Origin: Pararhodobacter aggregans
Lineage (GTDB): Bacteria > Pseudomonadota > Alphaproteobacteria > Rhodobacterales > Rhodobacteraceae
Direction: 5' to 3'
Assembly (NCBI RefSeq): GCF_003075525.1
Contig: NZ_QDDR01000009.1
Location: 62,001 to 126,000 of the forward strand
Length of the DNA: 64,000 bases
Positions 1 through 64,000 of this stretch are shown piece after piece (the stretch's first letter is position 1; each line of letters begins with the position of its first letter). The translations under genes were made by a program, and so were the position numbers. Below the pieces are notes generated by a model. The model searched no databases and was not told where the DNA came from. It saw nothing but the letters and a program-made list of their open reading frames with translations.

Positions 1-118
1 GCAGCGCCCAGCCGGTCCGCTCGCTGACCATCCGCAGATGACCCAGCGTGCCCCCGAACACCAGCGCCAGACAGAGACCCAGCCAGAGACCGAGAAAGAC
101 GGCGAAAGCGCGGATCAT
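1..118 (-). CDS. gspN: Type II secretion protein N-like, N-terminal fragment
   Basis: Partial gene that leaves the window at its left edge; only the first 39 codons are visible. The product starts MIRAFAVFLGLWLGL, a short basic start followed by one hydrophobic segment, as expected for an inner-membrane-anchored GspN. Its ATG overlaps the gspM stop codon in an ATGA arrangement, so it is very probably the next gene of the secretion operon. The identification rests on position after gspM and on the single N-terminal membrane segment; too little sequence is present to exclude another membrane protein. Confidence 0.6.
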   Translation of the reverse strand, partial: MIRAFAVFLGLWLGLCLALVFGGTLGHLRMVSERTGWAL

Positions 119-612
119 CGCAGCGGCTCCAGTTGCAACTCGGCGTCCACAACACCCGGCGCGCTGCGCTCGATCATCAGGGCCGCCACCCCGTAGCCCG
201 CAGCGCCGATGCCGTCGATCCAGGGCATCAGATCGGCGAAGGCGACCGATTGCAGGCTCAGTGCCACCCGCCCGTTCGGGGCATTGGCGAGCAGCGTCAC
301 CGCAGGCCGCAACCCCGCCGCGATGAGCCGCGCCTCGATCCCGCCCAGCCCCACAGGGACGACGCGCCCGGCGTCGGACGGGGCCGCGCGGGGGTCGGGC
401 AGCGCCGCGATCTCGGCCTGACGGGCGCTGTACCAGGCCTGCGTGGCCCGCGCCGCAGCCAGATCGGCACCGGCGGCGGCGCGCGACTCGAGCAGCGGCA
501 GCGCCAGCAGCACCACGAAGGCAAGCGGCAGCGCCCCAAGGAGCAGCAGCGCCAGCAGCAGCCTTTCGCGCGGGCTGCGGCGGGCGAGCTGGCGGGCAAG
601 CGTTGCGATCAT
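115..612 (-). CDS. gspM: Type II secretion system protein GspM
   Basis: A 165-residue bitopic inner-membrane protein. Residues 1-18 are basic and cytoplasmic, about 19-42 form one transmembrane helix (LLLALLLLGALPLAFVVLLA), and the rest is periplasmic and Ala-rich with a ferredoxin-like C-terminal half. GspM partners GspL in the inner-membrane platform that couples the GspE ATPase to pseudopilus assembly. It overlaps gspL upstream and gspN downstream by four bases each (ATGA), so the genes are translationally coupled. Length and topology fit the family; sequence conservation in GspM is weak, so gene order carries much of the call. Confidence 0.85.
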   Translation of the reverse strand: MIATLARQLARRSPRERLLLALLLLGALPLAFVVLLALPLLESRAAAGADLAAARATQAWYSARQAEIAALPDPRAAPSDAGRVVPVGLGGIEARLIAAGLRPAVTLLANAPNGRVALSLQSVAFADLMPWIDGIGAAGYGVAALMIERSAPGVVDAELQLEPLR

Positions 613-1769
613 GGCTGCGCCTCCAGCGTCAGCGTGGCGCCGACGCCGCCGTCGGGGTCGATGGCCGAACGGCTGGTGCGCGCGGCCAGACCCACCGCGC
701 CCAGCGACGCCACCAACGCGTCGAGCGCCTGGAAATCGGCGAGCTTCACCTCGACCGAAAGCCCGTCGGCACCCAGCGTGACCGCCTGCACGTCAGCCCC
801 GCTCAGCAGCGGCGAGGCCTGCCGCAACAGGTCCAGCGGTCCCAGGGCGGCGACCTCAGGCTGGGCGGCGGCGCGGCGGCGCTCGATCTCGCGCATGACC
901 TGCACCTCGAGGTCCAGAATGGGGCCCGAAGGCAGCAGGTCCCGACGCACCGCCGCCAGCGTCTCTGCCTGCACCGAGGCCGCCTGCGTCCGGTCGCGGG
1001 CGATCCCCAGACCCTGCGCCCCGGCCCAGCCCAGCGCCCCCAGCACGATCAGCAGCACCGGCCAGACCAGCCGCCGGATCCGGGCCTCGACCCCCTCGGC
1101 ATCGGCGCGGGGATCGCGGGCGAAATCGACCGCAGCCTCGCCCAGCGCCATGACACCGGGGGTCAGCGCAGCCGGCAGGTCCCCGGCCTGCGAGACCAGA
1201 CTCACCCCCTCGAAAAGCCCGGCAAAGGCCGAGGCCGTCTCGCCGGTCAGCAGGACCGCGCGGGGCGGCGCGCTGCCGGCCCGGGCCTCGGCCAGCGCAA
1301 GCGTCAGCATCCGCACCGCCAGCGCGTGTTCGGCGGCGAAGCCATCGGCCGGTCCCAGCCGCGCCACCACCCCGTCGCGATCCGCCTCGATCACCCAGAG
1401 GCCGGGTGCCGTGGGCAGGGCCAGGTAATCCGGCACCAGCCCCCGGCAGCGCGCCGCCGCCGGGCCCAGCGCACCGCGCCAGCGCAGCACCTGCATCCTC
1501 TCGGCGACGGCGACGCGGAACCAATCCTCGGCCCCGTCCAGCCGCGCGGGGCGCACGTCCAGTCCCGGCCCCATCCGGTCCAGAGCTTGCCGCCGCGCCA
1601 CATCCTCGCGCGCGACGCCTTTCAGCGCTGCGGGCAGGCTCAGCGCGATAAGCGGCGCCTCGGCCCCCGGGACCAGCGCGACGAAGGGACCGGCGGGCGG
1701 CGACCCGTCGCCGATCCGCCAGGTCGCAGGCGCGGGCGCGCGTCGGCGGGCAGAGACGGAGTCACGCAT
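609..1769 (-). CDS. gspL: Type II secretion system protein GspL
   Basis: About 386 residues. The first 240 or so are a cytoplasmic actin-like domain that in the family binds GspE. A single transmembrane helix follows at about residues 242-262 (LVWPVLLIVLGALGWAGA), then a periplasmic domain that pairs with GspM. The ATG at 1769 lies three bases after the gspK stop; a TTG at 1775 would instead give a four-base overlap, so the start is uncertain by two codons. The stop overlaps the gspM ATG. Order K-L-M matches canonical gsp operons. Confidence 0.87.
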   Translation of the reverse strand: MRDSVSARRRAPAPATWRIGDGSPPAGPFVALVPGAEAPLIALSLPAALKGVAREDVARRQALDRMGPGLDVRPARLDGAEDWFRVAVAERMQVLRWRGALGPAAARCRGLVPDYLALPTAPGLWVIEADRDGVVARLGPADGFAAEHALAVRMLTLALAEARAGSAPPRAVLLTGETASAFAGLFEGVSLVSQAGDLPAALTPGVMALGEAAVDFARDPRADAEGVEARIRRLVWPVLLIVLGALGWAGAQGLGIARDRTQAASVQAETLAAVRRDLLPSGPILDLEVQVMREIERRRAAAQPEVAALGPLDLLRQASPLLSGADVQAVTLGADGLSVEVKLADFQALDALVASLGAVGLAARTSRSAIDPDGGVGATLTLEAQP

Positions 1770-1771
1770 TC

Positions 1772-2620
1772 TCAAGGCCTTGGCACAGACATTATCACGG
1801 CGCTGCGGCCCTCGGCCCCGCCCGTGTCCACCACAACAGACCGGCGCAGCACCAAGGTGTCAAGTCGCGCCTCGACCTCCAGCACGAAGCGCCGCGACGC
1901 AGCGCCCAGGCGCAGCGCCTCCAATGCCGTGGCGGCGGGCTCTCCCAGCCGCTGGCGCAGCCAGACCGCCAGAACCTCGGGGCTCGGGACCGGCTCGCTC
2001 TCCAGCCGCCGGACCAGCAGGTCAAGGCTCGAGCCCCCCAGATCGGGCAGCAGCGCGGCCAGCACCGGCGGCGGAAGGGTGTTGACGTTCATCGCCTCGC
2101 CGCCCGGCCAGGCGGCGATCAGCTGCGCCAGTGCCTGCCAGCTCTCGGGCTCGTCGGCCAGCGCCCCCAGCATCAGCGGCGCGCTGGGCAGCAGGTCCTC
2201 GGTGGCGGCGGCGATCTCGGTCAGGACCCGGGTCTGCGCCGCCTCTGACAGGCCCTGCGCCGCGGCAAGGCGCCGGAACGCGGCCTGATAGCTCTGGTCG
2301 GGATCGCCGCGCAGCAGGTTCAGGTTGAACCGCCCCTGAAGGTCGGAGACCCGCCAGGACAGGCTGCCACGGTCGAGCGGCACGCCGTCGCGCGGCCGTG
2401 CCCAATCCTGACGCCGGTTGACCTCGCCCCGCACGGGCAGCAGGCGGCGCACCTCCTCGACCCCGGCATCGAGGTAGAGTGCCGCCTGGTCCCCGGCGAA
2501 CCGCCATTCCAGCCGGGCGCGCGCCGTCTCGGCCCGCAACAGCAGAGCCGCGGCCACCGCGGCAATGGCGGCGACGATCAGCAATGCCTGGATCAGCGCC
2601 ATGCCCCGGCTGCGGCTCAT
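1772..2620 (-). CDS. gspK: Minor pseudopilin GspK
   Basis: A 282-residue minor pseudopilin, the largest of the set, which with GspI and GspJ forms the tip complex of the pseudopilus. The N terminus is MSRSRGMALIQALL: a short basic leader, Gly at -1 and a hydrophobic helix. The usual Glu at +5 is replaced (MALIQ), which is normal for GspK, the family member known to lack it. The remainder contains the long inserted alpha domain typical of GspK. Its stop overlaps gspL and its ATG overlaps the gspJ stop (ATGA). Confidence 0.9.
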   Translation of the reverse strand: MSRSRGMALIQALLIVAAIAAVAAALLLRAETARARLEWRFAGDQAALYLDAGVEEVRRLLPVRGEVNRRQDWARPRDGVPLDRGSLSWRVSDLQGRFNLNLLRGDPDQSYQAAFRRLAAAQGLSEAAQTRVLTEIAAATEDLLPSAPLMLGALADEPESWQALAQLIAAWPGGEAMNVNTLPPPVLAALLPDLGGSSLDLLVRRLESEPVPSPEVLAVWLRQRLGEPAATALEALRLGAASRRFVLEVEARLDTLVLRRSVVVDTGGAEGRSAVIMSVPRP

Positions 2621-3162
2621 CGCGCCACCACCAGCCTGAGGCGCCCCCAGGCCGCCGTTTCCAGCGTCACCTCATAGCCCGGCGCCAGCAGGCGCGGGTC
2701 GGGCGCGTCGCCCTCGGGCAGGCCCAGCGGCACGAGGGTCAGGGCGGTCACGCCCTCCAGCATCACCCGGGCGGGGCCGCCGGTGCCCGGCAGCGCCCGG
2801 GCCGCCTGACGGCTGAGCCGCCCCTCGGTGACCGACCACAGGACGCGGCCCGCGCCGCGCGCGGGATCGCCCGGCAGATCGGCCAGCCCGGCCCGCAGCC
2901 AGCGCAGCCGGCCCGGCTCGACCTCGATCCCGGCGGTCACGGTGTCGCCGAGCGTGCCGGTCGTGGCCACGGGCAGCGCGGCCTCCAGATCCTGCCGCAA
3001 CGCTGACAGCGTGCGGATCAGCGCGGCCGAACGGTCATCGACCCGGCTCAGGACCGCACGCTGCTGGAATACGCCCCCCAGCGCCTGAACGCCCATGATC
3101 GAGACGACGGCCAGGATCGCCATGGCTGCCAACAGCTCGATCAGGGTGAAGCCGCGCCGCAT
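2617..3162 (-). CDS. gspJ: Minor pseudopilin GspJ
   Basis: A 181-residue minor pseudopilin. The leader is MRRG followed by FTLIELLAAMAILAVVSI, with Gly at -1, Phe at +1 and Glu at +5, the classic type III signal cleaved and N-methylated by the prepilin peptidase encoded at 4542. The C-terminal part is a beta-rich globular domain, consistent with GspJ of the pseudopilus tip (GspH-I-J-K). It overlaps gspI by one base (TGATG) and gspK by four bases. Confidence 0.9.
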   Translation of the reverse strand: MRRGFTLIELLAAMAILAVVSIMGVQALGGVFQQRAVLSRVDDRSAALIRTLSALRQDLEAALPVATTGTLGDTVTAGIEVEPGRLRWLRAGLADLPGDPARGAGRVLWSVTEGRLSRQAARALPGTGGPARVMLEGVTALTLVPLGLPEGDAPDPRLLAPGYEVTLETAAWGRLRLVVAR

Positions 3163-3515
3163 CAGCGCCGCTCTCGCGGGACGATGGTGACGAAGCGCGC
3201 ACCGGGGCGGCCCGGCGCGGACACGAGGATCGTCGCCTCGATCATCCCCGAGGCGGTCGCCGCCTCCTCGACCGTGACGCGCCAGTCGACAGGGCCCTGG
3301 GTGACCCGATCGGGCAGGCGGCGCCCGGCCTGCATGCCGCCAAGCCTGAGTTCGGCCGCCCGGTTCAGCGCCACTTCGGCGGCCAGCGCCCGGTCGACCT
3401 GCCCACCGACGCCGCGTTGCGCCTGATCGAGGCTGCGATAGGCCGCGACCGAGCCGATGGCCAGGATCGCCACCGCCACCGCCAGTTCGATCAGGGTGAA
3501 GCCCCTCACTCGCAT
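3162..3515 (-). CDS. gspI: Minor pseudopilin GspI
   Basis: A 117-residue minor pseudopilin that nucleates tip assembly with GspJ and GspK. The ATG at 3515 was chosen because it directly precedes the type III leader MRVRG/FTLIELAVAVAI (Gly -1, Glu +5). A longer open frame reaching 3728 exists, but it would place about 70 residues before the cleavage site and lies in another frame over gspH. The start overlaps the end of gspH by ten bases, typical of this compact operon. Confidence 0.88.
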   Translation of the reverse strand: MRVRGFTLIELAVAVAILAIGSVAAYRSLDQAQRGVGGQVDRALAAEVALNRAAELRLGGMQAGRRLPDRVTQGPVDWRVTVEEAATASGMIEATILVSAPGRPGARFVTIVPRERR

Positions 3516-4006
3516 GCCAGCGGCCCCCCGGCCGGGGCCCGGCAGATCCGCCGCTGGCTGCCGGTGAGGATCGTCACCGCATAGGGCGTGCTGCCGCCAT
3601 CGGGGGCGATCTGGACCGGCGGCACCTCTTCCCTTGGGCCGTTGAGGCCGGGCAGATAGGGGCGGCCGGCGACCTCCCATGTCAGACGCGAGGCGCCGAG
3701 GGTCAGCGCCGGACCCTCGGCCTGCCATGCCGTGCCGGTGCGGCGCGCGACGGCCCAGCCGCCGTCGCCCGGAACAAGGCCCAGCGTCCCGCGGCCCAAC
3801 AGGGCCCGGTCGCGCGCCCGCTGGTCGGCCTGCACCAGCCTCTCGGCCGCCGACACCGCCCCGGGTCGCGCAAAAATACCCCCGGCCGAGAGGCCGACGC
3901 CCAGCGACAGGATGGCGATGATCGCCACCACCACCAGCAATTCGATCAGCGTGAAGCCCCGCGCGGGGAGGCGGCTATCGCCCTTGCCAACTGGTGATAT
4001 CGGCAT
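3506..4006 (-). CDS. gspH: Minor pseudopilin GspH
   Basis: A 166-residue minor pseudopilin. The leader is 17 residues (MPISPVGKGDSRLPARG), cleaved before FTLIELLVVVAIIAI, with Glu at +5. The segment ERLVQADQRARDRALL after the N-terminal helix matches the GspH pattern of a long alpha helix leading into a beta sandwich. It bridges the major pseudopilin and the tip complex. It overlaps gspG upstream by about 32 bases, so translation may begin slightly later than the ATG at 4006. Confidence 0.88.
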   Translation of the reverse strand: MPISPVGKGDSRLPARGFTLIELLVVVAIIAILSLGVGLSAGGIFARPGAVSAAERLVQADQRARDRALLGRGTLGLVPGDGGWAVARRTGTAWQAEGPALTLGASRLTWEVAGRPYLPGLNGPREEVPPVQIAPDGGSTPYAVTILTGSQRRICRAPAGGPLACE

Positions 4007-4457
4007 CCGCGCCGCTGCCCCCGCTGCGCCCGTCAGCCCCGTAGCTCACGATGTCGAAATCCCCGTGCACGCCGGGCGAGAGATAGAGATAGGGCCGCCC
4101 CCAGGGATCGTCCGGCACCCGTTCCAGATAGCCGCCCTGCGCCCAGTTCTGCGGCACCGGCGCGGCGGTGGGCCGGGTCGCCAGCGCTGCCAGCCCCTGA
4201 TCCGTGGTCGGCAGGCTGCCGGTATCCAGCCGGTAGAGGTTCAGCGCCGCGGTGATCGCCGCGATATCGGCCTGCGCCCGGGCGGCGCGCGCCTGATCGG
4301 GCCGGTCGATCACCCGCGGCACGATGACCACCGCCAGCAGGGCCAGGATCACCACCACCACCATGAGTTCGATCAGCGTGAGCCCCGCATCCCGTCTCAG
4401 GGCGCGCTTTTTCTGCGCGCGCGTCCCGGGGAAATCCGCTTTACTGTAGCCTGCCAT
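3975..4457 (-). CDS. gspG: Major pseudopilin GspG
   Basis: A 160-residue major pseudopilin that polymerises into the periplasmic pseudopilus. The leader is long and basic (about 25 residues, ending RRDAG) and is followed by LTLIELMVVVVILALLAVVIVPRV with Glu at +5; Leu replaces the usual Phe at +1. The body holds the hallmark GspG segments LDTGSLPTTDQGLAAL and DPWGRPYLYLSPG, plus a C-terminal calcium-loop-like region (SYGADGRSGG). It is the first visible gene of the gsp operon and diverges from gspO with an 84-base gap. Major-pseudopilin identity is secure. Confidence 0.95.
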   Translation of the reverse strand: MAGYSKADFPGTRAQKKRALRRDAGLTLIELMVVVVILALLAVVIVPRVIDRPDQARAARAQADIAAITAALNLYRLDTGSLPTTDQGLAALATRPTAAPVPQNWAQGGYLERVPDDPWGRPYLYLSPGVHGDFDIVSYGADGRSGGSGADADITSWQGR

Positions 4458-4541
4458 CGTTCAACCAGATCCGTTCGAGATGCTCGTTTCCGACCCTAGC
4501 GCCGCTTCCCCTCCCCCACAACCGGGCGCAGAGGCTGCGCT

Positions 4542-5303
4542 GTGACCCTTGCGCTCCTCCTCGGGCTTCTGGGCGCGGCGATGGGCTCGTTCGCGGCGCT
4601 CCTGGCCGAGAGGCTGGTGCGGGGCGAGGGCTTCGTGGCCGCGCGGTCGCGTTGCCGGTCCTGCGGCACGGCGCTGGGCGCGGCCGAGCTGGTGCCGCTG
4701 CTGTCCTATCCGCTGCTCGGGGGGCGCTGTCGCCATTGTCGGGCGCCGATCCCGCCGGTGCTGTGGCAGGCCGAGATCACCGGCATGCTGATGGGCGTGG
4801 CGGCGGGGGCGCTGGCCTGGGATCCATGGCGGGGCCTCTTGATGGCGGGCTGGATGTGGAGCCTCTTGGCGCTGGCCGTGGCCGATCTGCGCTGGTTCCG
4901 CCTGCCCTTGCCGCTGTTGGCGCTCAACGCGGCGCTGGGCTTCGGGATGGCGATGGCGGGCGACGGGCTGGGCTGGCCCCTGCCCGGGGACCGGCTGACC
5001 ATCGCCCTTGCCGGGGCGGCGGCGGGGGGCGGCGCCTTCTGGCTGATCCGCGCGGCCTATGCCCGGTTCGCGGGTCGGGCGGGCATGGGGCTGGGCGACG
5101 TGCTGCTGGCCGCCGCGCTGGGCCTCGCGCTGGGCATCCCGCGCCTGCCCACGGTGGTGCTGCTGGCCGCGCTGGCGGCGCTGTCGCTGGCGGTGATCCG
5201 GGCGCTGGTGAAGGGCCGCAGCCTCCGGCGGCTGGGCCGCGTGCCCTTCGGCGCGGCGCTGGCGCTGGCGGCGGCGCTGGTCGCGGTCTTCGTGCCCTAC
5301 TGA
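4542..5303 (+). CDS. gspO: Prepilin peptidase / N-methyltransferase GspO (PilD family)
   Basis: A 253-residue integral membrane aspartyl protease that removes type III leaders from the pseudopilins encoded next door and methylates the new N terminus. The N-terminal cytoplasmic loop carries two CxxC pairs (CRSC and CRHC), the zinc-binding methyltransferase region. The two catalytic aspartates are in AVADLRW and in the GxGD motif GMGLGDVLLA. Several hydrophobic helices fill the rest. The start is GTG at 4542. It diverges from gspG and converges with the Na/Pi-type gene three bases away. Confidence 0.93.
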   Translation: MTLALLLGLLGAAMGSFAALLAERLVRGEGFVAARSRCRSCGTALGAAELVPLLSYPLLGGRCRHCRAPIPPVLWQAEITGMLMGVAAGALAWDPWRGLLMAGWMWSLLALAVADLRWFRLPLPLLALNAALGFGMAMAGDGLGWPLPGDRLTIALAGAAAGGGAFWLIRAAYARFAGRAGMGLGDVLLAAALGLALGIPRLPTVVLLAALAALSLAVIRALVKGRSLRRLGRVPFGAALALAAALVAVFVPY

Positions 5304-5306
5304 GGC

Positions 5307-6968
5307 CTACTGACCCGGCGCCAAACGCGAGCGCAGCACCTCGCCGCGTTCCTCCAGAATGGGCAGCGCCACCGAGACCAAGAGCGAGTTGATCTCCTTG
5401 TAGGCCCTCAGCGCCTCCAGATGCCAATGGCTGGTGGCGAGGCTTTCGGCATTGCCGGCGCTCAGCCGCCCCAGATGGGCCTGATGGCTGTCCCTCTCCA
5501 GCGCCCGCATGACCTCTTTCTCGCGCATCAATTGCCGGGCGGCGTCCGGGTCGCCCGAGATCAGCACGTTCATCGCCAGTTGCAGGTTGGTCAGCACCCG
5601 CGCATGCATCGCCCTGAGTTCGTCCCGCCCCTTGGCCGAGAAGCTGCGCCCGCTCGCCGTCTTCTTCTGCGCCACCGGCAGCAGCGATTTGGCGACGATA
5701 TCGCCCGCATATTCGAGGTTGATCGCAACCCCCGTCAGATGCAGGGATTCCCGCGCCTCGTCGGGGGTGAGGCCCCCCTCGTTCAGCGCGGCGAGGAACA
5801 GTTTCACATCGGCGTGGCGGCGGTTCATCTCCTCGTCCAGCGCGCTGGTCGCGGCCAGCAGGTCAGGCGGCGCCCCGTCCAGTAGCTGCGGCGCCGGGCG
5901 CAGCATTTCCTCCAGCGCGGCGCCCATCAGCAGCAGTTCCCGCTTGGCCGAGGCCAGCGCCAGCTGCGGCAGGGCCAGTGTCGCCCGATCCAGCGCCGTC
6001 TTGCGCCGCTGCCCGGCGATGACCGGCTGCGGCTGCTCGGGCGCCAGCCGTTCGGCCAGCCAGAGGGCGGGCCGGATCAGCGGCAGGGCGCAGACGGCGA
6101 TCACCGCGTTGAAGACCACATGCGCGTTGACGATGCGGACCGAGGCCCCCTCGCCCAGCCAGGCGGGCAGGCCTGCGCCACTCATCCAGCCCAGCCACAG
6201 CAGGACCAGCGCCGCCGCGCCGCGCAGGATCAGGTTGCCCAGAGGGATGCGGCGCGAGACCGGGTCCATGCCCCGCGTCAGCCAGACGGCGATCACCGCC
6301 CCGCCGACATTGGCGCCCAGCAGCATCGGCAGCGCCGCGGTCATCGGCAGCCCGCCGCCCTGCGCCAGCGCCGCCAGCAGCAGCACCGTGGCGACCGAGG
6401 AATGCACCAGCCAGGCCAGCAGCGCCGCCACCAGGAAGGACATGAGCGCGTCGCGGCCGAGGTAATCCATGATGACCGGCAGCGCCGCCGATTCCCGCAT
6501 CGGCAGGGTCGCCGCGCCGATCATCTGCAAGGACAGCAGCACGAAGCCCACGCCCAGCACGATGCGGCCGTATTGCTTGGCGCGCCGCGCCTCGACCTTC
6601 AGGAACAGCACGCAGCCGGTCAGGATCAGGATCGGCACCAGTTCGGAAAGGTCGAGCGCCAGCAGCCGCACCACCAGCGCCGAGCCCAGATCCGCCCCCA
6701 GCAGCGCCGCCAGCCCCGTCGCCACGGTGACGATGCCCGAGGCGGCGAAACCCGCCGCCAGCACGCCCACCGCCGTCGCGCTCTGCAACAGCATCGCCAG
6801 CACCATCCCGCCCAGCGCCGCCGTCACCCGGTTGCCCGAGGCGCCCTGCAAGCGGTCGCGCAAGGCCGCGCCATGCGCGCGCTCGATCCCGGTGCGGACC
6901 ATGCGCACGGCATAGAGCAGCAGCATCACCGCCGCCGCCAGGTTGATGAGGATCAGGATCGGATGCAT
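5307..6968 (-). CDS. Na/Pi cotransporter family protein with C-terminal PhoU-like domain
   Basis: A 553-residue inner-membrane protein. The N-terminal 310 residues contain two inverted repeats of the Na/Pi cotransporter (PF02690-type) fold with about eight to nine helices. The C-terminal 230 residues are a soluble PhoU-like helical domain. Family members carry QSSS-type motifs in each repeat; here they read QSATA (near residue 62) and HSSVA (near residue 190), so one or both substrate motifs are altered. Phosphate uptake is the family role but the substrate is not proven. Its stop is three bases from the gspO stop (convergent). Confidence 0.85.
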   Translation of the reverse strand: MHPILILINLAAAVMLLLYAVRMVRTGIERAHGAALRDRLQGASGNRVTAALGGMVLAMLLQSATAVGVLAAGFAASGIVTVATGLAALLGADLGSALVVRLLALDLSELVPILILTGCVLFLKVEARRAKQYGRIVLGVGFVLLSLQMIGAATLPMRESAALPVIMDYLGRDALMSFLVAALLAWLVHSSVATVLLLAALAQGGGLPMTAALPMLLGANVGGAVIAVWLTRGMDPVSRRIPLGNLILRGAAALVLLWLGWMSGAGLPAWLGEGASVRIVNAHVVFNAVIAVCALPLIRPALWLAERLAPEQPQPVIAGQRRKTALDRATLALPQLALASAKRELLLMGAALEEMLRPAPQLLDGAPPDLLAATSALDEEMNRRHADVKLFLAALNEGGLTPDEARESLHLTGVAINLEYAGDIVAKSLLPVAQKKTASGRSFSAKGRDELRAMHARVLTNLQLAMNVLISGDPDAARQLMREKEVMRALERDSHQAHLGRLSAGNAESLATSHWHLEALRAYKEINSLLVSVALPILEERGEVLRSRLAPGQ

Positions 6969-6977
6969 CGCGCGCCC

Positions 6978-7853
6978 CTATCGCGCCCGGCGGAAAAGCT
7001 GCGCCCGGGCATAAAGCGCTTCCATACGCCGCAACCGGTCCGCCGTCTCGTCCCAACTGCGGTTCTGCACGCCCGCGAGCAGCGCCTCGACCAGCATGAC
7101 CAGCGCGGTGATCGAATCCCAGGCAGAAGGCGCTTCGATATGGCAGGGCAGGATATGCTGGGCATGGGCCGCGGCGGGCGAGACCCAGCGGTCGGTTATC
7201 AGCACCACCTCCGCCCCCTGCGCGCGTGCCATCTCGACGATATGCAGGACCGAGGCCTCGTAGCGGCGGATGTCGAAGGCCACCAGCACATCGCCCGGCC
7301 GCATGTCCAGCAGCGCGGGCGGCCAGGAATTGGGCAGGTTGGACCAGAGGCTCACCTCGCCCCGCGTCACGCGCAGGGTGGTTGCGAAATATTCCGCCAC
7401 CGGATGCGTCAGGCGCCCGCCCAGCATGGCGATCCGCCGCTCGCGATCCGCCAGCAGCGCTGTCACCGCATCGAAGCCTGCGTGGTCGATCTGGCCCAGC
7501 GTGGCGGTCACATTCTCCACCACCTTGGCCGCGAAAGCGTCGAGCACATGGTCGCGCGCGCCCGCCCCCGCCCATTTCTCGCGCTTGGCGATGGGGGAGG
7601 CCAGCTTTTCGCCCACCTCCTCGCGCAGCTGGGCCTGAAACTCGGGATAGCCGGAATAGCCCAGCTTCTGCACCAGCCGCACCACCGTCGGCCCGCTGAC
7701 CCCCGCCCCCCGCGCGACCGAGGCGACCGAGCCCAGCACCGCCACCGGGTAATTGCCCAGCATATGGGCGGCCAGCTGCCGTTCGGCCCGGGTCAGGTCC
7801 GGCATGGCGGCGCGCAGGCGCGCCTCTGGAGTATCCGCTGGCGTGTCGTTCAT
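6978..7853 (-). CDS. MurR/RpiR family transcriptional regulator
   Basis: A 291-residue regulator. Residues 1-85 form an RpiR-type helix-turn-helix domain (LTRAERQLAAHMLGNYP, then VSGPTVVRLVQKLGY). Residues about 125-265 form a SIS domain, which in this family senses phosphosugars or related metabolites. It is divergently transcribed from the amidohydrolase/TRAP/glutamine synthetase genes across a 140-base region, so it is the likely local regulator of that cluster. RpiR proteins are also found beside amine and amino-acid catabolic genes; the effector here is unknown. Confidence 0.9.
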   Translation of the reverse strand: MNDTPADTPEARLRAAMPDLTRAERQLAAHMLGNYPVAVLGSVASVARGAGVSGPTVVRLVQKLGYSGYPEFQAQLREEVGEKLASPIAKREKWAGAGARDHVLDAFAAKVVENVTATLGQIDHAGFDAVTALLADRERRIAMLGGRLTHPVAEYFATTLRVTRGEVSLWSNLPNSWPPALLDMRPGDVLVAFDIRRYEASVLHIVEMARAQGAEVVLITDRWVSPAAAHAQHILPCHIEAPSAWDSITALVMLVEALLAGVQNRSWDETADRLRRMEALYARAQLFRRAR

Positions 7854-7911
7854 CGGGGTCCCGGCCTGGTGCTCAGAAAACAGCCTAGCGCCGTTTGTGC
7901 GATTTGTAACA

Positions 7912-7940
7912 GAAATTTCCCTTCCGAAAAGAACTTGACA
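7912..7940 (+). promoter_or_regulatory. Candidate promoter/operator of the amino-alcohol cluster
   Basis: Within the divergent region between the RpiR gene and the amidohydrolase gene there is an 8-base palindrome GAAATTTC (7912-7919) and a consensus -35 hexamer TTGACA (7935-7940). No convincing -10 follows at the expected spacing. The palindrome resembles A/T-centred operators of RpiR-type proteins, but this is inference from position and symmetry only. Confidence 0.35.
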
Positions 7941-7993
7941 GAATTGCCCGCGATGGCCGAGGCTTCACCCACCGATACCCGGAGTCCCTGCCC

Positions 7994-8830
7994 ATGCCCC
8001 TCTCCGCCGCGCGTGCCGCCGACGCCCTTCTGCCGCATTTCGAGGGGCTGGTGGAGCACTGGGATGCCGCGGGCGCGCCCGGTCCGGGCGAGGGGCCGGC
8101 GGGGCTGGTGCTGATCTGCGACCATGCCTCGAACGTGCTGCCGCTGGACTGGCCGGCGCTGGGCGGCGATCTGGGATTGTCGGCCGAGGCGCAGGTCTCG
8201 CACGCGGCCTGGGACATCGGCGCGCTGGGTTTGGCGCGGGGGCTGGCGGCCCGGCTGGCACCGGTCACGGGGGGCACGGTGCTGGTCTCGGCGCCATTGT
8301 CGCGGCTGGCCTATGACCTCAACCGCGCGCCTGACCATCCCGCCGCCATGCCGCCGATGTCCGAGGTCCACGAAGTCCCCGGCAACCGCGACCTGACCGC
8401 CGCCGACCGGCTGGCCCGGACCGAGGCGATCTGCCTGCCCTTCCACGCCACCCTCGCGACCGAGATTGCGCGTCTGGTCGCCCGCGGCCGCCGCCCGGCG
8501 CTGATCGCTGTCCATTCCTTCACCCCGGTCTATTTCGGCATGAAACGCGCCGTCGAATTCGGGGTGATCCATGACGACGACCAGACCCTCACCCATGCGG
8601 TGATCGAGGCGGCCAAGGGCTGCGGCCTCGATACCCGCCTGAACGAGCCCTATTCGGCGGCGGGCGACGTGACCCATACGATCCGCCTGCATGCCGTGCC
8701 GCTCAGGCTGCCGAACACCATGCTGGAGATCCGCAACGACCTGATCGCCGACGCCCCGGCGCAGGAGGCCATGGCCGACCGGCTGGCCCCGGTGCTGGCC
8801 GCGGCGCTGACCGCGACGGGGGCCGTCTGA
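7994..8830 (+). CDS. N-formylglutamate amidohydrolase family enzyme
   Basis: A 278-residue cytoplasmic hydrolase of the FGase (HutG-type) family. Family signatures are visible: ICDHASNVLP near residue 46, HAAWDIGALGLA near 75, a central SAPLSRLAYDLNR segment, and LIAVHSFTPV near 174. The classic reaction releases glutamate from N-formylglutamate, but no other hut genes are present. Its partners are a TRAP transporter, a glutamine synthetase-like ligase and two dehydrogenases, so it more probably hydrolyses a gamma- or N-glutamyl intermediate. A CGGAG ribosome site precedes the ATG, and the stop overlaps dctQ (TGATG). Confidence 0.87.
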   Translation: MPLSAARAADALLPHFEGLVEHWDAAGAPGPGEGPAGLVLICDHASNVLPLDWPALGGDLGLSAEAQVSHAAWDIGALGLARGLAARLAPVTGGTVLVSAPLSRLAYDLNRAPDHPAAMPPMSEVHEVPGNRDLTAADRLARTEAICLPFHATLATEIARLVARGRRPALIAVHSFTPVYFGMKRAVEFGVIHDDDQTLTHAVIEAAKGCGLDTRLNEPYSAAGDVTHTIRLHAVPLRLPNTMLEIRNDLIADAPAQEAMADRLAPVLAAALTATGAV

Positions 8831-9336
8831 TGCCCCGCGTCCTGGTCACCTATGTCCGCTGGGTCGAAAGGTTCAACTGGCTCTTCGGCCGGATCGCCAT
8901 GTATGCGCTCTTGGCCCTGATGGGCGTCATGCTCTACGGCGCGCTGGCCCGGGCCGTCGGCAACCCGCCGATCTGGACCGACGAGATGGCCCAGTTCCTG
9001 CTGATGGGCTATTTCATGATCGGCGGCGCCTATGCGCTGCAACTGGGCTCGGCCGTGCGGATGGACCTGCTCTATTCCCGCTGGTCCGACAAGACGCGGG
9101 CGCTGGTCGACATCCTGACCGTGGGCTCGCTGCTCTTCTACCTCTGCGTCCTGCTCTGGGGCGGGTGGGAGAGCCTGCAATACGCGCTGGAATACGGCGA
9201 ACGGCGCCGCGGCACCTGGCGGCCCTACATGGCGCCGGTCAAGGCGATCATGGTGCTGGGCATCCTGATGATGATCCTGCAGGTCCTGGCCTTCACCATC
9301 CGCGACATCGCGCGCCTGAAAGGCGAGGAGATCTGA
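8830..9336 (+). CDS. dctQ: TRAP transporter small permease (DctQ-type)
   Basis: A 168-residue membrane protein with four helices in the DctQ pattern: FNWLFGRIAMYALLALMGVML, a second with WTDEMAQFLLMGYFMIGGAY, then two C-terminal helices ending near residue 158. The motif W-x-DE in helix 2 (TDEMAQF) is characteristic. DctQ pairs with the large permease DctM to form the Na-driven, binding-protein-dependent TRAP carrier. It overlaps the amidohydrolase upstream and dctM downstream by one base each (TGATG), so all three are translationally linked. Confidence 0.92.
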   Translation: MPRVLVTYVRWVERFNWLFGRIAMYALLALMGVMLYGALARAVGNPPIWTDEMAQFLLMGYFMIGGAYALQLGSAVRMDLLYSRWSDKTRALVDILTVGSLLFYLCVLLWGGWESLQYALEYGERRRGTWRPYMAPVKAIMVLGILMMILQVLAFTIRDIARLKGEEI

Positions 9337-10664
9337 TGCCCACCGAGATGATCGCCGCGCTGATGTTCGGCAGCCTTCTGCTGCTGATGCTGACCGGACA
9401 GCGCATGTTCGGCGTGATCGGCTTTGTCGCCGTGGTGGCCGCGCTGTTCCTCTGGGGCGACCGGGGCGGGCATGACATCGCCTTCTCGCAGGCCTTCAAG
9501 CTGATGAACTGGTTCCCGCTCATCACGCTGCCGATGTTCATCTTCATGGGCTATGTGCTGTCGGAATCGCGGCTGGCCGATGACCTTTACCGCATGTTCC
9601 ACGTCTGGTTCGGGCCGGTGCCCGGGGGCCTCGCCATCGGGACCATCGTGCTGATGGTGCTGATTTCGGCGATGAACGGGCTGTCGGTGGCGGGGATGGC
9701 CATCGGCTCGACCATCGCGCTGCCGGAACTCCTGAAACGAAACTACGACAAGCGGATGGTCACAGGGGTCATTCAGGCCGGGTCATCGCTGGGCATCCTG
9801 ATCCCGCCCTCGGTCGTCATGGTGCTTTACGCGATGATCGCCCGGCAGCCGGTGGCGCAGCTGTGGCTGGCGGGGATCCTGCCGGGGCTGCTGATGGCCT
9901 CGCTCTTCATCGCCTATATCTGGCTGCGCTGCCGCATCAACCCGGCGCTGGGCCCGGTGCTGTCGGCCGAGGAACGCGCGGCGATCTCGACATCCGAGAA
10001 ATACCGGCTGCTGCTGGCGGGCGTCCTGCCGCTGGGCATCTTCCTGGTGATGATGGTGCCCTTCATCCTGGGCTATACGCGGCTGGTTGAAAGCTCGGTC
10101 ATCGGTGCGCTCGCCGCCGTCGCCGCCTCGGTCTACAAGAAGCGCATGACGCGGCAGGTCTGGGAGACGTGCCTGGTGCAGACCCTCTCGGTCAGCTGCA
10201 TGTTCCTGTGGATCATCCTGGCGGCGCTGGCCTTCGGGGCGATCTTCGACGGGCTGCGCGCGGTTGAATTCGTCCGCGAGTTCTTCATCACCGATCTGGG
10301 CCTCAACCGCTGGCAGATCCTGATCCTGATGCAGCTCAGCTTCATCCTGATGGGGACGTTCCTGGACGACACCGCCATGCTGGTGATCGTGGCGCCGCTC
10401 TATGTGCCGATCGTCCGGGCGCTGGAATTCGATCTGGTGTGGTATGGTGTCCTCTACACGATCACCTGCCAGATCGCCTATATGACGCCGCCCTTCGGCT
10501 ATAACCTGTTCCTGATGCGCGCCATGGCACCGTCGAGCGTGTCGCTGGCCGATATCTACCGCTCCATCGTGCCTTTCGTGGGGGTGATGATTCTGGGCCT
10601 CGCGCTCATCATGATCTTCCCGCAGATCGCGCTCTGGCTGCCGCAGACGCTGTATAATCCCTGA
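9336..10664 (+). CDS. dctM: TRAP transporter large permease (DctM-type)
   Basis: A 442-residue protein with about 12 transmembrane helices, the transport subunit of the TRAP system. The ATG at 9336 overlaps the dctQ stop; a longer frame starting at 9165 would cover dctQ and is rejected. DctM family segments are visible: SVAGMAIGSTIALPEL, VIQAGSSLGILIPPSVVMVLYAMI (the scaffold-to-elevator motif), and FLDDTAMLVIVAPLYVPIV with an Asp-Asp-Thr that fits a sodium site. It is followed 52 bases later by the binding-protein gene. Confidence 0.95.
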   Translation: MPTEMIAALMFGSLLLLMLTGQRMFGVIGFVAVVAALFLWGDRGGHDIAFSQAFKLMNWFPLITLPMFIFMGYVLSESRLADDLYRMFHVWFGPVPGGLAIGTIVLMVLISAMNGLSVAGMAIGSTIALPELLKRNYDKRMVTGVIQAGSSLGILIPPSVVMVLYAMIARQPVAQLWLAGILPGLLMASLFIAYIWLRCRINPALGPVLSAEERAAISTSEKYRLLLAGVLPLGIFLVMMVPFILGYTRLVESSVIGALAAVAASVYKKRMTRQVWETCLVQTLSVSCMFLWIILAALAFGAIFDGLRAVEFVREFFITDLGLNRWQILILMQLSFILMGTFLDDTAMLVIVAPLYVPIVRALEFDLVWYGVLYTITCQIAYMTPPFGYNLFLMRAMAPSSVSLADIYRSIVPFVGVMILGLALIMIFPQIALWLPQTLYNP

Positions 10665-10716
10665 ACCCCAGAAGGCCCGAAGGCCCGCCCCAAGTCCAAC
10701 AGAAGGAGATACGGAA

Positions 10717-11754
10717 ATGACGACGACGAGACGGAAGTTCCTGACCACCAGCGCCCTCGGCGGCGCAGCGGCCCTGGCGGCTCCGGCGGTTCACGCGCAA
10801 TCGACGATCCGCTGGCGGATGCAGACCTATGCGGGCGCCGCGCTGGGCGAATTCGTGGTGAAACCGGCGGTCGACATGTTCAACGCCATCGCCGGCGACG
10901 AGATGCAGATCGACCTCTATTACGCCGACCAGATCGTACCGACGGGCGAATTGTTCCAGGCCCTGCAGCGCGGGACCATCGACTGCGTGCAATCGGATGA
11001 CGATTCCATGGCCTCGCCCACCGAAGTGACGGTGTTCGGCGGCTATTTCCCGCTGGCCAGCCGCTATTCGCTGGATGTGCCCGCGCTGTTCAACGACTGG
11101 GGCCTGAACGAGATCTGGGGCGAGGCCTATGCCGCCGTGGGCGTGAAGCACATCTCGGCCGGGTCGTGGGATCCGTGCCATTTCATCACCTCCTCGCCGA
11201 TCACCTCGCTGGCCGATCTGCAGGGCAAGCGGGTCTTCACCTTCCCCACCGCCGGGCGCTTCCTGTCGCAGTTCGGCGTCGTCCCGGTCACCGTGCCGTG
11301 GGAGGATGTGGAGATCGCGCTGCAGACGCGCGAGATCGACGGCGTGGCCTGGTGCGGCGCGACCGAGGCCTATACGGTCGGCTGGGCCGATGTCACCAGC
11401 CATTTCCTGACCAACAACATCTCGGGCGCCTGGATCGGGCATTTCTTCTCGAACATGGACCGCTGGAACGAGCTGTCGCCGAAGCTGCAGAATCTGGTCG
11501 CGACCTGCTTCGAGCAGTCGCATTACTACCGCCAGCACTGGTACTGGGCGGGCGAGGCGCGCTACCGGACGGAAGGCACCAAGCTGGAACTGACGGCGAT
11601 CCCCGATGCCGAATGGGCCACCGTCGAGACCGCGGCACGGACCTTCTGGGACGAGATCGGCGCCGAAAGCGAGACCAAGGCGCGGGTCGTGCAGATCTTC
11701 AAGGATTACAATTCGGCCATGGACCGCGCCGGGCGGCCCTACCGCTATTCGTGA
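10717..11754 (+). CDS. dctP: TRAP transporter solute-binding protein (DctP family), Tat-exported
   Basis: A 345-residue periplasmic binding protein. The N terminus MTTTRRKFLTTSALGG is a twin-arginine signal, with cleavage probable after APAVHA near residue 27. Family features include GKRVFTFPTAGRFL (ligand-contact strand) and EIDGVAWCGATEAYT. The segment usually G-K-x-R-x-P, whose Arg holds a substrate carboxylate, reads GKRVFTFP, so the carboxylate-binding Arg may be shifted or missing; this would suit a non-carboxylate ligand. A strong site (AAGGAG) precedes the ATG. The gene is followed by a repeat element, then the ligase. Confidence 0.92.
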   Translation: MTTTRRKFLTTSALGGAAALAAPAVHAQSTIRWRMQTYAGAALGEFVVKPAVDMFNAIAGDEMQIDLYYADQIVPTGELFQALQRGTIDCVQSDDDSMASPTEVTVFGGYFPLASRYSLDVPALFNDWGLNEIWGEAYAAVGVKHISAGSWDPCHFITSSPITSLADLQGKRVFTFPTAGRFLSQFGVVPVTVPWEDVEIALQTREIDGVAWCGATEAYTVGWADVTSHFLTNNISGAWIGHFFSNMDRWNELSPKLQNLVATCFEQSHYYRQHWYWAGEARYRTEGTKLELTAIPDAEWATVETAARTFWDEIGAESETKARVVQIFKDYNSAMDRAGRPYRYS

Positions 11755-11756
11755 CC

Positions 11757-11890
11757 GGGACGCGGGGGGCTGCTCGCCCCCCATGAAACGAAAAAGTGCG
11801 GGGGGCTGCTCGCCCCCCGCGCCCCCTCGCCCAAGGGGCCCACGGGCCCCTTGGGGAACCCCGTGCGTATTTCAGACAAGATGATGGGGC
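11757..11890 (+). repeat. Modular 3'-end repeat element, copy D (single-armed)
   Basis: This intergenic block follows dctP. It holds two tandem copies of a GGGGGGC-TGCTC-GCCCCCC hairpin (11764-11782 and 11800-11818), a third hairpin AAGGGGCCC/GGGCCCCTT (11833-11852), then GGAACCCCGTG and an AT-rich tail (GTATTT, AGACAAGATG, ending near 11885). The order of modules matches copy C at 60.1 kb read on its minus strand and the left half of copy B at 57.5 kb, although arm sequences differ. It sits directly downstream of a gene end like the other copies. No T-run follows the hairpins. Confidence 0.75.
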
Positions 11891-11915
11891 GCAGGGTGCG
11901 CCCGGTGAGGACGAG

Positions 11916-13283
11916 ATGAGCGGATATCTGACGCTGGAGACCCTGGGCGCGGCCTTCGAGGCGGGCGAGATCGACACCGTGGTGGTGGCGGGTGTCGACA
12001 TGCAGGGGCGGCTGATGGGCAAGCGCTTTCATGCGGCGCATTTCCTCAGCCACGGCTGGGAAGAGACGCATTGCTGCAATTACCTGCTGACCGTCGACAT
12101 GGCGATGAACCCGGTCCCGGGTTACGAGGCGGCGAGCTGGGCGCAGGGCTATGGCGATTACCTGATGAAGCCCGATCTGGCGACGCTGCGCCGGGTGCCC
12201 TGGCTCGAGGGCACGGCGCTGGTGCTCTGCGATCTGCTCGACCATCACACGCATGAGGAAATCGCCGTCAGCCCGCGCGCGATCCTCAAGCGGCAGATCG
12301 CCCGGGCCAAGGCGCTGGGCTATGACGCGATGATGGCGACGGAGCTGGAATTCTTCGTCTTCGAGAACAGCTATGAGCAGTTCCGCGACACGGGATTCCA
12401 GAATCTGGTGCCGATCTCGGGCTATAACGAGGATTACCACATCTTCCAGACCACCAAGGAAGAGCCCCTGATGCGGGCCCTGCGCAACGGGCTTTATGGC
12501 GCGGGCATCCCGGTCGAGAATACCAAGGGCGAGGCCGAGGCGGGCCAGGCGGAGGTCAACATCCGCTATGCCGATGCCCTGACCACGGCCGACCATCACA
12601 CGATCACCAAGGCGGCAACGCGCGAGATCGCCCATGCGATGGGCAAGTCCGTGACCTTCATGGCCAAGTATCATCATGACAAGGCGGGCTCGTCCTCGCA
12701 TGTCCACCAGTCGCTGTGGGGGACGGATGGCAGCGCCGCCTTCGCCGACAAGGCGGACGAGAATGGCATGTCCGCGCTGATGAAGCATTTTCTGGCCGGT
12801 CAGCTGGCCCATGCGCGCGAGATCACCCTGTTCCTCGCGCCCTATGTGAACAGCTACAAGCGCTTCTGCGTCGGGCTCTTCGCGCCGACCAAGGCGGTCT
12901 GGTCCGCCGACAACCGCACCGCGGGCTTCCGGGTCTGCGGCGCCGGGACCAAGGCGGTGCGGGTCGAATGCCGGATCGGCGGCGCCGACCTCAACCCCTA
13001 TACCGCCTGCGCGGCGCTGCTCGCGGCGGGGCTGGACGGGATCGAGCAGAAGCTGGCACTGGAGCCGGAACTGAAGGGCGACATGTACGCGGCCGAAGGC
13101 GCGCGCGAGATCCCCAAGACCCTGCGCGAGGCGGCAGATCTGGCCGAGGGTTCGTCCTGGCTGCGCGGCGCATTGGGCGCGGCGGTGGTCGAGCATTACG
13201 TTCACGCCGCCCGCTGGGAAATCGCCGAGGCCGACCGGGTCGTCACCGACTGGGAGCTGAAGCGGGGCCTGGAACAGGCCTGA
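11916..13283 (+). CDS. Glutamine synthetase family protein, probable gamma-glutamylamide ligase
   Basis: A 455-residue GS-fold enzyme. The ATG at 11916 follows GGTGAGGACGAG. The N-terminal beta-grasp covers residues 1-110, then the catalytic domain with the ATP-site strand KAGSSSHVHQSLW near residue 255 and APTKAVWSADNRTAGFRVCG near 325, the GS glutamate/ammonia-site segment. The acidic metal motif ATELEFFVF is near residue 145. The ammonia-assimilating GlnA segments are only partly kept, as in GlnT, PuuA and IpuC-type ligases that join glutamate to amines. Neighbouring alcohol and aldehyde dehydrogenases argue for an amino-alcohol substrate such as ethanolamine; a role in plain glutamine synthesis is less likely. 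Confidence 0.87.
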   Translation: MSGYLTLETLGAAFEAGEIDTVVVAGVDMQGRLMGKRFHAAHFLSHGWEETHCCNYLLTVDMAMNPVPGYEAASWAQGYGDYLMKPDLATLRRVPWLEGTALVLCDLLDHHTHEEIAVSPRAILKRQIARAKALGYDAMMATELEFFVFENSYEQFRDTGFQNLVPISGYNEDYHIFQTTKEEPLMRALRNGLYGAGIPVENTKGEAEAGQAEVNIRYADALTTADHHTITKAATREIAHAMGKSVTFMAKYHHDKAGSSSHVHQSLWGTDGSAAFADKADENGMSALMKHFLAGQLAHAREITLFLAPYVNSYKRFCVGLFAPTKAVWSADNRTAGFRVCGAGTKAVRVECRIGGADLNPYTACAALLAAGLDGIEQKLALEPELKGDMYAAEGAREIPKTLREAADLAEGSSWLRGALGAAVVEHYVHAARWEIAEADRVVTDWELKRGLEQA

Positions 13284-13501
13284 GCCCCGGGACCCGATGC
13301 AGCATGGCGCAGCCCCGGCACCCCCTTGAACGGACAGCCCCGCCCCCGCCCTGCGGCGCGCGGCGCGCCGCCCCGCGCGTCCCGGGCAGGCGCGGTCGCG
13401 GCCCCGTGTCTGGGCCGGAGCGGCGAAAAATGATAGTCTTCGCCTCATTGAAACCCGCCCCGGTCCGGTCCGGGCCGTGGCGGCCTGCCATGAGGTTTGA
13501 C

Positions 13502-14086
13502 ATGAAAAGACGTTTTTCCGCCCTGGCCGTGGCCGGGATTGCCCTGCTTCTTGCCGCCCCCGCCGCTGCCACCATCTCGCGCGGGTGCAGCGCCAGCATC
13601 GCCGTCATGGGGCCGAACATTTACAACAATCTCCAGCCGCTGATCGAGATGGACGCCTCGGGCACCTGTTCGAACGGGCGGCCGAACCAGTGCCGGGTCA
13701 ATGCCCATGGCGCGCTGAGGGCCTGTATCGGGGCGCTGTGGAACGAGCGGCGCAGCCATGCCATCCCGGCGGCCTGCCTGGCCTCGGTCGGGGGCAACAA
13801 CCGCATGAACTGGACGCGCTGGGTGGGCATCTATCCGCATCTGCCGCATGGCCAGAACAGCCTTCTGGACCGGGTGCGGGTCGAGGCCTGCTGCCCGACC
13901 GACCGCTTCGACGTGGTGCATGTGCTGGTGCGCTACGGGATCGACGGCGACAACGGCTGCGCCGGTCAGGTCGACGGGCGGTTCCGCACCGTCGATCAGG
14001 GCGACCTGGACGCCAATTTCCGCATTGATTGCGGCGCGCAGCGGGCCCGGGGCCTCTGCGGGCCGATCCGGCGGACCAATCCCTAG
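13502..14086 (+). CDS. Secreted Cys-rich protein of unknown function
   Basis: A 194-residue protein of unknown family. The first 23 residues are a clear Sec signal (MKRRFSALAVAGIALLLAAP, cleavage after PAAA). The mature part has ten cysteines, including a CC pair in EACCPTD, so it is probably a periplasmic or secreted disulfide-bonded domain. No catalytic motif is recognised. An in-frame ATG four codons upstream (13490) is an alternative start. It sits in the middle of the amino-alcohol cluster, 218 bases after the ligase and 59 bases before the aldehyde dehydrogenase; whether it belongs to the pathway is unknown. Confidence 0.75.
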   Translation: MKRRFSALAVAGIALLLAAPAAATISRGCSASIAVMGPNIYNNLQPLIEMDASGTCSNGRPNQCRVNAHGALRACIGALWNERRSHAIPAACLASVGGNNRMNWTRWVGIYPHLPHGQNSLLDRVRVEACCPTDRFDVVHVLVRYGIDGDNGCAGQVDGRFRTVDQGDLDANFRIDCGAQRARGLCGPIRRTNP

Positions 14087-14145
14087 ACGAACACCGGCGG
14101 GGGCGGGCCGAAGCGCCCTGCCCCCGCGCTGACCAAGGAGCCAGA

Positions 14146-15531
14146 ATGACCACCATCAAATGCCTCTCGCCCGTCGACGGGCGGATCTATGCCGAGCGGC
14201 CCGCCCTGCCCTTGGCCGAGGCCCAGGCCGCCGCTGCCCGCGCCAAGGTAGCGCAAAAGGCCTGGGCCGCGCGCCCGCTGGCCGAGCGCATCGCGCTGGT
14301 GATGGCCGGGGTCGAGGCGCTGAACGCGATGAAAGCGCCGGTGGTCGAGGAACTGGCCTGGCAGATGGGCCGCCCCACCCGCTATGGCGGCGAATTCGGC
14401 GGCATGAACGAACGTTCGCGCTACATGGCCAGCATCGCCGAGACGGCGCTGGCCCCGACGATGGTCGAGGATGGCACCACCTTCCGCCGCTATATCGCGC
14501 GGGAGGCGGTGGGCGTGGTGCTGGTCATCGCGCCCTGGAACTATCCCTACATGACGGCGATGAACACGATTGTTCCCGCGCTGATCGCCGGGAACAGCGT
14601 CATGCTGAAACACGCCTCGCAGACCCTGCTGGTGGGCGAGCGGATCGCGATGGCGATGGCCGAGGCGGGGGTGCCCGCGGATGTCTTCCAGAACGTCGTG
14701 CTGGACCACGCCACGACCGAGGCGCTGATCGGTGCCCGGGCCTTTGGCTTCGTGAATTTCACCGGCTCGGTGGGCGGCGGTGTCGCCATCGAGAAGGCGG
14801 CGGCGGGCACTTTCACCGGCGTCGGGCTGGAACTGGGCGGCAAGGACCCGGGCTATGTCCGGGCCGATGCAGACCTTGACGCGGCGGTGGACAGCCTGAT
14901 GGACGGCGCCATGTTCAACGCCGGTCAGTGCTGCTGCGGGATCGAGCGGATCTATGTCCACGAATCGCTCTATGACGCCTTCGTCGAGAAATCCGTGGCC
15001 TGGGTGAAGGCCCTGAAACTCGGCAACCCGTTCGAGCCGGAAACCACCCTCGGCCCGATGGCCCATGCCCGTTTCGCCCGCATCGTCCGCGAGCAGGTGG
15101 CCGAGGCCGTGGCCGCCGGTGCCACGCCCCTGATCGACCCCGCGCTGTTTCCGGCCGATGACGGCGGCGCCTATCTGGCGCCGCAGATTCTGGTCAACGT
15201 GGATCATTCCATGCGGGTCATGACCGAGGAAAGCTTCGGCCCGGTGGTCGGCATCATGAAGGTCTCGGGTGACGAGGAAGCCATCGCCCTGATGAACGAC
15301 TGCCACTACGGGCTCACCGCCTCGATCTGGACCGCCGACACCGAGGCCGCGGCCGCAATCGGCGCGCGGATCGAGACGGGGACCGTGTTCATGAACCGCT
15401 GCGACTATCTCGACCCGGCCTTGTGCTGGACCGGCTGCAAGGATACCGGCCGGGGCGCCGCGCTGTCGGCGCTGGGTTATCAATCGGTCACGCGGCCGAA
15501 ATCCTACCATCTGAAGAAGGTCACGAAATGA
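14146..15531 (+). CDS. NAD(P)-dependent aldehyde dehydrogenase
   Basis: A 461-residue cytoplasmic ALDH. An AAGGAG site precedes the ATG at 14146. Key elements are APWNYPYMTAMN (cofactor and oxyanion Asn region), the NAD-loop FTGSVGGG, general base Glu229 in ELGGKDP, and the nucleophile within GQCCCG at residues 262-264 (Cys263 by the GQxC rule). MTEESFGPV near residue 363 is a further family motif. It probably oxidises the aldehyde produced by the adjacent iron alcohol dehydrogenase to a carboxylate. The stop overlaps the next ATG (ATGA). Confidence 0.93.
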   Translation: MTTIKCLSPVDGRIYAERPALPLAEAQAAAARAKVAQKAWAARPLAERIALVMAGVEALNAMKAPVVEELAWQMGRPTRYGGEFGGMNERSRYMASIAETALAPTMVEDGTTFRRYIAREAVGVVLVIAPWNYPYMTAMNTIVPALIAGNSVMLKHASQTLLVGERIAMAMAEAGVPADVFQNVVLDHATTEALIGARAFGFVNFTGSVGGGVAIEKAAAGTFTGVGLELGGKDPGYVRADADLDAAVDSLMDGAMFNAGQCCCGIERIYVHESLYDAFVEKSVAWVKALKLGNPFEPETTLGPMAHARFARIVREQVAEAVAAGATPLIDPALFPADDGGAYLAPQILVNVDHSMRVMTEESFGPVVGIMKVSGDEEAIALMNDCHYGLTASIWTADTEAAAAIGARIETGTVFMNRCDYLDPALCWTGCKDTGRGAALSALGYQSVTRPKSYHLKKVTK

Positions 15532-16682
15532 ACGTCCCCACCATGAACTGGTCCTACCCTACGGCCGTGAAATTCGGCGTGGGGCGCATCAAGGAACTGG
15601 CCGATCACGCCAAGGCGGTCGGCATGAAGGCGCCGCTGCTGGTCACCGACAAGGCGCTGGCCGCCCTGCCGATCACCGCCGAGGCGCTTTCGGTGCTGGA
15701 GGCGGGCGGGCTCGGCAAGGCCCTCTTCTCCGAGGTCGACGCCAACCCGACCGAGGCGAACATGGCCGCGGGCATCGCCGTCTACAAGGCGGGCGGGCAT
15801 GACGGGGTGATCTGCTTCGGCGGCGGCTCGGCCCTGGATCTGGGCAAGATGATCGCGCTGATGGCCGGGCAGCCGGCCACGCTCAGCGTCTGGGATCTGG
15901 AGGATATCGGCGACTGGTGGACCCGCGCGGATGCGTCGAAGATCGCACCGATCATCGCCGTGCCCACGACCGCCGGCACCGGCTCGGAAGTGGGCCGCGC
16001 GGGGGTGCTGACCAACGCCACGACCCACAAGAAGAAGATCATCTTCCACCCGGCGCTGATGCCGAAGGTGACGATCTGCGATCCGGCGCTGACCGTGGGG
16101 ATGCCGCGTTTCATCACGGCCGGCACCGGCATGGATGCGCTCGCGCATTGCCTCGAGGCCTATTGCAGCCCCTTCTACCACCCGATGTCGCAGGGCATCG
16201 CGTTGGAAGGCATGCGGCTGGTGTTCGAGAACCTGCCCAAGGTCTACGCCAATCCCGGCGATCTGGAGGCCCGCGCGCATATGATGTCGGCCGCGGCCAT
16301 GGGGGCCGTCGCCTTCCAGAAGGGCCTCGGCGCCATCCATTCGCTGAGCCATCCGATCGGCGCGGTCTACAACACCCACCACGGCACGACGAACGCCGTG
16401 GTCATGCCGATGGTGCTGGATTTCAACCGCCCGGCCATCGAGGACCGCCTGACCCGCGCCGCCGCCTATATCGGCATCGCGGGCGGGTTCGAGGGGTTCC
16501 GCGCCGCCGTCATGGACCTGCGCAAGACCCTCTCGATCCCCGAGACCCTGACCGCGCTGGGCGTGACCAACCCCGACCTCGCCACCCTGACCGAGATGGC
16601 GCTGGAGGACCCCTCCTGCGGCGGCAACCCCATCGAGATGAATGCCGCAAATACCCGCGCCCTGTTCGAGGCCTGCCTCTGA
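15528..16682 (+). CDS. Iron-containing alcohol dehydrogenase
   Basis: A 384-residue group III (Fe-ADH) dehydrogenase. The ATG at 15528 overlaps the ALDH stop by four bases. The N-terminal nucleotide domain holds FGGGSALDLGKM near residue 101 and VPTTAGTGSEVGRAGV near 146. Metal ligands fit Asp203 and His207 in GMDALAH, His271/His275 in HSLSHPIG and a downstream His-His pair in NTHHGTTNAV. In context it would oxidise the hydroxyl of a glutamylated amino alcohol to an aldehyde, which the upstream ALDH then oxidises. It is the last gene of the cluster. Confidence 0.93.
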   Translation: MNVPTMNWSYPTAVKFGVGRIKELADHAKAVGMKAPLLVTDKALAALPITAEALSVLEAGGLGKALFSEVDANPTEANMAAGIAVYKAGGHDGVICFGGGSALDLGKMIALMAGQPATLSVWDLEDIGDWWTRADASKIAPIIAVPTTAGTGSEVGRAGVLTNATTHKKKIIFHPALMPKVTICDPALTVGMPRFITAGTGMDALAHCLEAYCSPFYHPMSQGIALEGMRLVFENLPKVYANPGDLEARAHMMSAAAMGAVAFQKGLGAIHSLSHPIGAVYNTHHGTTNAVVMPMVLDFNRPAIEDRLTRAAAYIGIAGGFEGFRAAVMDLRKTLSIPETLTALGVTNPDLATLTEMALEDPSCGGNPIEMNAANTRALFEACL

Positions 16683-16719
16683 GACCGGAAACGCCGCGCC
16701 CTTGCGGGGGCGCGGCGGT

Positions 16720-16878
16720 TCAGTCTTCCTCGTCGTCCGGGACCGGCGGTTCGGCGGTGGGGATCCGGTAATCCTCGCGGAACCAGCGGGCCAGATCGAC
16801 ATCGGCGCAGCGTTTCGAGCAGAAGGGCCGGTAGGCTTCGACCATCGGCTTGCCGCATTGCGGGCATTTGCCGCTCAT
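16720..16878 (-). CDS. yacG: DNA gyrase inhibitor YacG (four-Cys zinc protein)
   Basis: A 52-residue protein. The N-terminal half carries the complete YacG zinc motif CPQCGK...[14 protein letters not shown], and the C-terminal tail is acidic (VPDDEED). YacG proteins bind one zinc and, in E. coli, inhibit DNA gyrase by contacting GyrB. The ATG overlaps the RNase G-like stop in an ATGA arrangement, giving the order infA-maf-RNase G-yacG seen in many alphaproteobacteria. The gene converges with the iron alcohol dehydrogenase 37 bases away. Confidence 0.93.
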
Positions 16879-17906
16879 GTCAGCCAGTCCGGCAGGGGCG
16901 CACGATCCCGGCGCCGCGTCAGTTCGAAATTGCCCAAGGGCGTCCAGCCCGCGACCGAGGCCTCGCCAGCGTCCGCGCGCAACGCCTTGCTGATCACCTG
17001 TTCCAGCACATGCCGGTCACGCTTGGGACAGGGGGCGAAATCGACGATCACCATCCCGCCAAGCCCGCGCAGCCTGAGTTGCCGCGGCAGGTCGCGCGCC
17101 GCGGCGATCGAGGCCTTCAGCCCCGCCGCGGGCGAGGTATCGGCGCCGGTGTTCACATCGACCGCGACGAAAGCCCGCGTCGCCTGGATATGCATCGAGG
17201 CGCCGCCTTCCAGCCGCACCTCGGGCGTGAGCAGCGCGGCGATCTGATCGAGCGCGCCGGAATGTTCCAGCGCGTCGGGGCCGTCATCGACCTCATCGAC
17301 ATCGCCCCAGTCGCGCCACGCCAGTTCATGCGGCCCGGGCGCGTCGACCAACAGTTCCGGCCCGCCCGTGAGGTCCGCCAGAACCGCTTCGGCCAGGACC
17401 CGCATCTGGGCGATATCGGTGGTGATTTCCTCGTCCGAAGCCGCCTCGCAGGCCGAGCGCAGGATCAGGCCCAGACTCTCGTCCGCGCCCTGCATCCCCT
17501 CGGTGGCCAGCGCGGCGAGGTCGGCCCGGAGCCCCTCGTCCCGGATGGCGCGCGAGATGTTGAGGCCCGGCGCCTCGGGCGTGACGATGGCATAGCGGGA
17601 CTTGAAGAGCAGGCGTTGCGTCAGCGGCAGGGCCTTGCCCGGCTCGGAGGCACCGGCAACCTGCACCAGAATCTTCTGCCCCGGCGCCAGCCCCTTGGGC
17701 GCGCGCAAAAAGCCGGACAGGCCATCGGGCAGATCGACGAAGACCCCGCCCAGCCCCTTGACCGGCCGCCCGACAACGCCGCGCAGGATGGCGCCCGGGG
17801 CGATCCCGTCCTCGTCGAGTGCGAGGTCGGTCAGTTGTCCGTCCACCATCAGCGCCGCAACTTCGCGCGCGCCGATATGGCCTAGGGCGATCACGCTGCC
17901 CTTCAT
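16875..17906 (-). CDS. rng: Short ribonuclease E/G family protein
   Basis: A 343-residue RNase E/G catalytic-region protein that cuts single-stranded, 5'-monophosphorylated RNA. ATG at 17906 overlaps the maf stop (ATGA). An S1-like domain is inserted near residues 35-85 ([18 protein letters not shown]). The two metal-binding aspartates are in VDVNTGAD and VIVDFAPC. The protein ends right after [10 protein letters not shown], the segment that in RNase E/G precedes the CPxC zinc-link, so the zinc-link and small domain are absent. The next gene, yacG, encodes a Cys4 zinc protein. Short forms like this occur in related bacteria. Confidence 0.87.
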
Positions 17907-18466
17907 GCCTGATACCCCGCGGCGTTGAGGAGCGTGGCGGTCTCGGCCAGCGGCAGGCCGACAACCGCGCTGAACGAGCCCTGAATCCACGGGATGAAGG
18001 CCCCGGCCCGGCCCTGAATGCCGTAGCCGCCGGCCTTGCCCTGCCATTCGCCGCTGGCGAGGTAGGAATTCAGCTCATCGTCGGACAGGCGCTTCATCTT
18101 CACCGCGGTTTCCACCACCCTCTCCCAGACCTGCGCGCCGCGCTTCACCGCCACGGCGGTAATCACGGTATGCCGCCGCCCGGCCATGTCGGTCAGGAAC
18201 TTCGCCGCCTCGGCCGCGCTTTCGGGCTTGCCCAGAATGCGGCGGCCCAGGGCCACGGTGGTATCGGCGCAGAGCACGATCTCATCCCCGGCGGCCTGAA
18301 CGGCCGCCGCCTTTTCAGCCGCCATGCGCGCGCAATAGGGGCGCGGCAATTCGCGGGGACGGGGCGTTTCGTCGATATCGGCGGGGCGCACGGCATCCGG
18401 GACGATGCCGATGGTCGCCAGCAGGTCCAGCCGCCGGGGGCTGGCCGAACCCAGAACAAGCTTCAT
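17903..18466 (-). CDS. maf: Maf-like nucleotide pyrophosphatase
   Basis: A 187-residue house-cleaning pyrophosphatase that hydrolyses non-canonical or excess nucleotides to monophosphates. The N-terminal Maf signature [14 protein letters not shown] binds the triphosphate, and [15 protein letters not shown] near residue 68 contains the catalytic Asp. The [12 protein letters not shown] segment near residue 145 is the second conserved block. The ATG at 18466 was preferred; a GTG one codon earlier is possible. The start overlaps the infA stop and the end overlaps the RNase G-like gene, so all are co-translated. Confidence 0.93.
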
Positions 18467-18684
18467 CACTTGAAGCGATAGTTGATCCGGCCCTTGGTCA
18501 GATCGTAGGGCGTCATCTCGACCTGAACCCGGTCGCCTGCGAGGACACGGATGCGGTTCTTCCGCATCTTGCCTGCCGTATGCGCGATGATCACATGGCC
18601 GTTGTCCAGCTCGACCTTGAACGTCGCGTTCGGCAGGAGTTCCTTCACGACGCCGGGAAATTCGAGCAGTTCTTCCTTGGCCAT
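18466..18684 (-). CDS. infA: Translation initiation factor IF-1
   Basis: A 72-residue single OB-fold (S1-type) protein that occupies the ribosomal A site during initiation. The sequence [18 protein letters not shown], the central [13 protein letters not shown] and the C-terminal [10 protein letters not shown] are diagnostic and full length. It is the first gene of the infA-maf-RNase G-yacG unit, with a promoter candidate at 18729-18757 and a GGAGAG ribosome site. Confidence 0.98.
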
Positions 18685-18728
18685 GGTCTCTCCAAATGGG
18701 TATCCGCCCGCATGAAGCAGGCGCCAGC

Positions 18729-18757
18729 CATATGCGCCTTCAAGGGCGGGTTTTCAA
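18729..18757 (-). promoter_or_regulatory. Candidate sigma-70 promoter of infA operon
   Basis: Read on the minus strand, TTGAAA (18752-18757) is followed after exactly 17 bases by CATATG (18729-18734). Transcription would start about 40 bases before the infA ATG. The spacing is ideal and no better pair lies between infA and the nitrilase gene. Confidence 0.55.
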
Positions 18758-18760
18758 GGA

Positions 18761-19669
18761 TTAACTTGCACCGCGCCGCAGGGTTCCCTTGGCCAGCCGC
18801 GCCTCCTGTTCTTCCCAGTGCCGGAAATTGAGCACCCCGCCATTGGCGCGCGTCCAGGCGATCAGATCGCGCGACACGCGGTCCATCATCCAGCAGGCCT
18901 CGTCCATGCCGCTCATCACCAAAAGTCCGTCCTCGGGCCAGCCCTGATCCGGCGGGCCATAGAGGGCCGAGGCGCCGGTATTCTCCTCGACGCCCGCGCA
19001 CCAGGGCGCCTTGCCGACCAGGCAGGAATGCGCGGCGACGCACTGGTTTTCCAACGCCCTCGCCTGCGCGCCGATGCGGACCCGCCAATAGCCCGCGCGC
19101 GTTTCGGTGCAGGACGGGACCAGCAGGATGTCCACCCCCTCCTCGGCCAGCTTGCGGGCCAGCAGGGGGAATTCGCTGTCATAGCAGATCGCCACGCCGA
19201 TCCGGCCCAAGGCCGTGTCGAAGACGGTCAGCCCCTCCGTCCCCGGCACGACGTTCCATTCCTCGCGCTCGAAGCGGGTCATGATCTGCTTGTCCTGATG
19301 GCCAATCACCCCGCCCGGCCCATAGAGCGTGGCGCGGTTCACCGGCCGCTCACCGGTGAAGACGGGGCCGGAGGGGCCGAGGATATGCACCCCGTGCCGC
19401 GCCGCCAGCGCGCAGAACAGCGCGTCCATGGCCGGGCGGTGGCGGGCGACCTCGTGCAGCGCGCGTTCCAGATCCGCCGCGACCTCGGCCCCGCCGAGGC
19501 TGGCCAGTTCCATCGCCCCGTATTCGGGAAAGACCAGCAGTTCCGCCCGGGCCCCAGCGGCATTGCCGACCCAGCCCGCGATCTTGGCCTCGTATTCGGC
19601 GAAACTGTCAAACCAGTCCAGCGGATAGGCGGCGACAGCGATGGTGACCTCGGTCTGGGCGTCGGTCAT
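18761..19669 (-). CDS. Carbon-nitrogen hydrolase (nitrilase superfamily)
   Basis: A 302-residue amidase/nitrilase-fold enzyme. The catalytic triad is visible: Glu49 in LLVFPEYGAMELA, Lys127 in GHQDKQIMTRFE, and Cys162 in VAICYDSEFPL. The fold and length fit an omega-amidase or N-carbamoyl-type hydrolase, but the substrate cannot be told. Its ATG overlaps the upstream GNAT stop (TCATG on the plus strand), so GNAT, NTF2-like protein and this enzyme form one unit. GNAT-nitrilase neighbours are common and often act on amides or acylated amines. Confidence 0.9.
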   Translation of the reverse strand: MTDAQTEVTIAVAAYPLDWFDSFAEYEAKIAGWVGNAAGARAELLVFPEYGAMELASLGGAEVAADLERALHEVARHRPAMDALFCALAARHGVHILGPSGPVFTGERPVNRATLYGPGGVIGHQDKQIMTRFEREEWNVVPGTEGLTVFDTALGRIGVAICYDSEFPLLARKLAEEGVDILLVPSCTETRAGYWRVRIGAQARALENQCVAAHSCLVGKAPWCAGVEENTGASALYGPPDQGWPEDGLLVMSGMDEACWMMDRVSRDLIAWTRANGGVLNFRHWEEQEARLAKGTLRRGAS

Positions 19670-20250
19670 GGCAGCTCACGGATCCAGAATTGCAGGGGTT
19701 TCGGTGTTTCGAGGCTATCGCCCAGATCCTTCCAGCGGAAGGTGGCGATGGCGCCGGGCAGGGGCGCATAGCCCCGCGCCCGCCAGAACCCGTCCAAGGG
19801 ACGGTAACCGGCGGGATGCGCCGGGTGATCCGCAGGCCGCTCGACCCGGCAGAATGCGACATGGCGACGGCCCAACGTGGCCGCTTTCGCCTCGCGGATG
19901 TCAAAGAACCGATGTCCGACGCCCCGGCCGCGGTATTCCGGCAGCAGCACCGATTCGGCACAATAGAAAATGTCAGACAGCGCCAGCCCCGAGGAGGCGA
20001 AGGCCTGGGCGAAATCCTCGGCGTGGTCTTCCATCGGCGTGCCGGTGGCGGCGCCGACCAGCGCCTCGCCGTCAAAGGCCCCCGCCACCACCGCCCGCGG
20101 GTTGTCGCGGTAGGGCGCAAGGTATTCGCGCTCGTAGTCCAGCGAGCCGTCATAGAGATAGGGCCAGTCGCGAAACACCGCGATGCGGAGCCGCGCCACG
20201 CCGTCCAGCGCCGCGTCCAGCGCCGGGCCGGAAAGCGCCTCGACCCTCAT
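19666..20250 (-). CDS. GNAT family N-acetyltransferase
   Basis: A 194-residue acetyltransferase. The acetyl-CoA-binding motif A appears as LLPEYRGRGVGHRFFDIRE near residue 104 (R-G-x-G core). The ATG at 20250 overlaps the stop of the upstream gene by four bases; an in-frame ATG seven codons earlier is less likely. The acceptor is unknown. It is coupled to the nitrilase downstream. Enzymes of this GNAT subgroup are often annotated only as hypothetical acetyltransferases. Confidence 0.88.
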   Translation of the reverse strand: MRVEALSGPALDAALDGVARLRIAVFRDWPYLYDGSLDYEREYLAPYRDNPRAVVAGAFDGEALVGAATGTPMEDHAEDFAQAFASSGLALSDIFYCAESVLLPEYRGRGVGHRFFDIREAKAATLGRRHVAFCRVERPADHPAHPAGYRPLDGFWRARGYAPLPGAIATFRWKDLGDSLETPKPLQFWIRELP

Positions 20251-20660
20251 CCGCCGACCTGCCGCAACCATTCCTGCAGATTGTAATAGGTGGTGACGCG
20301 GGTAATCTTGCCATCCTTGAGGCTGAAGAACCCGCCCGCGGGCAGGACATAGGTCTGGCCATGCGCCTCGGGCAGGCCCGGATCGGTCTTGAGGTACGTG
20401 CCGTTCACGATGAACTCGGCCGCGCCGCGCGTGCCGTCCTCCGAGCCATAGACCACCATCTCGGTCAGGGTCTCGCGGTAGGTCTCGCTCATATGGGCGC
20501 AGAACTCGGCGAAAGCCTGTTTGCCCAGACGGGCCGTGCCTTCGTTGACGTGATGGGCGAAATCCGCGTGCAGGCAGTCCAGCATCCCGGGAATGTCGCC
20601 CCGGTTGAAGGAATCGTAATAGGTCTGGATCGTGGCGCGGGCGGTGTCTGCTGGATTCAC
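20247..20660 (-). CDS. NTF2-like (SnoaL/ketosteroid isomerase-fold) protein
   Basis: A 137-residue cone-fold protein. GTG at 20660 was chosen because AGGAG lies six bases upstream; an ATG ten codons earlier (20690) has no such site. The segment ATIQTYYDSFNRGDIPGMLDCLHADFAHHVNEG is typical of the ketosteroid-isomerase-related family that follows this pattern in alphaproteobacteria. The catalytic role is unknown; members may be isomerases, hydratases or binding proteins. It is the first gene of the NTF2-GNAT-nitrilase unit. Confidence 0.82.
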   Translation of the reverse strand: MNPADTARATIQTYYDSFNRGDIPGMLDCLHADFAHHVNEGTARLGKQAFAEFCAHMSETYRETLTEMVVYGSEDGTRGAAEFIVNGTYLKTDPGLPEAHGQTYVLPAGGFFSLKDGKITRVTTYYNLQEWLRQVGG

Positions 20661-20762
20661 ACTGGTCTCCTGTTTCTTTTCAGGAAACATAACGCCACCG
20701 GGCGCAGATTGAAGACCGAAAAACGTCAGGGGCGGGCCGTGATGCGACCCGCCCCGAGAGTG

Positions 20763-21614
20763 TCAGGCCAGCGCGGCGGCGACCGCCACCGACAGCGGGG
20801 TCGTCGGGCGCCCGATCAGCCGCGACAGCGTGCGGCTGTCGTCCTGAAGCGCCCCCTCGGCCGAGCGCGCGTCGCTGTCGGCGAGGATCTGGGCGAAACC
20901 CTCGGGCAGGCCGAAGCTTTTCAGCAGATCGGCATAGGCGGCCTGCGGCATCGGCGCATAGGGCACCTCTTTGCCCGCCTGGCGCGAGACCTCGGCGGCG
21001 AAGTCGGTCATGGTGAAGGACTCGTCGCCAGCCAGTTCATAGACAGTGCCGGTATGCCCGTCCTCGCTGGCCACCACGGCGATCGCCTCGGCGAAATCGG
21101 CGCGGGTGGCGGGCGAGACCTTGCCCGAGGCATTGACGCCGACGATGGCGCCCGCCGCCAGCGACCCTGCCAGGTTGCCGGTGTAATTCTCGGTGTACCA
21201 GCCGTTCCTGAGCACCGTCGTCGGCAGGCCCGAGGCGGCGAGCGCGATCTCGGTCGCCTTGTGGTCCTCGGCCAGGATCATCGGCGAGTCGGTGCCTTTC
21301 AGGATCGAGGTATAGATCACCCGCCCGACCCCCGCGGCCTTGGCGGCGGCGATGACGTTGCGGTGCTGGCCGGCGCGGTCGTTGAAATCGCTGGAGGAGA
21401 TCAGGACCAGCACATCGACGCCCTTGAGCGGCGCCTCCAGCGTGGCGGGGGCGGCATAGTCGAAGGCGCGCGCCTCGACCCCCAGATCGGCGGCCTTGGC
21501 GGGATCGCGCACCAGCGCAACCAGATGGGCGCCGGGCGCGCGACGTTTCAGGGCGGCAACGGCCAGACGGCCGAGGTGGCCGGTGGCGCCGGTGATGGCG
21601 ATGGTCTGGGTCAT
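20763..21614 (-). CDS. qorB: NAD(P)H:quinone oxidoreductase of the NmrA/QorB type
   Basis: A 283-residue atypical SDR. The Rossmann motif ITGATGHLGRLAV starts at residue 7, and TSILKGTDSPMILAEDHKATE and LRNGWYTENYTGN are hallmarks of the E. coli QorB (YtfG) group, which reduces quinones with NADPH. It diverges from an HxlR-family regulator, the same pairing as E. coli ytfG/ytfH. The shared 104-base region holds a perfect 7+7 palindrome, so expression is probably induced by electrophiles or quinones. Confidence in the family is high; the physiological substrate is inferred. Confidence 0.87.
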   Translation of the reverse strand: MTQTIAITGATGHLGRLAVAALKRRAPGAHLVALVRDPAKAADLGVEARAFDYAAPATLEAPLKGVDVLVLISSSDFNDRAGQHRNVIAAAKAAGVGRVIYTSILKGTDSPMILAEDHKATEIALAASGLPTTVLRNGWYTENYTGNLAGSLAAGAIVGVNASGKVSPATRADFAEAIAVVASEDGHTGTVYELAGDESFTMTDFAAEVSRQAGKEVPYAPMPQAAYADLLKSFGLPEGFAQILADSDARSAEGALQDDSRTLSRLIGRPTTPLSVAVAAALA

Positions 21615-21665
21615 GGGGTGGTCCTTTCAGGGCATTCCGGGTTGGTGATGTCCCATCTAGACCTT

Positions 21666-21684
21666 TACTTACGAAATGTAAGTA
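21666..21684. promoter_or_regulatory. HxlR-type operator palindrome
   Basis: A perfect inverted repeat TACTTAC-N5-GTAAGTA lies between qorB and its divergent HxlR regulator. The arms resemble the TACT...AGTA boxes described for YodB/QorR-type redox regulators. A second, imperfect repeat (CTACAT...ATGTTAG, 21686-21700) follows on the regulator side. One site could therefore control both genes. Confidence 0.75.
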
Positions 21685-21718
21685 CCTACATAAATGTTAG
21701 TATACCGAGGAGCCGAAC

Positions 21719-22153
21719 ATGGAGATTTTCGACCCGACGGCCGACCGCGCCAAGGAAATGCTCGATGCCTATGCCCGGGCCGATGTGATGGCGGCCGACT
21801 GCCCGTCGCGTCCCGTCTTGCAACACCTGACCAGCCGCTGGGGCGTGCTGGTGATGGCGGCGCTGGCGACCGGCACGCATCGTTTCTCGGAATTGCGGCG
21901 CCGCATCGGCGGGGTCAGCGAGCGGATGCTGGCCCAGACCCTGCAACAGCTGGAGGGCGACGGCTTCGTCCTGCGGCGCGATTATGGCGAGGTGCCGCCC
22001 CGGGTCGATTACTCGCTGACGCCGCTGGGCGAGGGCGCGGCGGTGCATCTGGTGGCGCTGGCCAGCTGGATCGAGGCCAATTTCCCCGCCATCGCCGAGG
22101 CGCAGGCCGCTCTCAGCGCTCCGGCGGACCGAAGCGTTCCTGCATCCGCTTGA
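21719..22153 (+). CDS. HxlR-family redox-type transcriptional regulator
   Basis: A 144-residue winged-helix repressor. The HxlR signature spans residues about 24-105: CPSRPVLQHLTSRWGVLVM, FSELRRRIGGVSERMLAQTLQQLEGDG and a wing RDYGEVPPRVDYSLT. Cys24 in ADCPSRP is the conserved redox-sensing cysteine of YodB/QorR/YtfH-type members. GAGGAG precedes the ATG. It diverges from qorB across a palindromic operator. The gene ends inside the convergent tyrosine phosphatase gene, an overlap of 41 bases. Confidence 0.9.
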   Translation: MEIFDPTADRAKEMLDAYARADVMAADCPSRPVLQHLTSRWGVLVMAALATGTHRFSELRRRIGGVSERMLAQTLQQLEGDGFVLRRDYGEVPPRVDYSLTPLGEGAAVHLVALASWIEANFPAIAEAQAALSAPADRSVPASA

Positions 22154-22574
22154 GGATCTGGTCGCGGGTCTGGCGGTAAGCCTGCAGCTTGGTCTCGCGG
22201 GTTTCGCCCAGGCCGGTCGGGTCCATGATCGGCCAGTATTCGACATCGGTATGGGCGTAGCGGGTGAGTTCCAGCGCCGCGCGCTGACTGGCGGGCGAGA
22301 GGGCGACGATCAGGTCGAAGCCGGACAGGTCGTCCCCCCAATCCATCATTTCCTCGAAACTGCGCGAGCGGTGGCGCGACAGTTCCACCCCCTTCTCGGC
22401 GCTGACGGCGATGGCGAAACCGTCGATGTCGAGGTCGTTGTGTACCCCGGCCGACTGCACATAGGCGCGCTGGCCATAGAGCTGTTTCATGAAGCCTTCG
22501 GCCATCGGCGACCGGACTGCGTTATGATCGCAGCAGAACAGGACGGAACTGGGAAAGCCTGAACCCAAGATCAC
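22113..22574 (-). CDS. Low-molecular-weight protein-tyrosine phosphatase / arsenate reductase-like
   Basis: A 153-residue LMW-PTP-fold protein. The P-loop CX5R is at Cys15-Arg21 (FCCDHNAVRSPMAEG) and the general-acid Asp lies in IMDPTG near residue 117. The GTG start at 22574 overlaps the UPF0262 stop, indicating coupling. Members act as tyrosine phosphatases or, in arsenic operons, arsenate reductases; no ars gene is present, so phosphatase is the safer call. The 3' end overlaps the convergent HxlR gene by 41 bases. Confidence 0.88.
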   Translation of the reverse strand: MILGSGFPSSVLFCCDHNAVRSPMAEGFMKQLYGQRAYVQSAGVHNDLDIDGFAIAVSAEKGVELSRHRSRSFEEMMDWGDDLSGFDLIVALSPASQRAALELTRYAHTDVEYWPIMDPTGLGETRETKLQAYRQTRDQILKRMQERFGPPER

Positions 22575-23050
22575 GCCCCGCGGTTCAGGACGCTGATGAG
22601 GGTGAACAGGCGCCGCGCCGTATCGAGGTCGATCTCGGCCTTGCCCTCAAGCCGCTCCTGCAGGACCCGCGCCCCCTCGTTGTGGATGCCGCGGCGGGCC
22701 ATGTCGATGGCTTCGATCTGGCTGGGCGGCAGGCGCTTCACCGCGTCGAAATAGGAGGCGCAGATCTGGTCGTAATCCTTCACCACCTGCCGGAACGGAC
22801 CCAGCGCCAGATGCAGCTCGCCCACCCTTGCGCCGTCTTCCTGCGCGATCTCCACCACCAGCCGCCGCTCGCGGATCGCCAGACCCAGCCGGTAGGGGCC
22901 GGGGGGCACCGGGCGGTCGTCGCGGTCGGGCAGCAGGAAGGAATTATCCTCGAGCAGGTCGAAGACTGCCACCTTGCGCTCCTGCTCCATCTCGGGCGTG
23001 GGGGCGGGAAGGCCGGAATCGTCGATGTCGATGTGGCAGATGCGGCTCAT
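22571..23050 (-). CDS. UPF0262 family protein
   Basis: A 159-residue conserved cytoplasmic protein of unknown function, found mostly in alphaproteobacteria. The start MSRICHIDIDDSGL and the segments KVAVFDLLEDN, FRQVVKDYDQICASYFDAVKRLPPSQIEAIDMARRG and the C-terminal TARRLFTLI are typical. The ATG at 23050 was preferred because the longer in-frame extension to 23107 lacks family similarity. It sits between rnpA and the LMW phosphatase, with the phosphatase start overlapping its stop. No catalytic motif is evident. Confidence 0.88.
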   Translation of the reverse strand: MSRICHIDIDDSGLPAPTPEMEQERKVAVFDLLEDNSFLLPDRDDRPVPPGPYRLGLAIRERRLVVEIAQEDGARVGELHLALGPFRQVVKDYDQICASYFDAVKRLPPSQIEAIDMARRGIHNEGARVLQERLEGKAEIDLDTARRLFTLISVLNRGA

Positions 23051-23122
23051 GCGTCGGTCTTTCAGGAGTGACCCGTCGGTCATGCCCCAGCACCGCCCCC
23101 GGATCAAGGCATCCTTGGCGTC

Positions 23123-23530
23123 TCAGCCGTGGACCCGCTCCATCGCCCGCCTGAGATCGGCCTGCAGATCCGCAAAGTCACGGCCGATGGTCGCCTCGGG
23201 CTTGCCGACCAGCACATAATCCCAGCCGGGGCGGCCCATTTCGGGCAGGATCTCACGCGCGAGCGCCCGCAGCCGCCGCTTGGCGCGGTTGCGGGCCACC
23301 GCGTTGCCGACCTTCTTGGAACAGGTGAAGCCCACGCGGATGCCCTGCGCGGCCTCGGTCGCGGCACGCTCGCGCGCCTGCAACAGGAAACCCGCCACGG
23401 GAGCGCGGCGGGCGCGGGCAGCGAGCAGGAACTCGGCCCGTTTCTTCAGGACGATCAGGCATGAGGAAACCGCCGGGGCCGCCTGCATCCCCGTGTCGGG
23501 GCTGCCTTGGGGCGCGTCCGGCGGCGTCAT
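23123..23530 (-). CDS. rnpA: Ribonuclease P protein component
   Basis: A 135-residue basic protein that assists the RnpB RNA in tRNA 5'-end maturation. The RNR signature is clear: GFTCSKKVGNAVARNRAKRRLRALARE, with the preceding RAEFLLAARARR helix. The N-terminal 20 residues before SSCLIVLKKRAEF are longer than usual, so an internal start is possible. It follows rpmH by 22 bases, as in almost all bacteria. Confidence 0.95.
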   Translation of the reverse strand: MTPPDAPQGSPDTGMQAAPAVSSCLIVLKKRAEFLLAARARRAPVAGFLLQARERAATEAAQGIRVGFTCSKKVGNAVARNRAKRRLRALAREILPEMGRPGWDYVLVGKPEATIGRDFADLQADLRRAMERVHG

Positions 23531-23552
23531 ATCCGTGCCGAAGCGGAAGGCC

Positions 23553-23687
23553 TCAGGCCGACAGCTTCTTGCGGCCGCGGGCGCGGCGCGCGTTCAGGAT
23601 CTTCTGGCCGCTTTTGGTCGCCATGCGCGAGCGGAAGCCGTGGCGCTTCTTGCGAACCAGGTTCGACGGCTGGTAGGTGCGTTTCAT
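23553..23687 (-). CDS. rpmH: 50S ribosomal protein L34
   Basis: A 44-residue, very basic ribosomal protein. It begins [18 protein letters not shown] and ends with the Arg/Lys-rich [10 protein letters not shown]; the full length matches the family exactly. It is the first gene of rpmH-rnpA and has a good promoter at 23756-23784. Confidence 0.98.
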
Positions 23688-23755
23688 CGCAACGGTCCTT
23701 CTGTCATGCCCGAATCCGGGAAAGGGATTCGAGGGCGTCATGTTCCGAGGGCCGG

Positions 23756-23784
23756 GCAATAGCCGGGCCAGCCGCGCAAGTCAA
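23756..23784 (-). promoter_or_regulatory. Sigma-70 promoter of rpmH-rnpA
   Basis: Read on the minus strand, TTGACT (23779-23784) and TATTGC (23756-23761) are separated by exactly 17 bases. This gives a leader of roughly 60 bases before rpmH. It is one of the best promoter matches in the window and sits in a gene-free, divergent region. Confidence 0.65.
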
Positions 23785-23855
23785 CAAAGCCGCAGCGGGT
23801 TTTCGCAGAAAAAGGCGCGCTTGACACGCCCCCGGCGGCACCGCCCCATGGGGCC

Positions 23856-25100
23856 ATGACCCTGATCGCTCGAAACCGGCCATTCCGGCTGCTTCTGTCC
23901 TCGGCCGCGCTGGCCAATCTCGGCGACGGGATCGGCGCGCTGGCCTTTCCCTGGCTGGCGACGCTCATCACCCGCGAGCCGCTGCTGATCGCGCTGGTGG
24001 CCTTTGCCACGCGGCTGCCGTGGTTCCTGCTGGCGATCCCGGCGGGCGTGCTGACCGACCGCCACGACCGGCGGCAATTGATGCTCAGGGCCGACGCCTT
24101 CCGCGCGCTGCTGGCGGTGGGGGCCGTGGCGCTGGCCATCGGGCTGAAGGACGGCACGGCGCCGGGGGGCGAGCTGGCGGCGATTCTCTCGCTGTCGGCC
24201 CTGGCCTTCCTCCTGGGCTGCGCCGAGGTGGTGCGCGACAACGCCGCGCAGACCGTGCTGCCGTCCATCGTCGCCCCCGCCGATCTGGAACGCGCCAATG
24301 GCCAGATCTGGAGCGTCGAGAATATCGCGGGCTCCTTCATCGGCCCGCCGCTGGCGGGCCTGCTGATCGCGCTGGCCCTGCCCGTGCCCTTCGGCGCCGA
24401 AGCCATCGGCTTTGCCCTCGCCGCCTGGTTCGTCTGGGCCATCGCCCTGCCGCCCCGCGCCCGGCCCGCCCGCCGCCACCCGCTGACCGAGGCGGCCGAG
24501 GCCTGGCGCTGGATGCGGGCCCATCCGGTGGTGCTGCGGCTGGCGATCATGCTGGGGATCCTCAACGCCTTCACCCTGATGGCGCTGACCGTGCTGGTTC
24601 TGGTGTCGCAGGACCGGCTGGGCCTCGGCCCCGCCGCTTACGGCATCCTGCTGACGGTCGAGGCTGCGGGGGCCGTCACCGGCGGCCTCTTGGGTCCGGC
24701 GCTGGTGGCGCGGCTCGGGCCGGACCGCAGCGTGCGGCTGGCGCTGGCCCTCTTCCCCCTGCCCTGGCTGGTGATCGCCGTCAGCGATCAGCCCGCCATG
24801 GTCGGGATCGCGCTGTTCGTCGGCATGGGGGCGGGGGTGGTCTGGAACCTGGTGACGGTGAGCTATCGCCAGCGGCTCATTCCCGATGCGCTGCTGGGCC
24901 GGGTGAACAGCCTCTACCGCTTCTTCGGCTGGGGGATGATGCCGGTGGGCGCGCTGGCGGGCGGCTGGGTCGTTTCGCTGGCCGAAGAGCCCTTCGGCCG
25001 CGACATGGCCCTGCGCCTGCCCTATGTCGCCGCCGCGCTCGGCACCGCGGCGCTGGCGCTCTATGGCTGGCGGCGGCTGCGGCTGAGCGTGCTCGGCTGA
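23856..25100 (+). CDS. MFS transporter, EntS-like exporter (paralogue 1)
   Basis: A 414-residue permease with about 11-12 helices. It belongs to the EntS/MFS_3-type exporters: SAALANLGDGIGALAFPWLATLIT in helix 1, the loop 2-3 motif GVLTDRHDRRQLM, VVRDNAAQTVLPSIV, and RVNSLYRFFGWGMMPVGALAGG near residue 350. The same landmarks recur in the transporter at 28953, so the two are paralogues. The substrate is unknown; relatives export siderophores, macrolides or redox-active compounds. Its stop overlaps the TVP38 gene by one base (TGATG), so it leads a three-gene unit. Confidence 0.9.
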   Translation: MTLIARNRPFRLLLSSAALANLGDGIGALAFPWLATLITREPLLIALVAFATRLPWFLLAIPAGVLTDRHDRRQLMLRADAFRALLAVGAVALAIGLKDGTAPGGELAAILSLSALAFLLGCAEVVRDNAAQTVLPSIVAPADLERANGQIWSVENIAGSFIGPPLAGLLIALALPVPFGAEAIGFALAAWFVWAIALPPRARPARRHPLTEAAEAWRWMRAHPVVLRLAIMLGILNAFTLMALTVLVLVSQDRLGLGPAAYGILLTVEAAGAVTGGLLGPALVARLGPDRSVRLALALFPLPWLVIAVSDQPAMVGIALFVGMGAGVVWNLVTVSYRQRLIPDALLGRVNSLYRFFGWGMMPVGALAGGWVVSLAEEPFGRDMALRLPYVAAALGTAALALYGWRRLRLSVLG

Positions 25101-25789
25101 TGCGGCGCTGGTTGCCCCTGCTTCTGGTCCTGACCGGCGCGATCCTCGGCGCCGTCTTCCTGCGTGACCAGCTGAGTTTCGAGGCGCTCGCCCGCCACCG
25201 CGAGGCCCTGCTGGCTTACCGCGACGCCCATCCGCTGCTGACGCCCGCCCTCTTCGTTGCCGCCTATGCGCTGATCGTCGCCTTCTCGATCCCCGGGGCG
25301 ATCTGGGCGACGCTGACCGGCGGGTTCCTGTTCGGCCTCTTCCCCGGCGTCCTTTACAACGTGACGGGCGCCACGCTGGGCGCGCTCGCGCTCTTCCTCG
25401 CCGTCCGCGCCGGGCTGGGCGAGAGCCTGCGCGCCCGGATCGACGCCTCGGACGGGGCGGTGCGGCGGCTCAGCGAGGGGATCCGCGCCAATGAGGTGCC
25501 GGTCCTGCTGTCCATGCGCCTGATCCCGGCCGTGCCCTTCTTCGTCGCCAATCTGATCCCCGCCTTCCTGGGCGTCCGCGCCGCCCGCTTCACCTGGACC
25601 ACGTTCCTGGGCATCATCCCCGGCGCGCTGGTCTACACCTGGGTCGGCGCCGGGCTGGGCGAGGTCTTTGCCCGCGGCGAAAGGCCCGACCTGACTGTCA
25701 TCTTCCAGCCCTATATCCTGGGCCCGATCCTGGGGCTGGCGGCGCTGTCGCTGCTGCCCCTTCTGATACGCCGGAGGAGTGGCGCATGA
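25100..25789 (+). CDS. TVP38/TMEM64 (DedA-related) membrane protein
   Basis: A 229-residue inner-membrane protein of the VTT/SNARE-associated domain family. Family landmarks are FSIPGAIWATLTGGFLFGLFPG (re-entrant loop region), the central RLIPAVPFFVANLIPAFLGVR and a C-terminal helix ending in RRRSGA. The group is linked to lipid scrambling and membrane homeostasis; the exact role here is unknown. TVP38 genes are often followed by a dihydrolipoamide dehydrogenase-like flavoprotein, as here. It overlaps genes on both sides. Confidence 0.9.
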   Translation: MRRWLPLLLVLTGAILGAVFLRDQLSFEALARHREALLAYRDAHPLLTPALFVAAYALIVAFSIPGAIWATLTGGFLFGLFPGVLYNVTGATLGALALFLAVRAGLGESLRARIDASDGAVRRLSEGIRANEVPVLLSMRLIPAVPFFVANLIPAFLGVRAARFTWTTFLGIIPGALVYTWVGAGLGEVFARGERPDLTVIFQPYILGPILGLAALSLLPLLIRRRSGA

Positions 25790-27195
25790 TCGAGACGGAT
25801 ATCTGCGTGATCGGCGCGGGCTCGGGCGGGCTGTCGGTGGCAGCGGGCGCGGCGCAGATGGGCGCGCGCACCGTGCTGATCGAAGGCCACGAGATGGGCG
25901 GCGATTGCCTGAACTACGGCTGCGTGCCCTCGAAGGCGCTGCTGGCCGCCGCCAAGGCCGCCGCCGCGCATCGCCGCCCCTTCCCGGGCGTCGCCGCCGA
26001 CCAGCCCGAGGTGGATTTCTCCGCCGCCAAGGACCACGTGGCGCGGGTCATCGCCGCCATTGCCCCCCACGATTCGCAGGAGCGGTTCGAGGGGTTCGGC
26101 GTGCAGGTGATCCGCGACTGGGCACGGTTCACCGGACCGAACGAGGTCGAGGCCGGGGGCCAGCGCATCCGCGCCCGCCGCTTCGTCATCGCCACCGGCT
26201 CGCGCCCGCTGATTCCGCCGATCCCGGGCCTCGCCGAGACGCCCTACCTGACCAACGAGACGATCTTCGCCCAGAAGAAGCCGCCCGGGCATCTGCTTAT
26301 CATCGGCGGCGGCCCCATCGGGCTGGAGATGGCGCAGGCCCACCGCCGCCTCGGCGCCATGGTCACGGTGATCGAGGGCGCGCGGGCGCTGGGGCATGAA
26401 GACCCCGAAGCGGCGGCGCTGGTCATCGCCCGGCTGAAATCCGAGGGGGTCGAGATCCTGGAGGGCGTCACGGTCCGCCGCGTCGGCGGCCGCGCGGGCG
26501 CCATCGAGATCGAGGTCGCGGGCGGCACGATCCTGGTCGGCACGCATCTGCTGGTCGCCACCGGGCGCGCCCCGGCGCTGGAGCGGTTAAACCTCGACGC
26601 GGCCGGGATCCGCCACGACGCGCGGGGCATCGCCACCGACGAGGGGCTGCGCAGCTCGAACCGGCGGGTCTATGCCATCGGCGACGCCGCCGGGCGCGGG
26701 CAGTTCACCCATCTGGCGGGCTATCATGCCGGGCTCGTCGTGCGCTCCGCCGTCCTGGGCCTCAGGGCGAAGGTGCGGACCGACCATATCCCCCGCGTGA
26801 CCTATACCGCCCCCGAACTGGCCCAGGTCGGCCTGACCGAGGCCGAGGCGCGCGGTCAATACGGCGCCCGGCTGACCGTGCTGCGCCACGATTTCGCCGC
26901 CGCCGACCGCGCCCAGGCCGAGGCCGAGACGCTGGGCTTCCTCAAGGTCATGAGCGTTGGCGCCCGTCCGGTCGGCGCCACGATCTGCGGCACCGGGGCC
27001 GGGGAACAGATCGCCCTCTGGTCGCTCATTCTGGCCAATCGGATGAAACTGAACGCCCTTGCCGCGACGGTTCTGCCCTATCCGACCATGGCGGAACTTT
27101 CCAAACGCGCCGCTGGCACCTATTTTAGCCCCAAGCTGTTTGATAATGCCTTGATCAAGCGGGTTGTTCGGGCTGTCCAGCGTTGGGTGCCCTGA
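25786..27195 (+). CDS. Pyridine nucleotide-disulfide oxidoreductase (dihydrolipoamide dehydrogenase-like)
   Basis: A 469-residue flavoprotein. FAD motif CVIGAGSGGLSVAAGAA at residue 6, redox disulfide GGDCLNYGCVPSK near residue 41, second Rossmann motif IIGGGPIGLEMAQ near 171, and the FAD motif AIGDAAGRGQFTHLAGYHA near 300. It lacks the C-terminal Cys pair and N-terminal HMA domain of mercuric reductase, and the usual His-Pro-x motif reads LPYPTMAE. No lipoyl enzyme is nearby, so it is probably a quinone- or membrane-linked reductase working with the TVP38 protein. The start overlaps TVP38 by four bases. Confidence 0.88.
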   Translation: MIETDICVIGAGSGGLSVAAGAAQMGARTVLIEGHEMGGDCLNYGCVPSKALLAAAKAAAAHRRPFPGVAADQPEVDFSAAKDHVARVIAAIAPHDSQERFEGFGVQVIRDWARFTGPNEVEAGGQRIRARRFVIATGSRPLIPPIPGLAETPYLTNETIFAQKKPPGHLLIIGGGPIGLEMAQAHRRLGAMVTVIEGARALGHEDPEAAALVIARLKSEGVEILEGVTVRRVGGRAGAIEIEVAGGTILVGTHLLVATGRAPALERLNLDAAGIRHDARGIATDEGLRSSNRRVYAIGDAAGRGQFTHLAGYHAGLVVRSAVLGLRAKVRTDHIPRVTYTAPELAQVGLTEAEARGQYGARLTVLRHDFAAADRAQAEAETLGFLKVMSVGARPVGATICGTGAGEQIALWSLILANRMKLNALAATVLPYPTMAELSKRAAGTYFSPKLFDNALIKRVVRAVQRWVP

Positions 27196-27217
27196 CCGCC
27201 CGGTACGCGGGATACTG

Positions 27218-28606
27218 ATGTTCTTTCGTTCGCTCTCGGGCCGATTCCTGCTGTTGACCCTGCTCTTCGTCCTTCTGGCCGAGGTGCTGATCTTCGTGCC
27301 CTACGTCGCCCGGTTCCGCGAAGACTATCTGCTGACGCGCGTCGAACGGGCGCAGATCGCCTCGCTGGCGCTGCTGGCCTCGGACGGGCAGATCTCGGAC
27401 AAGCTGGCCGAGGAATTGCTGGCCACCGCCGGGGTCTACAACGTCGTCCTGAGGCGCGACGCGGTGCGCGAACTGGTGCTGTCCTCGCCGGTGCCGGGGC
27501 CGGTGCGGGCGACCTATGACCTGCGCGAAAGCTCGATCTGGCTGTTGATGCGCGACGGGCTGGCGGCGATGTTCACGCCCGAGAATACCGTGATCCGGCT
27601 GATCGGCGACCCGGTGCAGGAGGCGGGGCTGCTGATCGAGGTCACCATGAACGCCGATCCCCTGCGCGAGACGCTCAGGGATTACGCGCTGCGGATCCTG
27701 TTCCTGTCGCTGGTCATCACGCTGGCCACCGCGGCGCTGCTGTTCCTCTCGGTGCAGACGCTGATCGTGACGCCGATCCAGCGGGTCATCGCCTCGATGG
27801 CGACCTATGCCAAGGCGCCCGAGGATGCGCGCTCGATCATCGAGCCCGATTCGCGGGTGACCGAACTGCGCGCGGCCGAAGAGGCCCTGCAGCATCTGCA
27901 GGAGGATCTGACCGCGGCGCTGAGGCAGAAGGAACGGCTGGCGCAGCTGGGCGGCGCCGTGGCCCGGATCAGCCACGATCTGCGCAACATCCTGTCCACC
28001 GCCTCGCTGCTGGCCGACCGGATCGAGGGCTCGACCGACCCGGCCGTGGTGCGGTCGGCGCCGAAACTGCTGAACGCGCTCTCGCGCGCCATCAGCCTGT
28101 GCGAGAGCACGCTGGCCTTCGGCAAGGCCGAGGAACCGCCGCCGCGGCTCACGCAATTCGCGCTGCGGCCGATGGTCGAGGATCTGGTCGACGGCGAAAA
28201 GATGGCGGCGGGCGAGGCCAGTTGCGCCGTCGAATTCCTGATCGACGTGCCGGCCACGATGATGCTGCGCGCCGATCCTGAGCAGCTGTTCCGCGTCATC
28301 ACCAATCTGGTGCGCAATGCCCGCCAGGCGATCGAGGCGACCGGCCAGCAGGGCTCGATCGAGGTGACGGCCCGCGACAAGGAGGACGGCACGGCGATTC
28401 GGGTCATCGACACCGGGCCGGGCCTGCCGCAGCGCGCGAAAGACAATCTTTTCGCGGCCTTCCAGGGCGGCGCGCGCAAGGGCGGCACCGGGCTGGGGCT
28501 GGTCATCGCCGCCGAGCTGATCCGCGGCCATGGCGGCAAGCTGGAGCTGGTGCGCAGCGATGAGGAAGGCACCGAGTTCCGCATCTGGCTGCCGCACGGG
28601 GCCTGA
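27218..28606 (+). CDS. Sensor histidine kinase without adjacent response regulator
   Basis: A 462-residue membrane kinase. Helix 1 at about 11-30, a periplasmic sensor region of about 140 residues, helix 2 near 165-188, then HAMP. The phosphoacceptor box is RISHDLRNIL (His near 252). The ATP-binding domain has the N box NLVRNARQAI, G1 DTGPGLPQ and G2 GTGLGLVIA. No response regulator is encoded in this window, so the partner must be elsewhere. It starts 22 bases after the flavoprotein and may be co-transcribed with it. The signal sensed is unknown. Confidence 0.9.
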   Translation: MFFRSLSGRFLLLTLLFVLLAEVLIFVPYVARFREDYLLTRVERAQIASLALLASDGQISDKLAEELLATAGVYNVVLRRDAVRELVLSSPVPGPVRATYDLRESSIWLLMRDGLAAMFTPENTVIRLIGDPVQEAGLLIEVTMNADPLRETLRDYALRILFLSLVITLATAALLFLSVQTLIVTPIQRVIASMATYAKAPEDARSIIEPDSRVTELRAAEEALQHLQEDLTAALRQKERLAQLGGAVARISHDLRNILSTASLLADRIEGSTDPAVVRSAPKLLNALSRAISLCESTLAFGKAEEPPPRLTQFALRPMVEDLVDGEKMAAGEASCAVEFLIDVPATMMLRADPEQLFRVITNLVRNARQAIEATGQQGSIEVTARDKEDGTAIRVIDTGPGLPQRAKDNLFAAFQGGARKGGTGLGLVIAAELIRGHGGKLELVRSDEEGTEFRIWLPHGA

Positions 28607-28671
28607 CAGGCACCTGCGCCGGGCCCGCGGAAAGTCTTTTGCCGCCCGATCAGAAAAGCGCCGAAACCCTC

Positions 28672-28700
28672 TTGCGCTGCCCGACAGCGGGCGATACATG
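28672..28700 (+). promoter_or_regulatory. Promoter of tRNA-Arg
   Basis: TTGCGC (28672-28677) and TACATG (28695-28700) are 17 bases apart, and the tRNA 5' end follows 12 bases after the -10. This matches the short leaders usual for single tRNA genes. Confidence 0.5.
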
Positions 28701-28712
28701 ACGCCCCACAGC

Positions 28713-28789
28713 GGACCCGTAGCTCAGCTGGATAGAGCACCAGACTACGAATCTGGGGGTCGGGCGTTCGAATCGCTCCGGGTCCGCCA
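28713..28789 (+). tRNA. tRNA-Arg (ACG)
   Basis: A 77-base cloverleaf. Acceptor arms GGACCCG and CGGGTCC pair fully, discriminator G is followed by an encoded CCA. The D arm contains AGCTC...GAGC, and the anticodon stem CCAGA/TCTGG closes a loop CTACGAA with anticodon ACG, which after A-to-I editing reads CGU, CGC and CGA. The T arm holds GTTCGAATC. No integrase or duplicated 3' end is seen nearby. Confidence 0.95.
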
Positions 28790-28894
28790 TTTCCCCCCAT
28801 CACCGACGAAGCGCACTCCCCTTTGGGGGGAAAGCGATGGCTTTTGCCTGCGCGGCTCCCTCCGGGCGGACGGCCCCGTCCCGAAACATCGTGC

Positions 28895-28925
28895 TTGACC
28901 TCAAGTATGCTTGAGGAATTAGCCT
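28895..28925 (+). promoter_or_regulatory. SoxR box within a long-spacer promoter
   Basis: CCTCAAG-TATG-CTTGAGG (28899-28916) is a perfect 7+7 palindrome identical in its arms to the E. coli soxS SoxR operator. It overlaps a -35 TTGACC (28895-28900), and a 19-base spacer leads to a weak -10, TAGCCT (28920-28925). The over-long spacer is the hallmark of MerR/SoxR-activated promoters. It drives the MFS gene 27 bases downstream. Confidence 0.85.
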
Positions 28926-28952
28926 GCGGGAAAACGGGGGGCCGGACTCACG

Positions 28953-30233
28953 ATGCGCGACAACAGCTTGCCACCCAAGGCCCGACCAGGCGGCGCCCTG
29001 GTCCTGCGCTTCATCGGTGCCAGCGGGCTGGCCAATCTCGGCGACGGGATTGCCACCATCGCCTGGGCCTGGGTCGCCTCGCTCATCACCCGCGACCCGC
29101 TGCTTGTCGCCGTGGTGGCGGTGGCGCTGCGCCTGCCCTGGGCCCTGCTGGCCCTGCCCGCGGGCATCGTCACCGACCGGGTCGACCGCCGCCGCCTGAT
29201 CCTCGCCATGGATCTGGTACGGGCGCTGGCCTTCGGCGCGGCCGCCGTCGCGCTTTGGCTCGCCCTGCCGCTTGATCCGCCGTCCGAGAGCGGGGTCTCG
29301 TCGATCCCGGTCTTCATCACGCTGCTTCTGGCCGCGCTGGTGGTCGGCGGGGCCGAGGTGTTTCGCGACAACGCCGCCCAGACCATGCTGCCCGCGCTGG
29401 TGCCCCATGACCGGCTCGAGGCCGCCAACGGGCGGCTCTGGAGCCTGGAGCTGACCGGCAATGCGCTGGTCGGCCCGCCGCTGGGCGCCTTCCTGATCGC
29501 GCTGTTCCTGCCGCTGGCCTTCGCCGCCAACGCGCTTTTCTACGCGCTCGCCGGGCTGATCGTGGCCAGCATCGCCGGACAATTCCGCCCCCGGGGGGCG
29601 CAACGCCGGGACTGGCGCGGCGAACTGGCCGAGGGCTTTGCCTTCCTGCAGGGCGCGCCCCTCCTGCGGCTCCTCGCCTGGCTGACCGGCTTTTGGAACC
29701 TGTTCTTCCAGATGGTGATGATCGCGCTGGTCCTGCATGTGCAGGAGAATCTGGGCCTCACCTCGACCGGCTACGGGCTGGTGCTGGCGGCGGGGGCGGT
29801 CGGCGGCATCCTGGGCGGCCTTTGCGGCGAGCGGATCGTGCGGCGGATCGGCAAGGGTGCGGCGGCGCAATGGACGCTGCTGGCCTCGGTCCCCGCCTTC
29901 GCCGCCATCGCCCTGGCGCCCAACCTCATGACGCTGGCGCTGGTCCTCGCGCTTTTCGAATTCTGCGGGCTGGTCTGGAACACGGTCTCGGTCTCGACCC
30001 GCCAGCGGATGATCCCCGACGCGCTGCTGGGCCGGGTCAACAGCCTCTACCGCCTGCTGGCCTGGGGGATGATGCCGCTGGGCCTGCTGCTGTCGGGACT
30101 GGTGGTGCGGGCGGCCGAGCTGGTCCTCGACCGCGAGCAGGCGCTGACCGCGCCCTTCTGGGTGGCCTCGGCGGGCGTGATGATCGTGACGCTGGCCGGA
30201 TGGCGCGGGCTGGGCCGGGGCCTGCGCGGGTGA
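28953..30233 (+). CDS. MFS transporter, EntS-like exporter (paralogue 2), SoxR-controlled
   Basis: A 426-residue permease with about 12 helices and the same landmarks as the paralogue at 23856: SGLANLGDGIATIAWAWVASLIT, GIVTDRVDRRRLIL, VFRDNAAQTMLPALV and RVNSLYRLLAWGMMPLGLLLSG. The promoter contains a near-canonical SoxR box, so it is probably induced by redox-cycling molecules. SoxR targets in non-enteric bacteria are commonly exporters or modifiers of such compounds, so efflux of a redox-active natural product or xenobiotic is the likely role. The substrate is inferred. Confidence 0.9.
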   Translation: MRDNSLPPKARPGGALVLRFIGASGLANLGDGIATIAWAWVASLITRDPLLVAVVAVALRLPWALLALPAGIVTDRVDRRRLILAMDLVRALAFGAAAVALWLALPLDPPSESGVSSIPVFITLLLAALVVGGAEVFRDNAAQTMLPALVPHDRLEAANGRLWSLELTGNALVGPPLGAFLIALFLPLAFAANALFYALAGLIVASIAGQFRPRGAQRRDWRGELAEGFAFLQGAPLLRLLAWLTGFWNLFFQMVMIALVLHVQENLGLTSTGYGLVLAAGAVGGILGGLCGERIVRRIGKGAAAQWTLLASVPAFAAIALAPNLMTLALVLALFEFCGLVWNTVSVSTRQRMIPDALLGRVNSLYRLLAWGMMPLGLLLSGLVVRAAELVLDREQALTAPFWVASAGVMIVTLAGWRGLGRGLRG

Positions 30234-30277
30234 GCGATCCGTCTGGCGGGCGCGCGGGATTGTTGTAGGCTCGCCCG

Positions 30278-31165
30278 ATGACGCCCGACGCGCCCCTTTT
30301 CCTGCACCGCATCCCCGGGCCAGAGCCCGCGCCCGATGCCCCGCTCGTGCCCTATTGGAGCGTCACCAAGACGGTGATCGCCCTCTGCGCCCTGCGGCTG
30401 GCCGAGGCGCAACGGCTCGATCTGGATGCGCCGCTGGCGGATATCGGCGCCACCCTGCGCCAGCTGCTGGACCATACCGCGGGCCTGCCGGATTACGTCA
30501 CCCTGCCCGCCTATCGCGATTCCGTCGCCCGCGATGACGAGCCCTGGCCGGCGGACGATCTGCTGCGGGCAGCGCTGGCGCAGGGGCGGCTTTTCGCGCC
30601 GGGCGAGGGCTGGGCCTATTCCAACGTCGGCTATCTGCTGGCCCGACGCGTGATCGAGGAGGCGGCGGGCCTGCCGCTGGACGCGGTGGTGCAGGAGCAG
30701 ATCTGCGCGCCCCTCGGTCTGCGCAGCCTCCGGCTGGCGACGGGGCGGCGGGATTTCCGCGACCTGCCCTTCCCGGGTACGCAGCGCTATCACCCGGGCT
30801 GGGTCTATCACGGCTGCCTGATCGGCAGCGCTGAGGATGCCGCGAGGCTGATGCACGCGCTGTTCACGGGCAAGATCCTGAAGCCCGAGTCACGGACCCA
30901 GATGATAGCCGCCCGCCCGCTGGGCGGCGCGCTGCCGGGCCGGCCGTGGACGGAATGCGGCTATGGGCTGGGGCTGATGTGCGGCCGGTTCGGAGCGGCC
31001 GGGCGGGTTCTGGGCCACAGCGGCGGCGGACCGTTCAGCTTGGCGGCGGTCTATCATTTCCCCGAGCTTCCGGCGCCGGTGACGGTGGCAGCCTTCACCG
31101 GCGGCGGCGGCGAGGGCCGCGCGGAATTCGCGGCGCAGGAGGCCGCGCTTAAGCCGCGGCCCTGA
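30278..31165 (+). CDS. Serine hydrolase, class C beta-lactamase/PBP4-like fold
   Basis: A 295-residue protein of the beta-lactamase (PF00144-type) family. The nucleophile motif S-x-x-K is SVTK in YWSVTKTV near residue 27, the tyrosine motif Y-x-N is YSNVG near 115, and the third motif is HSGGG in LGHSGGGPFS near 247. It has no signal peptide, so it is probably a cytoplasmic esterase or peptidase rather than a secreted antibiotic-inactivating enzyme. It is shorter than most AmpC-like proteins. The substrate is unknown. Confidence 0.87.
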   Translation: MTPDAPLFLHRIPGPEPAPDAPLVPYWSVTKTVIALCALRLAEAQRLDLDAPLADIGATLRQLLDHTAGLPDYVTLPAYRDSVARDDEPWPADDLLRAALAQGRLFAPGEGWAYSNVGYLLARRVIEEAAGLPLDAVVQEQICAPLGLRSLRLATGRRDFRDLPFPGTQRYHPGWVYHGCLIGSAEDAARLMHALFTGKILKPESRTQMIAARPLGGALPGRPWTECGYGLGLMCGRFGAAGRVLGHSGGGPFSLAAVYHFPELPAPVTVAAFTGGGGEGRAEFAAQEAALKPRP

Positions 31166-31242
31166 GACCCCGCCCCCGGCCCGGGGTTGACTTCGCCGCG
31201 CGCTCCGCGCCTTCTCGGTGTCCGTTCCGGCCGAGGCTTTGC

Positions 31243-31962
31243 ATGACCGATCCGACCCGCCCCTCCCGCCTGCCGCTGATCGACATCGCCCGCGGCGTGG
31301 CGCTGATCGGCATGGCGGTGTTCCATTTCACCTTCGATCTGGAATTCTTCGGCCTGATCGAGCCGGGGACCATCGTTTCGCTGCCCTGGCGGACCTTCGC
31401 CCGGCTGGTGGCCGGCAGTTTCGTCTTTCTGGCGGGGGTCAGCCTGGTGCTGGCGGCACGGGGCGGGATGCGCTGGCCGGCCTTCTGGCGCGATACCGGC
31501 AAGGTGGCGGCGGCGGCGGTGCTGGTCAGCGTGGTGACCTATTTCGCTTTGGGCGAGGCCTGGGTCTTTTTCGGCATCCTGCATGTCATCGCCGTCAGCC
31601 GGGTGCTGGGCCTGCCGGCGCTGCGCCTGCCGGTCCGGGCGCTGGCGGTGCTGGGGGCGCTGGTCTGGGCGCTGCCCTATCTGGTGCAATTCCCGGCCTT
31701 CGACAGCCGCTGGCTGGCCTGGATCGGCTTTGCCGAGCTGCAGCCGGTCAGCATGGATCTGGAGCCGATCTTCCCCTGGTTCGGGCCCTTCCTGCTGGGC
31801 ATGGCCTTTGCGAAACTGGCGCTGGTCGGGCGGCGGCCGGGTGGTGACGGCGGACCGCTGGGCCGGGCGCTGGCCTGGGCCGGGCGGCATTCGCTGGTGA
31901 TCTATCTATTGCATCAGCCGGTGCTGATGGGCGGGCTGTTCGTGGCTACGCAACTCTTCTGA
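31243..31962 (+). CDS. DUF1624 (heparan-alpha-glucosaminide N-acetyltransferase-like) membrane protein
   Basis: A 239-residue integral membrane protein with about seven helices. The N terminus RLPLIDIARGVALIGMAVFHFTFDLEFFG is the DUF1624 signature with conserved Asp and His residues, and the C terminus holds HSLVIYLLHQPVLMG, as in acyltransferase-3-like membrane enzymes. Relatives are thought to transfer acetyl groups across membranes, but the bacterial substrate is unproven. It lies between the serine hydrolase and the convergent molybdate genes. Confidence 0.87.
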   Translation: MTDPTRPSRLPLIDIARGVALIGMAVFHFTFDLEFFGLIEPGTIVSLPWRTFARLVAGSFVFLAGVSLVLAARGGMRWPAFWRDTGKVAAAAVLVSVVTYFALGEAWVFFGILHVIAVSRVLGLPALRLPVRALAVLGALVWALPYLVQFPAFDSRWLAWIGFAELQPVSMDLEPIFPWFGPFLLGMAFAKLALVGRRPGGDGGPLGRALAWAGRHSLVIYLLHQPVLMGGLFVATQLF

Positions 31963-31976
31963 GGGACGGCCCCAGC

Positions 31977-33056
31977 CTAGCGCCCGCCGACATCCTCGGG
32001 CGCGACGGCCACCGATTTGATGACGGCATGGCAGGCGACCCCCGGCCCCAGCCCCAGCGCCTCGGCCGAGCGGCGGGTGACCCGGGCCAGAAGCCGCCCC
32101 GCCCCGGTATCGACCGAGACGATGGCGCCCGGCCCCTCGCCGCCCCGGACCTCGTGCACCACGCCCGGCAGGATGTTCAGCGCCGACAGGCCGTCGGGCC
32201 GGCCCCGCGACAGGATCACGTCATGCGCGGCGATGCGGACCCGCAGGCGGCTGCCCGGGGCCTGCCCGACCTGCGGCAGGAAAAGGGGATGCCCCCCGGC
32301 CTGCAACTCGCTCAACCCGTCCGCGTGGTGGCGCACCACCACCGCCTCAAGGATCGCGCCCGCCGCCCGGGCGCCGACCGGCGTCACCGCGGGATCGGCC
32401 AGAACCTCGGCCGCCGGGCCCTGCCGCACCACGCGCCCCTTCTCCAGCACCACGACCGTGGTGGCAAGCCGCGCCACCTCGGCGGCGGAATGGCTGACAT
32501 AGAGGATCGGCACCTCGGCCCTGAGCCGCTCGAAATAGGGCAGGATTTCGGCCTTGCGCGCCTCGTCCAGCGCCGCCAGCGGCTCATCCGCCAGGATCAG
32601 CCCCGGCGAGGCCAGCAGCGCCCGGCCGATGGCCACGCGCTGCTTTTCCCCCCCCGACAAATCCCCCGGCCGCCGCTCCAGCAGCGGGCCGATCCCCAGC
32701 ATCTCGGCCACCCGGCCCAGATCCTCGCGCCGCGCGCCCTTCGGCGCGAACCAGCGGCCATAGAGCAGGTTCTGGCGGACGGAGAGGTGCGGAAAGAGCC
32801 GCCCCTCCTGAAACACATAGCCCAGCCGGCGGCGATGGGTCGGCAGGAAGACCCCCGCCGCGCTGTCGAACAGCACCTGATCGCCCACCGCGATCCGCCC
32901 CGCCTGCGGCCGCAGCAGCCCGGCCACGGCGTTGACCAGCGTGGTCTTGCCGCTGCCCGAGCGCCCGAAAAGGACCGTGATCCCCGGCGGCGCCTCGAAG
33001 GCGGCGTCCAGCAGGAAATCCCCCTGCCGATGGCTCACGCGGACCGAAACGCTCAT
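31977..33056 (-). CDS. modC: Molybdate ABC transporter ATP-binding protein
   Basis: A 359-residue ABC ATPase. Walker A GRSGSGKTT near residue 32, signature LSGGEKQRVAIG near 130, Walker B LILADEPLAALDE near 150, H-loop VSHSAAE near 185. The C-terminal 75 residues form a Mop/TOBE domain (SALNILPGVVHEV), which binds molybdate in ModC. ATG at 33056 overlaps modB by four bases. A continuous open frame extends upstream across modB in another frame, but that is not a fusion. Together with modB and modA it imports molybdate. Confidence 0.95.
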   Translation of the reverse strand: MSVSVRVSHRQGDFLLDAAFEAPPGITVLFGRSGSGKTTLVNAVAGLLRPQAGRIAVGDQVLFDSAAGVFLPTHRRRLGYVFQEGRLFPHLSVRQNLLYGRWFAPKGARREDLGRVAEMLGIGPLLERRPGDLSGGEKQRVAIGRALLASPGLILADEPLAALDEARKAEILPYFERLRAEVPILYVSHSAAEVARLATTVVVLEKGRVVRQGPAAEVLADPAVTPVGARAAGAILEAVVVRHHADGLSELQAGGHPLFLPQVGQAPGSRLRVRIAAHDVILSRGRPDGLSALNILPGVVHEVRGGEGPGAIVSVDTGAGRLLARVTRRSAEALGLGPGVACHAVIKSVAVAPEDVGGR

Positions 33057-33745
33057 GCCCCGCCCACCCGTTTCTGCACCCGCCGCGCCAGCAGTTCCGA
33101 GGCCAGCAGCGCCCCCATGGCCAGCACGACCGAGACCGCCACCAGCCGCAGGGCCGGTCCCTCGCCCCCCGGCACCTGCAGGAAGGTGTAGATGGCCGAG
33201 GCCAGGGTCTGCGTCTGGCCGGGGATGTTGGAGACGAAGGTGATCGTGGCCCCGAACTCGCCCAGCGCCTTGGCGAAGGCCAGCACCGCCCCCGCCAGCA
33301 CCCCGGGCAGGATCAGCGGCAGCGTCACCGTCAAGAAGACCCAGACCCGCGAGGCGCCGAGGGTTGAGGCGGCCTCTTCCAGCTTCGGATCGACCGCCTC
33401 GAACGAGAGGCGGATCGCCCGCACCATCAGCGGGAACCCCATCACCGCCGCCGCCAGTGCCGCCCCGGTCCAGCGGAAGGCAAAGACGATGCCAAGGGGC
33501 TGCAACAGCCCCCCCACCGGCCCCCGCACGCCGAAGGTGATAAGCAGCAGATAGCCCGTGACCACCGGCGGCAGGATCAGCGGCAGATGCACCAGCCCGT
33601 TGACCAGCGCCTTGCCGGGAAAGGCCCGCCGCGCCAGCAGATGCGCCACGGCGATGCCGAAGGGCAGAGAGACCAGCGTGGCCCAGAAGGCGACTTTCAG
33701 CGACAGGATGATCGCCTGCCATTCCGCGGGGCCGAGCCAGTCCAT
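33053..33745 (-). CDS. modB: Molybdate ABC transporter permease
   Basis: A 230-residue inner-membrane permease with about five to six helices. LVHLPLILPPVVTGYLL and the cytoplasmic coupling loop EAASTLGASRVWVFLTVTLPLILPG (the EAA motif) are clear. It forms the homodimeric channel of the ModABC importer. It starts 21 bases after modA and its stop overlaps modC (ATGA). Confidence 0.95.
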   Translation of the reverse strand: MDWLGPAEWQAIILSLKVAFWATLVSLPFGIAVAHLLARRAFPGKALVNGLVHLPLILPPVVTGYLLLITFGVRGPVGGLLQPLGIVFAFRWTGAALAAAVMGFPLMVRAIRLSFEAVDPKLEEAASTLGASRVWVFLTVTLPLILPGVLAGAVLAFAKALGEFGATITFVSNIPGQTQTLASAIYTFLQVPGGEGPALRLVAVSVVLAMGALLASELLARRVQKRVGGA

Positions 33746-33766
33746 GCCGTCAGGGTCCGATCGTTC

Positions 33767-34513
33767 TTACGGGGTGGTGAAACCATGCCGCGCGAAGATC
33801 GCCTGCGCCTCGTCACTTTGCAACCAGTCGAGGAAGGCGGCGGCGGTCGGCGCCTCGGCCGCAGCGGCGGTCACCGCCGCGGGATACAGGATCGGCGCAT
33901 GGCTTTCGGCCGGGAAGGTATAGACCACGCTCGCCCCCTCCTCGGCCGCGGCGTCGGTGGCATAGACGATGCCATAGGGCGCCTCGCCCGTGGCCACCAA
34001 CGCCAGCGCCGCGCGCACGTTGTCGGCCTGCGCCACCTGCGGCTCGACCGCCGCCCATTGGCCGAGGAAGCCGAGCGCCGCCTTGCCATAGACGCCCGCC
34101 GGCACCGCATCGACCAGCGCCATGGCCAGCCGCCCCTCGCCCAGCAGCGCGGCGATGTCGGGCGTACCCTCCACAGGCGCGGCCGCACCATGCGCGACCA
34201 GCACCAGACTGTTGCCCAGCAGGTCGACCCGCGTCGCGCCGTCGATCAGATCCTCACCCGCCAGTGTCTCCATCCAGTCGGTCGAGGCCGAGATGAACAG
34301 ATCCGCCGGCGCCCCCGCCTGGATCTGCCGGGCCAGCGCCGAGGATCCGGCGAAGACCAGCACCGCGCGGTCGCCAGTCGCGCCCTCGTAGACCTGCGCC
34401 GCCTCGCCCAGCGCGTCCGACAGGCTGGCCGCCGCGAAGACGTTGAAATCGGTGGCAACGGCGGGCGTGGCCAGAACGGCGCCCAGAATCAGGACGGAGA
34501 GGTGGCGAATCAT
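33767..34513 (-). CDS. modA: Molybdate-binding periplasmic protein
   Basis: A 248-residue secreted binding protein. The signal is MIRHLSVLILGAVLATPAVA; the mature part begins TDFNVFAAASLSDALGEAA, whose Ser residues contact the oxyanion, followed by FAGSSALARQIQAGAPADLFISA. C-terminal FLDWLQSDEAQAIFARHGF is a ModA hallmark. ATG at 34513 was chosen because it begins the signal and follows GAGGGAAC; a longer in-frame start at 34555 lies within the operator. The gene is preceded by a candidate Mo-box. Confidence 0.95.
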   Translation of the reverse strand: MIRHLSVLILGAVLATPAVATDFNVFAAASLSDALGEAAQVYEGATGDRAVLVFAGSSALARQIQAGAPADLFISASTDWMETLAGEDLIDGATRVDLLGNSLVLVAHGAAAPVEGTPDIAALLGEGRLAMALVDAVPAGVYGKAALGFLGQWAAVEPQVAQADNVRAALALVATGEAPYGIVYATDAAAEEGASVVYTFPAESHAPILYPAAVTAAAAEAPTAAAFLDWLQSDEAQAIFARHGFTTP

Positions 34514-34530
34514 CGGGGTTCCCTCAAGCA

Positions 34531-34550
34531 ATATGTTCGGCGAAACATAT
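34531..34550. promoter_or_regulatory. Candidate Mo-box (ModE operator) upstream of modA
   Basis: ATATGTT (34531-34537) and AACATAT (34544-34550) form a perfect inverted repeat with a 6-base spacer, 17 bases before the modA ATG and after the modE stop. Symmetry, AT content and position fit ModE binding to repress modABC when molybdate is plentiful. Confidence 0.75.
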
Positions 34551-34577
34551 CGCAAGCAGGGCCCGCCGCCGCAAGCG

Positions 34578-34949
34578 TTATTTCCCGCCAGGCATATCGC
34601 GTAGAAAACCGGCCAGTGCCGCGATCTCGGCCCCGGCGGCCTCGGCGGCGATCTCCTCGATCCGGCGATACCCCACCAGCACCGCCTCGCCCATCGCCGT
34701 CAGCTGCGCCCCGCCGCCGCTGGCCCCGCCCCGCGCCGACTGGACCAGAGGCTCGCGGAAGGCCGCGTTCATCTCCTCGACCAGCGACCAGGCGCGCTTG
34801 TAGCTCATGCCCATGGCCCGCCCGGCGGCCGAGATCGAGCCGGTTTCGCGGATCTGCTGCAGAAGATCGGCCTTGCCCGGGCCCAGCATGGCATCGGTGC
34901 CGAAGAGCAGACGCAGGCGCAAACGGGTGGGGAGGGGATCTGCAGGCAT
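34578..34949 (-). CDS. modE: ModE-type molybdenum-responsive regulator, DNA-binding domain only
   Basis: A 123-residue winged-helix protein of the LysR-type ModE N-terminal family. The signature GPGKADLLQQIRETGSISAAGRAMGMSYKRAWSLVEEMN spans residues 22-60, then RGGASGGGAQLTAMGEAVL. The C-terminal Mop domains that bind molybdate in E. coli ModE are absent, as in several Rhodobacter-type short ModE proteins, so metal sensing must occur another way. The gene leads modE-modA-modB-modC, with a Mo-box between modE and modA. Confidence 0.9.
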   Translation of the reverse strand: MPADPLPTRLRLRLLFGTDAMLGPGKADLLQQIRETGSISAAGRAMGMSYKRAWSLVEEMNAAFREPLVQSARGGASGGGAQLTAMGEAVLVGYRRIEEIAAEAAGAEIAALAGFLRDMPGGK

Positions 34950-35190
34950 ACCCCTGCATGCCAGCCGCGCCGGTTCCTGGCAAGCACCGGGCCACGGCAG
35001 ACCGGCGCGGGGGCGAATCGCGGGGGAGCCCGGACATTCTTTGCCGGGGGCTGCTTTCTTGATCGCCCTTTCTGCGATTGCCCGAAAATCGCGCATCCGC
35101 CCCGCCCCTCGCTGCATTGCAGCGATCAGGATGCAGTTGCGGCAAGCCCGGGATTGCCGCCGCCGCCCCGAGGCGCGACACTGGGCTTGT
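34950..35190. other. Intergenic region between modE and the nrtA-like leader
   Basis: This 241-base stretch separates two divergent genes and must hold the modE and nrtA-like promoters. A short inverted repeat CCCGG/CCGGG flanks an A/T-rich loop near 35030-35053. I see no clear -35/-10 pair on either strand and no open frame with recognisable content. Confidence 0.4.
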
Positions 35191-35295
35191 GGAGGTGAGA
35201 ACACCTTCGAACGAACCTCTTCCCGCCGTTTGGGAAACCTTGCACAGCCGCTGACAGGTCAGCTCCTCCCGCAGGACCCGTCAGCGGCTGTTTTT
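35191..35295 (+). promoter_or_regulatory. Transcription attenuator leader upstream of the nrtA-like gene
   Basis: Three ordered RNA hairpins are readable. Hairpin 1: GGAGGTG-AGAA-CACCTTC (35191-35208). Hairpin 2: TTCCC-N7-GGGAA (35220-35236). Hairpin 3 is an intrinsic terminator, arms CAGCCGCTGAC (35245-35255) and GTCAGCGGCTG (35280-35290), followed by TTTTT. A competing hairpin GCTGA-CAGG-TCAGC (35250-35263) reuses the terminator's left arm; seen as a 4-base stem its loop is ACAGGT, with A at position 1 and G at position 4 as in ANTAR-bound loops. The leader ends about 60 bases before the ATG. Confidence 0.7.
35245..35295 (+). terminator. Intrinsic terminator within the nrtA-like leader
   Basis: A perfect 11-base-pair stem (CAGCCGCTGAC with GTCAGCGGCTG) with a 24-base apical region is followed at once by five T residues and a C/T-rich tail. 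Its position just upstream of an open reading frame, and not after a gene, indicates conditional termination. Confidence 0.8.
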
Positions 35296-35353
35296 CCTTT
35301 CTCCACCGTTTCGCGCGAGTCTCTCCTGGCCCGATGCCCGGAAAGGACCCGCC

Positions 35354-36706
35354 ATGCCCCGCCGATTCGCCGCCCTCCTCGCCCTGGTGCTGAGCGCTCC
35401 GGCCGCTGCCCAGGAACCCGAACTGGCCGAGCTGACCTTCGGCTTCATCAAACTCACCGACATGGCCCCGCTCGCCATCGCGCTGGAACGCGGCTATTTC
35501 GCCGAGGAAGGACTGGAGGTCACGCTCGAGGCGCAAGCGAATTGGCGCGTGCTGGGCGACGGCGTGCTCTCGGGCACGCTGCAGGGCGCGCAGATGCTGG
35601 CCGGCCAGCCGCTCGCCGCGGCGCTCGGCTATGACAGCGATGCGCCGATCGTCACGCCCTTTTCCATGGACCTCAACGGCAATGGCATCACCGTCTCGAC
35701 CGAGGTCTGGGAACGGATGCGCCCGCATGTCCCCTCCCTGCCCGATGGCCGGCCGCAACACCCGATCAGCGCCCGGGCGCTGGCCCCGGTGGTGCAGGCA
35801 TTCCGCGCCCAGGGCCGCCGCTTCGAGATGGGCATGGTCTATCCCTTCTCGACCCATAATTACGAACTGCGCTACTGGCTGGCGGCGGGCGGGCTGCACC
35901 CGGGCCTCTATGCGCCCGAGGATCCCAGCGGGCAGATCGGCGCCGATGTGTTCCTCTCGGTCACCCCGCCGCCGCAGATGCCCGCGACAATGGCCGCAGG
36001 CGCGATCCACGGCTATTGCGTCGGCGAGCCCTGGAACCAGGCGGCGGTGCAACGCGGCATCGGCGTCGCGGTCATCACCGATTACGAGATCTGGCCGAAC
36101 AATCCCGAAAAGGTCTTCGCCCTGCGCGCCGATTTCGTCGAAGCCTATCCCAACACCACCCGCGCCATCGTCCGCGCCCTGATCCGCGCCGCCATGTGGC
36201 TGGACGCCGACGACAACGCCAACCGCACCGAAGCGGCCGAGATCCTCAGCCGCCCGGCCTATGTCGGCGCCGATGCCGCGATCATATCCGCCTCGATGAC
36301 CGGGACCTTCGAATACGAGCCGGGCGATGTGCGCGCAGTGCCCGATTTCAACGTCTTCTTCCGGTACAACGCGACCTATCCCTATTACTCGGACGCCATC
36401 TGGTACCTGACCCAGATGCGTCGCTGGGGCCAGATCGCCGAAGAGCGCGACGACACCTGGTACCACGAGGTCGCCGCGCGCGTGTACCGGCCCGACATCT
36501 ACCTCGACGCCGCACAAAGCCTGATCGACGAGGGGCTCGCCGCGGCCACGGACTTCCCCTTCGGCAGCGACGGCTACCGCGACCCGGTCACCCTGCTGGA
36601 CGGCATCCCCTACGACGGCCGCACCCCCAACGCCTATATCGACAGCCTGCCGCTGGGCCTGACCGGCACCGAGCGCCTGAGCAACGGCGAGGTGGTGCCG
36701 GAGTGA
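35354..36706 (+). CDS. Nitrate/bicarbonate-type ABC substrate-binding protein (NrtA/CmpA family), orphan
   Basis: A 450-residue periplasmic binding protein. Signal peptide MPRRFAALLALVLSAPAAAQ. The mature part follows the NrtA pattern: LTFGFIKLTDMAPLAIALERGYFAEEG, NWRVLGDGVLSGTLQGAQMLAGQPLAAALG, FSMDLNGNGITVS and a C-terminal VWYLTQMRRWGQI-like block (IWYLTQMRRWGQI). Normally nrtB, nrtC or nrtD follow, but here the next 448 bases hold only a repeat element, so no permease or ATPase is linked. The leader carries an attenuator. Lying next to modABC makes nitrate assimilation plausible, because nitrate reductase needs molybdenum. It might instead feed a distant permease. Confidence 0.85.
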   Translation: MPRRFAALLALVLSAPAAAQEPELAELTFGFIKLTDMAPLAIALERGYFAEEGLEVTLEAQANWRVLGDGVLSGTLQGAQMLAGQPLAAALGYDSDAPIVTPFSMDLNGNGITVSTEVWERMRPHVPSLPDGRPQHPISARALAPVVQAFRAQGRRFEMGMVYPFSTHNYELRYWLAAGGLHPGLYAPEDPSGQIGADVFLSVTPPPQMPATMAAGAIHGYCVGEPWNQAAVQRGIGVAVITDYEIWPNNPEKVFALRADFVEAYPNTTRAIVRALIRAAMWLDADDNANRTEAAEILSRPAYVGADAAIISASMTGTFEYEPGDVRAVPDFNVFFRYNATYPYYSDAIWYLTQMRRWGQIAEERDDTWYHEVAARVYRPDIYLDAAQSLIDEGLAAATDFPFGSDGYRDPVTLLDGIPYDGRTPNAYIDSLPLGLTGTERLSNGEVVPE

Positions 36707-37154
36707 CCGGACGTCCGGCCTCCGGGAATGCACTGGCGGAGATGCACCAGGCAGAGAGGTGTTTCGCCCTCGTTGCCCGCTGTCGCGGGCGCCTCGGGCG
36801 ACCAGCGGCGCCGCGTTCCGCGGCGCCGAAGAAGGGGGGCCGTCTGCCCCCCTCTTGGCCTGCGGCCAATTCACCCCCCGAGGATATTTGAAGAACGAAG
36901 ATGTGAGTTAAGAAGGCGCTAATCCGCCATCTTCGTTCCTTAAATATCCTCGGGGGTCCGGGGGCAGAAGGCCCCCGGGGCTGCCACAATCGCTGCCCTC
37001 TCCGCGGCGGGAGGCGCGCGGGGTGGGCGGGTGGGAGCGTGCCTCCCGCCGCGGGGCGCGACGCGACGACACCCCTCTGCCCCCGATTGCATAGAAACCG
37101 CAAAGGCGTCACACTCCTCGACAAATCGCGCCGAAACGCGCAGGGAGGACACCA
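36707..37154. other. 448-base intergenic region carrying repeat copy A and the acyl-CoA synthetase leader
   Basis: The region holds the two-armed repeat element (described separately, 36760-37054) and then about 100 bases of lower G+C sequence ending in a GGGAGGAC ribosome site for the acyl-CoA synthetase. No coding frame with a recognisable product is present on either strand. Confidence 0.7.
36760..37054. repeat. Modular 3'-end repeat element, copy A (two-armed, inverted)
   Basis: In order: a GTTTCGCCCTCG block and CGCTGTCGCGGGCGCC/TCGGGCGACC module (36761-36802); hairpins GGCGCCGCG/CGCGGCGCC, GGGGGGC/GCCCCCC and TTGGCC/GGCCAA; the core GAGGATATTT, AGAAC, AAGATG (36880-36903); 24 bases; the same core inverted (36928-36956); a CCGGGGGC/GCCCCCGG hairpin; and a 14-base-pair hairpin CCGCGGCGGGAGGC/GCCTCCCGCCGCGG (37002-37054). 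Module order is shared with copy B at 57.5 kb. Arms differ between copies but stay complementary. Confidence 0.85.
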
Positions 37155-39050
37155 ATGACCCGTCAATTCGCCAACGCCGCGGACCGCGACGCCATCGAAG
37201 CTGAACAGCCCTGGGAGGCGCGTGACGTCCCGGCGACCGTCTACGACCAGCTGACCCGCACCGCCCGCGCCCATGGCACGCGCAAGGCGATCAGCTTCCA
37301 GATGTTCTCGGAAGACGGCGCCAAGGCCGAGACCCTGACCTGGAACGAGTTCCACGCCCAGGTGACGCGCGCCGCCAACCTGTTCCGCAGTCTCGGCGTC
37401 AAGGAGGGCGAGACCATCGCCTATATCCTGCCGACGGTGAACGAGACCGCGGTCACGCTGCTGGGCGCGATGACTGCGGGGATCGTCAACCCGATCAACC
37501 CGCTGCTCGAGGCCGAGAAGATCGCGGGCATCCTGCGCGAGACCAATGCCAAGATCGTTGTCACCCTGCGCGCCTTTCCCAAATCCGACGTGGCCCAGAA
37601 AGTGGCCGAGGCCCTGCGCCACGCGCCCAACGTCAAGACCGTGCTGGAGGTCGATCTGCTGCATTACCTCAGCGGGGTGAAGAAGCTGATCGTGCCGCTG
37701 GTGCGGCCGAAGAACCCGGTGCATCACAACGCCCGGGTCCTCAGCTTCTACCGCGAGATGCAGAAGCAGCCCGCCGACCGGCTGACCTTTCCGCAGGCCA
37801 CCGGCGATGCGGTCTGCGCCTATTTCCACACCGGCGGCACGACGGGTCTGCCCAAGGTGGCGCAGCACCGCCATTCGGGCGTGATCTACAACGGCTGGCT
37901 GGGCGCGAGTCTGTTGATGTCGGAAGAGGACGTCGTGCTCTGCCCGCTGCCGCTTTTCCACGTCTTCGCCGCCTATCCGATCCTGATGTCGGTGGTGACG
38001 GCCGGCGCCCATATGGTCATGCCGACCCCGGCCGGTTATCGCGGCGACGGCGTTTTCGACAATTTCTGGAAGCTGGTCGAGCGCTGGCAGGTGACCTTCA
38101 TCATCACCGTGCCGACCGCGCTTTCGGCGCTGATGCAGCGGCCGGTCAATGCCAATATTTCCACCTTGAAGAGCGGTTTTTCCGGCTCGGCCCCGCTGCC
38201 GATAGAACTTTATCGCCGTTTCGAGGAAGCGACCGGCGTCGCCATCGTCGAGGGATACGGCCTGACCGAGGCCACCTGCCTCGTGTCCTGCAACCCGGTC
38301 GACGGGCAGAAGAAGGTGGGTTCGGTCGGGATCCCCTTCCCCTACACGAACTGCCGCATCCTGCATCACGGCGCCGATGGCACCGTCTCCAAGGAATGCG
38401 CGACGGATGAGGTGGGGGAGATCTGCATCTCGAACCCCGGCGTCATCCCCGGTTCGACCTATACCGAGACGGCCAAGAACAACGGCCTCTACGCCGACGG
38501 GAAATGGTTGCGGACCGGCGATCTGGGGCGGATCGATGCGGACGGCTATCTGTGGATCACCGGCCGGGCCAAGGACCTCATCATCCGCGGCGGGCACAAC
38601 ATCGACCCGGCGATGATCGAGGAGGCGCTGCTCAGCCATCCGGCGGTCGGCTTCGCCGGGGCCATCGGCCAGCCCGATGCCAAGGCGGGCGAACTGCCCT
38701 GCGCCTATGTCGAGCTGGTGGCGGGCAAGACCGTCACCCCGCGCGAACTGGCCGAGCATGCCGCGAACCGCATCCCCGAGCGCGCCGCCGTGCCGAAACA
38801 TGTGGAGATCCTGGCCGAGCTGCCGAAGACCGCGGTCGGCAAGGTGTTCAAGCCCGACCTGCGCCGCATGGCCATCACCCGGGTCTTCGACGAGACGCTG
38901 GCCGAGGCCAAGCTCGACGCCTCGGTCGCCGAGGTGATCGAGGACAAGAAGCGCGGGCTGGTGGCCAAGATCCGCACCGGTGAGGGCGTCGATCAGGCGA
39001 AGCTGACCGAAGTGCTGGGCGAATTCGCCGTGCAGTGGGACAAGATCTGA
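37155..39050 (+). CDS. Acyl-CoA synthetase (AMP-forming)
   Basis: A 631-residue adenylate-forming enzyme that activates a carboxylic acid as acyl-AMP and then acyl-CoA. The P-loop motif is YFHTGGTTGLPKVAQH near residue 226, the second motif VEGYGLTEATC near 367, and the hinge/third motif GDLGRIDADGYLWITGRAKDLIIRGGHNI near 455. The catalytic Lys lies in LPKTAVGKVFK near 562. The substrate may be a medium-chain or branched acid; it cannot be read from sequence. It is monocistronic. Confidence 0.92.
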   Translation: MTRQFANAADRDAIEAEQPWEARDVPATVYDQLTRTARAHGTRKAISFQMFSEDGAKAETLTWNEFHAQVTRAANLFRSLGVKEGETIAYILPTVNETAVTLLGAMTAGIVNPINPLLEAEKIAGILRETNAKIVVTLRAFPKSDVAQKVAEALRHAPNVKTVLEVDLLHYLSGVKKLIVPLVRPKNPVHHNARVLSFYREMQKQPADRLTFPQATGDAVCAYFHTGGTTGLPKVAQHRHSGVIYNGWLGASLLMSEEDVVLCPLPLFHVFAAYPILMSVVTAGAHMVMPTPAGYRGDGVFDNFWKLVERWQVTFIITVPTALSALMQRPVNANISTLKSGFSGSAPLPIELYRRFEEATGVAIVEGYGLTEATCLVSCNPVDGQKKVGSVGIPFPYTNCRILHHGADGTVSKECATDEVGEICISNPGVIPGSTYTETAKNNGLYADGKWLRTGDLGRIDADGYLWITGRAKDLIIRGGHNIDPAMIEEALLSHPAVGFAGAIGQPDAKAGELPCAYVELVAGKTVTPRELAEHAANRIPERAAVPKHVEILAELPKTAVGKVFKPDLRRMAITRVFDETLAEAKLDASVAEVIEDKKRGLVAKIRTGEGVDQAKLTEVLGEFAVQWDKI

Positions 39051-39074
39051 GCCAGGCCTGACGCTGGCCGCCCC

Positions 39075-40331
39075 TCAGGCGGCGGTCAGCTGTGCCCCGT
39101 CATGCCCGGAAATCCGGGCGGGAACGATGGCGCCCACGGTCTGGTCCTGCGGGAAATTCACCTCGGTGAATTGCTCGGTCCGGCCCATGCGGGGGTTTTC
39201 CATCAGCACCTGATGCTGGCGGCCGATCTGCGCCGCCAGATGCGCCACCGCCAGTTCCTCGCCCAGGGACCGCAGCCTTGCGGCGCGTTCCTTGATCAGG
39301 GGTTTCGCCACCTGCGGCATGCGGGCGGCGGGGGTGCCCTTGCGGGGGGAATAGGGGAAGACATGCAGCCAGGTCAGGCCGCATTCCTTCACCATGGCCA
39401 GCGTGTTGGCGAACATCTCCTCGGTCTCGGTCGGGAAACCGGCGATGATGTCGGCGCCGTAGATCAGGTCGGGGCGCGCCCTGCGCATGTCCTCGCAGAA
39501 GCGGATCGCGTCGTCCCTCAGGTGCCGGCGCTTCATCCGTTTCAGGATCATGTCGTCGCCCGCCTGAAGGCTCAGATGCAGGTGGGGCATCAGCCGGGGT
39601 TCGGCGGCAATCGCCTCGATCAACGCCGGATCAGCCTCGACCGAATCGATGGAGGAGATGCGCAGCCGCGGCAGGTCCGGCACCAGCTTGAGGATCCGGC
39701 GCACCAGATCGCCCAGCTTCGGCTCGGCCGGCAGGTCGGCACCCCACGAGGTCAGATCAACCCCGGTCAGCACCACCTCGTTATACCCGGCGCCGACCAG
39801 CCGCTTGATCTGCTCGACCACCACACCGGCGGGGACGGAGCGGGAATTGCCGCGCCCGTAAGGGATGATGCAGAAGGTGCAGCGGTGGTCGCAGCCGTTC
39901 TGGACCTGCACATAGGCCCGCGCGCGGGTGCCGAAACCGTCGATCAGATGACCCGCGGTTTCCTTCACCGACAGGATGTCGTCGACCTGCACCCGCTCGG
40001 TCTCGCCGATCAGATCCGGGGCGAGGCCCTTCCAGGTCTCGGCCTGCATCTTCTCGTGATTGCCGATGACGCGGGTGACTTCGGGCATCTCGGCGAAGGT
40101 CTCGGGCTCGGTCTGGGCGGCGCAGCCGGTGACGATGATCGTGGCGCCCGGGTTTTCACGGGCGATGCGGCGGATCTCCTGCCGGGCCTTGCGCACGGCT
40201 TCCGCCGTCACGGCGCAGGTGTTGACCACATGCGCATTCGCCACCCCGGCCTGCTGCGCCAGATCCTTCATCGCCTCCGTCTCATAGGCGTTGAGGCGGC
40301 AGCCGAGCGTGGTGAAAACGGGCGCGCTCAC
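39075..40331 (-). CDS. mtaB: tRNA t6A37 methylthiotransferase MtaB
   Basis: A 418-residue radical-SAM methylthiotransferase that converts t6A to ms2t6A at position 37 of ANN-decoding tRNAs. The N-terminal UPF0004 domain has its three cluster cysteines in [19 protein letters not shown] and TGCAAQT. The radical-SAM CxxxCxxC reads [17 protein letters not shown] near residue 157. C-terminal TRAM-like region near 365-415. The GTG at 40331 was chosen because it overlaps the dapF stop (GTGA) and is next to [10 protein letters not shown]; an in-frame frame reaching 40415 is in dapF. Confidence 0.92.
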
Positions 40332-41155
40332 AGCGTGGCCAGGAAATCGGCGGTGATTGTGGCGGTGAAGACCTCGGCCACCGGGCCGGTCAGCCAGACG
40401 CCGTTGTCCTGCCAATCGACCTCGAGCCGCCCGCCGTCCAGATCCAGCACCACCTGCCGCCCGGTCAGCCCCCTGAGCGCCGCGGCCACCGCCGCCGCGC
40501 AGGCGCCCGAGCCGCAGGCCAGCGTCACGCCCGCGCCGCGTTCCCAGACCCGCATGCGCAGGTGATCCTTGCCCAGCAGGCTGATGAATTCGACATTGGT
40601 GCGTTCGGGGAACAGCGGGTCATGTTCGACCGCGCGCCCCTGCTCCTCCAGCGCCACGCCCTCGGCGTCATGGGTCAGGAAGACGCAATGCGGGTTGCCC
40701 ATGCCGACGCCCACGGGATCGCCCGGCAGCGGCAGATGCAGCGTGTCCTGCGGCCCCGACAGCGGGATCTCCCGCCAGTCGGTCAGCGGTGCGCCCATGT
40801 TGACCCAGACCCGGCCGTTGCGCAGCACCGCTTCCAGAAGCCCGCGCTCGGTACGGAGGGTCAGCCGGTCGCGCCCGGTCTCGCGCATCACCAGCCAGGC
40901 GACGCAGCGCGTGGCATTGCCGCAGGCGCCGGCGGTCGTGCCGTCCGCGTTCCAGAAGTCCAGCGCGAAATCGGCCTCGGGATCGTCGTGCAGCTCGGCC
41001 AGCTGGTCGAAGCCGACGCCCCGGTGCCGGTCGCCCAGCCCCTTGGCCAGCGCCGGTGTCGTCACCCGGGACCGGCCGCGCGAATCGATGACCACGAAGT
41101 CGTTTCCGGCTCCGTGCATCTTGCGGAAGGTGAGGGGTTCGGCCGAGGGTGTCAT
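40328..41155 (-). CDS. dapF: Diaminopimelate epimerase
   Basis: A 275-residue PLP-independent epimerase converting LL-DAP to meso-DAP for lysine and peptidoglycan synthesis. The two catalytic cysteines are Cys78 in [10 protein letters not shown] and Cys214 in [21 protein letters not shown] is the N-terminal family block. It is translationally coupled to mtaB, the usual arrangement in alphaproteobacteria. It diverges from the panE-like gene with a 50-base gap. Confidence 0.96.
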
Positions 41156-41205
41156 GCGCGGGCATATAGGCGAAAACCTCTGCCCCTTCCAGTGGGAGCA
41201 CGGGA

Positions 41206-42198
41206 ATGCGGATCGCGATCTACGGGGCGGGGCTGATCGGGGCCTATGTCGGCGGGCGACTGGCGGCGGCGGGGGGCGATGTGGTGCTGATCGGCCGGGC
41301 CCGGAGCCGCGCGGCGCTGGCGGGCGGGCTCACGCTGACCGATTACACGGGCGCGCGGATCACCACCCTCCCCCTGCCCTTTGCCGAGGGGTCGGAGGGC
41401 GCGGCGGGCGCGGGTCTGGTGCTCATCTGCGTGAAGTCGCGGGCCAGCGCCGCGGTCGCCCGCGAGCTTGGCCCGCATCTGGCCCCGGGCGCGCTGGTGG
41501 TCAGCCTGCAGAACGGCATTGGCAATGCCGCCGTGCTGGCCGAGGGGCTGGGCCGCCCGGTCCTGCCCGGCATGGTCGGCTTCAACGTCGCCGACCAGGG
41601 GCCGGGGCATTTCCATCAGGGCTCGCAGGGCGGGTTGCATATGGGTGTGGATCCGCGCCTGCCGCTGGATCTGTTCGCCCGGGCCGGGCTGCCCCTGACC
41701 CTGCATGCGGACATGGCGCCGGTCCTCTGGTCCAAGCTCTTGATGAACCTCAACAATGCGGTCAATGCGCTGTCCGGTCTGCCGCTGCGTGAGGAGCTGG
41801 CGACCCGCGATTTCCGCCGCTGCCTGGCTCTGGCGCAGGAGGAATTGCTGGCGCTCTGCGCCGAGGCCGGGCAGCCGCTCGCCCGCCTGACGCCCCTGCC
41901 TGCGGCCTTCCTGCCGAAGGTGCTGCGCCTGCCCGATCCCCTGTTCCGCCTGATCGCCGGCAACATGCTGAAGATCGACCCGCTGGCGCGGTCCTCGATG
42001 GCCGACGACCTCGCGTCAGCTCGCCCGCCGGAACTGGACGCCCTCAACGGCGAGGTGGCAAGGCTGGCCGCACGCCTGAACCGAACGGCCCCGGTCAACG
42101 CCCGCCTGAGCCGACTGGTGGAAGACGCCACAACCACGCCCGACCGCTGGTCAGGCGAGGCCCTGCTGGCCGACTTGCAGCGGGCGCGTGGCGGGTAA
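41206..42198 (+). CDS. 2-dehydropantoate 2-reductase family protein
   Basis: A 330-residue ketopantoate reductase-fold enzyme. The NADPH motif is [19 protein letters not shown] at the N terminus; the substrate-site Lys lies in [18 protein letters not shown] near residue 175, and the C-terminal domain has [21 protein letters not shown] near 265. The last block (SSMxxDLxxGRxTEID in PanE) is conserved, supporting this fold. PanE makes pantoate for coenzyme A, but paralogues with other keto acids are common, so the exact reaction is open. Confidence 0.88.
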
Positions 42199-42230
42199 GG
42201 CACGGATCGGACAGGAAAAGAGGGAGAGCC

Positions 42231-42304
42231 TGGAGGCGGGTACCGGAATCGAACCGGTCTTCACGGATTTGCAATCCGCTGCGTAACCTCTCCGCCAACC
42301 CGCC
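42231..42304 (-). tRNA. tRNA-Cys (GCA)
   Basis: A 74-base cloverleaf on the minus strand with an encoded CCA. Acceptor arms GGCGGGT and ACCCGCC pair fully; the anticodon arm GCGGA-TTGCAAA-TCCGT exposes GCA. The T arm carries GGTTCGATTCC. Discriminator is U, as usual for tRNA-Cys. Confidence 0.95.
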
Positions 42305-42358
42305 GTTGCCCGAGGCCCCCCTGCTTTAGCCGCTTCGCCCCATGGGTGCAAGAGGGCG

Positions 42359-43384
42359 TCAGGCGCCCCAGACACGGCGCAGGAAGGCCAGCCAGTTGCC
42401 GTGGCAGAGCTTCTCGATCAGCGCGGCGCCGAAGCCCGCGCGCTCCATCGCGGCGATCAGGGCGGGCAGGTCGGCGCAGCTGGCCATCCCCTCGGGCAAG
42501 GGGGCGCCGTCGAAATCCGAGCCGAGGCCCACGTGATCCTCGCCCGCCCCCTCGATCATCGCCTCCAGCTGGCGCAGGCAATCGTCGAGCCGGGCGCGGC
42601 CGGTCTTCCAGCCCTCGGGCGACAGGAACACGGTGGCGTAGTTGAGCCCCGCCATGCCGCCCGTCGCGCCGATCGCGCGCAGCTGCGGCGCGGTCAGGTT
42701 GCGGGTCGCGGGGCAGAGATCCCAGGCGTTGGAATGGGTGGCGACCAGCGGCAGGCCCATGTCGCCGATCTCCCAGAAGCCCTTCATCGTCAGGTGGCTG
42801 GTGTCGACCACGATCCCAAGCTCGGCGCAGCGGGCGATCAGGCGGCGGCCGTCCGCGGTCAGGCCCGGGCCGGTGTCGCCGTCGCGGTCATAGCCGAAGG
42901 GCACGCCCTCGCCCCAGATCGTCGGCCGCGACCAGACGGGGCCCAGCGAGCGCAACCCCATCCCGTGCAGCGCGTCCAGCACCAGCAGTTCCGGGTCGAT
43001 GCATTCGGCACCTTCCAGATGCAGGACCGCGGCGATGTCGCCCGTTGCCATCGCCGCCTCGATCCCGGCCACATCGGTGCAGAGCCGGATCAGCCCCGCC
43101 GCCTGCAGGCGGCGGGCGATCCCGACCTCGGCCATCACCGATTGCAGCGCGGCGTTCTGCTCCATGGGGTTCGACAGCGGCATGGTGCCGCCCCGGAAGC
43201 CCCGGAAATCGAAGGCCCGGCGCGCCTGCGGCGAATAGAGCGCGAAAAGCCCGCCCGCGAAGCCCCCTGCCCTCGCGGCGGGGGCCGAGATATGCCCCTC
43301 GTCCCGCGCGAATCGCTGCACCGGGTCGCCGCCCGCGCACCACAGGCGGCTGAGCACATCGTTATGTCCGTCGAAAACCTGCAT
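42359..43384 (-). CDS. Membrane dipeptidase (peptidase M19 family)
   Basis: A 341-residue zinc dipeptidase-fold enzyme. The first metal ligands are the HxD of FDGHNDVL at residue 6. Further ligands are the Glu of HLEGAE near 122, His in [12 protein letters not shown] near 200 and His in VATHSNAW near 220; [11 protein letters not shown] near 289 is the C-terminal block. Members hydrolyse dipeptides and some D-amino-acid or beta-lactam-like bonds. There is no signal peptide, so it is cytoplasmic. It is divergent from the phosphorylase gene. Confidence 0.93.
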
Positions 43385-43531
43385 GGTGCCTCCTTGGTCG
43401 GCCCGAGCCTAGGGGCTGGGGCGGGAAAGGAAAAGCGCCTCCTGTCAGGGCGGGCGCGCGACGCGACGGGACGCTTTTGCCGGCCCGGCGTTGCTGCTAG
43501 CGTCGGCGTTCATCAAGGACAGGAGTTGCCC

Positions 43532-44236
43532 ATGACCGTGCATATCGGCGCCAAAGCCGGAGACATCGCCCCGACCGTTCTGCTGCCGGGCGATCCCTAT
43601 CGCGCGCGCTGGGCGGCCGAGACGTTCCTGGAGAACCCGCGGCTGGTGAACGAGGTGCGCGGCATGCTGGGCTATACCGGCACCTGGCAGGGCCATCCGG
43701 TGACGATCCATGGCTCGGGCATGGGGATGCCGTCGATCTCGATCTACGCCAACGAGCTGATCCGCGACTATGGCGCGCAGACGCTGATCCGCGTGGGTTC
43801 GGCCGGGGCGATGCAGGAGCGGGTCAAGATCCGCGACGTGGTGCTGGCGCAGACGGCGACCACGCTGTCGACCCCCTCGCGCGGGATCTTCCGCGAGATC
43901 AACTTCGCCCCCTCGGCCGATTTCGGCCTGTTGGCGGCGGCGCATCGGGTGGCGACGGCCAAGGGCATCGCCACGCATGTCGGCAATATCTATTCCTCGG
44001 ACGTGTTCTATGACGAACGCCCCGACCTCAACGAGATCATGGCGCGCCACGGCGTGCTCTGCGTCGAGATGGAAGCGGCCGAGCTTTACAACCTCTGCGC
44101 CCGGCACGGGGTGCGGGGGCTGGCGGTGCTGACCATCTCGGACCATCTGATCACGCATGAGGCGCTGCCCGCCTCGGACCGGCAAAGCTCGTTCGGCGAG
44201 ATGATCGAGATCGCGCTCGGCGCGGCCTTTTCCTGA
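43532..44236 (+). CDS. deoD: Purine nucleoside phosphorylase, DeoD type
   Basis: A 234-residue hexameric [28 protein letters not shown] begins the protein, with the phosphate-binding GDP and Arg; [10 protein letters not shown] near residue 87 and the nucleoside-site VEMEAAELY near 178 and SDHLITHE near 204 (catalytic Asp) are diagnostic. ATG at 43532 follows AGGAG; a much longer in-frame start is in the opposite dipeptidase gene. It splits purine nucleosides to base and ribose-1-phosphate for salvage. Confidence 0.96.
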
Positions 44237-44247
44237 GACAGGGCGCG

Positions 44248-45087
44248 GTGAGCCCGGCCGCGATCCGTGAGGAACCTTTCGCCCCGGGCCCGCCCGGGGC
44301 CTTGTTGCGCGGGCTTCTGGCCCTGCCGCCCGAGCCCGCGCTGGTGGTCACGATCAACGGCGCGACCGGGGTGCCCGCGCGCTTCTACCAGCCCTTCGCC
44401 CGCTGGCTGGCGGCGGAACGCAACGCCGCCGTCCTGACCTGGGATTACCGGGACTTCGGCGGCTCGGGTGCGCCCTACCGCTCGACCGCCTGCATGACGG
44501 ATTGGGTGCTGCACGACCCGGTGACAATGCGCGAGGCGCTCAGGGCGCGGTTTCCGGGCCTGCCGCTCTGGCTGATCGGTCATTCGCTGGGCGGCATCGC
44601 GGCGGGGTTTCAGGACGACATCGGCGATCTGGCCCGGGTCATCACCGTCGCCGCCGGGCATGGCCATATCAGCGACCACCCGCCCGCGATGCGCATCCGG
44701 GCCTCGCTGCTGTGGTATCTGCTGGGGCCGGTGAGCACCGCCGCGCTGGGCTATCTGCCCGCGCGCTGGCTGGGGCTGGGGCTGGACCTGCCGAAGGGCG
44801 TCTTCTGGCAATGGCGGCGCTGGCTGCTGGACCGGGGCGGGCCGCCCGCCGACCCGTCGCTGGGCGGCCTCAGGCGGCCCGGGATCACCGGCCCGCTGAC
44901 CATGATCGCGTTGTCAGATGACACGATGCTGCCGCCCGCCTCGGTCGAGCGGATGCGGGCCTGGCACCCGGGGGCCGAGATCGACTATCGGCTGATCCGG
45001 CCGGGCGACGCGGGCCTTGCCGCCATCGGCCATATCCAGGCCTTCCACAGCCGCAACGCGGTGCTCTGGCCGCGGCTGATCGCCTAG
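44248..45087 (+). CDS. Alpha/beta hydrolase
   Basis: A 279-residue alpha/beta-hydrolase. The nucleophile elbow is GHSLGGIAAGF near residue 112 (Ser), and the preceding block reads TWDYRDFGGSG. Acid and His of the triad are probably in IALSDDTML near 228 and in GHIQAFHSR near 260. The start is GTG at 44248. This DUF-like group (YheT/COG4757-type) has unknown substrates. The 3' end overlaps the convergent LysR gene by four bases. Confidence 0.85.
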   Translation: MSPAAIREEPFAPGPPGALLRGLLALPPEPALVVTINGATGVPARFYQPFARWLAAERNAAVLTWDYRDFGGSGAPYRSTACMTDWVLHDPVTMREALRARFPGLPLWLIGHSLGGIAAGFQDDIGDLARVITVAAGHGHISDHPPAMRIRASLLWYLLGPVSTAALGYLPARWLGLGLDLPKGVFWQWRRWLLDRGGPPADPSLGGLRRPGITGPLTMIALSDDTMLPPASVERMRAWHPGAEIDYRLIRPGDAGLAAIGHIQAFHSRNAVLWPRLIA

Positions 45088-45917
45088 CCCAGCGCCGCCA
45101 GCACCTGCGCGGGGGCCGAGTCCGGCGCCAGATCCCTGAGCGGCCACAGCATCAGCGACAGACCACTGGGCGCGGCGATGCCATAGGGATCGCTGAGCCG
45201 CCCCTGTGCCAGCGCCGCCTCGGCCAGGGGGCGGGCGATGACTAGCAGCCCGGCGCCATTCGCCGCCTCCTCCAGCGCCAGCGCCGCCGAGCCATGCACC
45301 GGCCCGCGCGGGCGGAAGGCGGGAATGCCCGCCGCCTCGGCCCAGAGCGTCCAGTCACCCGCGGGTCCGGCCAGTCTGAGGGTCAGGACCGGGTCCAACC
45401 TGGCGAGCGGGGGCGCGGCGTCGGGGGCGGAAACGGCGATCAGCGGCGCCTCTGGTCCCGCGCCCGGCAGCAGGAAAAGACCCAGATCGGCCAGCCCTCG
45501 CGCCGCCTCGGGAGTCTCGACCGGGACCGGCACCACCTGAAAGCCCGCGCGGCGCAGCCGGGGCAGGCGGGGCGAGAGCCAGAGCTGCGCCAGATCGGCG
45601 GTCGTCGCGATCCGCACCAGACCCGGCGCGGCCTCGCCTTCCAGCCGCTGCACGGCCGCATCCAGCTGGCGGAAGGCGCGGGTGAAATCGGGCAGCACCC
45701 GGGCGCCGAGATCGGTCAGCGCGACGCCCCGCGGATGACGCTCGAACAAAGCGGCGCCCAGCGATTGTTCCAGGGTTTTCAGATGGGCGGTGACAGCGGC
45801 AGGGGTGACCCCCAGCTCGCGGGCGGCAGGAGTAAAACCGCCCAGCCTCCCGGCGGCTTCGAAGGCGCGCAACGCTGTGAGCGGCGGCAGTTTCGGGCGC
45901 GGGGGCTGGGCGGCCAT
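45084..45917 (-). CDS. LysR family transcriptional regulator (GcvA-like)
   Basis: A 277-residue LTTR. The HTH is PLTALRAFEAAGRLGGFTPAARELGVTPAAVTAHLKTLEQSLG (split over residues 12-55), and the effector domain follows from about 90. The close match to GcvA-type starts (PLTALRAFEAAGRL) suggests that subgroup. Its own upstream region has three CTAAG/CTTAG half-sites. Its regulated genes are not evident; the SDR upstream is the nearest candidate. Confidence 0.9.
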   Translation of the reverse strand: MAAQPPRPKLPPLTALRAFEAAGRLGGFTPAARELGVTPAAVTAHLKTLEQSLGAALFERHPRGVALTDLGARVLPDFTRAFRQLDAAVQRLEGEAAPGLVRIATTADLAQLWLSPRLPRLRRAGFQVVPVPVETPEAARGLADLGLFLLPGAGPEAPLIAVSAPDAAPPLARLDPVLTLRLAGPAGDWTLWAEAAGIPAFRPRGPVHGSAALALEEAANGAGLLVIARPLAEAALAQGRLSDPYGIAAPSGLSLMLWPLRDLAPDSAPAQVLAALG

Positions 45918-45936
45918 TTGCTTGATATTTTCTTGC

Positions 45937-45966
45937 CTAAGTTTTTCTTAGCCTAATATAACTAAG
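45937..45966. promoter_or_regulatory. Cluster of CTAAG half-sites in the LysR promoter
   Basis: CTAAG (45937-45941), CTTAG (45947-45951) and CTAAG (45962-45966) lie in an unusually A/T-rich 50-base stretch right upstream of the LysR ATG. The first two form a perfect inverted repeat with a TTTTT spacer, the second and third another with a 10-base spacer. This looks like an autoregulatory operator; the regulator is inferred from position. Confidence 0.5.
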
Positions 45967-46006
45967 CCTTGCAAGCGAAATGTATCGGGAAAGCCCTTTC
46001 GGGCAA

Positions 46007-46032
46007 GAAAAAACCCGCGCCGGGGCGCGGGT
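46007..46032 (-). terminator. Intrinsic terminator after the SDR gene
   Basis: On the minus strand ACCCGCGC-CCCG-GCGCGGGT forms an 8-base-pair GC-rich stem followed by a run of six T residues. It lies about 20 bases downstream of the SDR stop codon and separates that gene from the LysR promoter. Confidence 0.85.
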
Positions 46033-46054
46033 CGGTGTCGGCGAGATCAGGGAC

Positions 46055-46726
46055 TCACCAGGGGATCGGCTGGCGGCTGCGGAAAAAGCCGCCGGTCGGC
46101 CCGTCATCGGGCAGAAGCGCCAGCCAGACCGGGGTATCGGCGCCCTCCTCGGGGCTGAGCGGGGCCTCGGGCCCGCCCATCGCCGTCGCCACCCAGCCCG
46201 GGCAGCAGGCGTTGATCTTGACGCCCTCGGGCAGATCGCGGGGCAGCGCCCGGGTCAGCGCGTTCAGCGCCGCCTTGGCCACGCCGTAAGCGCCCGGGCC
46301 CTCCAGCCCCTCGGCATGCGCGCCCCAGCCCGAGGACAGGTTGACGATCCGCCCCCAGCCGGTTTCCCGCCAATGCGGCGCGTTGAGGCGGATCAGGTCC
46401 AGGGGTGCCTGAACCATCACCTCCATCGCCGTGTCGAACTCCGAGTCAGGCGACAGCAGGGAATGGTGGCCGAGGATCCCGGCATTGTTGACCAGGATGT
46501 CGAAGCCCCCCGCGGCGGTGACGGCCGCGAAATAGCTTTCGGGATCCTGCAGGTCGATGCGGGCGAAGCGGGCGCCCAGCGCCGCGGCGGCGCGCTGACC
46601 CTCTTCGGGGTCACGGGCGCCGAGGGTGACGCGGCAGCCGCGGGCGATGAGCCCGGCGGCGATGGCATGGCCGATGCCGCGATTGGCGCCGGTGACGAGT
46701 GCGGTGGGGTGCAGGGGACGGGTCAT
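46055..46726 (-). CDS. Short-chain dehydrogenase/reductase
   Basis: A 223-residue classical SDR. Cofactor motif TGANRGIG at residues 13-20, structural NNAG near 80, and the catalytic Ser-Tyr-Lys as LSSGWG near 127 and YGVAK near 143-147 (Y-x-x-x-K). The acidic or basic residue after the second strand suggests NADP(H), with ARDPEE following. The C terminus after PGWVATAMGG is short. The substrate is unknown. A terminator follows on the minus strand. Confidence 0.9.
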   Translation of the reverse strand: MTRPLHPTALVTGANRGIGHAIAAGLIARGCRVTLGARDPEEGQRAAAALGARFARIDLQDPESYFAAVTAAGGFDILVNNAGILGHHSLLSPDSEFDTAMEVMVQAPLDLIRLNAPHWRETGWGRIVNLSSGWGAHAEGLEGPGAYGVAKAALNALTRALPRDLPEGVKINACCPGWVATAMGGPEAPLSPEEGADTPVWLALLPDDGPTGGFFRSRQPIPW

Positions 46727-46771
46727 GGACCGAACCTAGGCCCGGGCGCGACCGGGGGGAAGGGGGCCGGA

Positions 46772-46800
46772 TGGTGCGTGCGAGCACGCACCCTACGGGG
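46772..46800 (-). repeat. GTAGGGTG-type hairpin repeat after the beta-lactamase gene
   Basis: Read on the minus strand the element is CCGTAGGGTGCGTG-CTCG-CACGCACC. It begins directly at the stop of the class D beta-lactamase gene. The GTAGGG lead and the G-rich palindrome match the element at 48924-48967, which follows the opposite-facing S41-like gene. This resembles REP-type repeats seen in many proteobacteria. Confidence 0.7.
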
Positions 46801-47685
46801 TCAGAGCCCCGCCCGGGCGGTGATCCCCGGCCAGTCGGCGAAAAGCTGGTCGCGGCTGCGCAGCCCGGGCGAACCCGGGTGGCGTTCCTCATCCTGCGCC
46901 AGCCGCACGACGATCACCCGCCGTCCGTCCCGTTCCGCCCAGCCCGCGTACCAGCCCCAGCCCCGCGCATAGTTGAAACTGCGGTCGGTGCGGCGGGGAT
47001 AGGCGCCGCCGGTCTTGCCGTGAAAACGCCAGCCCGAGACCTCGTGCCCGGTGGCGAGGCCTTCGGCAAAGGCCATGGAGGCGGGCGACACCGGCAGGGT
47101 CCGGGTCAGCAGCCGGTGCAGGAACTCGGCCTGTTCCCGCCCGCTGATCGTCAGGGACGAGGCGATCCAGGACCGTTCCAGCCCGTTGCCGAACCCCGGA
47201 TCGCCCGTGACATCGGCATTGCCATAGCCCAGCGCCCGCACCGCATTGGCGAAGCGCTCCGCCCCCAGCGCCCGGGTCAGCCGCTGGGAATACCAGACCA
47301 CGGAATCGCGCATCCAGTCATGCGGCGAGACGGCACCGCGCCAGCTGTCGCCCCCCCAATCGGGATCGCCCGGCTGCCACATCATCACCGGATGCTCGGC
47401 ATCCTCCAGCAGGCCCGCGTCATGGCCGATCACCGCCAGCGCCAGCTTGAAGGTCGAGGCAGGGGTGACACGGCGGTCGCAATCGCCCTCCTCCAGCAGG
47501 ATCGTGCCGGTTTCCGCATCCGCGACCAGCAGGCAGATCAGCTCGGCCCGGGCGGGCGCGGGCAGCAGGAACAGCAGGCAGAGGCCGAAGGCCACGACGG
47601 GGTTTGCCGGACGGACGCCAGACCAGACGCGGGACAAGACCCCCGATCTGGACTTCGACGCGCCTCCCTGCGCATCATGGCTCAT
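46801..47685 (-). CDS. Class D (OXA-type) beta-lactamase
   Basis: Up to 294 residues with a hydrophobic signal ending LLPAPARA (about residue 47). All class D landmarks are visible: STFK at 77-80 (Ser77 nucleophile, Lys80), SVV at 128-130, YGN at 154-156 and KTG at 224-226, followed by a Trp-rich GWGWYAGW. It hydrolyses beta-lactam rings in the periplasm; chromosomal OXA-like genes are often intrinsic. The ATG at 47685 overlaps the start codon of the opposite gene within one CATG, so a TTG at 47637 just before the signal may be the true start. Confidence 0.9.
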   Translation of the reverse strand: MSHDAQGGASKSRSGVLSRVWSGVRPANPVVAFGLCLLFLLPAPARAELICLLVADAETGTILLEEGDCDRRVTPASTFKLALAVIGHDAGLLEDAEHPVMMWQPGDPDWGGDSWRGAVSPHDWMRDSVVWYSQRLTRALGAERFANAVRALGYGNADVTGDPGFGNGLERSWIASSLTISGREQAEFLHRLLTRTLPVSPASMAFAEGLATGHEVSGWRFHGKTGGAYPRRTDRSFNYARGWGWYAGWAERDGRRVIVVRLAQDEERHPGSPGLRSRDQLFADWPGITARAGL

Positions 47686-48859
47686 GTCCCTGACCCAAGA
47701 CCTCGATCGAATTCTGGAAAGAATCCTGCCCATCGATCCCAGCTTCCGGCGGATCGACCCGGCCATGATCGACCGCTGCCTTCGAGAGGCGCGACACGCC
47801 GCGCTGGAGGGCTCGAAGGACGCGTTTCTGCTCTCCGCGATGCGCCTGCTCGCGCTTCCCGGCAACGGCCACACACGGCTGATCCCGAACGATTCCATCT
47901 CGGTCCTCCCGTTGAGATTGGTGAGTATCGGGGCGACGGTGCAGGTAACGGCCTCGGCGCTGGCAACACCCGCGCCCAAAGGCGAGCTGATCGCCGTCAA
48001 CGGCACGCCCCTGGCCCGGATTGACGCCGCCGCCGATAAGTACCTGGCGGGGACGCGCCAGAGGAAACGGGTCATCGGCTCACTTCTCCTCGTCTGGCCC
48101 CATGCCTTGGCTCACCTCGGGTTTTCGTCAGACCCGGACAGGACCGTGTATCGCGTGAAAGACGCGAACGGGCAAATAACCGATCTGGCATTGGAGAACG
48201 AACGGATTGTTCCGGCCTCGCTGCTCTATCCCAGAAACGAGCATGGCAAGGCGGACCCGGCCTGGAAACCGGAGGCTTTCGTAGCGGTCGGGGATTGGCC
48301 GGGGCTCGGGCTGTCACTCGCCCTGCCCAGTTTCTTCGACCCCGGCGAAAGGGCGCTGTCGGACGCCATCGCTGGCGCCGCGGCGCATCTGCGGAGCTGC
48401 CCGGACCGGAATCTCGTGCTCGACCTGCGCGGAAACACCGGCGGCAACTTCTCCAGATCGCTGCCCCTGATCGACGCCATCTGTGACAGCGGCCGCGGCC
48501 GCGTGGCGGTGCTGGTCGACAAGTTCACCTTTTCCGCGGCGATCGTGTTTGTCGCCATCCTCAGGCATCGCCTGGGCCGCAGGCTGATCCTCATCGGCGA
48601 GGAGATGGGCGACGGTCTGGTGTTCTTTGCCGAGGGCGGGCTGCTCGAGCTGCCATCCAGCGGGGCGGTCGTGCGCTACTCGACAGCCTTTCACGACTGG
48701 GAGACGGGGACACCCGACGACACCACCCCGGCCGAGATCGCGCGGCATCTGGTCCCGGCGAGCAAGCTGGCGCCGGATCGGGAATGGGTCGAGGGACCCG
48801 CTGCCGAGACGGCACCAGGTGCGGTCTATCAACAGGTTCTGCAGAGCCTGGACGGTTAG
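47684..48859 (+). CDS. S41 peptidase-like (Tsp/CtpA-fold) protein
   Basis: About 391 residues. The C-terminal half resembles the S41 catalytic domain: LVLDLRGNTGGNFSRSL near residue 240 (substrate loop) and VDKFTFSAAIVF near 270, where S41 proteins keep the nucleophile Ser in T-x-S-A-A. There is no PDZ domain or signal peptide, and the catalytic Lys is not placed with confidence, so activity is uncertain. G+C seems lower than in neighbours. Its ATG overlaps the divergent beta-lactamase ATG. A GTAGGGTG hairpin follows its end. Confidence 0.72.
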   Translation: MSLTQDLDRILERILPIDPSFRRIDPAMIDRCLREARHAALEGSKDAFLLSAMRLLALPGNGHTRLIPNDSISVLPLRLVSIGATVQVTASALATPAPKGELIAVNGTPLARIDAAADKYLAGTRQRKRVIGSLLLVWPHALAHLGFSSDPDRTVYRVKDANGQITDLALENERIVPASLLYPRNEHGKADPAWKPEAFVAVGDWPGLGLSLALPSFFDPGERALSDAIAGAAAHLRSCPDRNLVLDLRGNTGGNFSRSLPLIDAICDSGRGRVAVLVDKFTFSAAIVFVAILRHRLGRRLILIGEEMGDGLVFFAEGGLLELPSSGAVVRYSTAFHDWETGTPDDTTPAEIARHLVPASKLAPDREWVEGPAAETAPGAVYQQVLQSLDG

Positions 48860-48923
48860 GCGACCACCGGGTTCGCCCCCCGAACCATGCCTGACGTCGC
48901 CCACCGGCCAGAGGCAGGGCGCC

Positions 48924-48967
48924 GTAGGGTGGGCGGTTCCGCGCCTTTCGGCGCGGGTTCGCCCACC
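48924..48967 (+). repeat. GTAGGGTG-type hairpin repeat after the S41-like gene
   Basis: Sequence GTAGGGTGGGC opens the element; the outer arms GGTGGGC (48928-48934) and GCCCACC (48961-48967) pair, and inside them CCGCGCC-TTTC-GGCGCGG (48939-48956) forms a second perfect stem. It is oriented away from its gene as is the element at 46772, so the two bracket the divergent beta-lactamase/S41-like pair. Confidence 0.7.
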
Positions 48968-48973
48968 TTCCGG

Positions 48974-49531
48974 TCAGCGGTAGAGCCCGACCTCGCCACC
49001 GGGCTGCGCCACGGTGGCCAGCCCTTCCCAGACATAGCCCGCGACCGAGCGGAAGCAGATCAGCGACCAGTCGCTGTCCGAGACCCGCCAGAGCGCCGCC
49101 GCCACCTGCGCCGCGCGCGAGCGGCGGACCGAACCCACCGGGAAATCGGCGAAATCGACCGGCATCAGCTTGGCCAGCACGTCCCGCGCCTGCGCGCCCG
49201 AGACGCGGATCATCGCCCGCGCGTCGGACACCACGGCCACCGTGGCGAAGGCATCGCCCAACGCCGCGGTCAGCGCCGCGGCGGCAGCCGTGGCCTCGGC
49301 ATAGGGCAGGATGACCAGCAACTCGTCGGGCGACATCCAGAGGACCTGCCCCTTCTCGCCCGTCACCACCTGCCGCAGGCCCGGCAGGCCGAGGCCCAGC
49401 ACCGATTGCAGCGCCCCGCCCAGCAGGGACAGCTCGCCGCGCAGCGTGATCATCCCCGTGGCCCCGGCATCCGCCAGTTCGACCAGACCCGAGGCGCGCG
49501 CCCCGGCCAATGCGCTCACCGCCTCAGACAT
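48974..49531 (-). CDS. soxG: Sarcosine oxidase gamma subunit
   Basis: A 185-residue subunit of heterotetrameric sarcosine oxidase. The GcvT-like fold is visible: MITLRGELSLLGGALQSVLGL, QVLWMSPDELLVILP, SDARAMIRVSGAQARDVLAKLMPVDF and RSVAGYVWEGL. ATG at 49531 overlaps the soxA stop by eight bases; an upstream in-frame start (49570) would lie inside soxA. It ends the sox unit. SoxG is structural and is needed for a stable alpha-beta-gamma-delta complex. Confidence 0.93.
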   Translation of the reverse strand: MSEAVSALAGARASGLVELADAGATGMITLRGELSLLGGALQSVLGLGLPGLRQVVTGEKGQVLWMSPDELLVILPYAEATAAAAALTAALGDAFATVAVVSDARAMIRVSGAQARDVLAKLMPVDFADFPVGSVRRSRAAQVAAALWRVSDSDWSLICFRSVAGYVWEGLATVAQPGGEVGLYR

Positions 49532-52451
49532 TCTGCTTCTCCCCGGCCTTGTCGTAGAAGCACGGATCAACGACCCGCGCCGCCACCGTGCCGCCGCTTG
49601 CGTTCTGGAACTCGACGGTCTCGCCCATCCGCTCGGGCCCCTTGTGCAGGAGGGCCATGGCGATGCCCTTGCCCAGCGTCGGCGAGTAATAGGTCGAGGT
49701 CACGCGGCCCTGCGTTTCCTGCTGGCCATTGTCGTTCTTGCCCGGCAGGGGCGCCAGCGCCCCGTCCGGCAGGACCGAGCCGTCCAGCGTTTCCAGACCG
49801 ACCAGCTGCCAGCGGTCGGCCGAGACCATCGCCTCGCGCTCCATCCCGCGTTTGCCGAGGAAGTCGGACTTCTTCTTCGAGATCGCCCAGGACAGGCCCA
49901 GATCCTGCGGGATCACCGTGCCGTCCGTCTCGTCGCCGATCATGATGAAGCCCTTTTCGGCCCGCATGACGTGCAGCGCTTCGGTGCCATAGGGGGCCAC
50001 GCCGAATTCGGCGCCGGCCTCCATCAGCCGCTCCCACAAAGCCAGCCCCTGCCCCGCCGGGACCGCGACCTCGTAGCTGAGTTCACCCGAGAACGAGATG
50101 CGGAAGATCCGCGCCGGGATGCCGCCGAGATGGCCTTCCTTCCAGTCCATGAAGGGGAAGGCTTCGGCCGAGAGGTCCATGTCGCCGCCCAGCTTCTCCA
50201 GCACCGTCCGGGCCTTGGGGCCGACCACGGCGATCTGGGCGAATTGCTCGGTCAGGTTCACGACATGAACCTTCCAGTCCCACCATTCGCATTGCAGCCA
50301 GTCTTCCATCCAGCCGTGGATCCGGTCCGCCCCGCCCGAGGTGGTGTGGCAGAGCCAGGTATCCTCGCTCAGGCGCGCGACCACGCCGTCATCCGACAGG
50401 AACCCGTTCTCGTTGCACATCAACCCGTAGCGGCATTTGCCGACCTTCAGGCTACTCATGACATTGGTGTAGAGCATGTCGAGGAAGCGGCCCGCATCGG
50501 GCCCCTTCACCACCAGCTTGCCCAGCGTCGAGGCGTCGAGGATGCCGACCGCCTTGCGGGTCTGGGTGATCTCGCGATTCACCGCCTGCGCGTGGCTTTC
50601 GCCCGCTTGCGGGTAGCAATAGGGCCGCCGCCAATGGCCGACCGGCTCCCAATGCGCGCCGCGGGCCAGATGCCAGTCATACATCGGCGTCTTGCGCAGC
50701 GGCTGGAAGATGCCGCCGCGCGCCTCGCCGGCGATGGCGCCCAGCGAGATCGGCGTATAGGGCGGGCGGAAGGTGGTGGTGCCGGTCTGCGGGATCGGCT
50801 GGCCCAGCGCGTCGGACAGGATCGCCAAGCCGTTGATGTTCGAGAGTTTCCCCTGATCGGTCGCCATCCCCAGCGTGGTATAGCGCTTGGTGTGTTCGAC
50901 CGAGGCATAGCCCTCCTGCGCGGCCAGCTGCACGTCCGAGACCTTCACGTCGTTCTGCGGATCGAGCCAGGCCTTGGCGCGCAGGTCGTAGCTGGCCTGC
51001 GCGGGCATCAGCCAGACCGGCAGCATCGGCGCCTCGCCCTCGGTGCCCAGATCGCCGTTGGCGGCACCGACGCAGGTGACGAAGCCCTTGCCGTCCGCGC
51101 CCAGCGGCGGGCGCTGGGGATCGGGGCGGAAGAAGGCCCCGGCCTCGTTCCACAGCAGTTTGCCGCCGCAATGGGACCACAGATGCACGACCGGCGACCA
51201 GCCGCCGGACATGGCCAGCGCGTCGCAGGCCAGCGTCTCGATCACCGCGCCGCCGTCCGAGTTGAAGCGGCAGATTGCCACGCCGGTCACCGCCTTGCCG
51301 CCCTCGACATGGCGCACGGCCGCGTCCTCGATCACGCGGATGCCCGCGGCGCGGGCCCGCGCCGGCAGGTCGCCCGTCGCCTCGCGCCGCGCGTCGATGA
51401 CGGCGGGAACCTTGACGCCCACGGAATGCAGCGCCAGCGCCGTGCGATAGGCGTCGTCGTTGTTGGTGACGACGGCGACCGCCTTGCCCGGGCTGACCGC
51501 CCAGTTCACCACATAATCGCGCACCGCCGAGGCCAGCATGACCCCCGGCAGATCGTTACCGGCAAAGCTGAGCGGCCGCTCGATGGCGCCGGTGGCGGCG
51601 ACGATCTGCCCCGCGCGGATGCGCCACAGGCGGTGGCGGGGCTTTTCGGCGCCCGGCGTGTGGTCGGCGATCCGCTGATAGGCCAGCGCATAACCGTGGT
51701 CATAGACGCCCGAGACCATGGTCCGGGCCAGCACGGTGACATTCGCCATGGCCGACAGCGCCGCGACCTGCGCCGATACCCAGGCCCCGGCGGCCTGCCC
51801 GTCGACCTCGATGCCGTCCACGACCGCGCGGCCGCCGAAATGGGCATTCTGCTCGGTCAGGATGACCCGCTTGCCCGCCTCGGCTGCCTCACGCGCGGCC
51901 TTCAGCCCGGCGATGCCACCGCCAGCGACCAGCACGTCGCAGAAGGCATAGATCTGCTCATAGCGGTCGGCGTCATGCGTCTCGGCGTCGGGCGCCCGGC
52001 CCAGACCCGCCGAGCGGCGGATGATCGGTTCGTAGAGGTGTTTCCAGAAGGGGCGCGGGGCGATGAAGGTCTTGTAATAGAAGCCGGCCGGGAAAAAGCG
52101 CCACAGCTTGGCATTGATCGCGCCAACGTCGAATTCAAGGCTCGGCCAGTGGTTCTGGCTGGTGGCCTTCAGGCCGGGGAACAGCTCGGTCGTGGTGACG
52201 CGCTGATTGGGTTCATAGCGCTGCCCCTCGCCCAGACCCACCAGCGCGTTCGGCTCTTCGGCGCCGGACGCCATGATGCCGCGCGGGCGGTGGTACTTGA
52301 AGGACCGGCCGACCAGCGTCTGCCCGGCGCCCAGCAGCGCCGCCGCCAGCGTGTCACCGGCATAACCGCGCATGGTCTTGCCGTTGAAGGTGAAATCCAT
52401 CGGGCGGGCGCGGTCGATGAGGCGCCCCCCGGTGCCCAGACGATGGCTCAT
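49524..52451 (-). CDS. soxA: Sarcosine oxidase alpha subunit
   Basis: A 975-residue subunit. Domains: N-terminal ferredoxin-like domain (residues 1-100, DFTFNGKTMRGYAGDTLAAALL), a flavin-oxidoreductase domain with VLVAGGGIAGLKAA near residue 180, and a C-terminal aminomethyltransferase (GcvT-like) domain from about 590. The complex oxidatively demethylates sarcosine to glycine, with the methyl passed to tetrahydrofolate and H2O2 formed. ATG at 52451 overlaps the soxD stop by one base (TGATG). A longer in-frame extension to 52841 covers soxD and is rejected. Confidence 0.95.
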   Translation of the reverse strand: MSHRLGTGGRLIDRARPMDFTFNGKTMRGYAGDTLAAALLGAGQTLVGRSFKYHRPRGIMASGAEEPNALVGLGEGQRYEPNQRVTTTELFPGLKATSQNHWPSLEFDVGAINAKLWRFFPAGFYYKTFIAPRPFWKHLYEPIIRRSAGLGRAPDAETHDADRYEQIYAFCDVLVAGGGIAGLKAAREAAEAGKRVILTEQNAHFGGRAVVDGIEVDGQAAGAWVSAQVAALSAMANVTVLARTMVSGVYDHGYALAYQRIADHTPGAEKPRHRLWRIRAGQIVAATGAIERPLSFAGNDLPGVMLASAVRDYVVNWAVSPGKAVAVVTNNDDAYRTALALHSVGVKVPAVIDARREATGDLPARARAAGIRVIEDAAVRHVEGGKAVTGVAICRFNSDGGAVIETLACDALAMSGGWSPVVHLWSHCGGKLLWNEAGAFFRPDPQRPPLGADGKGFVTCVGAANGDLGTEGEAPMLPVWLMPAQASYDLRAKAWLDPQNDVKVSDVQLAAQEGYASVEHTKRYTTLGMATDQGKLSNINGLAILSDALGQPIPQTGTTTFRPPYTPISLGAIAGEARGGIFQPLRKTPMYDWHLARGAHWEPVGHWRRPYCYPQAGESHAQAVNREITQTRKAVGILDASTLGKLVVKGPDAGRFLDMLYTNVMSSLKVGKCRYGLMCNENGFLSDDGVVARLSEDTWLCHTTSGGADRIHGWMEDWLQCEWWDWKVHVVNLTEQFAQIAVVGPKARTVLEKLGGDMDLSAEAFPFMDWKEGHLGGIPARIFRISFSGELSYEVAVPAGQGLALWERLMEAGAEFGVAPYGTEALHVMRAEKGFIMIGDETDGTVIPQDLGLSWAISKKKSDFLGKRGMEREAMVSADRWQLVGLETLDGSVLPDGALAPLPGKNDNGQQETQGRVTSTYYSPTLGKGIAMALLHKGPERMGETVEFQNASGGTVAARVVDPCFYDKAGEKQNV

Positions 52452-52771
52452 CAGAAACCCTCCCATTCCGGCCGGCGGGCCTTGATATGCGCCTGCAGCT
52501 CCTCGGGCGGGGCCGAAGTCTGGGCCTTGTAGGTGCCATAGACCTCCAGCGTCATCGTGTCCCGCGCCATCAGGAACCACTTGCCGCAGCCATAGGCATG
52601 GCGCCAGCGCTCGAAATGCACGCCACGCGGGTTCTTGCGGGCGAACATATAGGCCTCGTATTCGGCATCCGTGGAGCCGGGGCCGAAGCGCTTGAGATGC
52701 GCCTCGCCGCCATTGGCGAATTCGGTTTCCTCGGCGGTGACCCCGCAGCAGGGGCAGCTCAGCAGCAGCAT
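52451..52771 (-). CDS. soxD: Sarcosine oxidase delta subunit
   Basis: A 106-residue zinc protein. CPCCG at residues 6-10 and the later HAYGCGKWF supply the zinc ligands typical of SoxD. ATG at 52771 follows CGGAGG with ideal spacing; an ATG six codons upstream lacks it. It contributes to assembly of the tetramer. SoxD is coupled to soxA by TGATG. It is separated from soxB by two small membrane-protein genes. Confidence 0.95.
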   Translation of the reverse strand: MLLLSCPCCGVTAEETEFANGGEAHLKRFGPGSTDAEYEAYMFARKNPRGVHFERWRHAYGCGKWFLMARDTMTLEVYGTYKAQTSAPPEELQAHIKARRPEWEGF

Positions 52772-52855
52772 GAAACCTCCGTTGGCCATGCGAAAGGGCT
52801 GGCCACGGCAAAGCCGCGACCAGCCCGGTCGGTGTGATCATTCGCGAAAAGCGGG

Positions 52856-53203
52856 TTAGTTGGTGTCCGACGCGGCGCGTTCGGCAGCGCCTTCGACGGC
52901 CTGCGCGGCGCCGGTCGCGGCATCGCCCACGGCATCGGCAGCAGCGCCAGCCGCTTCGCCGACACGTTCGGCCGAATTCTCGACAGCCGCCGGGGCGTCG
53001 ACCGAGATGTTGACGGTGTCATCGGCCGGGCCGGGGTTGGCGATGACGAAATAGGCGATGATCGCCGCCAGCGCGACGAGCGCACCGATGGCCAGAGCCA
53101 CACCCGAGCCGCCCGAACGCTGCGGCGGGACGGTGGTGTTGGTGGTGTAGTTGTTGGTGGTGTGGTTCGGCGGGGTGCCGGTGTTTTCAGTGGTATACGA
53201 CAT
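52856..53203 (-). CDS. Small single-span membrane protein A in the sox locus
   Basis: A 115-residue protein of unknown family. Residues 1-32 are Thr/Asn-rich and disordered (TGTPPNHTTNNYTTN), about 33-54 is one transmembrane helix (SGVALAIGALVALAAIIAYFVIA), and the rest is an Ala/Glu-rich tail of short repeats (AGAAADAVGDAATGAAQAVEGAAE) likely to form an amphipathic helix. It lies 85 bases before soxD. Its ribosome site CAGGAGACATCCC is close to that of the neighbouring protein B gene, and both proteins share a layout, so they probably arose by duplication. No function can be named. Confidence 0.72.
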   Translation of the reverse strand: MSYTTENTGTPPNHTTNNYTTNTTVPPQRSGGSGVALAIGALVALAAIIAYFVIANPGPADDTVNISVDAPAAVENSAERVGEAAGAAADAVGDAATGAAQAVEGAAERAASDTN

Positions 53204-53554
53204 GGGATGTCTCCTGTGCGAAGTCCATTTGCACAGAAAACGCCCGCCCTCCGGCTCTGGTTCCGCCCGGTTTCGCCAGCCAGTCCGGGCGAGCGGTCAT
53301 CCGCCGATGCGCGACCGGCGGCCGCAGCGCGCATGCTCCCGCTCCCGGTGCGGATGCCACGACGGGACAGGCGGGGGACGGACAAAGCGCAGGATGGCCC
53401 GCGGCCGGAATGCCCTTCAGGGGCAAGGGGGGACAGCGCGATGGCCCGCGTGTCCCCCAGCCCCGGATCGTACCCCGGATCGCACATCGGCAACAGAACG
53501 GCACCGGGGCGCGCAATGGCCCCGGTGCCGCAGGTCACGAAACGGCAGGCTGCC
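53204..53554. other. 351-base region between the two small sox-locus genes
   Basis: On the minus strand it starts with a GGCACCGGGGC/GCCCCGGTGCC hairpin after protein B (53500-53529), and near its other end carries the leader of protein A with the segment TGTGCAAATGGAC and a CGCACAGGAG ribosome site. That site is repeated upstream of protein B, supporting a duplicated gene plus leader. No recognisable coding frame is seen. Confidence 0.6.
53500..53529 (-). terminator. Strong hairpin after small protein B
   Basis: A perfect 11-base-pair inverted repeat, GGCACCGGGGC with GCCCCGGTGCC and an 8-base loop, lies 26 bases beyond the protein B stop. Only GTTCTGTT follows on the minus strand, so it may be a weak intrinsic terminator or a 3'-end stabiliser. 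Confidence 0.6.
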
Positions 53555-53848
53555 TTACTCGGCAGGGGCCGGGGCGACAGGCTCGCCAGCGGCCGGATCG
53601 GCCGGCACCAGACTGGGCGCCGGGGCCGGAGCCGGGGCGACCTCGCCTGCGGCATTGGGCGCCGCGGGGTCGAGCAGGGGCTCTTCGCTGGCGCCGCTGA
53701 ACAGCATGAGACCGATGAGCAGCGCGACGACGACAGCGCCGATGGCGATGCCGACGCCCCCCGAGCGACTGCCCGGGCGCCGATAGTCCAGATCCCCGCG
53801 CGGTTCGACCCGGGCATAGGGATTATGCGGTTCGTTGGGATAGGCCAT
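53555..53848 (-). CDS. Small single-span membrane protein B in the sox locus
   Basis: A 97-residue protein of unknown family. A disordered, proline- and arginine-containing N terminus (MAYPNEPHNPYARVEPRGDLDYRRPG), one helix at about 29-50 (GGVGIAIGAVVVALLIGLMLF) and an Ala/Pro-rich tail (AAGEVAPAPAPAP) follow the same layout as protein A: disordered start, single span, low-complexity tail. A CACAGGAGGAG site precedes the ATG. It begins right after a terminator that follows soxB, so it probably has its own transcript. Function unknown. Confidence 0.72.
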   Translation of the reverse strand: MAYPNEPHNPYARVEPRGDLDYRRPGSRSGGVGIAIGAVVVALLIGLMLFSGASEEPLLDPAAPNAAGEVAPAPAPAPSLVPADPAAGEPVAPAPAE

Positions 53849-53879
53849 GTCTTCTCCTCCTGTGCGATGGCACTTGCGG

Positions 53880-53904
53880 AAAAAACAACCGGGGCGTGCC
53901 CCGG
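53880..53904 (-). terminator. Intrinsic terminator after soxB
   Basis: On the minus strand CCGGGG-CACG-CCCCGG is followed by TTG and a run of six T residues. It lies about 50 bases past the soxB stop and ahead of small protein B, so soxB transcription probably ends here in part. Confidence 0.8.
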
Positions 53905-53951
53905 GTTCCCGGGGCGCAGAGCCCGTTGGCAGGAACCGGCCGATACGCTCA

Positions 53952-55199
53952 TCAGTGGGCCACCCCGGCGGCGACGCTTTCGTCGATGAAGCGGCCCTCG
54001 CGGAAGCGGAACATGGAGAAGTCGCGCGCCAGCGGGCCCGGCTCGCCCTTGGCGATCAGGTCGGCCATGGCCCAGCCCGAACCCGGGATCGCCTTGAAGC
54101 CGCCCGTCCCCCAGCCGCAGTTGATGAAGGTATTGCCCAGGGGCGTCTTCGAGATGATCGGCGAGCGGTCGCCGGTCATGTCGACGATCCCGCCCCATTG
54201 CCGCAGCATCTTCAGCCGCGAGAGCATCGGGAAGGTCTCGATCAGCGAGCGGACGGTTTCCTCGATGTGCTGCCAGGAACCCCGCTGGGTGTAATTGTTG
54301 AAATGGTCGGCGCCGCCGCCGATCACCATCTCGCCCTTGTCCGACTGGCTCATGTAGCCATGCACGGTGTTGGCCATCACGACCACATCCATGCAGGGCT
54401 TGATCGGCTCGGACACCATGGCCTGCAGCGCCACCGATTCGATGGGCAGCCGGAAGCCCGCCATCGCCGCCAGATGCCCGGAATGACCCGCGACGACGAT
54501 GCCCAGCTTCTTGCAACCGATGGTGCCCTTGGTGGTGTTGACCGCCGTCACCTCGCCGCCCGCGCTTTCGACGCCGGTGACCTCGCAATTCTGGATGACA
54601 TGCATGCCCATCGCAGAACAGGCCCGGGCATAGCCCCATGCCACCGCATCATGGCGCGCGGTGCCGCCACGCGGCTGCCAGAGCGCGCCGAGGACCGGAT
54701 AGCGCGGCCCCTCGATGTTCATGATCGGCACCAGACGCTTCACCTCGGCCGGGCCGATGAAGCGGGTATCGACGCCCTGCAGCTTGTTGGCCATCTCGGT
54801 GCGCTTGTAGCCGCGGATCTCGTGCTCGGTCTGGGCCAGCATCATCACGCCGCGCGGGCTGAACATGACGTTGTAGTTCAGGTCCTGGCTGAGCCCCTCG
54901 TAGAGGCTGCGCGCCTTCTCGTAGATCGCGGCGGACGGGTCCTGCAGATAGTTCGAGCGGATGATCGTGGTGTTGCGGCCGGTGTTGCCGCCGCCGAGCC
55001 AGCCTTTCTCGATGATCGCGACATTGCGGATGCCGAAATTCTTGCCGAGGTAATAGGCCGTCGCCAGGCCGTGGCCGCCCGCACCGACGATCACCACGTC
55101 ATAGTGCGAGGCGGGCTCGGGCGAGGCCCAGGCCCGCGTCCAGCCCGTGTGCTGGCGCAGGGCTTCACGGGCGATGGCGAAGGCCGAATAGCGGGTCAT
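53952..55199 (-). CDS. soxB: Sarcosine oxidase beta subunit
   Basis: A 415-residue flavoprotein subunit that carries the FAD and covalent FMN of the heterotetramer. FAD motif VVIVGAGGHGLATAYYL at residue 35, LGGGNTGRNTTIIRSNYL near 68, and His183 in GTARHDAV, the segment that holds the FMN-linking His. ATG at 55199 follows AGGGAG; an in-frame start 33 codons upstream is not supported. It is the first gene of the sox locus but a terminator and two small genes separate it from soxDAG. Confidence 0.95.
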   Translation of the reverse strand: MTRYSAFAIAREALRQHTGWTRAWASPEPASHYDVVIVGAGGHGLATAYYLGKNFGIRNVAIIEKGWLGGGNTGRNTTIIRSNYLQDPSAAIYEKARSLYEGLSQDLNYNVMFSPRGVMMLAQTEHEIRGYKRTEMANKLQGVDTRFIGPAEVKRLVPIMNIEGPRYPVLGALWQPRGGTARHDAVAWGYARACSAMGMHVIQNCEVTGVESAGGEVTAVNTTKGTIGCKKLGIVVAGHSGHLAAMAGFRLPIESVALQAMVSEPIKPCMDVVVMANTVHGYMSQSDKGEMVIGGGADHFNNYTQRGSWQHIEETVRSLIETFPMLSRLKMLRQWGGIVDMTGDRSPIISKTPLGNTFINCGWGTGGFKAIPGSGWAMADLIAKGEPGPLARDFSMFRFREGRFIDESVAAGVAH

Positions 55200-55430
55200 G
55201 GGCGTACTCCCTTTCAGCGCCGGGTTTTGCCCCGGTGATGGATTGCGCCGGGGGATAAGCCTTGGCTGCAAGCGGCACAATGAGGCCAAAACCGACATAG
55301 GCCGAAAGCTGCGTCCCCGCGCCGCATCCCCGGGGCCGCTTTGGGCCCTTTGTCGCGGGCAGTTGACGGCGGTTTGGCTTTTTTCCCCGGCGTCTTCCGG
55401 CTATGGGAGAGGCTGCGAACAGGAGGTGGC

Positions 55431-56675
55431 ATGGCGATCTGGTGGTTCCTGGGCCCGGCGGTGGCCCTGACGGCGGTGATCGTCGTGCTGGCGGTGCTGG
55501 GATTGCGGCGCGGCGCGCGGGTCGAGGTCGCCGAGCCCGGCCAGCGGCGCGAGATGCGCATCTACCGCGACCAGCTCAAGGAAATCGAGCGCGACCAGGC
55601 CCGCGGCCTGATCGCCGCCGAAGAGGCCGAGCGCCTGCGCACCGAAACCGCGCGGCGGCTGCTGGACGCCGACAAGCGCGGCGCCACGGCGCTGGGCGAA
55701 TCGCCCGCCTCGATGAAGACCCTGGCGCTGGTGCTGGTGGCACTGGCGCCGATCCTGGCCGTCGCCCTCTACTGGCGCGAGGGGGCGCCGGGCTACGAGG
55801 ACATGCCGCTGGTCGACCGCTACGCCCAGGCCCAGGTCCTGCGCGAGGCCCGCCCCGGACAAACGGCGATGGAGGCCGCCTGGCAGGACGATCCCCAGCG
55901 CCCGCCCGCGCCCGAGATCGACCCGCAATACGCCACCCTCATGGGCCAGCTGCGCGAGGCGCTGACCAACCGCCCGGACGATCCCCGCGGCCTGCGGCTG
56001 CTGGCCGTGAACGAGGGCAATATCGGCAATTACAGCGCCTCGGCCGCCGCCTGGATCCACCTGATCGAGCTGCAGGGCGATGCCGCCCCGGTCGAGGATC
56101 TGGTCTCGCTGGCCGAGACGATGGCGCTGGCCACTGGCGGGCTGATCTCGCCCGAGGCCGAGGCGGTGCTGGAACGCATCCTGCAAAGGGATCCGCAGAA
56201 CGGCACGGCGCGCTATTACCTCGGGCTGATGTTCGCCCAGACCGGGCGGCCCGACCTGACCTTCCGCCTGTGGCGCGGACTGCTGGAAGACAGCGAACCC
56301 GATGACCCCTGGGTGCCGGCGATCCGCGCCTCGATCGAGGAACTCGCCGCCGCCGCCGGCGTGCGCTACACGCTGCCGCCGGTGACTGCGGGCGGGCGCG
56401 GCCCTTCGGCGGCGGATGTCGAGGCCGCATCGGAAATGAGCAACGAGGACCGCCAGCAGATGATCGGCGGCATGGTCGAGGGGCTGGCCTCCAGGCTCTC
56501 GAACCAAGGCGGCCCGGCCGAGGACTGGGCCCGGCTGATCAACGCGCTGGGGGTGCTGGGCCAGTCCGAACGCGCCCGGGCGATCTGGTCCGAGGCAAGG
56601 CTGGTCTTCGCCGACCAGCCCGCGGCACTGGCCACCATCGACGCCGCCGCCCGCCAGGCCGGGTTCACCGAATAA
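55431..56675 (+). CDS. ccmI: Cytochrome c biogenesis protein CcmI
   Basis: A 414-residue bitopic membrane protein of the haem ligation complex. Helix 1 at 5-24 ([20 protein letters not shown]), a cytoplasmic loop with [20 protein letters not shown], helix 2 near 98-115, then a periplasmic TPR domain with [21 protein letters not shown] and [20 protein letters not shown]. It delivers apocytochrome c to CcmF/H. ATG at 55431 follows AGGAGG. The stop overlaps ruvX (TAATG). Confidence 0.92.
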
Positions 56676-57148
56676 TGGCCGTCTTCACCGAAACCGACGC
56701 CTTCCTCGCCGCCTTGGCGCCCTCGGGCGCACTGGCCGGACTGGACCTCGGCGAAAAGACCATCGGCGTCGCGGTCTCGGACCTGCGCCGCCTGGTCGCG
56801 ACACCGCTCGAGACGGTGAAACGCAAGAAATTCACCCTGGATGCGGCGCGCCTGCTGGAAATCGCCAAGGCCCGGGGGCTTGCCGGTTTCGTGCTGGGCC
56901 TGCCCCTCAACATGGACGGGTCGGAAGGGCCGCGCTGCCAGTCCACCCGCGCCTTCGCCCGCAACCTCTCGGCCCTGACCGAACTGCCGATCGGCTTCTG
57001 GGACGAACGGCTGTCGACGGTGGCGGCAGAGCGGGCGCTCCTTGATTTCGACACCTCGCGGGCGAAACGGGCCGAGGTGATCGACCATGTGGCAGCCGGG
57101 TTCATCCTGCAGGGCTTCCTGGACAGATTGGCCGTCATGCGTCGCTGA
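56675..57148 (+). CDS. ruvX: Putative pre-16S rRNA nuclease / Holliday junction resolvase RuvX (YqgF)
   Basis: A 157-residue RNase H-fold protein. Catalytic block [21 protein letters not shown] near residue 20 (Asp), and [18 protein letters not shown] near 108, are the YqgF/RuvX signatures. It may process pre-16S rRNA. It starts on the ccmI stop and is followed by a DUF1289 gene 60 bases later, a common Rhodobacterales arrangement. Confidence 0.93.
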
Positions 57149-57208
57149 CAGGCTGGAAACACCCCGTCAGAGGCCTATCTTGGCCCGGACGACCCCGAAG
57201 GTTCACCC

Positions 57209-57454
57209 ATGAACGACCTCTCGCTCGATACGCTCTGGATGCGCAAGGAACTGGACAGTCCCTGCGTCAAGATCTGCGTGATCCATCCAAAGGCAGGGAT
57301 CTGCGCCGGCTGCTTCCGCACGCTGGACGAGATCGCCGGCTGGTCGGCGATGAGCCCCGAGAACCGCGCCGAGATCCTGGCGCAGCTGCCGGACCGCTCG
57401 ACCCTGCTGAAAAAGCGCCGCGGCGGACGCGAGGGGCGGCTGAACCAGGACTGA
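57209..57454 (+). CDS. DUF1289 family protein
   Basis: An 81-residue small cytoplasmic protein. The motif SPCVKICVIHPKAGICAGCFRTLDEIAGWSAMSPE covers residues 17-52; its four cysteines (CxxxC and CxxC) probably bind iron or zinc. The family is widespread, small and of unknown function. It is followed by repeat copy B, which begins within 5 bases of its stop. Confidence 0.9.
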   Translation: MNDLSLDTLWMRKELDSPCVKICVIHPKAGICAGCFRTLDEIAGWSAMSPENRAEILAQLPDRSTLLKKRRGGREGRLNQD

Positions 57455-57457
57455 GGG

Positions 57458-57744
57458 GTTTCGCCCGCGGTCCCCGCTGTCGCGGGCGCCTCGGGCGACC
57501 GGCAGCGGGGGGCTGCCGCCCCCCGCACCCCCTGCTTCAAGGAGGGTTTTCCACCCTCCTTGAAAATCCTCCCGAGGATATTTGCAGAACAAAGATGGAG
57601 AACAGAGGGCGCTTGACCCTCATCTTTGTTCTTGAAATATCCCGGGGGGTCCGGGGGGCTGGCCCCCCGGGGTCGCCCCAAGCGCCGCCCTCTCCGCGGC
57701 GGGAGGCGCGCGGGGTGGGCGGGCGGGAGCGTGCCTCCCGCCGC
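57458..57744. repeat. Modular 3'-end repeat element, copy B (two-armed, inverted)
   Basis: The element fills the gap between a plus-strand and a minus-strand gene. Modules in order: GTTTCGCCC and the CGCTGTCGCGGGCGCC/TCGGGCGACC block, hairpin GCGGGGGGC/GCCCCCCGC (57505-57526), hairpin TTCAAGGAGGG/CCCTCCTTGAA (57536-57564), core GAGGATATTT, AGAAC, AAGATG (57574-57597), inverted core (57621-57649), CCGGGGGGC/GCCCCCCGG hairpin and a 12-base-pair hairpin CGGCGGGAGGC/GCCTCCCGCCG ending at 57744. Same plan as copy A, with arms that changed together. Confidence 0.85.
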
Positions 57745-58278
57745 TCAGCGGCAGGCGTCCCTAAGGCGCCCCATCAGCTCGGCCAGCTGCGCCCGGTAGC
57801 GCTCGGATTTCAGCCGCCCCTCGGCGTCGAACTCCGTCCCGGCCCGGGCCACCAGCACCTCGGGCCAGGCCAGCGGCTCCACCCTGTGCGGCACCAGCAT
57901 CCAGCGCAGGATCATCTGCGACCGCTCGCCCCCGGCCCGCCCGTCCGCCGCGGTGACGATCGCCACCGGCTTGCCCCTGAGCGGGTTGGGTTTCAGCCGG
58001 CTCAGCCAGTCGAGCGCGTTCTTCACCGCCCCGGGCGGCGCCTTGTTGTATTCGGGGCAGGCGAAGAGCACCGCCTCCGCCCCGGCCACCGCCGCAGCCA
58101 GGGCCGCCACCTCGGCCGGGATCCCCTGCGCTTCCAGATCCTCGTCGAACAGCGGCAGCCTGAGGCTTGCCTCGGCGAATTCGCCATCAAAGGCGCGCGC
58201 CGCCTCCAGCATCAGCTTGCGGTTCAGGCTCTCCGCCCTCAGGGATCCGCACAACCCCAGCAATCTCGGCCCGCTCAT
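57745..58278 (-). CDS. NADPH-dependent FMN reductase
   Basis: A 177-residue flavodoxin-fold reductase. FMN-binding GLCGSLRAESLNRKLMLEAA at residue 6, the family motif CPEYNKAPPGAVKNALDWLSR near 77, and VTAADGRAGGERSQ near 109. Members reduce FMN, azo dyes, quinones or chromate with NADPH. ATG at 58278 was preferred to in-frame codons up to 58365. It converges with the DUF1289 gene across repeat copy B. It diverges from the ThDP enzyme gene. Confidence 0.88.
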   Translation of the reverse strand: MSGPRLLGLCGSLRAESLNRKLMLEAARAFDGEFAEASLRLPLFDEDLEAQGIPAEVAALAAAVAGAEAVLFACPEYNKAPPGAVKNALDWLSRLKPNPLRGKPVAIVTAADGRAGGERSQMILRWMLVPHRVEPLAWPEVLVARAGTEFDAEGRLKSERYRAQLAELMGRLRDACR

Positions 58279-58363
58279 CGCCTCTCCGCTACCCTGTCCC
58301 GGCCAATCTTGCATGCCGCCGCCATTTGCGCCACCGTCCCGCCGCGCAGCGGAAGGACATGAC

Positions 58364-60022
58364 ATGCGGCACGGCGGACAGATTCTGGTCGATCACCTCA
58401 AGGCCGAGGGCGTGCGGCGCGTCTTCTCGGTCCCCGGCGAGAGCTTCCTCGCCGCCCTGGACGGGCTCTATGACAGCGGCATCCAGAACGTCGTCTGCCG
58501 CCACGAGGGCGGCGCCTCGATGATGGCCGAGGCCCACGCCAAGCTCACCGGCGAGGTGGGCATCGCCTTCGTCACCCGTGGCCCCGGCGCCACCAATGCC
58601 TCGTCCGGGATCCATGTGGCGCAGCAGGATTCGACGCCGATGATCCTGTTCGTCGGCCAGATCGACACCGCCCACCGCGACCGCGAGGCGTTTCAGGAGG
58701 TCGATTACCGCCGGGTCTTCGGCGGGCTCGCCAAATGGGCCACGGAAGTGGACGACATCCGCCGCCTGCCCGAATACCTGAGCCGTGCCTTCCATCTGGC
58801 GCAATCGGGTCGCCCCGGCCCGGTGGTGCTGGCGCTGCCCGAGGACATGCTGTCGGCGCTTTCCGACGTGCCGGACCTGCCGCCCCGCGCGGCGCCCCTT
58901 TCCGCCCCGCCGCAGACCGGGGCCGTCTGGCAGGCGCTGAAAAGCGCCGACAAGCCGCTCCTCGTCGTGGGCGGCCCGCATTGGTCGGCCGAGGCCGCGC
59001 GCGATCTCGCCGCGCTGGCCGAGGCCAGCGGCCTCCCCGTCGCCGTCACCTTCCGCCGCCAGGACCGGATCGACAACCGCCACCCGAATTACGCCGGCGA
59101 CCTCGGCGTCGGCATGAACCCGAAACTGGGGGCGCGGCTGAAAGAGGCCGATCTCCTGCTGATCGTCGGCGCGCGGCTCGGTGACACGGCGACCAATGGC
59201 TATGACCTTGTCGACCCCGCGGCGCCCGGCAAGGTGATCCTCCATATTCACAGCGACCCCGACGAACTGGGCCATGTCTGGCGCCCTGATCTGGCGATGG
59301 TGGCGAAAGCCCCGGCGATGATTGCGGCACTGAAGGCCAGCGTGCCGCAGGACCTGCCCGACTGGTCGGCCTGGACCCAAGCCGCCCGCGCCGATTACGA
59401 GGCCTTCACCACGCCCCGCGAAACCCCCGGCGCGGTGAAGCTGGAGCAGGTGATGCGCTGGCTCTCGGACCATGTGCCCGAGGATGCCATCGCCACCAAC
59501 GGCGCGGGCAATTACGCCGCCTGGATGCACCGCTATTTCCGCCCCCGCGCCTGGCCGGGCCAGCTTGCGCCGACCTCGGGCAGCATGGGCTACGGCTTCC
59601 CCGCCGCCATCGCTGCCAGCCTCGAACACCCGGAAAAGACCGTGCTCTGCTTCGCCGGCGACGGCTGTTTCCAGATGACGCTGAACGAGCTGTCCACCGC
59701 CCGCCAGCACGGCGCGACGCCGATCGTCATCCTGGCCAACAACGGCCGCTATGGCACGATCCGGGCGCATCAGGAACGCACCTATCCGGCGCGGGTCTCG
59801 GGGACCGAGCTCTTCAACCCCGATTACGCGGCGCTGGTCCGGTCTTACGGCGGCCATGGCGAAACCGTGCGCCGGACCGAGGATTTCGCCGAGGCCTTCG
59901 CCCGGGCCCGGGCCTCGGGAAAGGTCGCGGTGATCGAGCTGATCCTCGACCCCGAGGCGCTTTCCCCCGGCCAGGACCTCTCCGCCGCCCGCGCCCAGGG
60001 CGAACGGGCGCAAGGGGCCTGA
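58364..60022 (+). CDS. Thiamine pyrophosphate-dependent enzyme (acetolactate synthase-like)
   Basis: A 552-residue ThDP enzyme of the AHAS/benzoylformate decarboxylase fold. The catalytic Glu is in VVCRHEGGASMMAEAH near residue 45. The ThDP/Mg motif spans GDGCFQMTLNEL to VILANN near 430-460. ATG at 58364 follows GGAAGG. There is no adjacent ilvH-type regulatory subunit, so isoleucine/valine biosynthesis is unlikely and a catabolic or decarboxylating role is more probable. The substrate cannot be read. Confidence 0.88.
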   Translation: MRHGGQILVDHLKAEGVRRVFSVPGESFLAALDGLYDSGIQNVVCRHEGGASMMAEAHAKLTGEVGIAFVTRGPGATNASSGIHVAQQDSTPMILFVGQIDTAHRDREAFQEVDYRRVFGGLAKWATEVDDIRRLPEYLSRAFHLAQSGRPGPVVLALPEDMLSALSDVPDLPPRAAPLSAPPQTGAVWQALKSADKPLLVVGGPHWSAEAARDLAALAEASGLPVAVTFRRQDRIDNRHPNYAGDLGVGMNPKLGARLKEADLLLIVGARLGDTATNGYDLVDPAAPGKVILHIHSDPDELGHVWRPDLAMVAKAPAMIAALKASVPQDLPDWSAWTQAARADYEAFTTPRETPGAVKLEQVMRWLSDHVPEDAIATNGAGNYAAWMHRYFRPRAWPGQLAPTSGSMGYGFPAAIAASLEHPEKTVLCFAGDGCFQMTLNELSTARQHGATPIVILANNGRYGTIRAHQERTYPARVSGTELFNPDYAALVRSYGGHGETVRRTEDFAEAFARARASGKVAVIELILDPEALSPGQDLSAARAQGERAQGA

Positions 60023-60030
60023 CCCGCCCC

Positions 60031-60150
60031 TTCTTTGCGCCTTAAATATCCACGGGGTTTCCAAAGGGGGGCGTGCCCCCCTTTGGCGAGGGGGTTCGGG
60101 GGGCGAGCAGCCCCCCGATCGGTCGCCCGAGGAACGAGGGCGAAACGCCT
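60031..60150 (-). repeat. Modular 3'-end repeat element, copy C (single-armed, on minus strand)
   Basis: Read on the minus strand after the DUF599 stop: CGTTTCGCCCTCGTT then CCTCGGGCGACC (lacking the 17-base middle of copies A and B), hairpin GGGGGGC/GCCCCCC (60098-60116), a 12-base-pair hairpin CCAAAGGGGGGC/GCCCCCCTTTGG (60061-60086), AACCCCGTGGATATTTAAGG and AAAG. It matches copy D module by module, with different but complementary arms. It lies between a plus-strand gene end and a minus-strand gene end. Confidence 0.8.
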
Positions 60151-60869
60151 CACCCTTCCGGCGGCGGGTCCAGCAGCACGCCCCGCGAATGCGAGGCGAA
60201 TTCGCGCGACCAGATCAGCCAGCTCACCACCAGCGCCGCCGCCATCAGCGCCCAGGGTCCCAGCAGCCAGGCCAGCGAGGCCAGGGCGAAATAGGTCGCC
60301 CTGAGGCCGCGGTTGAAATTATAGGCGGCGCGGATGTTGATCTCGGCCGCCTGGCGCGCGCGGGGATAGGCCAGCGGGTCCGTGGCCTCGTTCGGCACCG
60401 TCGACATCATGATCGAGGAATAGCCGAACAGCCGGTTCGACCACAGGAACTTCAGAAAACCGTGCGACAGGAAGAGGCCCGCCAGCAAGAGCCGCGTCTC
60501 GAAGGACCGCGCCGATCCCGCCTCCAGCGACAGGTCCTGCGCCACGCCCCGCAATTGCTCGGGATTGCCGATCAGCGCCAGCAACCCGCCCAGCGCCAGC
60601 AGCGTGGTCGAGGCCAGCCAGTTGGTGCTCTGCCTGAGGCTCGCCAGGACCGAGGCATCGTACATCCGCGGCATCCGCGTGACGAATTGCTTCAGCCATT
60701 CGCGCCGGTATTGCGCCATCAGCACGGTGACCGAGGGCTTGGCGGTCTTCGTCAGCTCGATGCGCCAGCCCAGCCCGTACCAGGCAAGCGCCACCAGCCC
60801 CAGCGCCGCCAGATCGGCGGGCGACAGCAGGGCAAGGATCGTCTGGGCAATCGTCGTCGTTTCCGGCAT
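60150..60869 (-). CDS. DUF599 family membrane protein
   Basis: A 239-residue integral membrane protein with four to five helices: LAALGLVALAWYGLGW, a second near 80-98, then LLAGLFLSHGFLKFLWSNRLFGY and a C-terminal pair with LASLAWLLGPWALMAAALVVSWLIWSREF. The signature YNFNRGLRATYFALA near residue 180 marks the DUF599 family. Function is unknown. The stop lies at the edge of repeat copy C. Confidence 0.87.
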   Translation of the reverse strand: MPETTTIAQTILALLSPADLAALGLVALAWYGLGWRIELTKTAKPSVTVLMAQYRREWLKQFVTRMPRMYDASVLASLRQSTNWLASTTLLALGGLLALIGNPEQLRGVAQDLSLEAGSARSFETRLLLAGLFLSHGFLKFLWSNRLFGYSSIMMSTVPNEATDPLAYPRARQAAEINIRAAYNFNRGLRATYFALASLAWLLGPWALMAAALVVSWLIWSREFASHSRGVLLDPPPEG

Positions 60870-60972
60870 CGCTGTTTCCGGGCTGGTTTCGCGCTACATC
60901 GTCACATCGGACGCGCCCCGCCCCGCTGTCAACCACCGCATCCGGCAATCGCGCTGGACGCGCCCGCGAAAC

Positions 60973-60991
60973 TGGTTATATTTTCTTACCA
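60973..60991. promoter_or_regulatory. Candidate GntR/GlcC-type operator upstream of glcD
   Basis: TGGT (60973-60976) and ACCA (60988-60991) flank an A/T-rich 11-base spacer containing TATATT, 35 bases before the glcD ATG. The minus strand reads TTTGGTAAG. FadR/GlcC-type proteins bind TGGT...ACCA symmetric sites. Weak evidence from half-sites of only four bases. Confidence 0.3.
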
Positions 60992-61025
60992 AAGCGGCCG
61001 TCACGAGGCTCCGAGGAGGAACGCC

Positions 61026-62459
61026 ATGCAGATGCCCCGTCCCAGCGCCGACATCCTCGGCCGCCGCGCCAGCATCGTCGCGCGCCTGCGGGCGCTGCTG
61101 CCCGCCGATGCGGTCATCGACGACCCGCACGAGACGCGGGCCTATGAATGCGACGGGCTGACCGCCTATCGCTGCCCGCCCCTCGCCGCCGTCCTGCCCC
61201 GCACCACCGAGGAAGTCGCGGCAATCCTCGGCCTCTGTCATGCCGAAGGCGTGCCGGTGGTGCCGCGCGGCGCGGGCACCAGCCTGGCGGGCGGCGCGCT
61301 GCCGACCGCCGATTCGGTCATCCTGGGCGTGGCGCGGATGAACGCGGTGCTGGAAACCGATTACGACAACCGCTTCATCCGCGTGCAGACCGGGCGCACC
61401 AACCTGTCGGTCACCGGCGCCGTCGAAGCGGACGGGTTCTTCTATGCCCCCGACCCCTCGTCGCAGCTGGCCTGCGCCATTGCCGGGAACATCGCCATGA
61501 ACTCGGGCGGGGCGCATTGCCTCAAGTACGGCGTGACGACCAACAACCTGCTGGGCGTGACGCTGGTGCAGATGGACGGCACCGTGGTCCAGATCGGCGG
61601 CCCTTGGATGGACGCGGGCGGTCTGGACCTGCTGGGCCTGATCTGCGGGTCCGAGGGGCAGCTGGGCGTGGTGACCGAGGCGACGCTGCGCATCCTGCCC
61701 AAGCCCGAGGGCGCGCGGCCGGTGCTGATCGGCTTTTCGGCCAACGAGATCGCCGGGGCCTGCGTCAGCGACATCATCAAGGCCGGTGTCCTGCCCGTCG
61801 CCATCGAATTCATGGACCGCCCCTGCATCCGCGCCACCGAGGCCTTCGCCCATGCCGGATACCCCGATTGCGAGGCGCTACTGATCGTCGAGGTCGAGGG
61901 CTCGGACGCCGAGATCGACGAGCAACTGGGCCTGATCCGCCAGATCGCGGCGCGTCACGACCCCGTGGAATTCCGCGAAAGTCAGTCCGAGGAGGAATCG
62001 AAAAAGATCTGGCTGGGCCGCAAATCCGCCTTCGGCGCCATGGGTCAGATCAACGATTACATGTGTCTCGACGGCACCATCCCGGTCAGCGAACTGCCCC
62101 GCGTGTTGCGGCGGATCGGCGAGCTGAGCCGGGAATACGGGCTCGACGTGGCGAATGTGTTCCACGCGGGCGACGGCAACATGCATCCGCTGATCCTGTT
62201 CGACGCCAACAAGCCCGGCGATCTGCAAACCTGCGAGGCGCTGGGGGCCGAGATCCTGAAGCTCTGCGTCGAGGTCGGCGGCTGCCTGACCGGCGAGCAT
62301 GGCGTGGGCATCGAGAAGCGCGACCTGATGGTGGTGCAATTCGCGCCCGAGGATCTGGAGGCGCAGATGCGGGTCAAGGATGTCTTCGACCCCGACTGGC
62401 TGCTGAACCCCGCCAAGGTCTTCCCCCTTGGCGCCAGCGAAACGCGCCGGGCCTCGTGA
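61026..62459 (+). CDS. glcD: Glycolate oxidase subunit GlcD (FAD-linked)
   Basis: A 477-residue FAD-binding PCMH-type oxidase. FAD block VPVVPRGAGTSLAGGALP near residue 78, SSQLACAIAGNIAMNSGGAHCLKYGVT near 145, and GEHGVGIEKRDLM near 426. With GlcE and GlcF it oxidises glycolate to glyoxylate, passing electrons to the membrane quinone pool. ATG at 61026 follows GAGGAGG. glcE follows after a small secreted-protein gene. Confidence 0.94.
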   Translation: MQMPRPSADILGRRASIVARLRALLPADAVIDDPHETRAYECDGLTAYRCPPLAAVLPRTTEEVAAILGLCHAEGVPVVPRGAGTSLAGGALPTADSVILGVARMNAVLETDYDNRFIRVQTGRTNLSVTGAVEADGFFYAPDPSSQLACAIAGNIAMNSGGAHCLKYGVTTNNLLGVTLVQMDGTVVQIGGPWMDAGGLDLLGLICGSEGQLGVVTEATLRILPKPEGARPVLIGFSANEIAGACVSDIIKAGVLPVAIEFMDRPCIRATEAFAHAGYPDCEALLIVEVEGSDAEIDEQLGLIRQIAARHDPVEFRESQSEEESKKIWLGRKSAFGAMGQINDYMCLDGTIPVSELPRVLRRIGELSREYGLDVANVFHAGDGNMHPLILFDANKPGDLQTCEALGAEILKLCVEVGGCLTGEHGVGIEKRDLMVVQFAPEDLEAQMRVKDVFDPDWLLNPAKVFPLGASETRRAS

Positions 62460-62557
62460 GCCCGGGGCCATCCGATAGGTCGCCCTTCCCCCGCCGGGGG
62501 TTCACGCAACCCGATAACCTGGTCCCGATTTTGTCTGTCACCCGCCAAAGCCAGCAC

Positions 62558-62607
62558 CCTGTGTTCATGCCTCCCGGAAGCCCCCGGGCGGCGTTTTGCA
62601 ACACAGG
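62558..62607 (+). promoter_or_regulatory. Hairpin that covers a ribosome-binding site upstream of the secreted protein
   Basis: CCTGTGTT (62558-62565) pairs with AACACAGG (62600-62607), and inside it CCCGG (62573-62577) pairs with CCGGG (62584-62588). The right arm holds the likely ribosome site (CAGG, 8 bases before the ATG at 62616), so the fold would hide it. Suggests translational control. Confidence 0.5.
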
Positions 62608-62615
62608 ATATCGCC

Positions 62616-63068
62616 ATGCTTTCGCTCAAATCCCTTCTGACTGCCTCGCTCGCCGCGCTGATGCTGCCCATGGCCGCCTCGGCGCATGCCCCCGACCCGG
62701 CCATCGCCCGGGTCATGCCGATGATCTCGGCCTTGATGGAGGCTCCCTCCGCCCGGCTCTACCGCAGCGAGTACATGCGGATTCCGACGCTCAGGCCGAC
62801 CTACCAGCTCGGCCCGGTGATCCCGCATCTGCGGCTGCGGCTCCATTGCGTCGTTTCGGGCACGCCGGTGGAATTCCCCGACGACCTGCATATCTGGGCG
62901 GATTTCCCGGTCGCGGCCGGAACCGTGGCCCATTGGAACGTGACCGGCACCGCGATGCAGGGCTCGGTGGTGCTGCCCGCGCTGGCGGCGGGCGAGCCTT
63001 ACTTCGTCTCGCATGCCCTGCCCGGCGGCTGGCCCGCGGGCGCGGCCTGCTCCGCCTTCGGCAACTGA
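62616..63068 (+). CDS. Secreted protein of unknown function between glcD and glcE
   Basis: A 150-residue protein with a Sec signal (MLSLKSLLTASLAALMLPMA, cleavage after SASA or AAS near 23). The mature part has two cysteines and no recognised domain; short blocks such as FPDDLHIWADFPVAAGTVAHWNV suggest a beta-rich fold. It interrupts a gene pair that is normally adjacent, and its start may be controlled by a 5' hairpin. It could be unrelated to glycolate use. Confidence 0.72.
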   Translation: MLSLKSLLTASLAALMLPMAASAHAPDPAIARVMPMISALMEAPSARLYRSEYMRIPTLRPTYQLGPVIPHLRLRLHCVVSGTPVEFPDDLHIWADFPVAAGTVAHWNVTGTAMQGSVVLPALAAGEPYFVSHALPGGWPAGAACSAFGN

Positions 63069-63156
63069 CCCGTCCCGCGCCCTGCGCGGGATCCCCTACG
63101 GCAGGCCCCGCGCCCGCCGGAGGGTTCCGCCTGTCCCGCTCCCCGGAGGTGACACC

Positions 63157-64000
63157 ATGAACCCCGACACGATCGCCGTGCTGCGCCCCGAAACCGAGGC
63201 CGAGCTGGCCGAGGCGATCCGTCTCGCCTCGGCCCCCTTGGCGATCCGCGGCGGCGGCACCCGCCCGGTGGGCCGCCCGCAAACCGGCGCGCTGCTGGAG
63301 ACCGGCGCGCTTTCCGGCATCACGCTCTATGAACCCGGCGCCCTGACGCTGGTGGCAAAGGCCGGCACGCCACTGGCCGAGGTCGAGGCCGCGCTCGCCG
63401 CCGAAGGCCAGCGCCTGCCCTTCGAGCCGATGGATCACCGGGGCCTCTTGCGCACCACGGGCGAGCCGACGCTGGGCGGCATGGTCGCCGCCAATGCCTC
63501 GGGCCCCCGGCGGGTGCAGGCGGGGGCCTGCCGCGACAGCCTGATCGGCGTGCGCTTCGTCGACGGCACCGGGACCGTGGTCAAGAACGGCGGCCGGGTG
63601 ATGAAGAACGTGACCGGCTATGATCTGGTCAAGCTGATGGCGGGCAGCTGGGGCACGCTGGGCGTCCTGACCGAAGTCGCCTTCAAGCTGCTGCCCGCGC
63701 CGGAAAGCGCCGCCACGATCCTCTGGCAGGGGCTCGATTCCGCCTCGGCGCTGCGGCTGATGGCCGAGGCGCTGAAAACCCCGTGGGAGGTGAACGCCGC
63801 CGCCCATCTGCCCGACCAGCGCACCCTGCTGCGGGTCGAGGGCTTCGCCCGTTCCGTCGCCTACCGCGCCGACGAACTGGCCAAGGCGCTGGCCCCCTTC
63901 GGCCGCTCGGTAACGCTGGGCGCCGCCGAAACCGCCAGCCTCTGGGCGCAGGTCCGCGACGTGGCGCCGTTCCACGATCAGGACGGCGATGTCTGGCGCA
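63157..64000 (+). CDS. glcE: Glycolate oxidase FAD-binding subunit GlcE, 5' part
   Basis: Open at the right edge; 281 codons are visible. The start is MNPDTIAVLRPETEAELAE, with CGGAGG upstream. FAD block PLAIRGGGTRPVGRPQ near residue 28, TTGEPTLGGMVAANASGPRRVQAGACRD near 100, and GYDLVKLMAGSWGTLGVLTEV near 155 are the GlcE pattern. It is the second flavin-fold subunit of glycolate oxidase and follows glcD, with the Fe-S subunit glcF expected beyond the edge. Confidence 0.92.
   Translation, partial: MNPDTIAVLRPETEAELAEAIRLASAPLAIRGGGTRPVGRPQTGALLETGALSGITLYEPGALTLVAKAGTPLAEVEAALAAEGQRLPFEPMDHRGLLRTTGEPTLGGMVAANASGPRRVQAGACRDSLIGVRFVDGTGTVVKNGGRVMKNVTGYDLVKLMAGSWGTLGVLTEVAFKLLPAPESAATILWQGLDSASALRLMAEALKTPWEVNAAAHLPDQRTLLRVEGFARSVAYRADELAKALAPFGRSVTLGAAETASLWAQVRDVAPFHDQDGDVWR

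Follow-up and report, generated by a model that had tools for sequence, protein, structure and literature searches.

Intrastrand triplex motifs are common in bacterial DNA (PMC4666352), and those of E. coli known as BoxC, PIT or TM_ECO are the closest known kind to the element considered here. In these motifs a GC-rich purine tract, its Watson-Crick partner and a third tract lie on one strand, at intergenic and dispersed sites, with sequence change around the motifs among relatives and more change there among strains (PMC4666352). The TM_ECO (BoxC) consensus, CCCTCNCCC-GGGNGAGGG-GGGNGAGGG, has nine triads and a class II tract order, and five close inverted pairs of E. coli motifs are made of two different types (PMC4666352). 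The triplexes of these motifs are stable in vitro, an in vivo footprint lent no support to a stable triplex, and the same account cites an earlier study in which promoter or terminator activity was absent (PMC4666352). Purine-motif triplexes, in which A.A-T and T.A-T are both permitted, are stated to be impossible in RNA, and the C-rich strand to prefer acidic conditions (PMC4666352). Two further groups of repeats invite comparison. High-copy extragenic palindromes, present as singles and as inverted doublets of fixed spacing, are the hallmark of REP/BIME/REPIN sequences as portrayed in PMC2817692 and PMC3116915, and the CGTC-tagged palindromic repeats described in PMC3733652, mostly from alphaproteobacteria, have no dedicated transposase and often form dimers of two types.

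The element at 57.5 kb of a 64,000-nt stretch of the Pararhodobacter aggregans genome (the whole of the DNA analysed, hereafter the window) resembles each of these in part. With the E. coli motifs it shares three tracts on one strand, dispersed intergenic placement, changing surroundings among relatives and inverted pairs of two different types. It differs from TM_ECO, as far as the latter is set out in the source, in being joined to a fixed GGATATTT core, in occurring family-wide at the 3' ends of genes, where its orientation is mildly biased, and in being conserved in place; on the sense strand its tracts run R-Y-H, which is class III (class I on the opposite strand), and its patterns span 5-9 triads. 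Like REP and CGTC repeats it is a repeated palindrome with singles and doublets, but it has a third tract and exchanges its modules, it is larger and composite with a fixed core, and neither the GTAG head of the former nor the CGTC tag of the latter was noticed by eye. The word 'Rhodobacter' is absent from the main text of PMC4666352, a description of this element was not found in the open literature searched, and Rfam matches in the window were two tRNAs only, the best match in 57400-57800 staying below threshold (18.3 bits). We argue that the element is a genuine, family-wide repeat whose three-tract structure shows evidence of constraint. Judged from sequence, it stands at close to an even chance that this mosaic intergenic element would hold an intrastrand triplex and act as a structural boundary at transcript ends.

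Anatomy of the element

The 57.5-kb element lies between convergent genes, for a DUF1289 protein ending at 57454 (+) and an FMN reductase ending at 57745 (-), and its parts return in the same order in a second element at 36.8 kb, flanked by two plus-strand genes for an NMT1-like protein and an AMP-binding enzyme (Table 1). This common module order had been pointed out in a preliminary description of the locus, and all the modules named there are present at both sites; its remark that the stems are followed by no T-run is also borne out by the sequence of both loci, which offers ATATTT only. Two further elements, at 60.0 and 11.8 kb, are carried by the window, where GAGGATATTT at up to one mismatch occurs five times, a number that 0 of 100 shuffles reach. 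The element at 11.8 kb is flanked by the probable end of one gene and the probable start of another. Both terminal GGCGGGAGGC hairpins also fit a 5-triad pattern on the minus strand, at 37023-37047 and 57715-57739.

Table 1. Features of the four elements in the 64-kb window
Feature	Coordinates	Strand	Remarks
Element at 57.5 kb, whole	57458..57744	+	occupies the gap between two facing stop codons
Outer block GTTTCGCCC ... CGGGCGACC	57458..57500	+	imperfect inverted repeat; GTTTCGCCC 57458-57466, CGGGCGACC 57492-57500
Outer hairpin GCGGGGGGC..GCCCCCCGC, then C tract	57505..57532	+	5-triad triplex pattern 57507-57532
Hairpin module B, TTCAAGGAGGGT..ACCCTCCTTGAA	57536..57564	+	
8-triad intrastrand triplex pattern	57539..57573	+	T or A permitted opposite A; purine tract 57539-57546, Watson-Crick tract 57554-57561, third tract ATCCTCCC 57566-57573
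Core GGATATTTGCAGAACAAAGATG	57576..57597	+	
Inverted partner core	57621..57642	-	spacer 23 nt
Right-hand hairpin CCGGGGGGCCAGCCCCCCGG with C6 third tract	57644..57670	-	6-triad pattern 57644-57668
Terminal GGCGGGAGGC..GCCTCCCGCC hairpin	57698..57742	+	identical in the closest relative
Element at 36.8 kb, whole	36761..37050	+	module order as at 57.5 kb
GTTTCGCCC of 36.8-kb copy	36761-36769		
CGGGCGACC of 36.8-kb copy	36795-36803		
Two-hairpin module D	36834..36879	+	G6..C6 hairpin, TTGGCC..GGCCAA hairpin, C6 third tract
Core GGATATTTGAAGAACGAAGATG	36882..36903	+	
Inverted partner core	36928..36949	-	
Right-hand hairpin with C5 third tract	36952..36976	-	5-triad pattern
Terminal GGCGGGAGGC hairpin	37006..37050	+	
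Element at 60.0 kb	60030..60116	-	single core 60030-60051 (GCGCAAAGAAG variant); 6-triad pattern 60054-60083; outer 5-triad pattern 60090-60116
Element at 11.8 kb	11800..11883	+	triplex patterns 11800-11826 and 11833-11862, then divergent core GCGTATTTCAGACAAGATG 11865-11883

Copies, cores and pairs in the genome

Across the 5.08-Mb genome the core pattern GAGGATATTT..AGAAC.AAGATG occurs 93 times, with 0 matches for the reversed control, and a looser form 140 times; a 26-nt pattern from the terminal hairpin is found 23 times at up to three mismatches, 17 of them exact (control 0). The sample in which architecture was studied comprises 93 stretches around core copies together with the window, 900 kb in all, some genome copies falling outside it. 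A weight matrix recovers 203 cores from this DNA, every one scoring at least 22 bits, against a maximum of -6.5 in a Markov null of equal size. The core leaves positions 8 and 9 free; there is little variation at 10 and 12-13, either purine at 15 and variation at 20, and the others are near-invariant. Of 16 copies of an 18-nt piece of the terminal hairpin in the stretches taken, 15 have a core no more than 135 nt away. The 3' half of the core favours words particular to each species, namely GAACRAAGATG and GCGCAAAGAAG in this genome (G000), GAACGAAGATG and GAGCAAAGATG in a second species (G098) and, among the matches listed, GAACAAAGATG and GATCAAAGATG in a third (G298), 11-nt words of this half being common to many copies within each.

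The 203 cores resolve into 135 elements, 68 of them head-to-head pairs and 67 singles, with no tail-to-tail pair among them. The spacer between partner cores measures 23 or 24 nt in 60 of the 68 pairs and 22-25 nt in 62. Recognition of this spacer by a protein such as the cell-cycle regulator CtrA is one reading of the pairs: TTAAN7TTAA, which we take to be the full-site consensus of CtrA, lies in 28 of 62 pair spacers (for example L060:4075-4098) where shuffling yields a mean of 0.006, and occurs 34 times in the 900 kb. The motif is also expected from a near-palindromic spacer, however, single cores are without such a spacer, the 57.5-kb copy is without the site and the 36.8-kb copy reads TTAAN7CTAA, and we regard a protein-binding site as a very improbable basis for the element.

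Most cores have, just upstream, one of a limited set of hairpins. A perfect adjacent stem of at least 6 bp stands at 169 of 201 arms, compared with 27 of 201 after shuffling, and is absent from 32 (two of the 203 arms, whose flanks were cut, were left out), as would follow from the early suggestion that each arm pair stays self-complementary. Paired cores tend to carry two different hairpins, the same module standing on both sides in 1 of 50 pairs where 11.2 are expected and none of 5000 shuffles is as low; this count left out 11 of 61 pairs with an unclassed arm, and heterotypy could stem from a few dispersed composite families instead of avoidance. Module D is the commonest module among pairs. 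Pairing of the free positions between partner cores was considered and rejected: the three positions are identical in 42%, 45% and 64% of cases versus 47%, 31% and 68% after shuffling, the second value (45%) going no higher than the shuffled maximum.

Distribution and conservation in the family

In its exact form the full core is present in 3 of 292 genomes of the order, all of the same genus and one of them the genome studied here, and is thus confined to the genus among the genomes sampled; a slightly looser pattern is found in 5 of 18 genomes of the genus. The 5' half, CCCCGRGGATATTT, reaches much further, occurring in 148 of 295 genomes of the family where the control gives one match in all, with 151 copies in this genome and at most 58 in any other. 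Elsewhere in the class it appears in 4 of 285 genomes, as a single copy each, the control doing so in 2 of 285 with a single match each. When named genomes were scanned for a hairpin joined to the core, at least 118 stretches were returned and, among the matches listed (80 titles), these come from Rhodobacteraceae genera or related labels and a few bins named 'Alphaproteobacteria' or 'Proteobacteria'. The suggestion that the two loci may belong to a repeat family of the Rhodobacterales had been made from two copies; searches of the whole genome and of relatives now place many more beside them, at gene ends, in a dispersed and structured family.

Elements are conserved in place. Ten loci of the closest relative, G300, were fetched through the core, and eight of them align in place to elements of this genome (two of the eight being both cores of one element). 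In 400 kb of G300 (~90% identity) both flanks are present for 22 of the 135 elements, and the core is kept in 20 of these orthologous segments, four of the 22 being neighbours about 1 kb apart whose segments overlap. Among the 20 are the 57.5- and 36.8-kb elements, the scan retaining one of the two cores of the latter, and the 60.0-kb copy, which is kept at the same site; the terminal hairpin has not changed at 57.5 kb and has hardly changed at 36.8 kb. Modules around the cores differ, as read from alignments at part of the sites: the hairpin type is swapped together with both arms, and hairpins are gained or lost. Since cores stay at their sites while hairpins are swapped, positions are inherited and modules exchanged. 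In the alignments read, the drift of paired arms that the preliminary description saw between its two loci is true of some paired point changes, whereas most of the difference, between loci as between orthologues, consists in the exchange of whole hairpin modules. A second core class, near GGCGTATTTTNGGCAAAGTGA, replaces the first in the G300 orthologues of loci L063, L069 and L136, and only two or three GGCGTATTTTNGGCAAAGTGA-like cores occur in the 900 kb of this genome.

Such inheritance bears on whether the element is mobile. Spread of a non-autonomous, REPIN- or MITE-like unit by some transposase would suit the high copy number, the inverted pairs of fixed spacing and the genome-specific core words. 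None of the 22 orthologous segments looks empty, however, 20 having the core and two another core class, and a search limited to Y1/RAYT transposases (PF01797), as expected of REP and REPIN sequences, found 0 matches in this genome and was positive in 5 of 14 control genomes. Mobility of this kind is in our judgement quite improbable.

Placement at gene ends

Elements are underrepresented between divergent genes and overrepresented between convergent ones. With genes called by a hexamer script, some of whose calls will be wrong, 59 of the 135 elements lie between convergent genes, 67 between tandem and 7 between divergent ones, with 2 at stretch edges, in DNA whose gaps of at least 100 bp (element-bearing gaps included) number 79 convergent, 144 tandem and 109 divergent; in a first count of 132 elements, 4 fell inside a called gene. 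The 118 stretches from relatives, with 126 matches, give 37 convergent, 6 divergent and 10 edge positions, and 6 of the 126 inside a called gene. As to orientation, single cores in tandem gene pairs point along the gene direction 30 times and against it 11 times, and the tandem matches in relatives 44 times with and 29 times against. These counts together suggest that the element belongs behind genes and is not strictly oriented in the manner of a terminator.

An intrinsic terminator that employs AUAUUU in place of a U-run, bidirectional where cores are paired head to head, would nonetheless gain from the convergent enrichment and divergent depletion, and from the 53 of 67 single cores that the 5'-side gene points at, where hairpin and then ATATTT follow in the sense direction. 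It would have to work in the wrong direction at 11 of 41 tandem single cores here and at 29 of 73 tandem matches, single or paired, in relatives, and at nine single cores the ATG is, or lies in frame behind, the next start, leaving no room for a promoter. We hold this reading to be improbable, and the moderate orientation bias agrees with the earlier opinion that the element is not a plain terminator.

The nine single cores just mentioned divide into five whose final ATG is the called start of the next gene and four in which it lies in frame behind the start, and in a tenth the called start falls within the core, out of frame (examples of start-overlapping cores are L120:3970-3991, L101:3957-3978 and L062:4004-4025). 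The free positions read GG in 5 of these 10 cores versus 9 of the 57 others (P 0.03), and GG there gives GGAGAACAAAGATG, a Shine-Dalgarno-like start.

A third tract behind the hairpin

The most informative feature of the element is one that the preliminary description missed, a third tract behind the hairpin. In a typical unit a G run is followed by a complementary C run, with which it makes the hairpin, then by a second C run and finally by the core. Lengths of these runs are coupled. In 90% of 124 distinct matches in relatives the two C runs have the same length, against a shuffled mean of 48% and maximum of 60%, and 101 of the 124 have all three runs of one length (4 to 7); the stem also covaries past its fixed part, the third position doing so in 64% versus 29% after shuffling (maximum 39%, n=112). 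Within this genome the C runs match in length in 62 of the 65 TCTG-loop units (shuffled mean 55%, maximum 74%) and in 81% of the 59 others (39% when shuffled, at most 61%), and in the two-hairpin type all three runs are equal in 45 of 48. Copies that share a module are, in all such counts, not independent of one another. Lineage cannot explain the agreement of C runs inside a single genome. A crude run-length count over 201 arms gave a weak signal, 40% against 32% shuffled with a maximum of 40%, having taken the longest nearby run and so mixed modules, and the length of the foot showed no correlation with that of the linker (rho 0.04). Complementarity of the arms, too, exceeds that of shuffled sets, in the stem and the run-length tests alike.

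The order of bases in the third tract speaks to its partner. Were the second C run an alternative Watson-Crick partner of the G run, a direct repeat of the first would be expected, and were it a third strand, a mirror repeat; because all-C tracts are uninformative on order, modules with an off-centre A in the purine arm were used. Of 20 distinct modules of this kind, 14 have the third tract interrupted where a mirror repeat would place it, 5 where a direct repeat would and 1 at neither place; the 14 include two neighbouring sites of one locus and two variants of module B. In two of the five direct cases (L373, L380) the third tract exceeds the purine tract by one base, so that both readings fit; the remaining three belong to the CACG-loop type and have their A near the loop (GGGGGGAG- or GGGGAG-CACG), contrary to the mirror rule. 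Six of the roughly twenty modules came from a search for CCTCCCG third tracts, which should bias neither way. Row by row, over 24 rows, the mirror order fits better in 13 and the direct in 2, with 9 ties, and a looser count in this genome, in which symmetric parts of tracts are counted twice, gives 23 mirror and 13 direct tails. The mirror relation was not found to extend to the neighbouring base, the base before the G run failing to predict its complement before the third tract. The interrupting base of the third tract is T or A.

A search for a purine tract, its complement and a mirror tract, with loops of up to 8 nt where the published rule asks for stems of 6-15 nt and loops of 1-6 nt, finds 207 patterns in the 900 kb versus 5 in a Markov null; density over the whole genome is lower, as the 900 kb were chosen around cores. 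Within 250 nt of a core lie 187 of the 207, and 101 adjoin one in the same orientation; of the 48 patterns of at least seven triads, 45 adjoin a core. Stems of six or more make up 127 of the 207, and the remaining 80 have only five triads. Module D exceeds the published loop limit, with a hairpin in its second loop, before the third tract. The 118 stretches from relatives hold 74 patterns (null 2). Away from the fetch sites there are 21, and in 11 of these TATTT comes within the next 14 nt.

Other origins of the third tract were considered and rejected. A switch or a sliding terminator hairpin, in which the G arm would find an alternative Watson-Crick partner in the distal C tract, needs a direct repeat, and the asymmetric modules are mostly mirror; copying by template switching would presumably not be expected to give mirror order; and pairing of the third tract with the partner arm sits poorly with 66 pairs in which the two third tracts are equal in 17%, compared with 39% after shuffling, so that they are seemingly not kept for pairing.

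The weightiest of the alternatives dispenses with a triplex. In it the elements would be plain REP- or BIME-like hairpin arrays whose RNA hairpins guard mRNA from 3'-5' exonucleases, the third tract being either a portion of the palindrome that an inverted pair makes or a side effect of module duplication. Intergenic and 3'-associated placement, the weak orientation preference, the mosaic exchange of modules and the constant distance within pairs are all in keeping with this, but equal run lengths and mirror-placed interruptions are not predicted by it, and the rarity of equal third tracts in partners tells against the palindrome. We consider hairpin arrays of this sort unlikely, though clearly less so than a terminator.

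Three-stranded folds as possible transcript boundaries

The working unit of the structure we propose is a GC-rich hairpin. Its G-rich 5' arm has two matches, one in the C-rich 3' arm of the hairpin, in Watson-Crick fashion, and one in the C-rich tract just upstream of the CCCCGAGGATATTT core. Equal lengths and mirror symmetry fit an intrastrand triple helix, which on the sense strand might form in the pyrimidine motif (C.G-C, T.A-T) and on the opposite strand, as DNA, in the purine motif (G.G-C with A.A-T or T.A-T). An interrupting T or A would both suit the purine motif of the opposite strand, and T alone would suit the sense strand. As purine-motif triplexes are absent in RNA, at least in the account of PMC4666352, the three-stranded reading concerns DNA. 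Units stand, singly or as head-to-head pairs, usually with two different hairpins, downstream of genes and mainly between convergent ones; when DNA is unwound the fold may form and hinder incoming polymerases, and the hairpins may shield the RNA 3' end. The sequences themselves show the number of copies, their anatomy and placement, conservation in place, exchange of modules, coupled lengths and more mirror than direct order; that the triplex forms in cells and serves as a boundary is inferred, as the reading with the best support. A broader proposition we put forward tentatively, as possible and somewhat doubtful, namely that large sets of three-stranded DNA folds are maintained at gene ends in the Rhodobacteraceae and, together with the core, would mark and enforce transcript boundaries.

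The element may provide a 3'-end signal for bacteria that have no T-run at their gene ends, as at the loci seen here. The family-wide set, with third tracts that covary across genera beside a fixed core, offers natural variants for the question of whether triplexes form in vivo. If the triplex reading is true, the coevolution of tract length and of mirror-placed A and T would argue, from evolution, that living bacteria form intrastrand triplexes and that these are of consequence to them.
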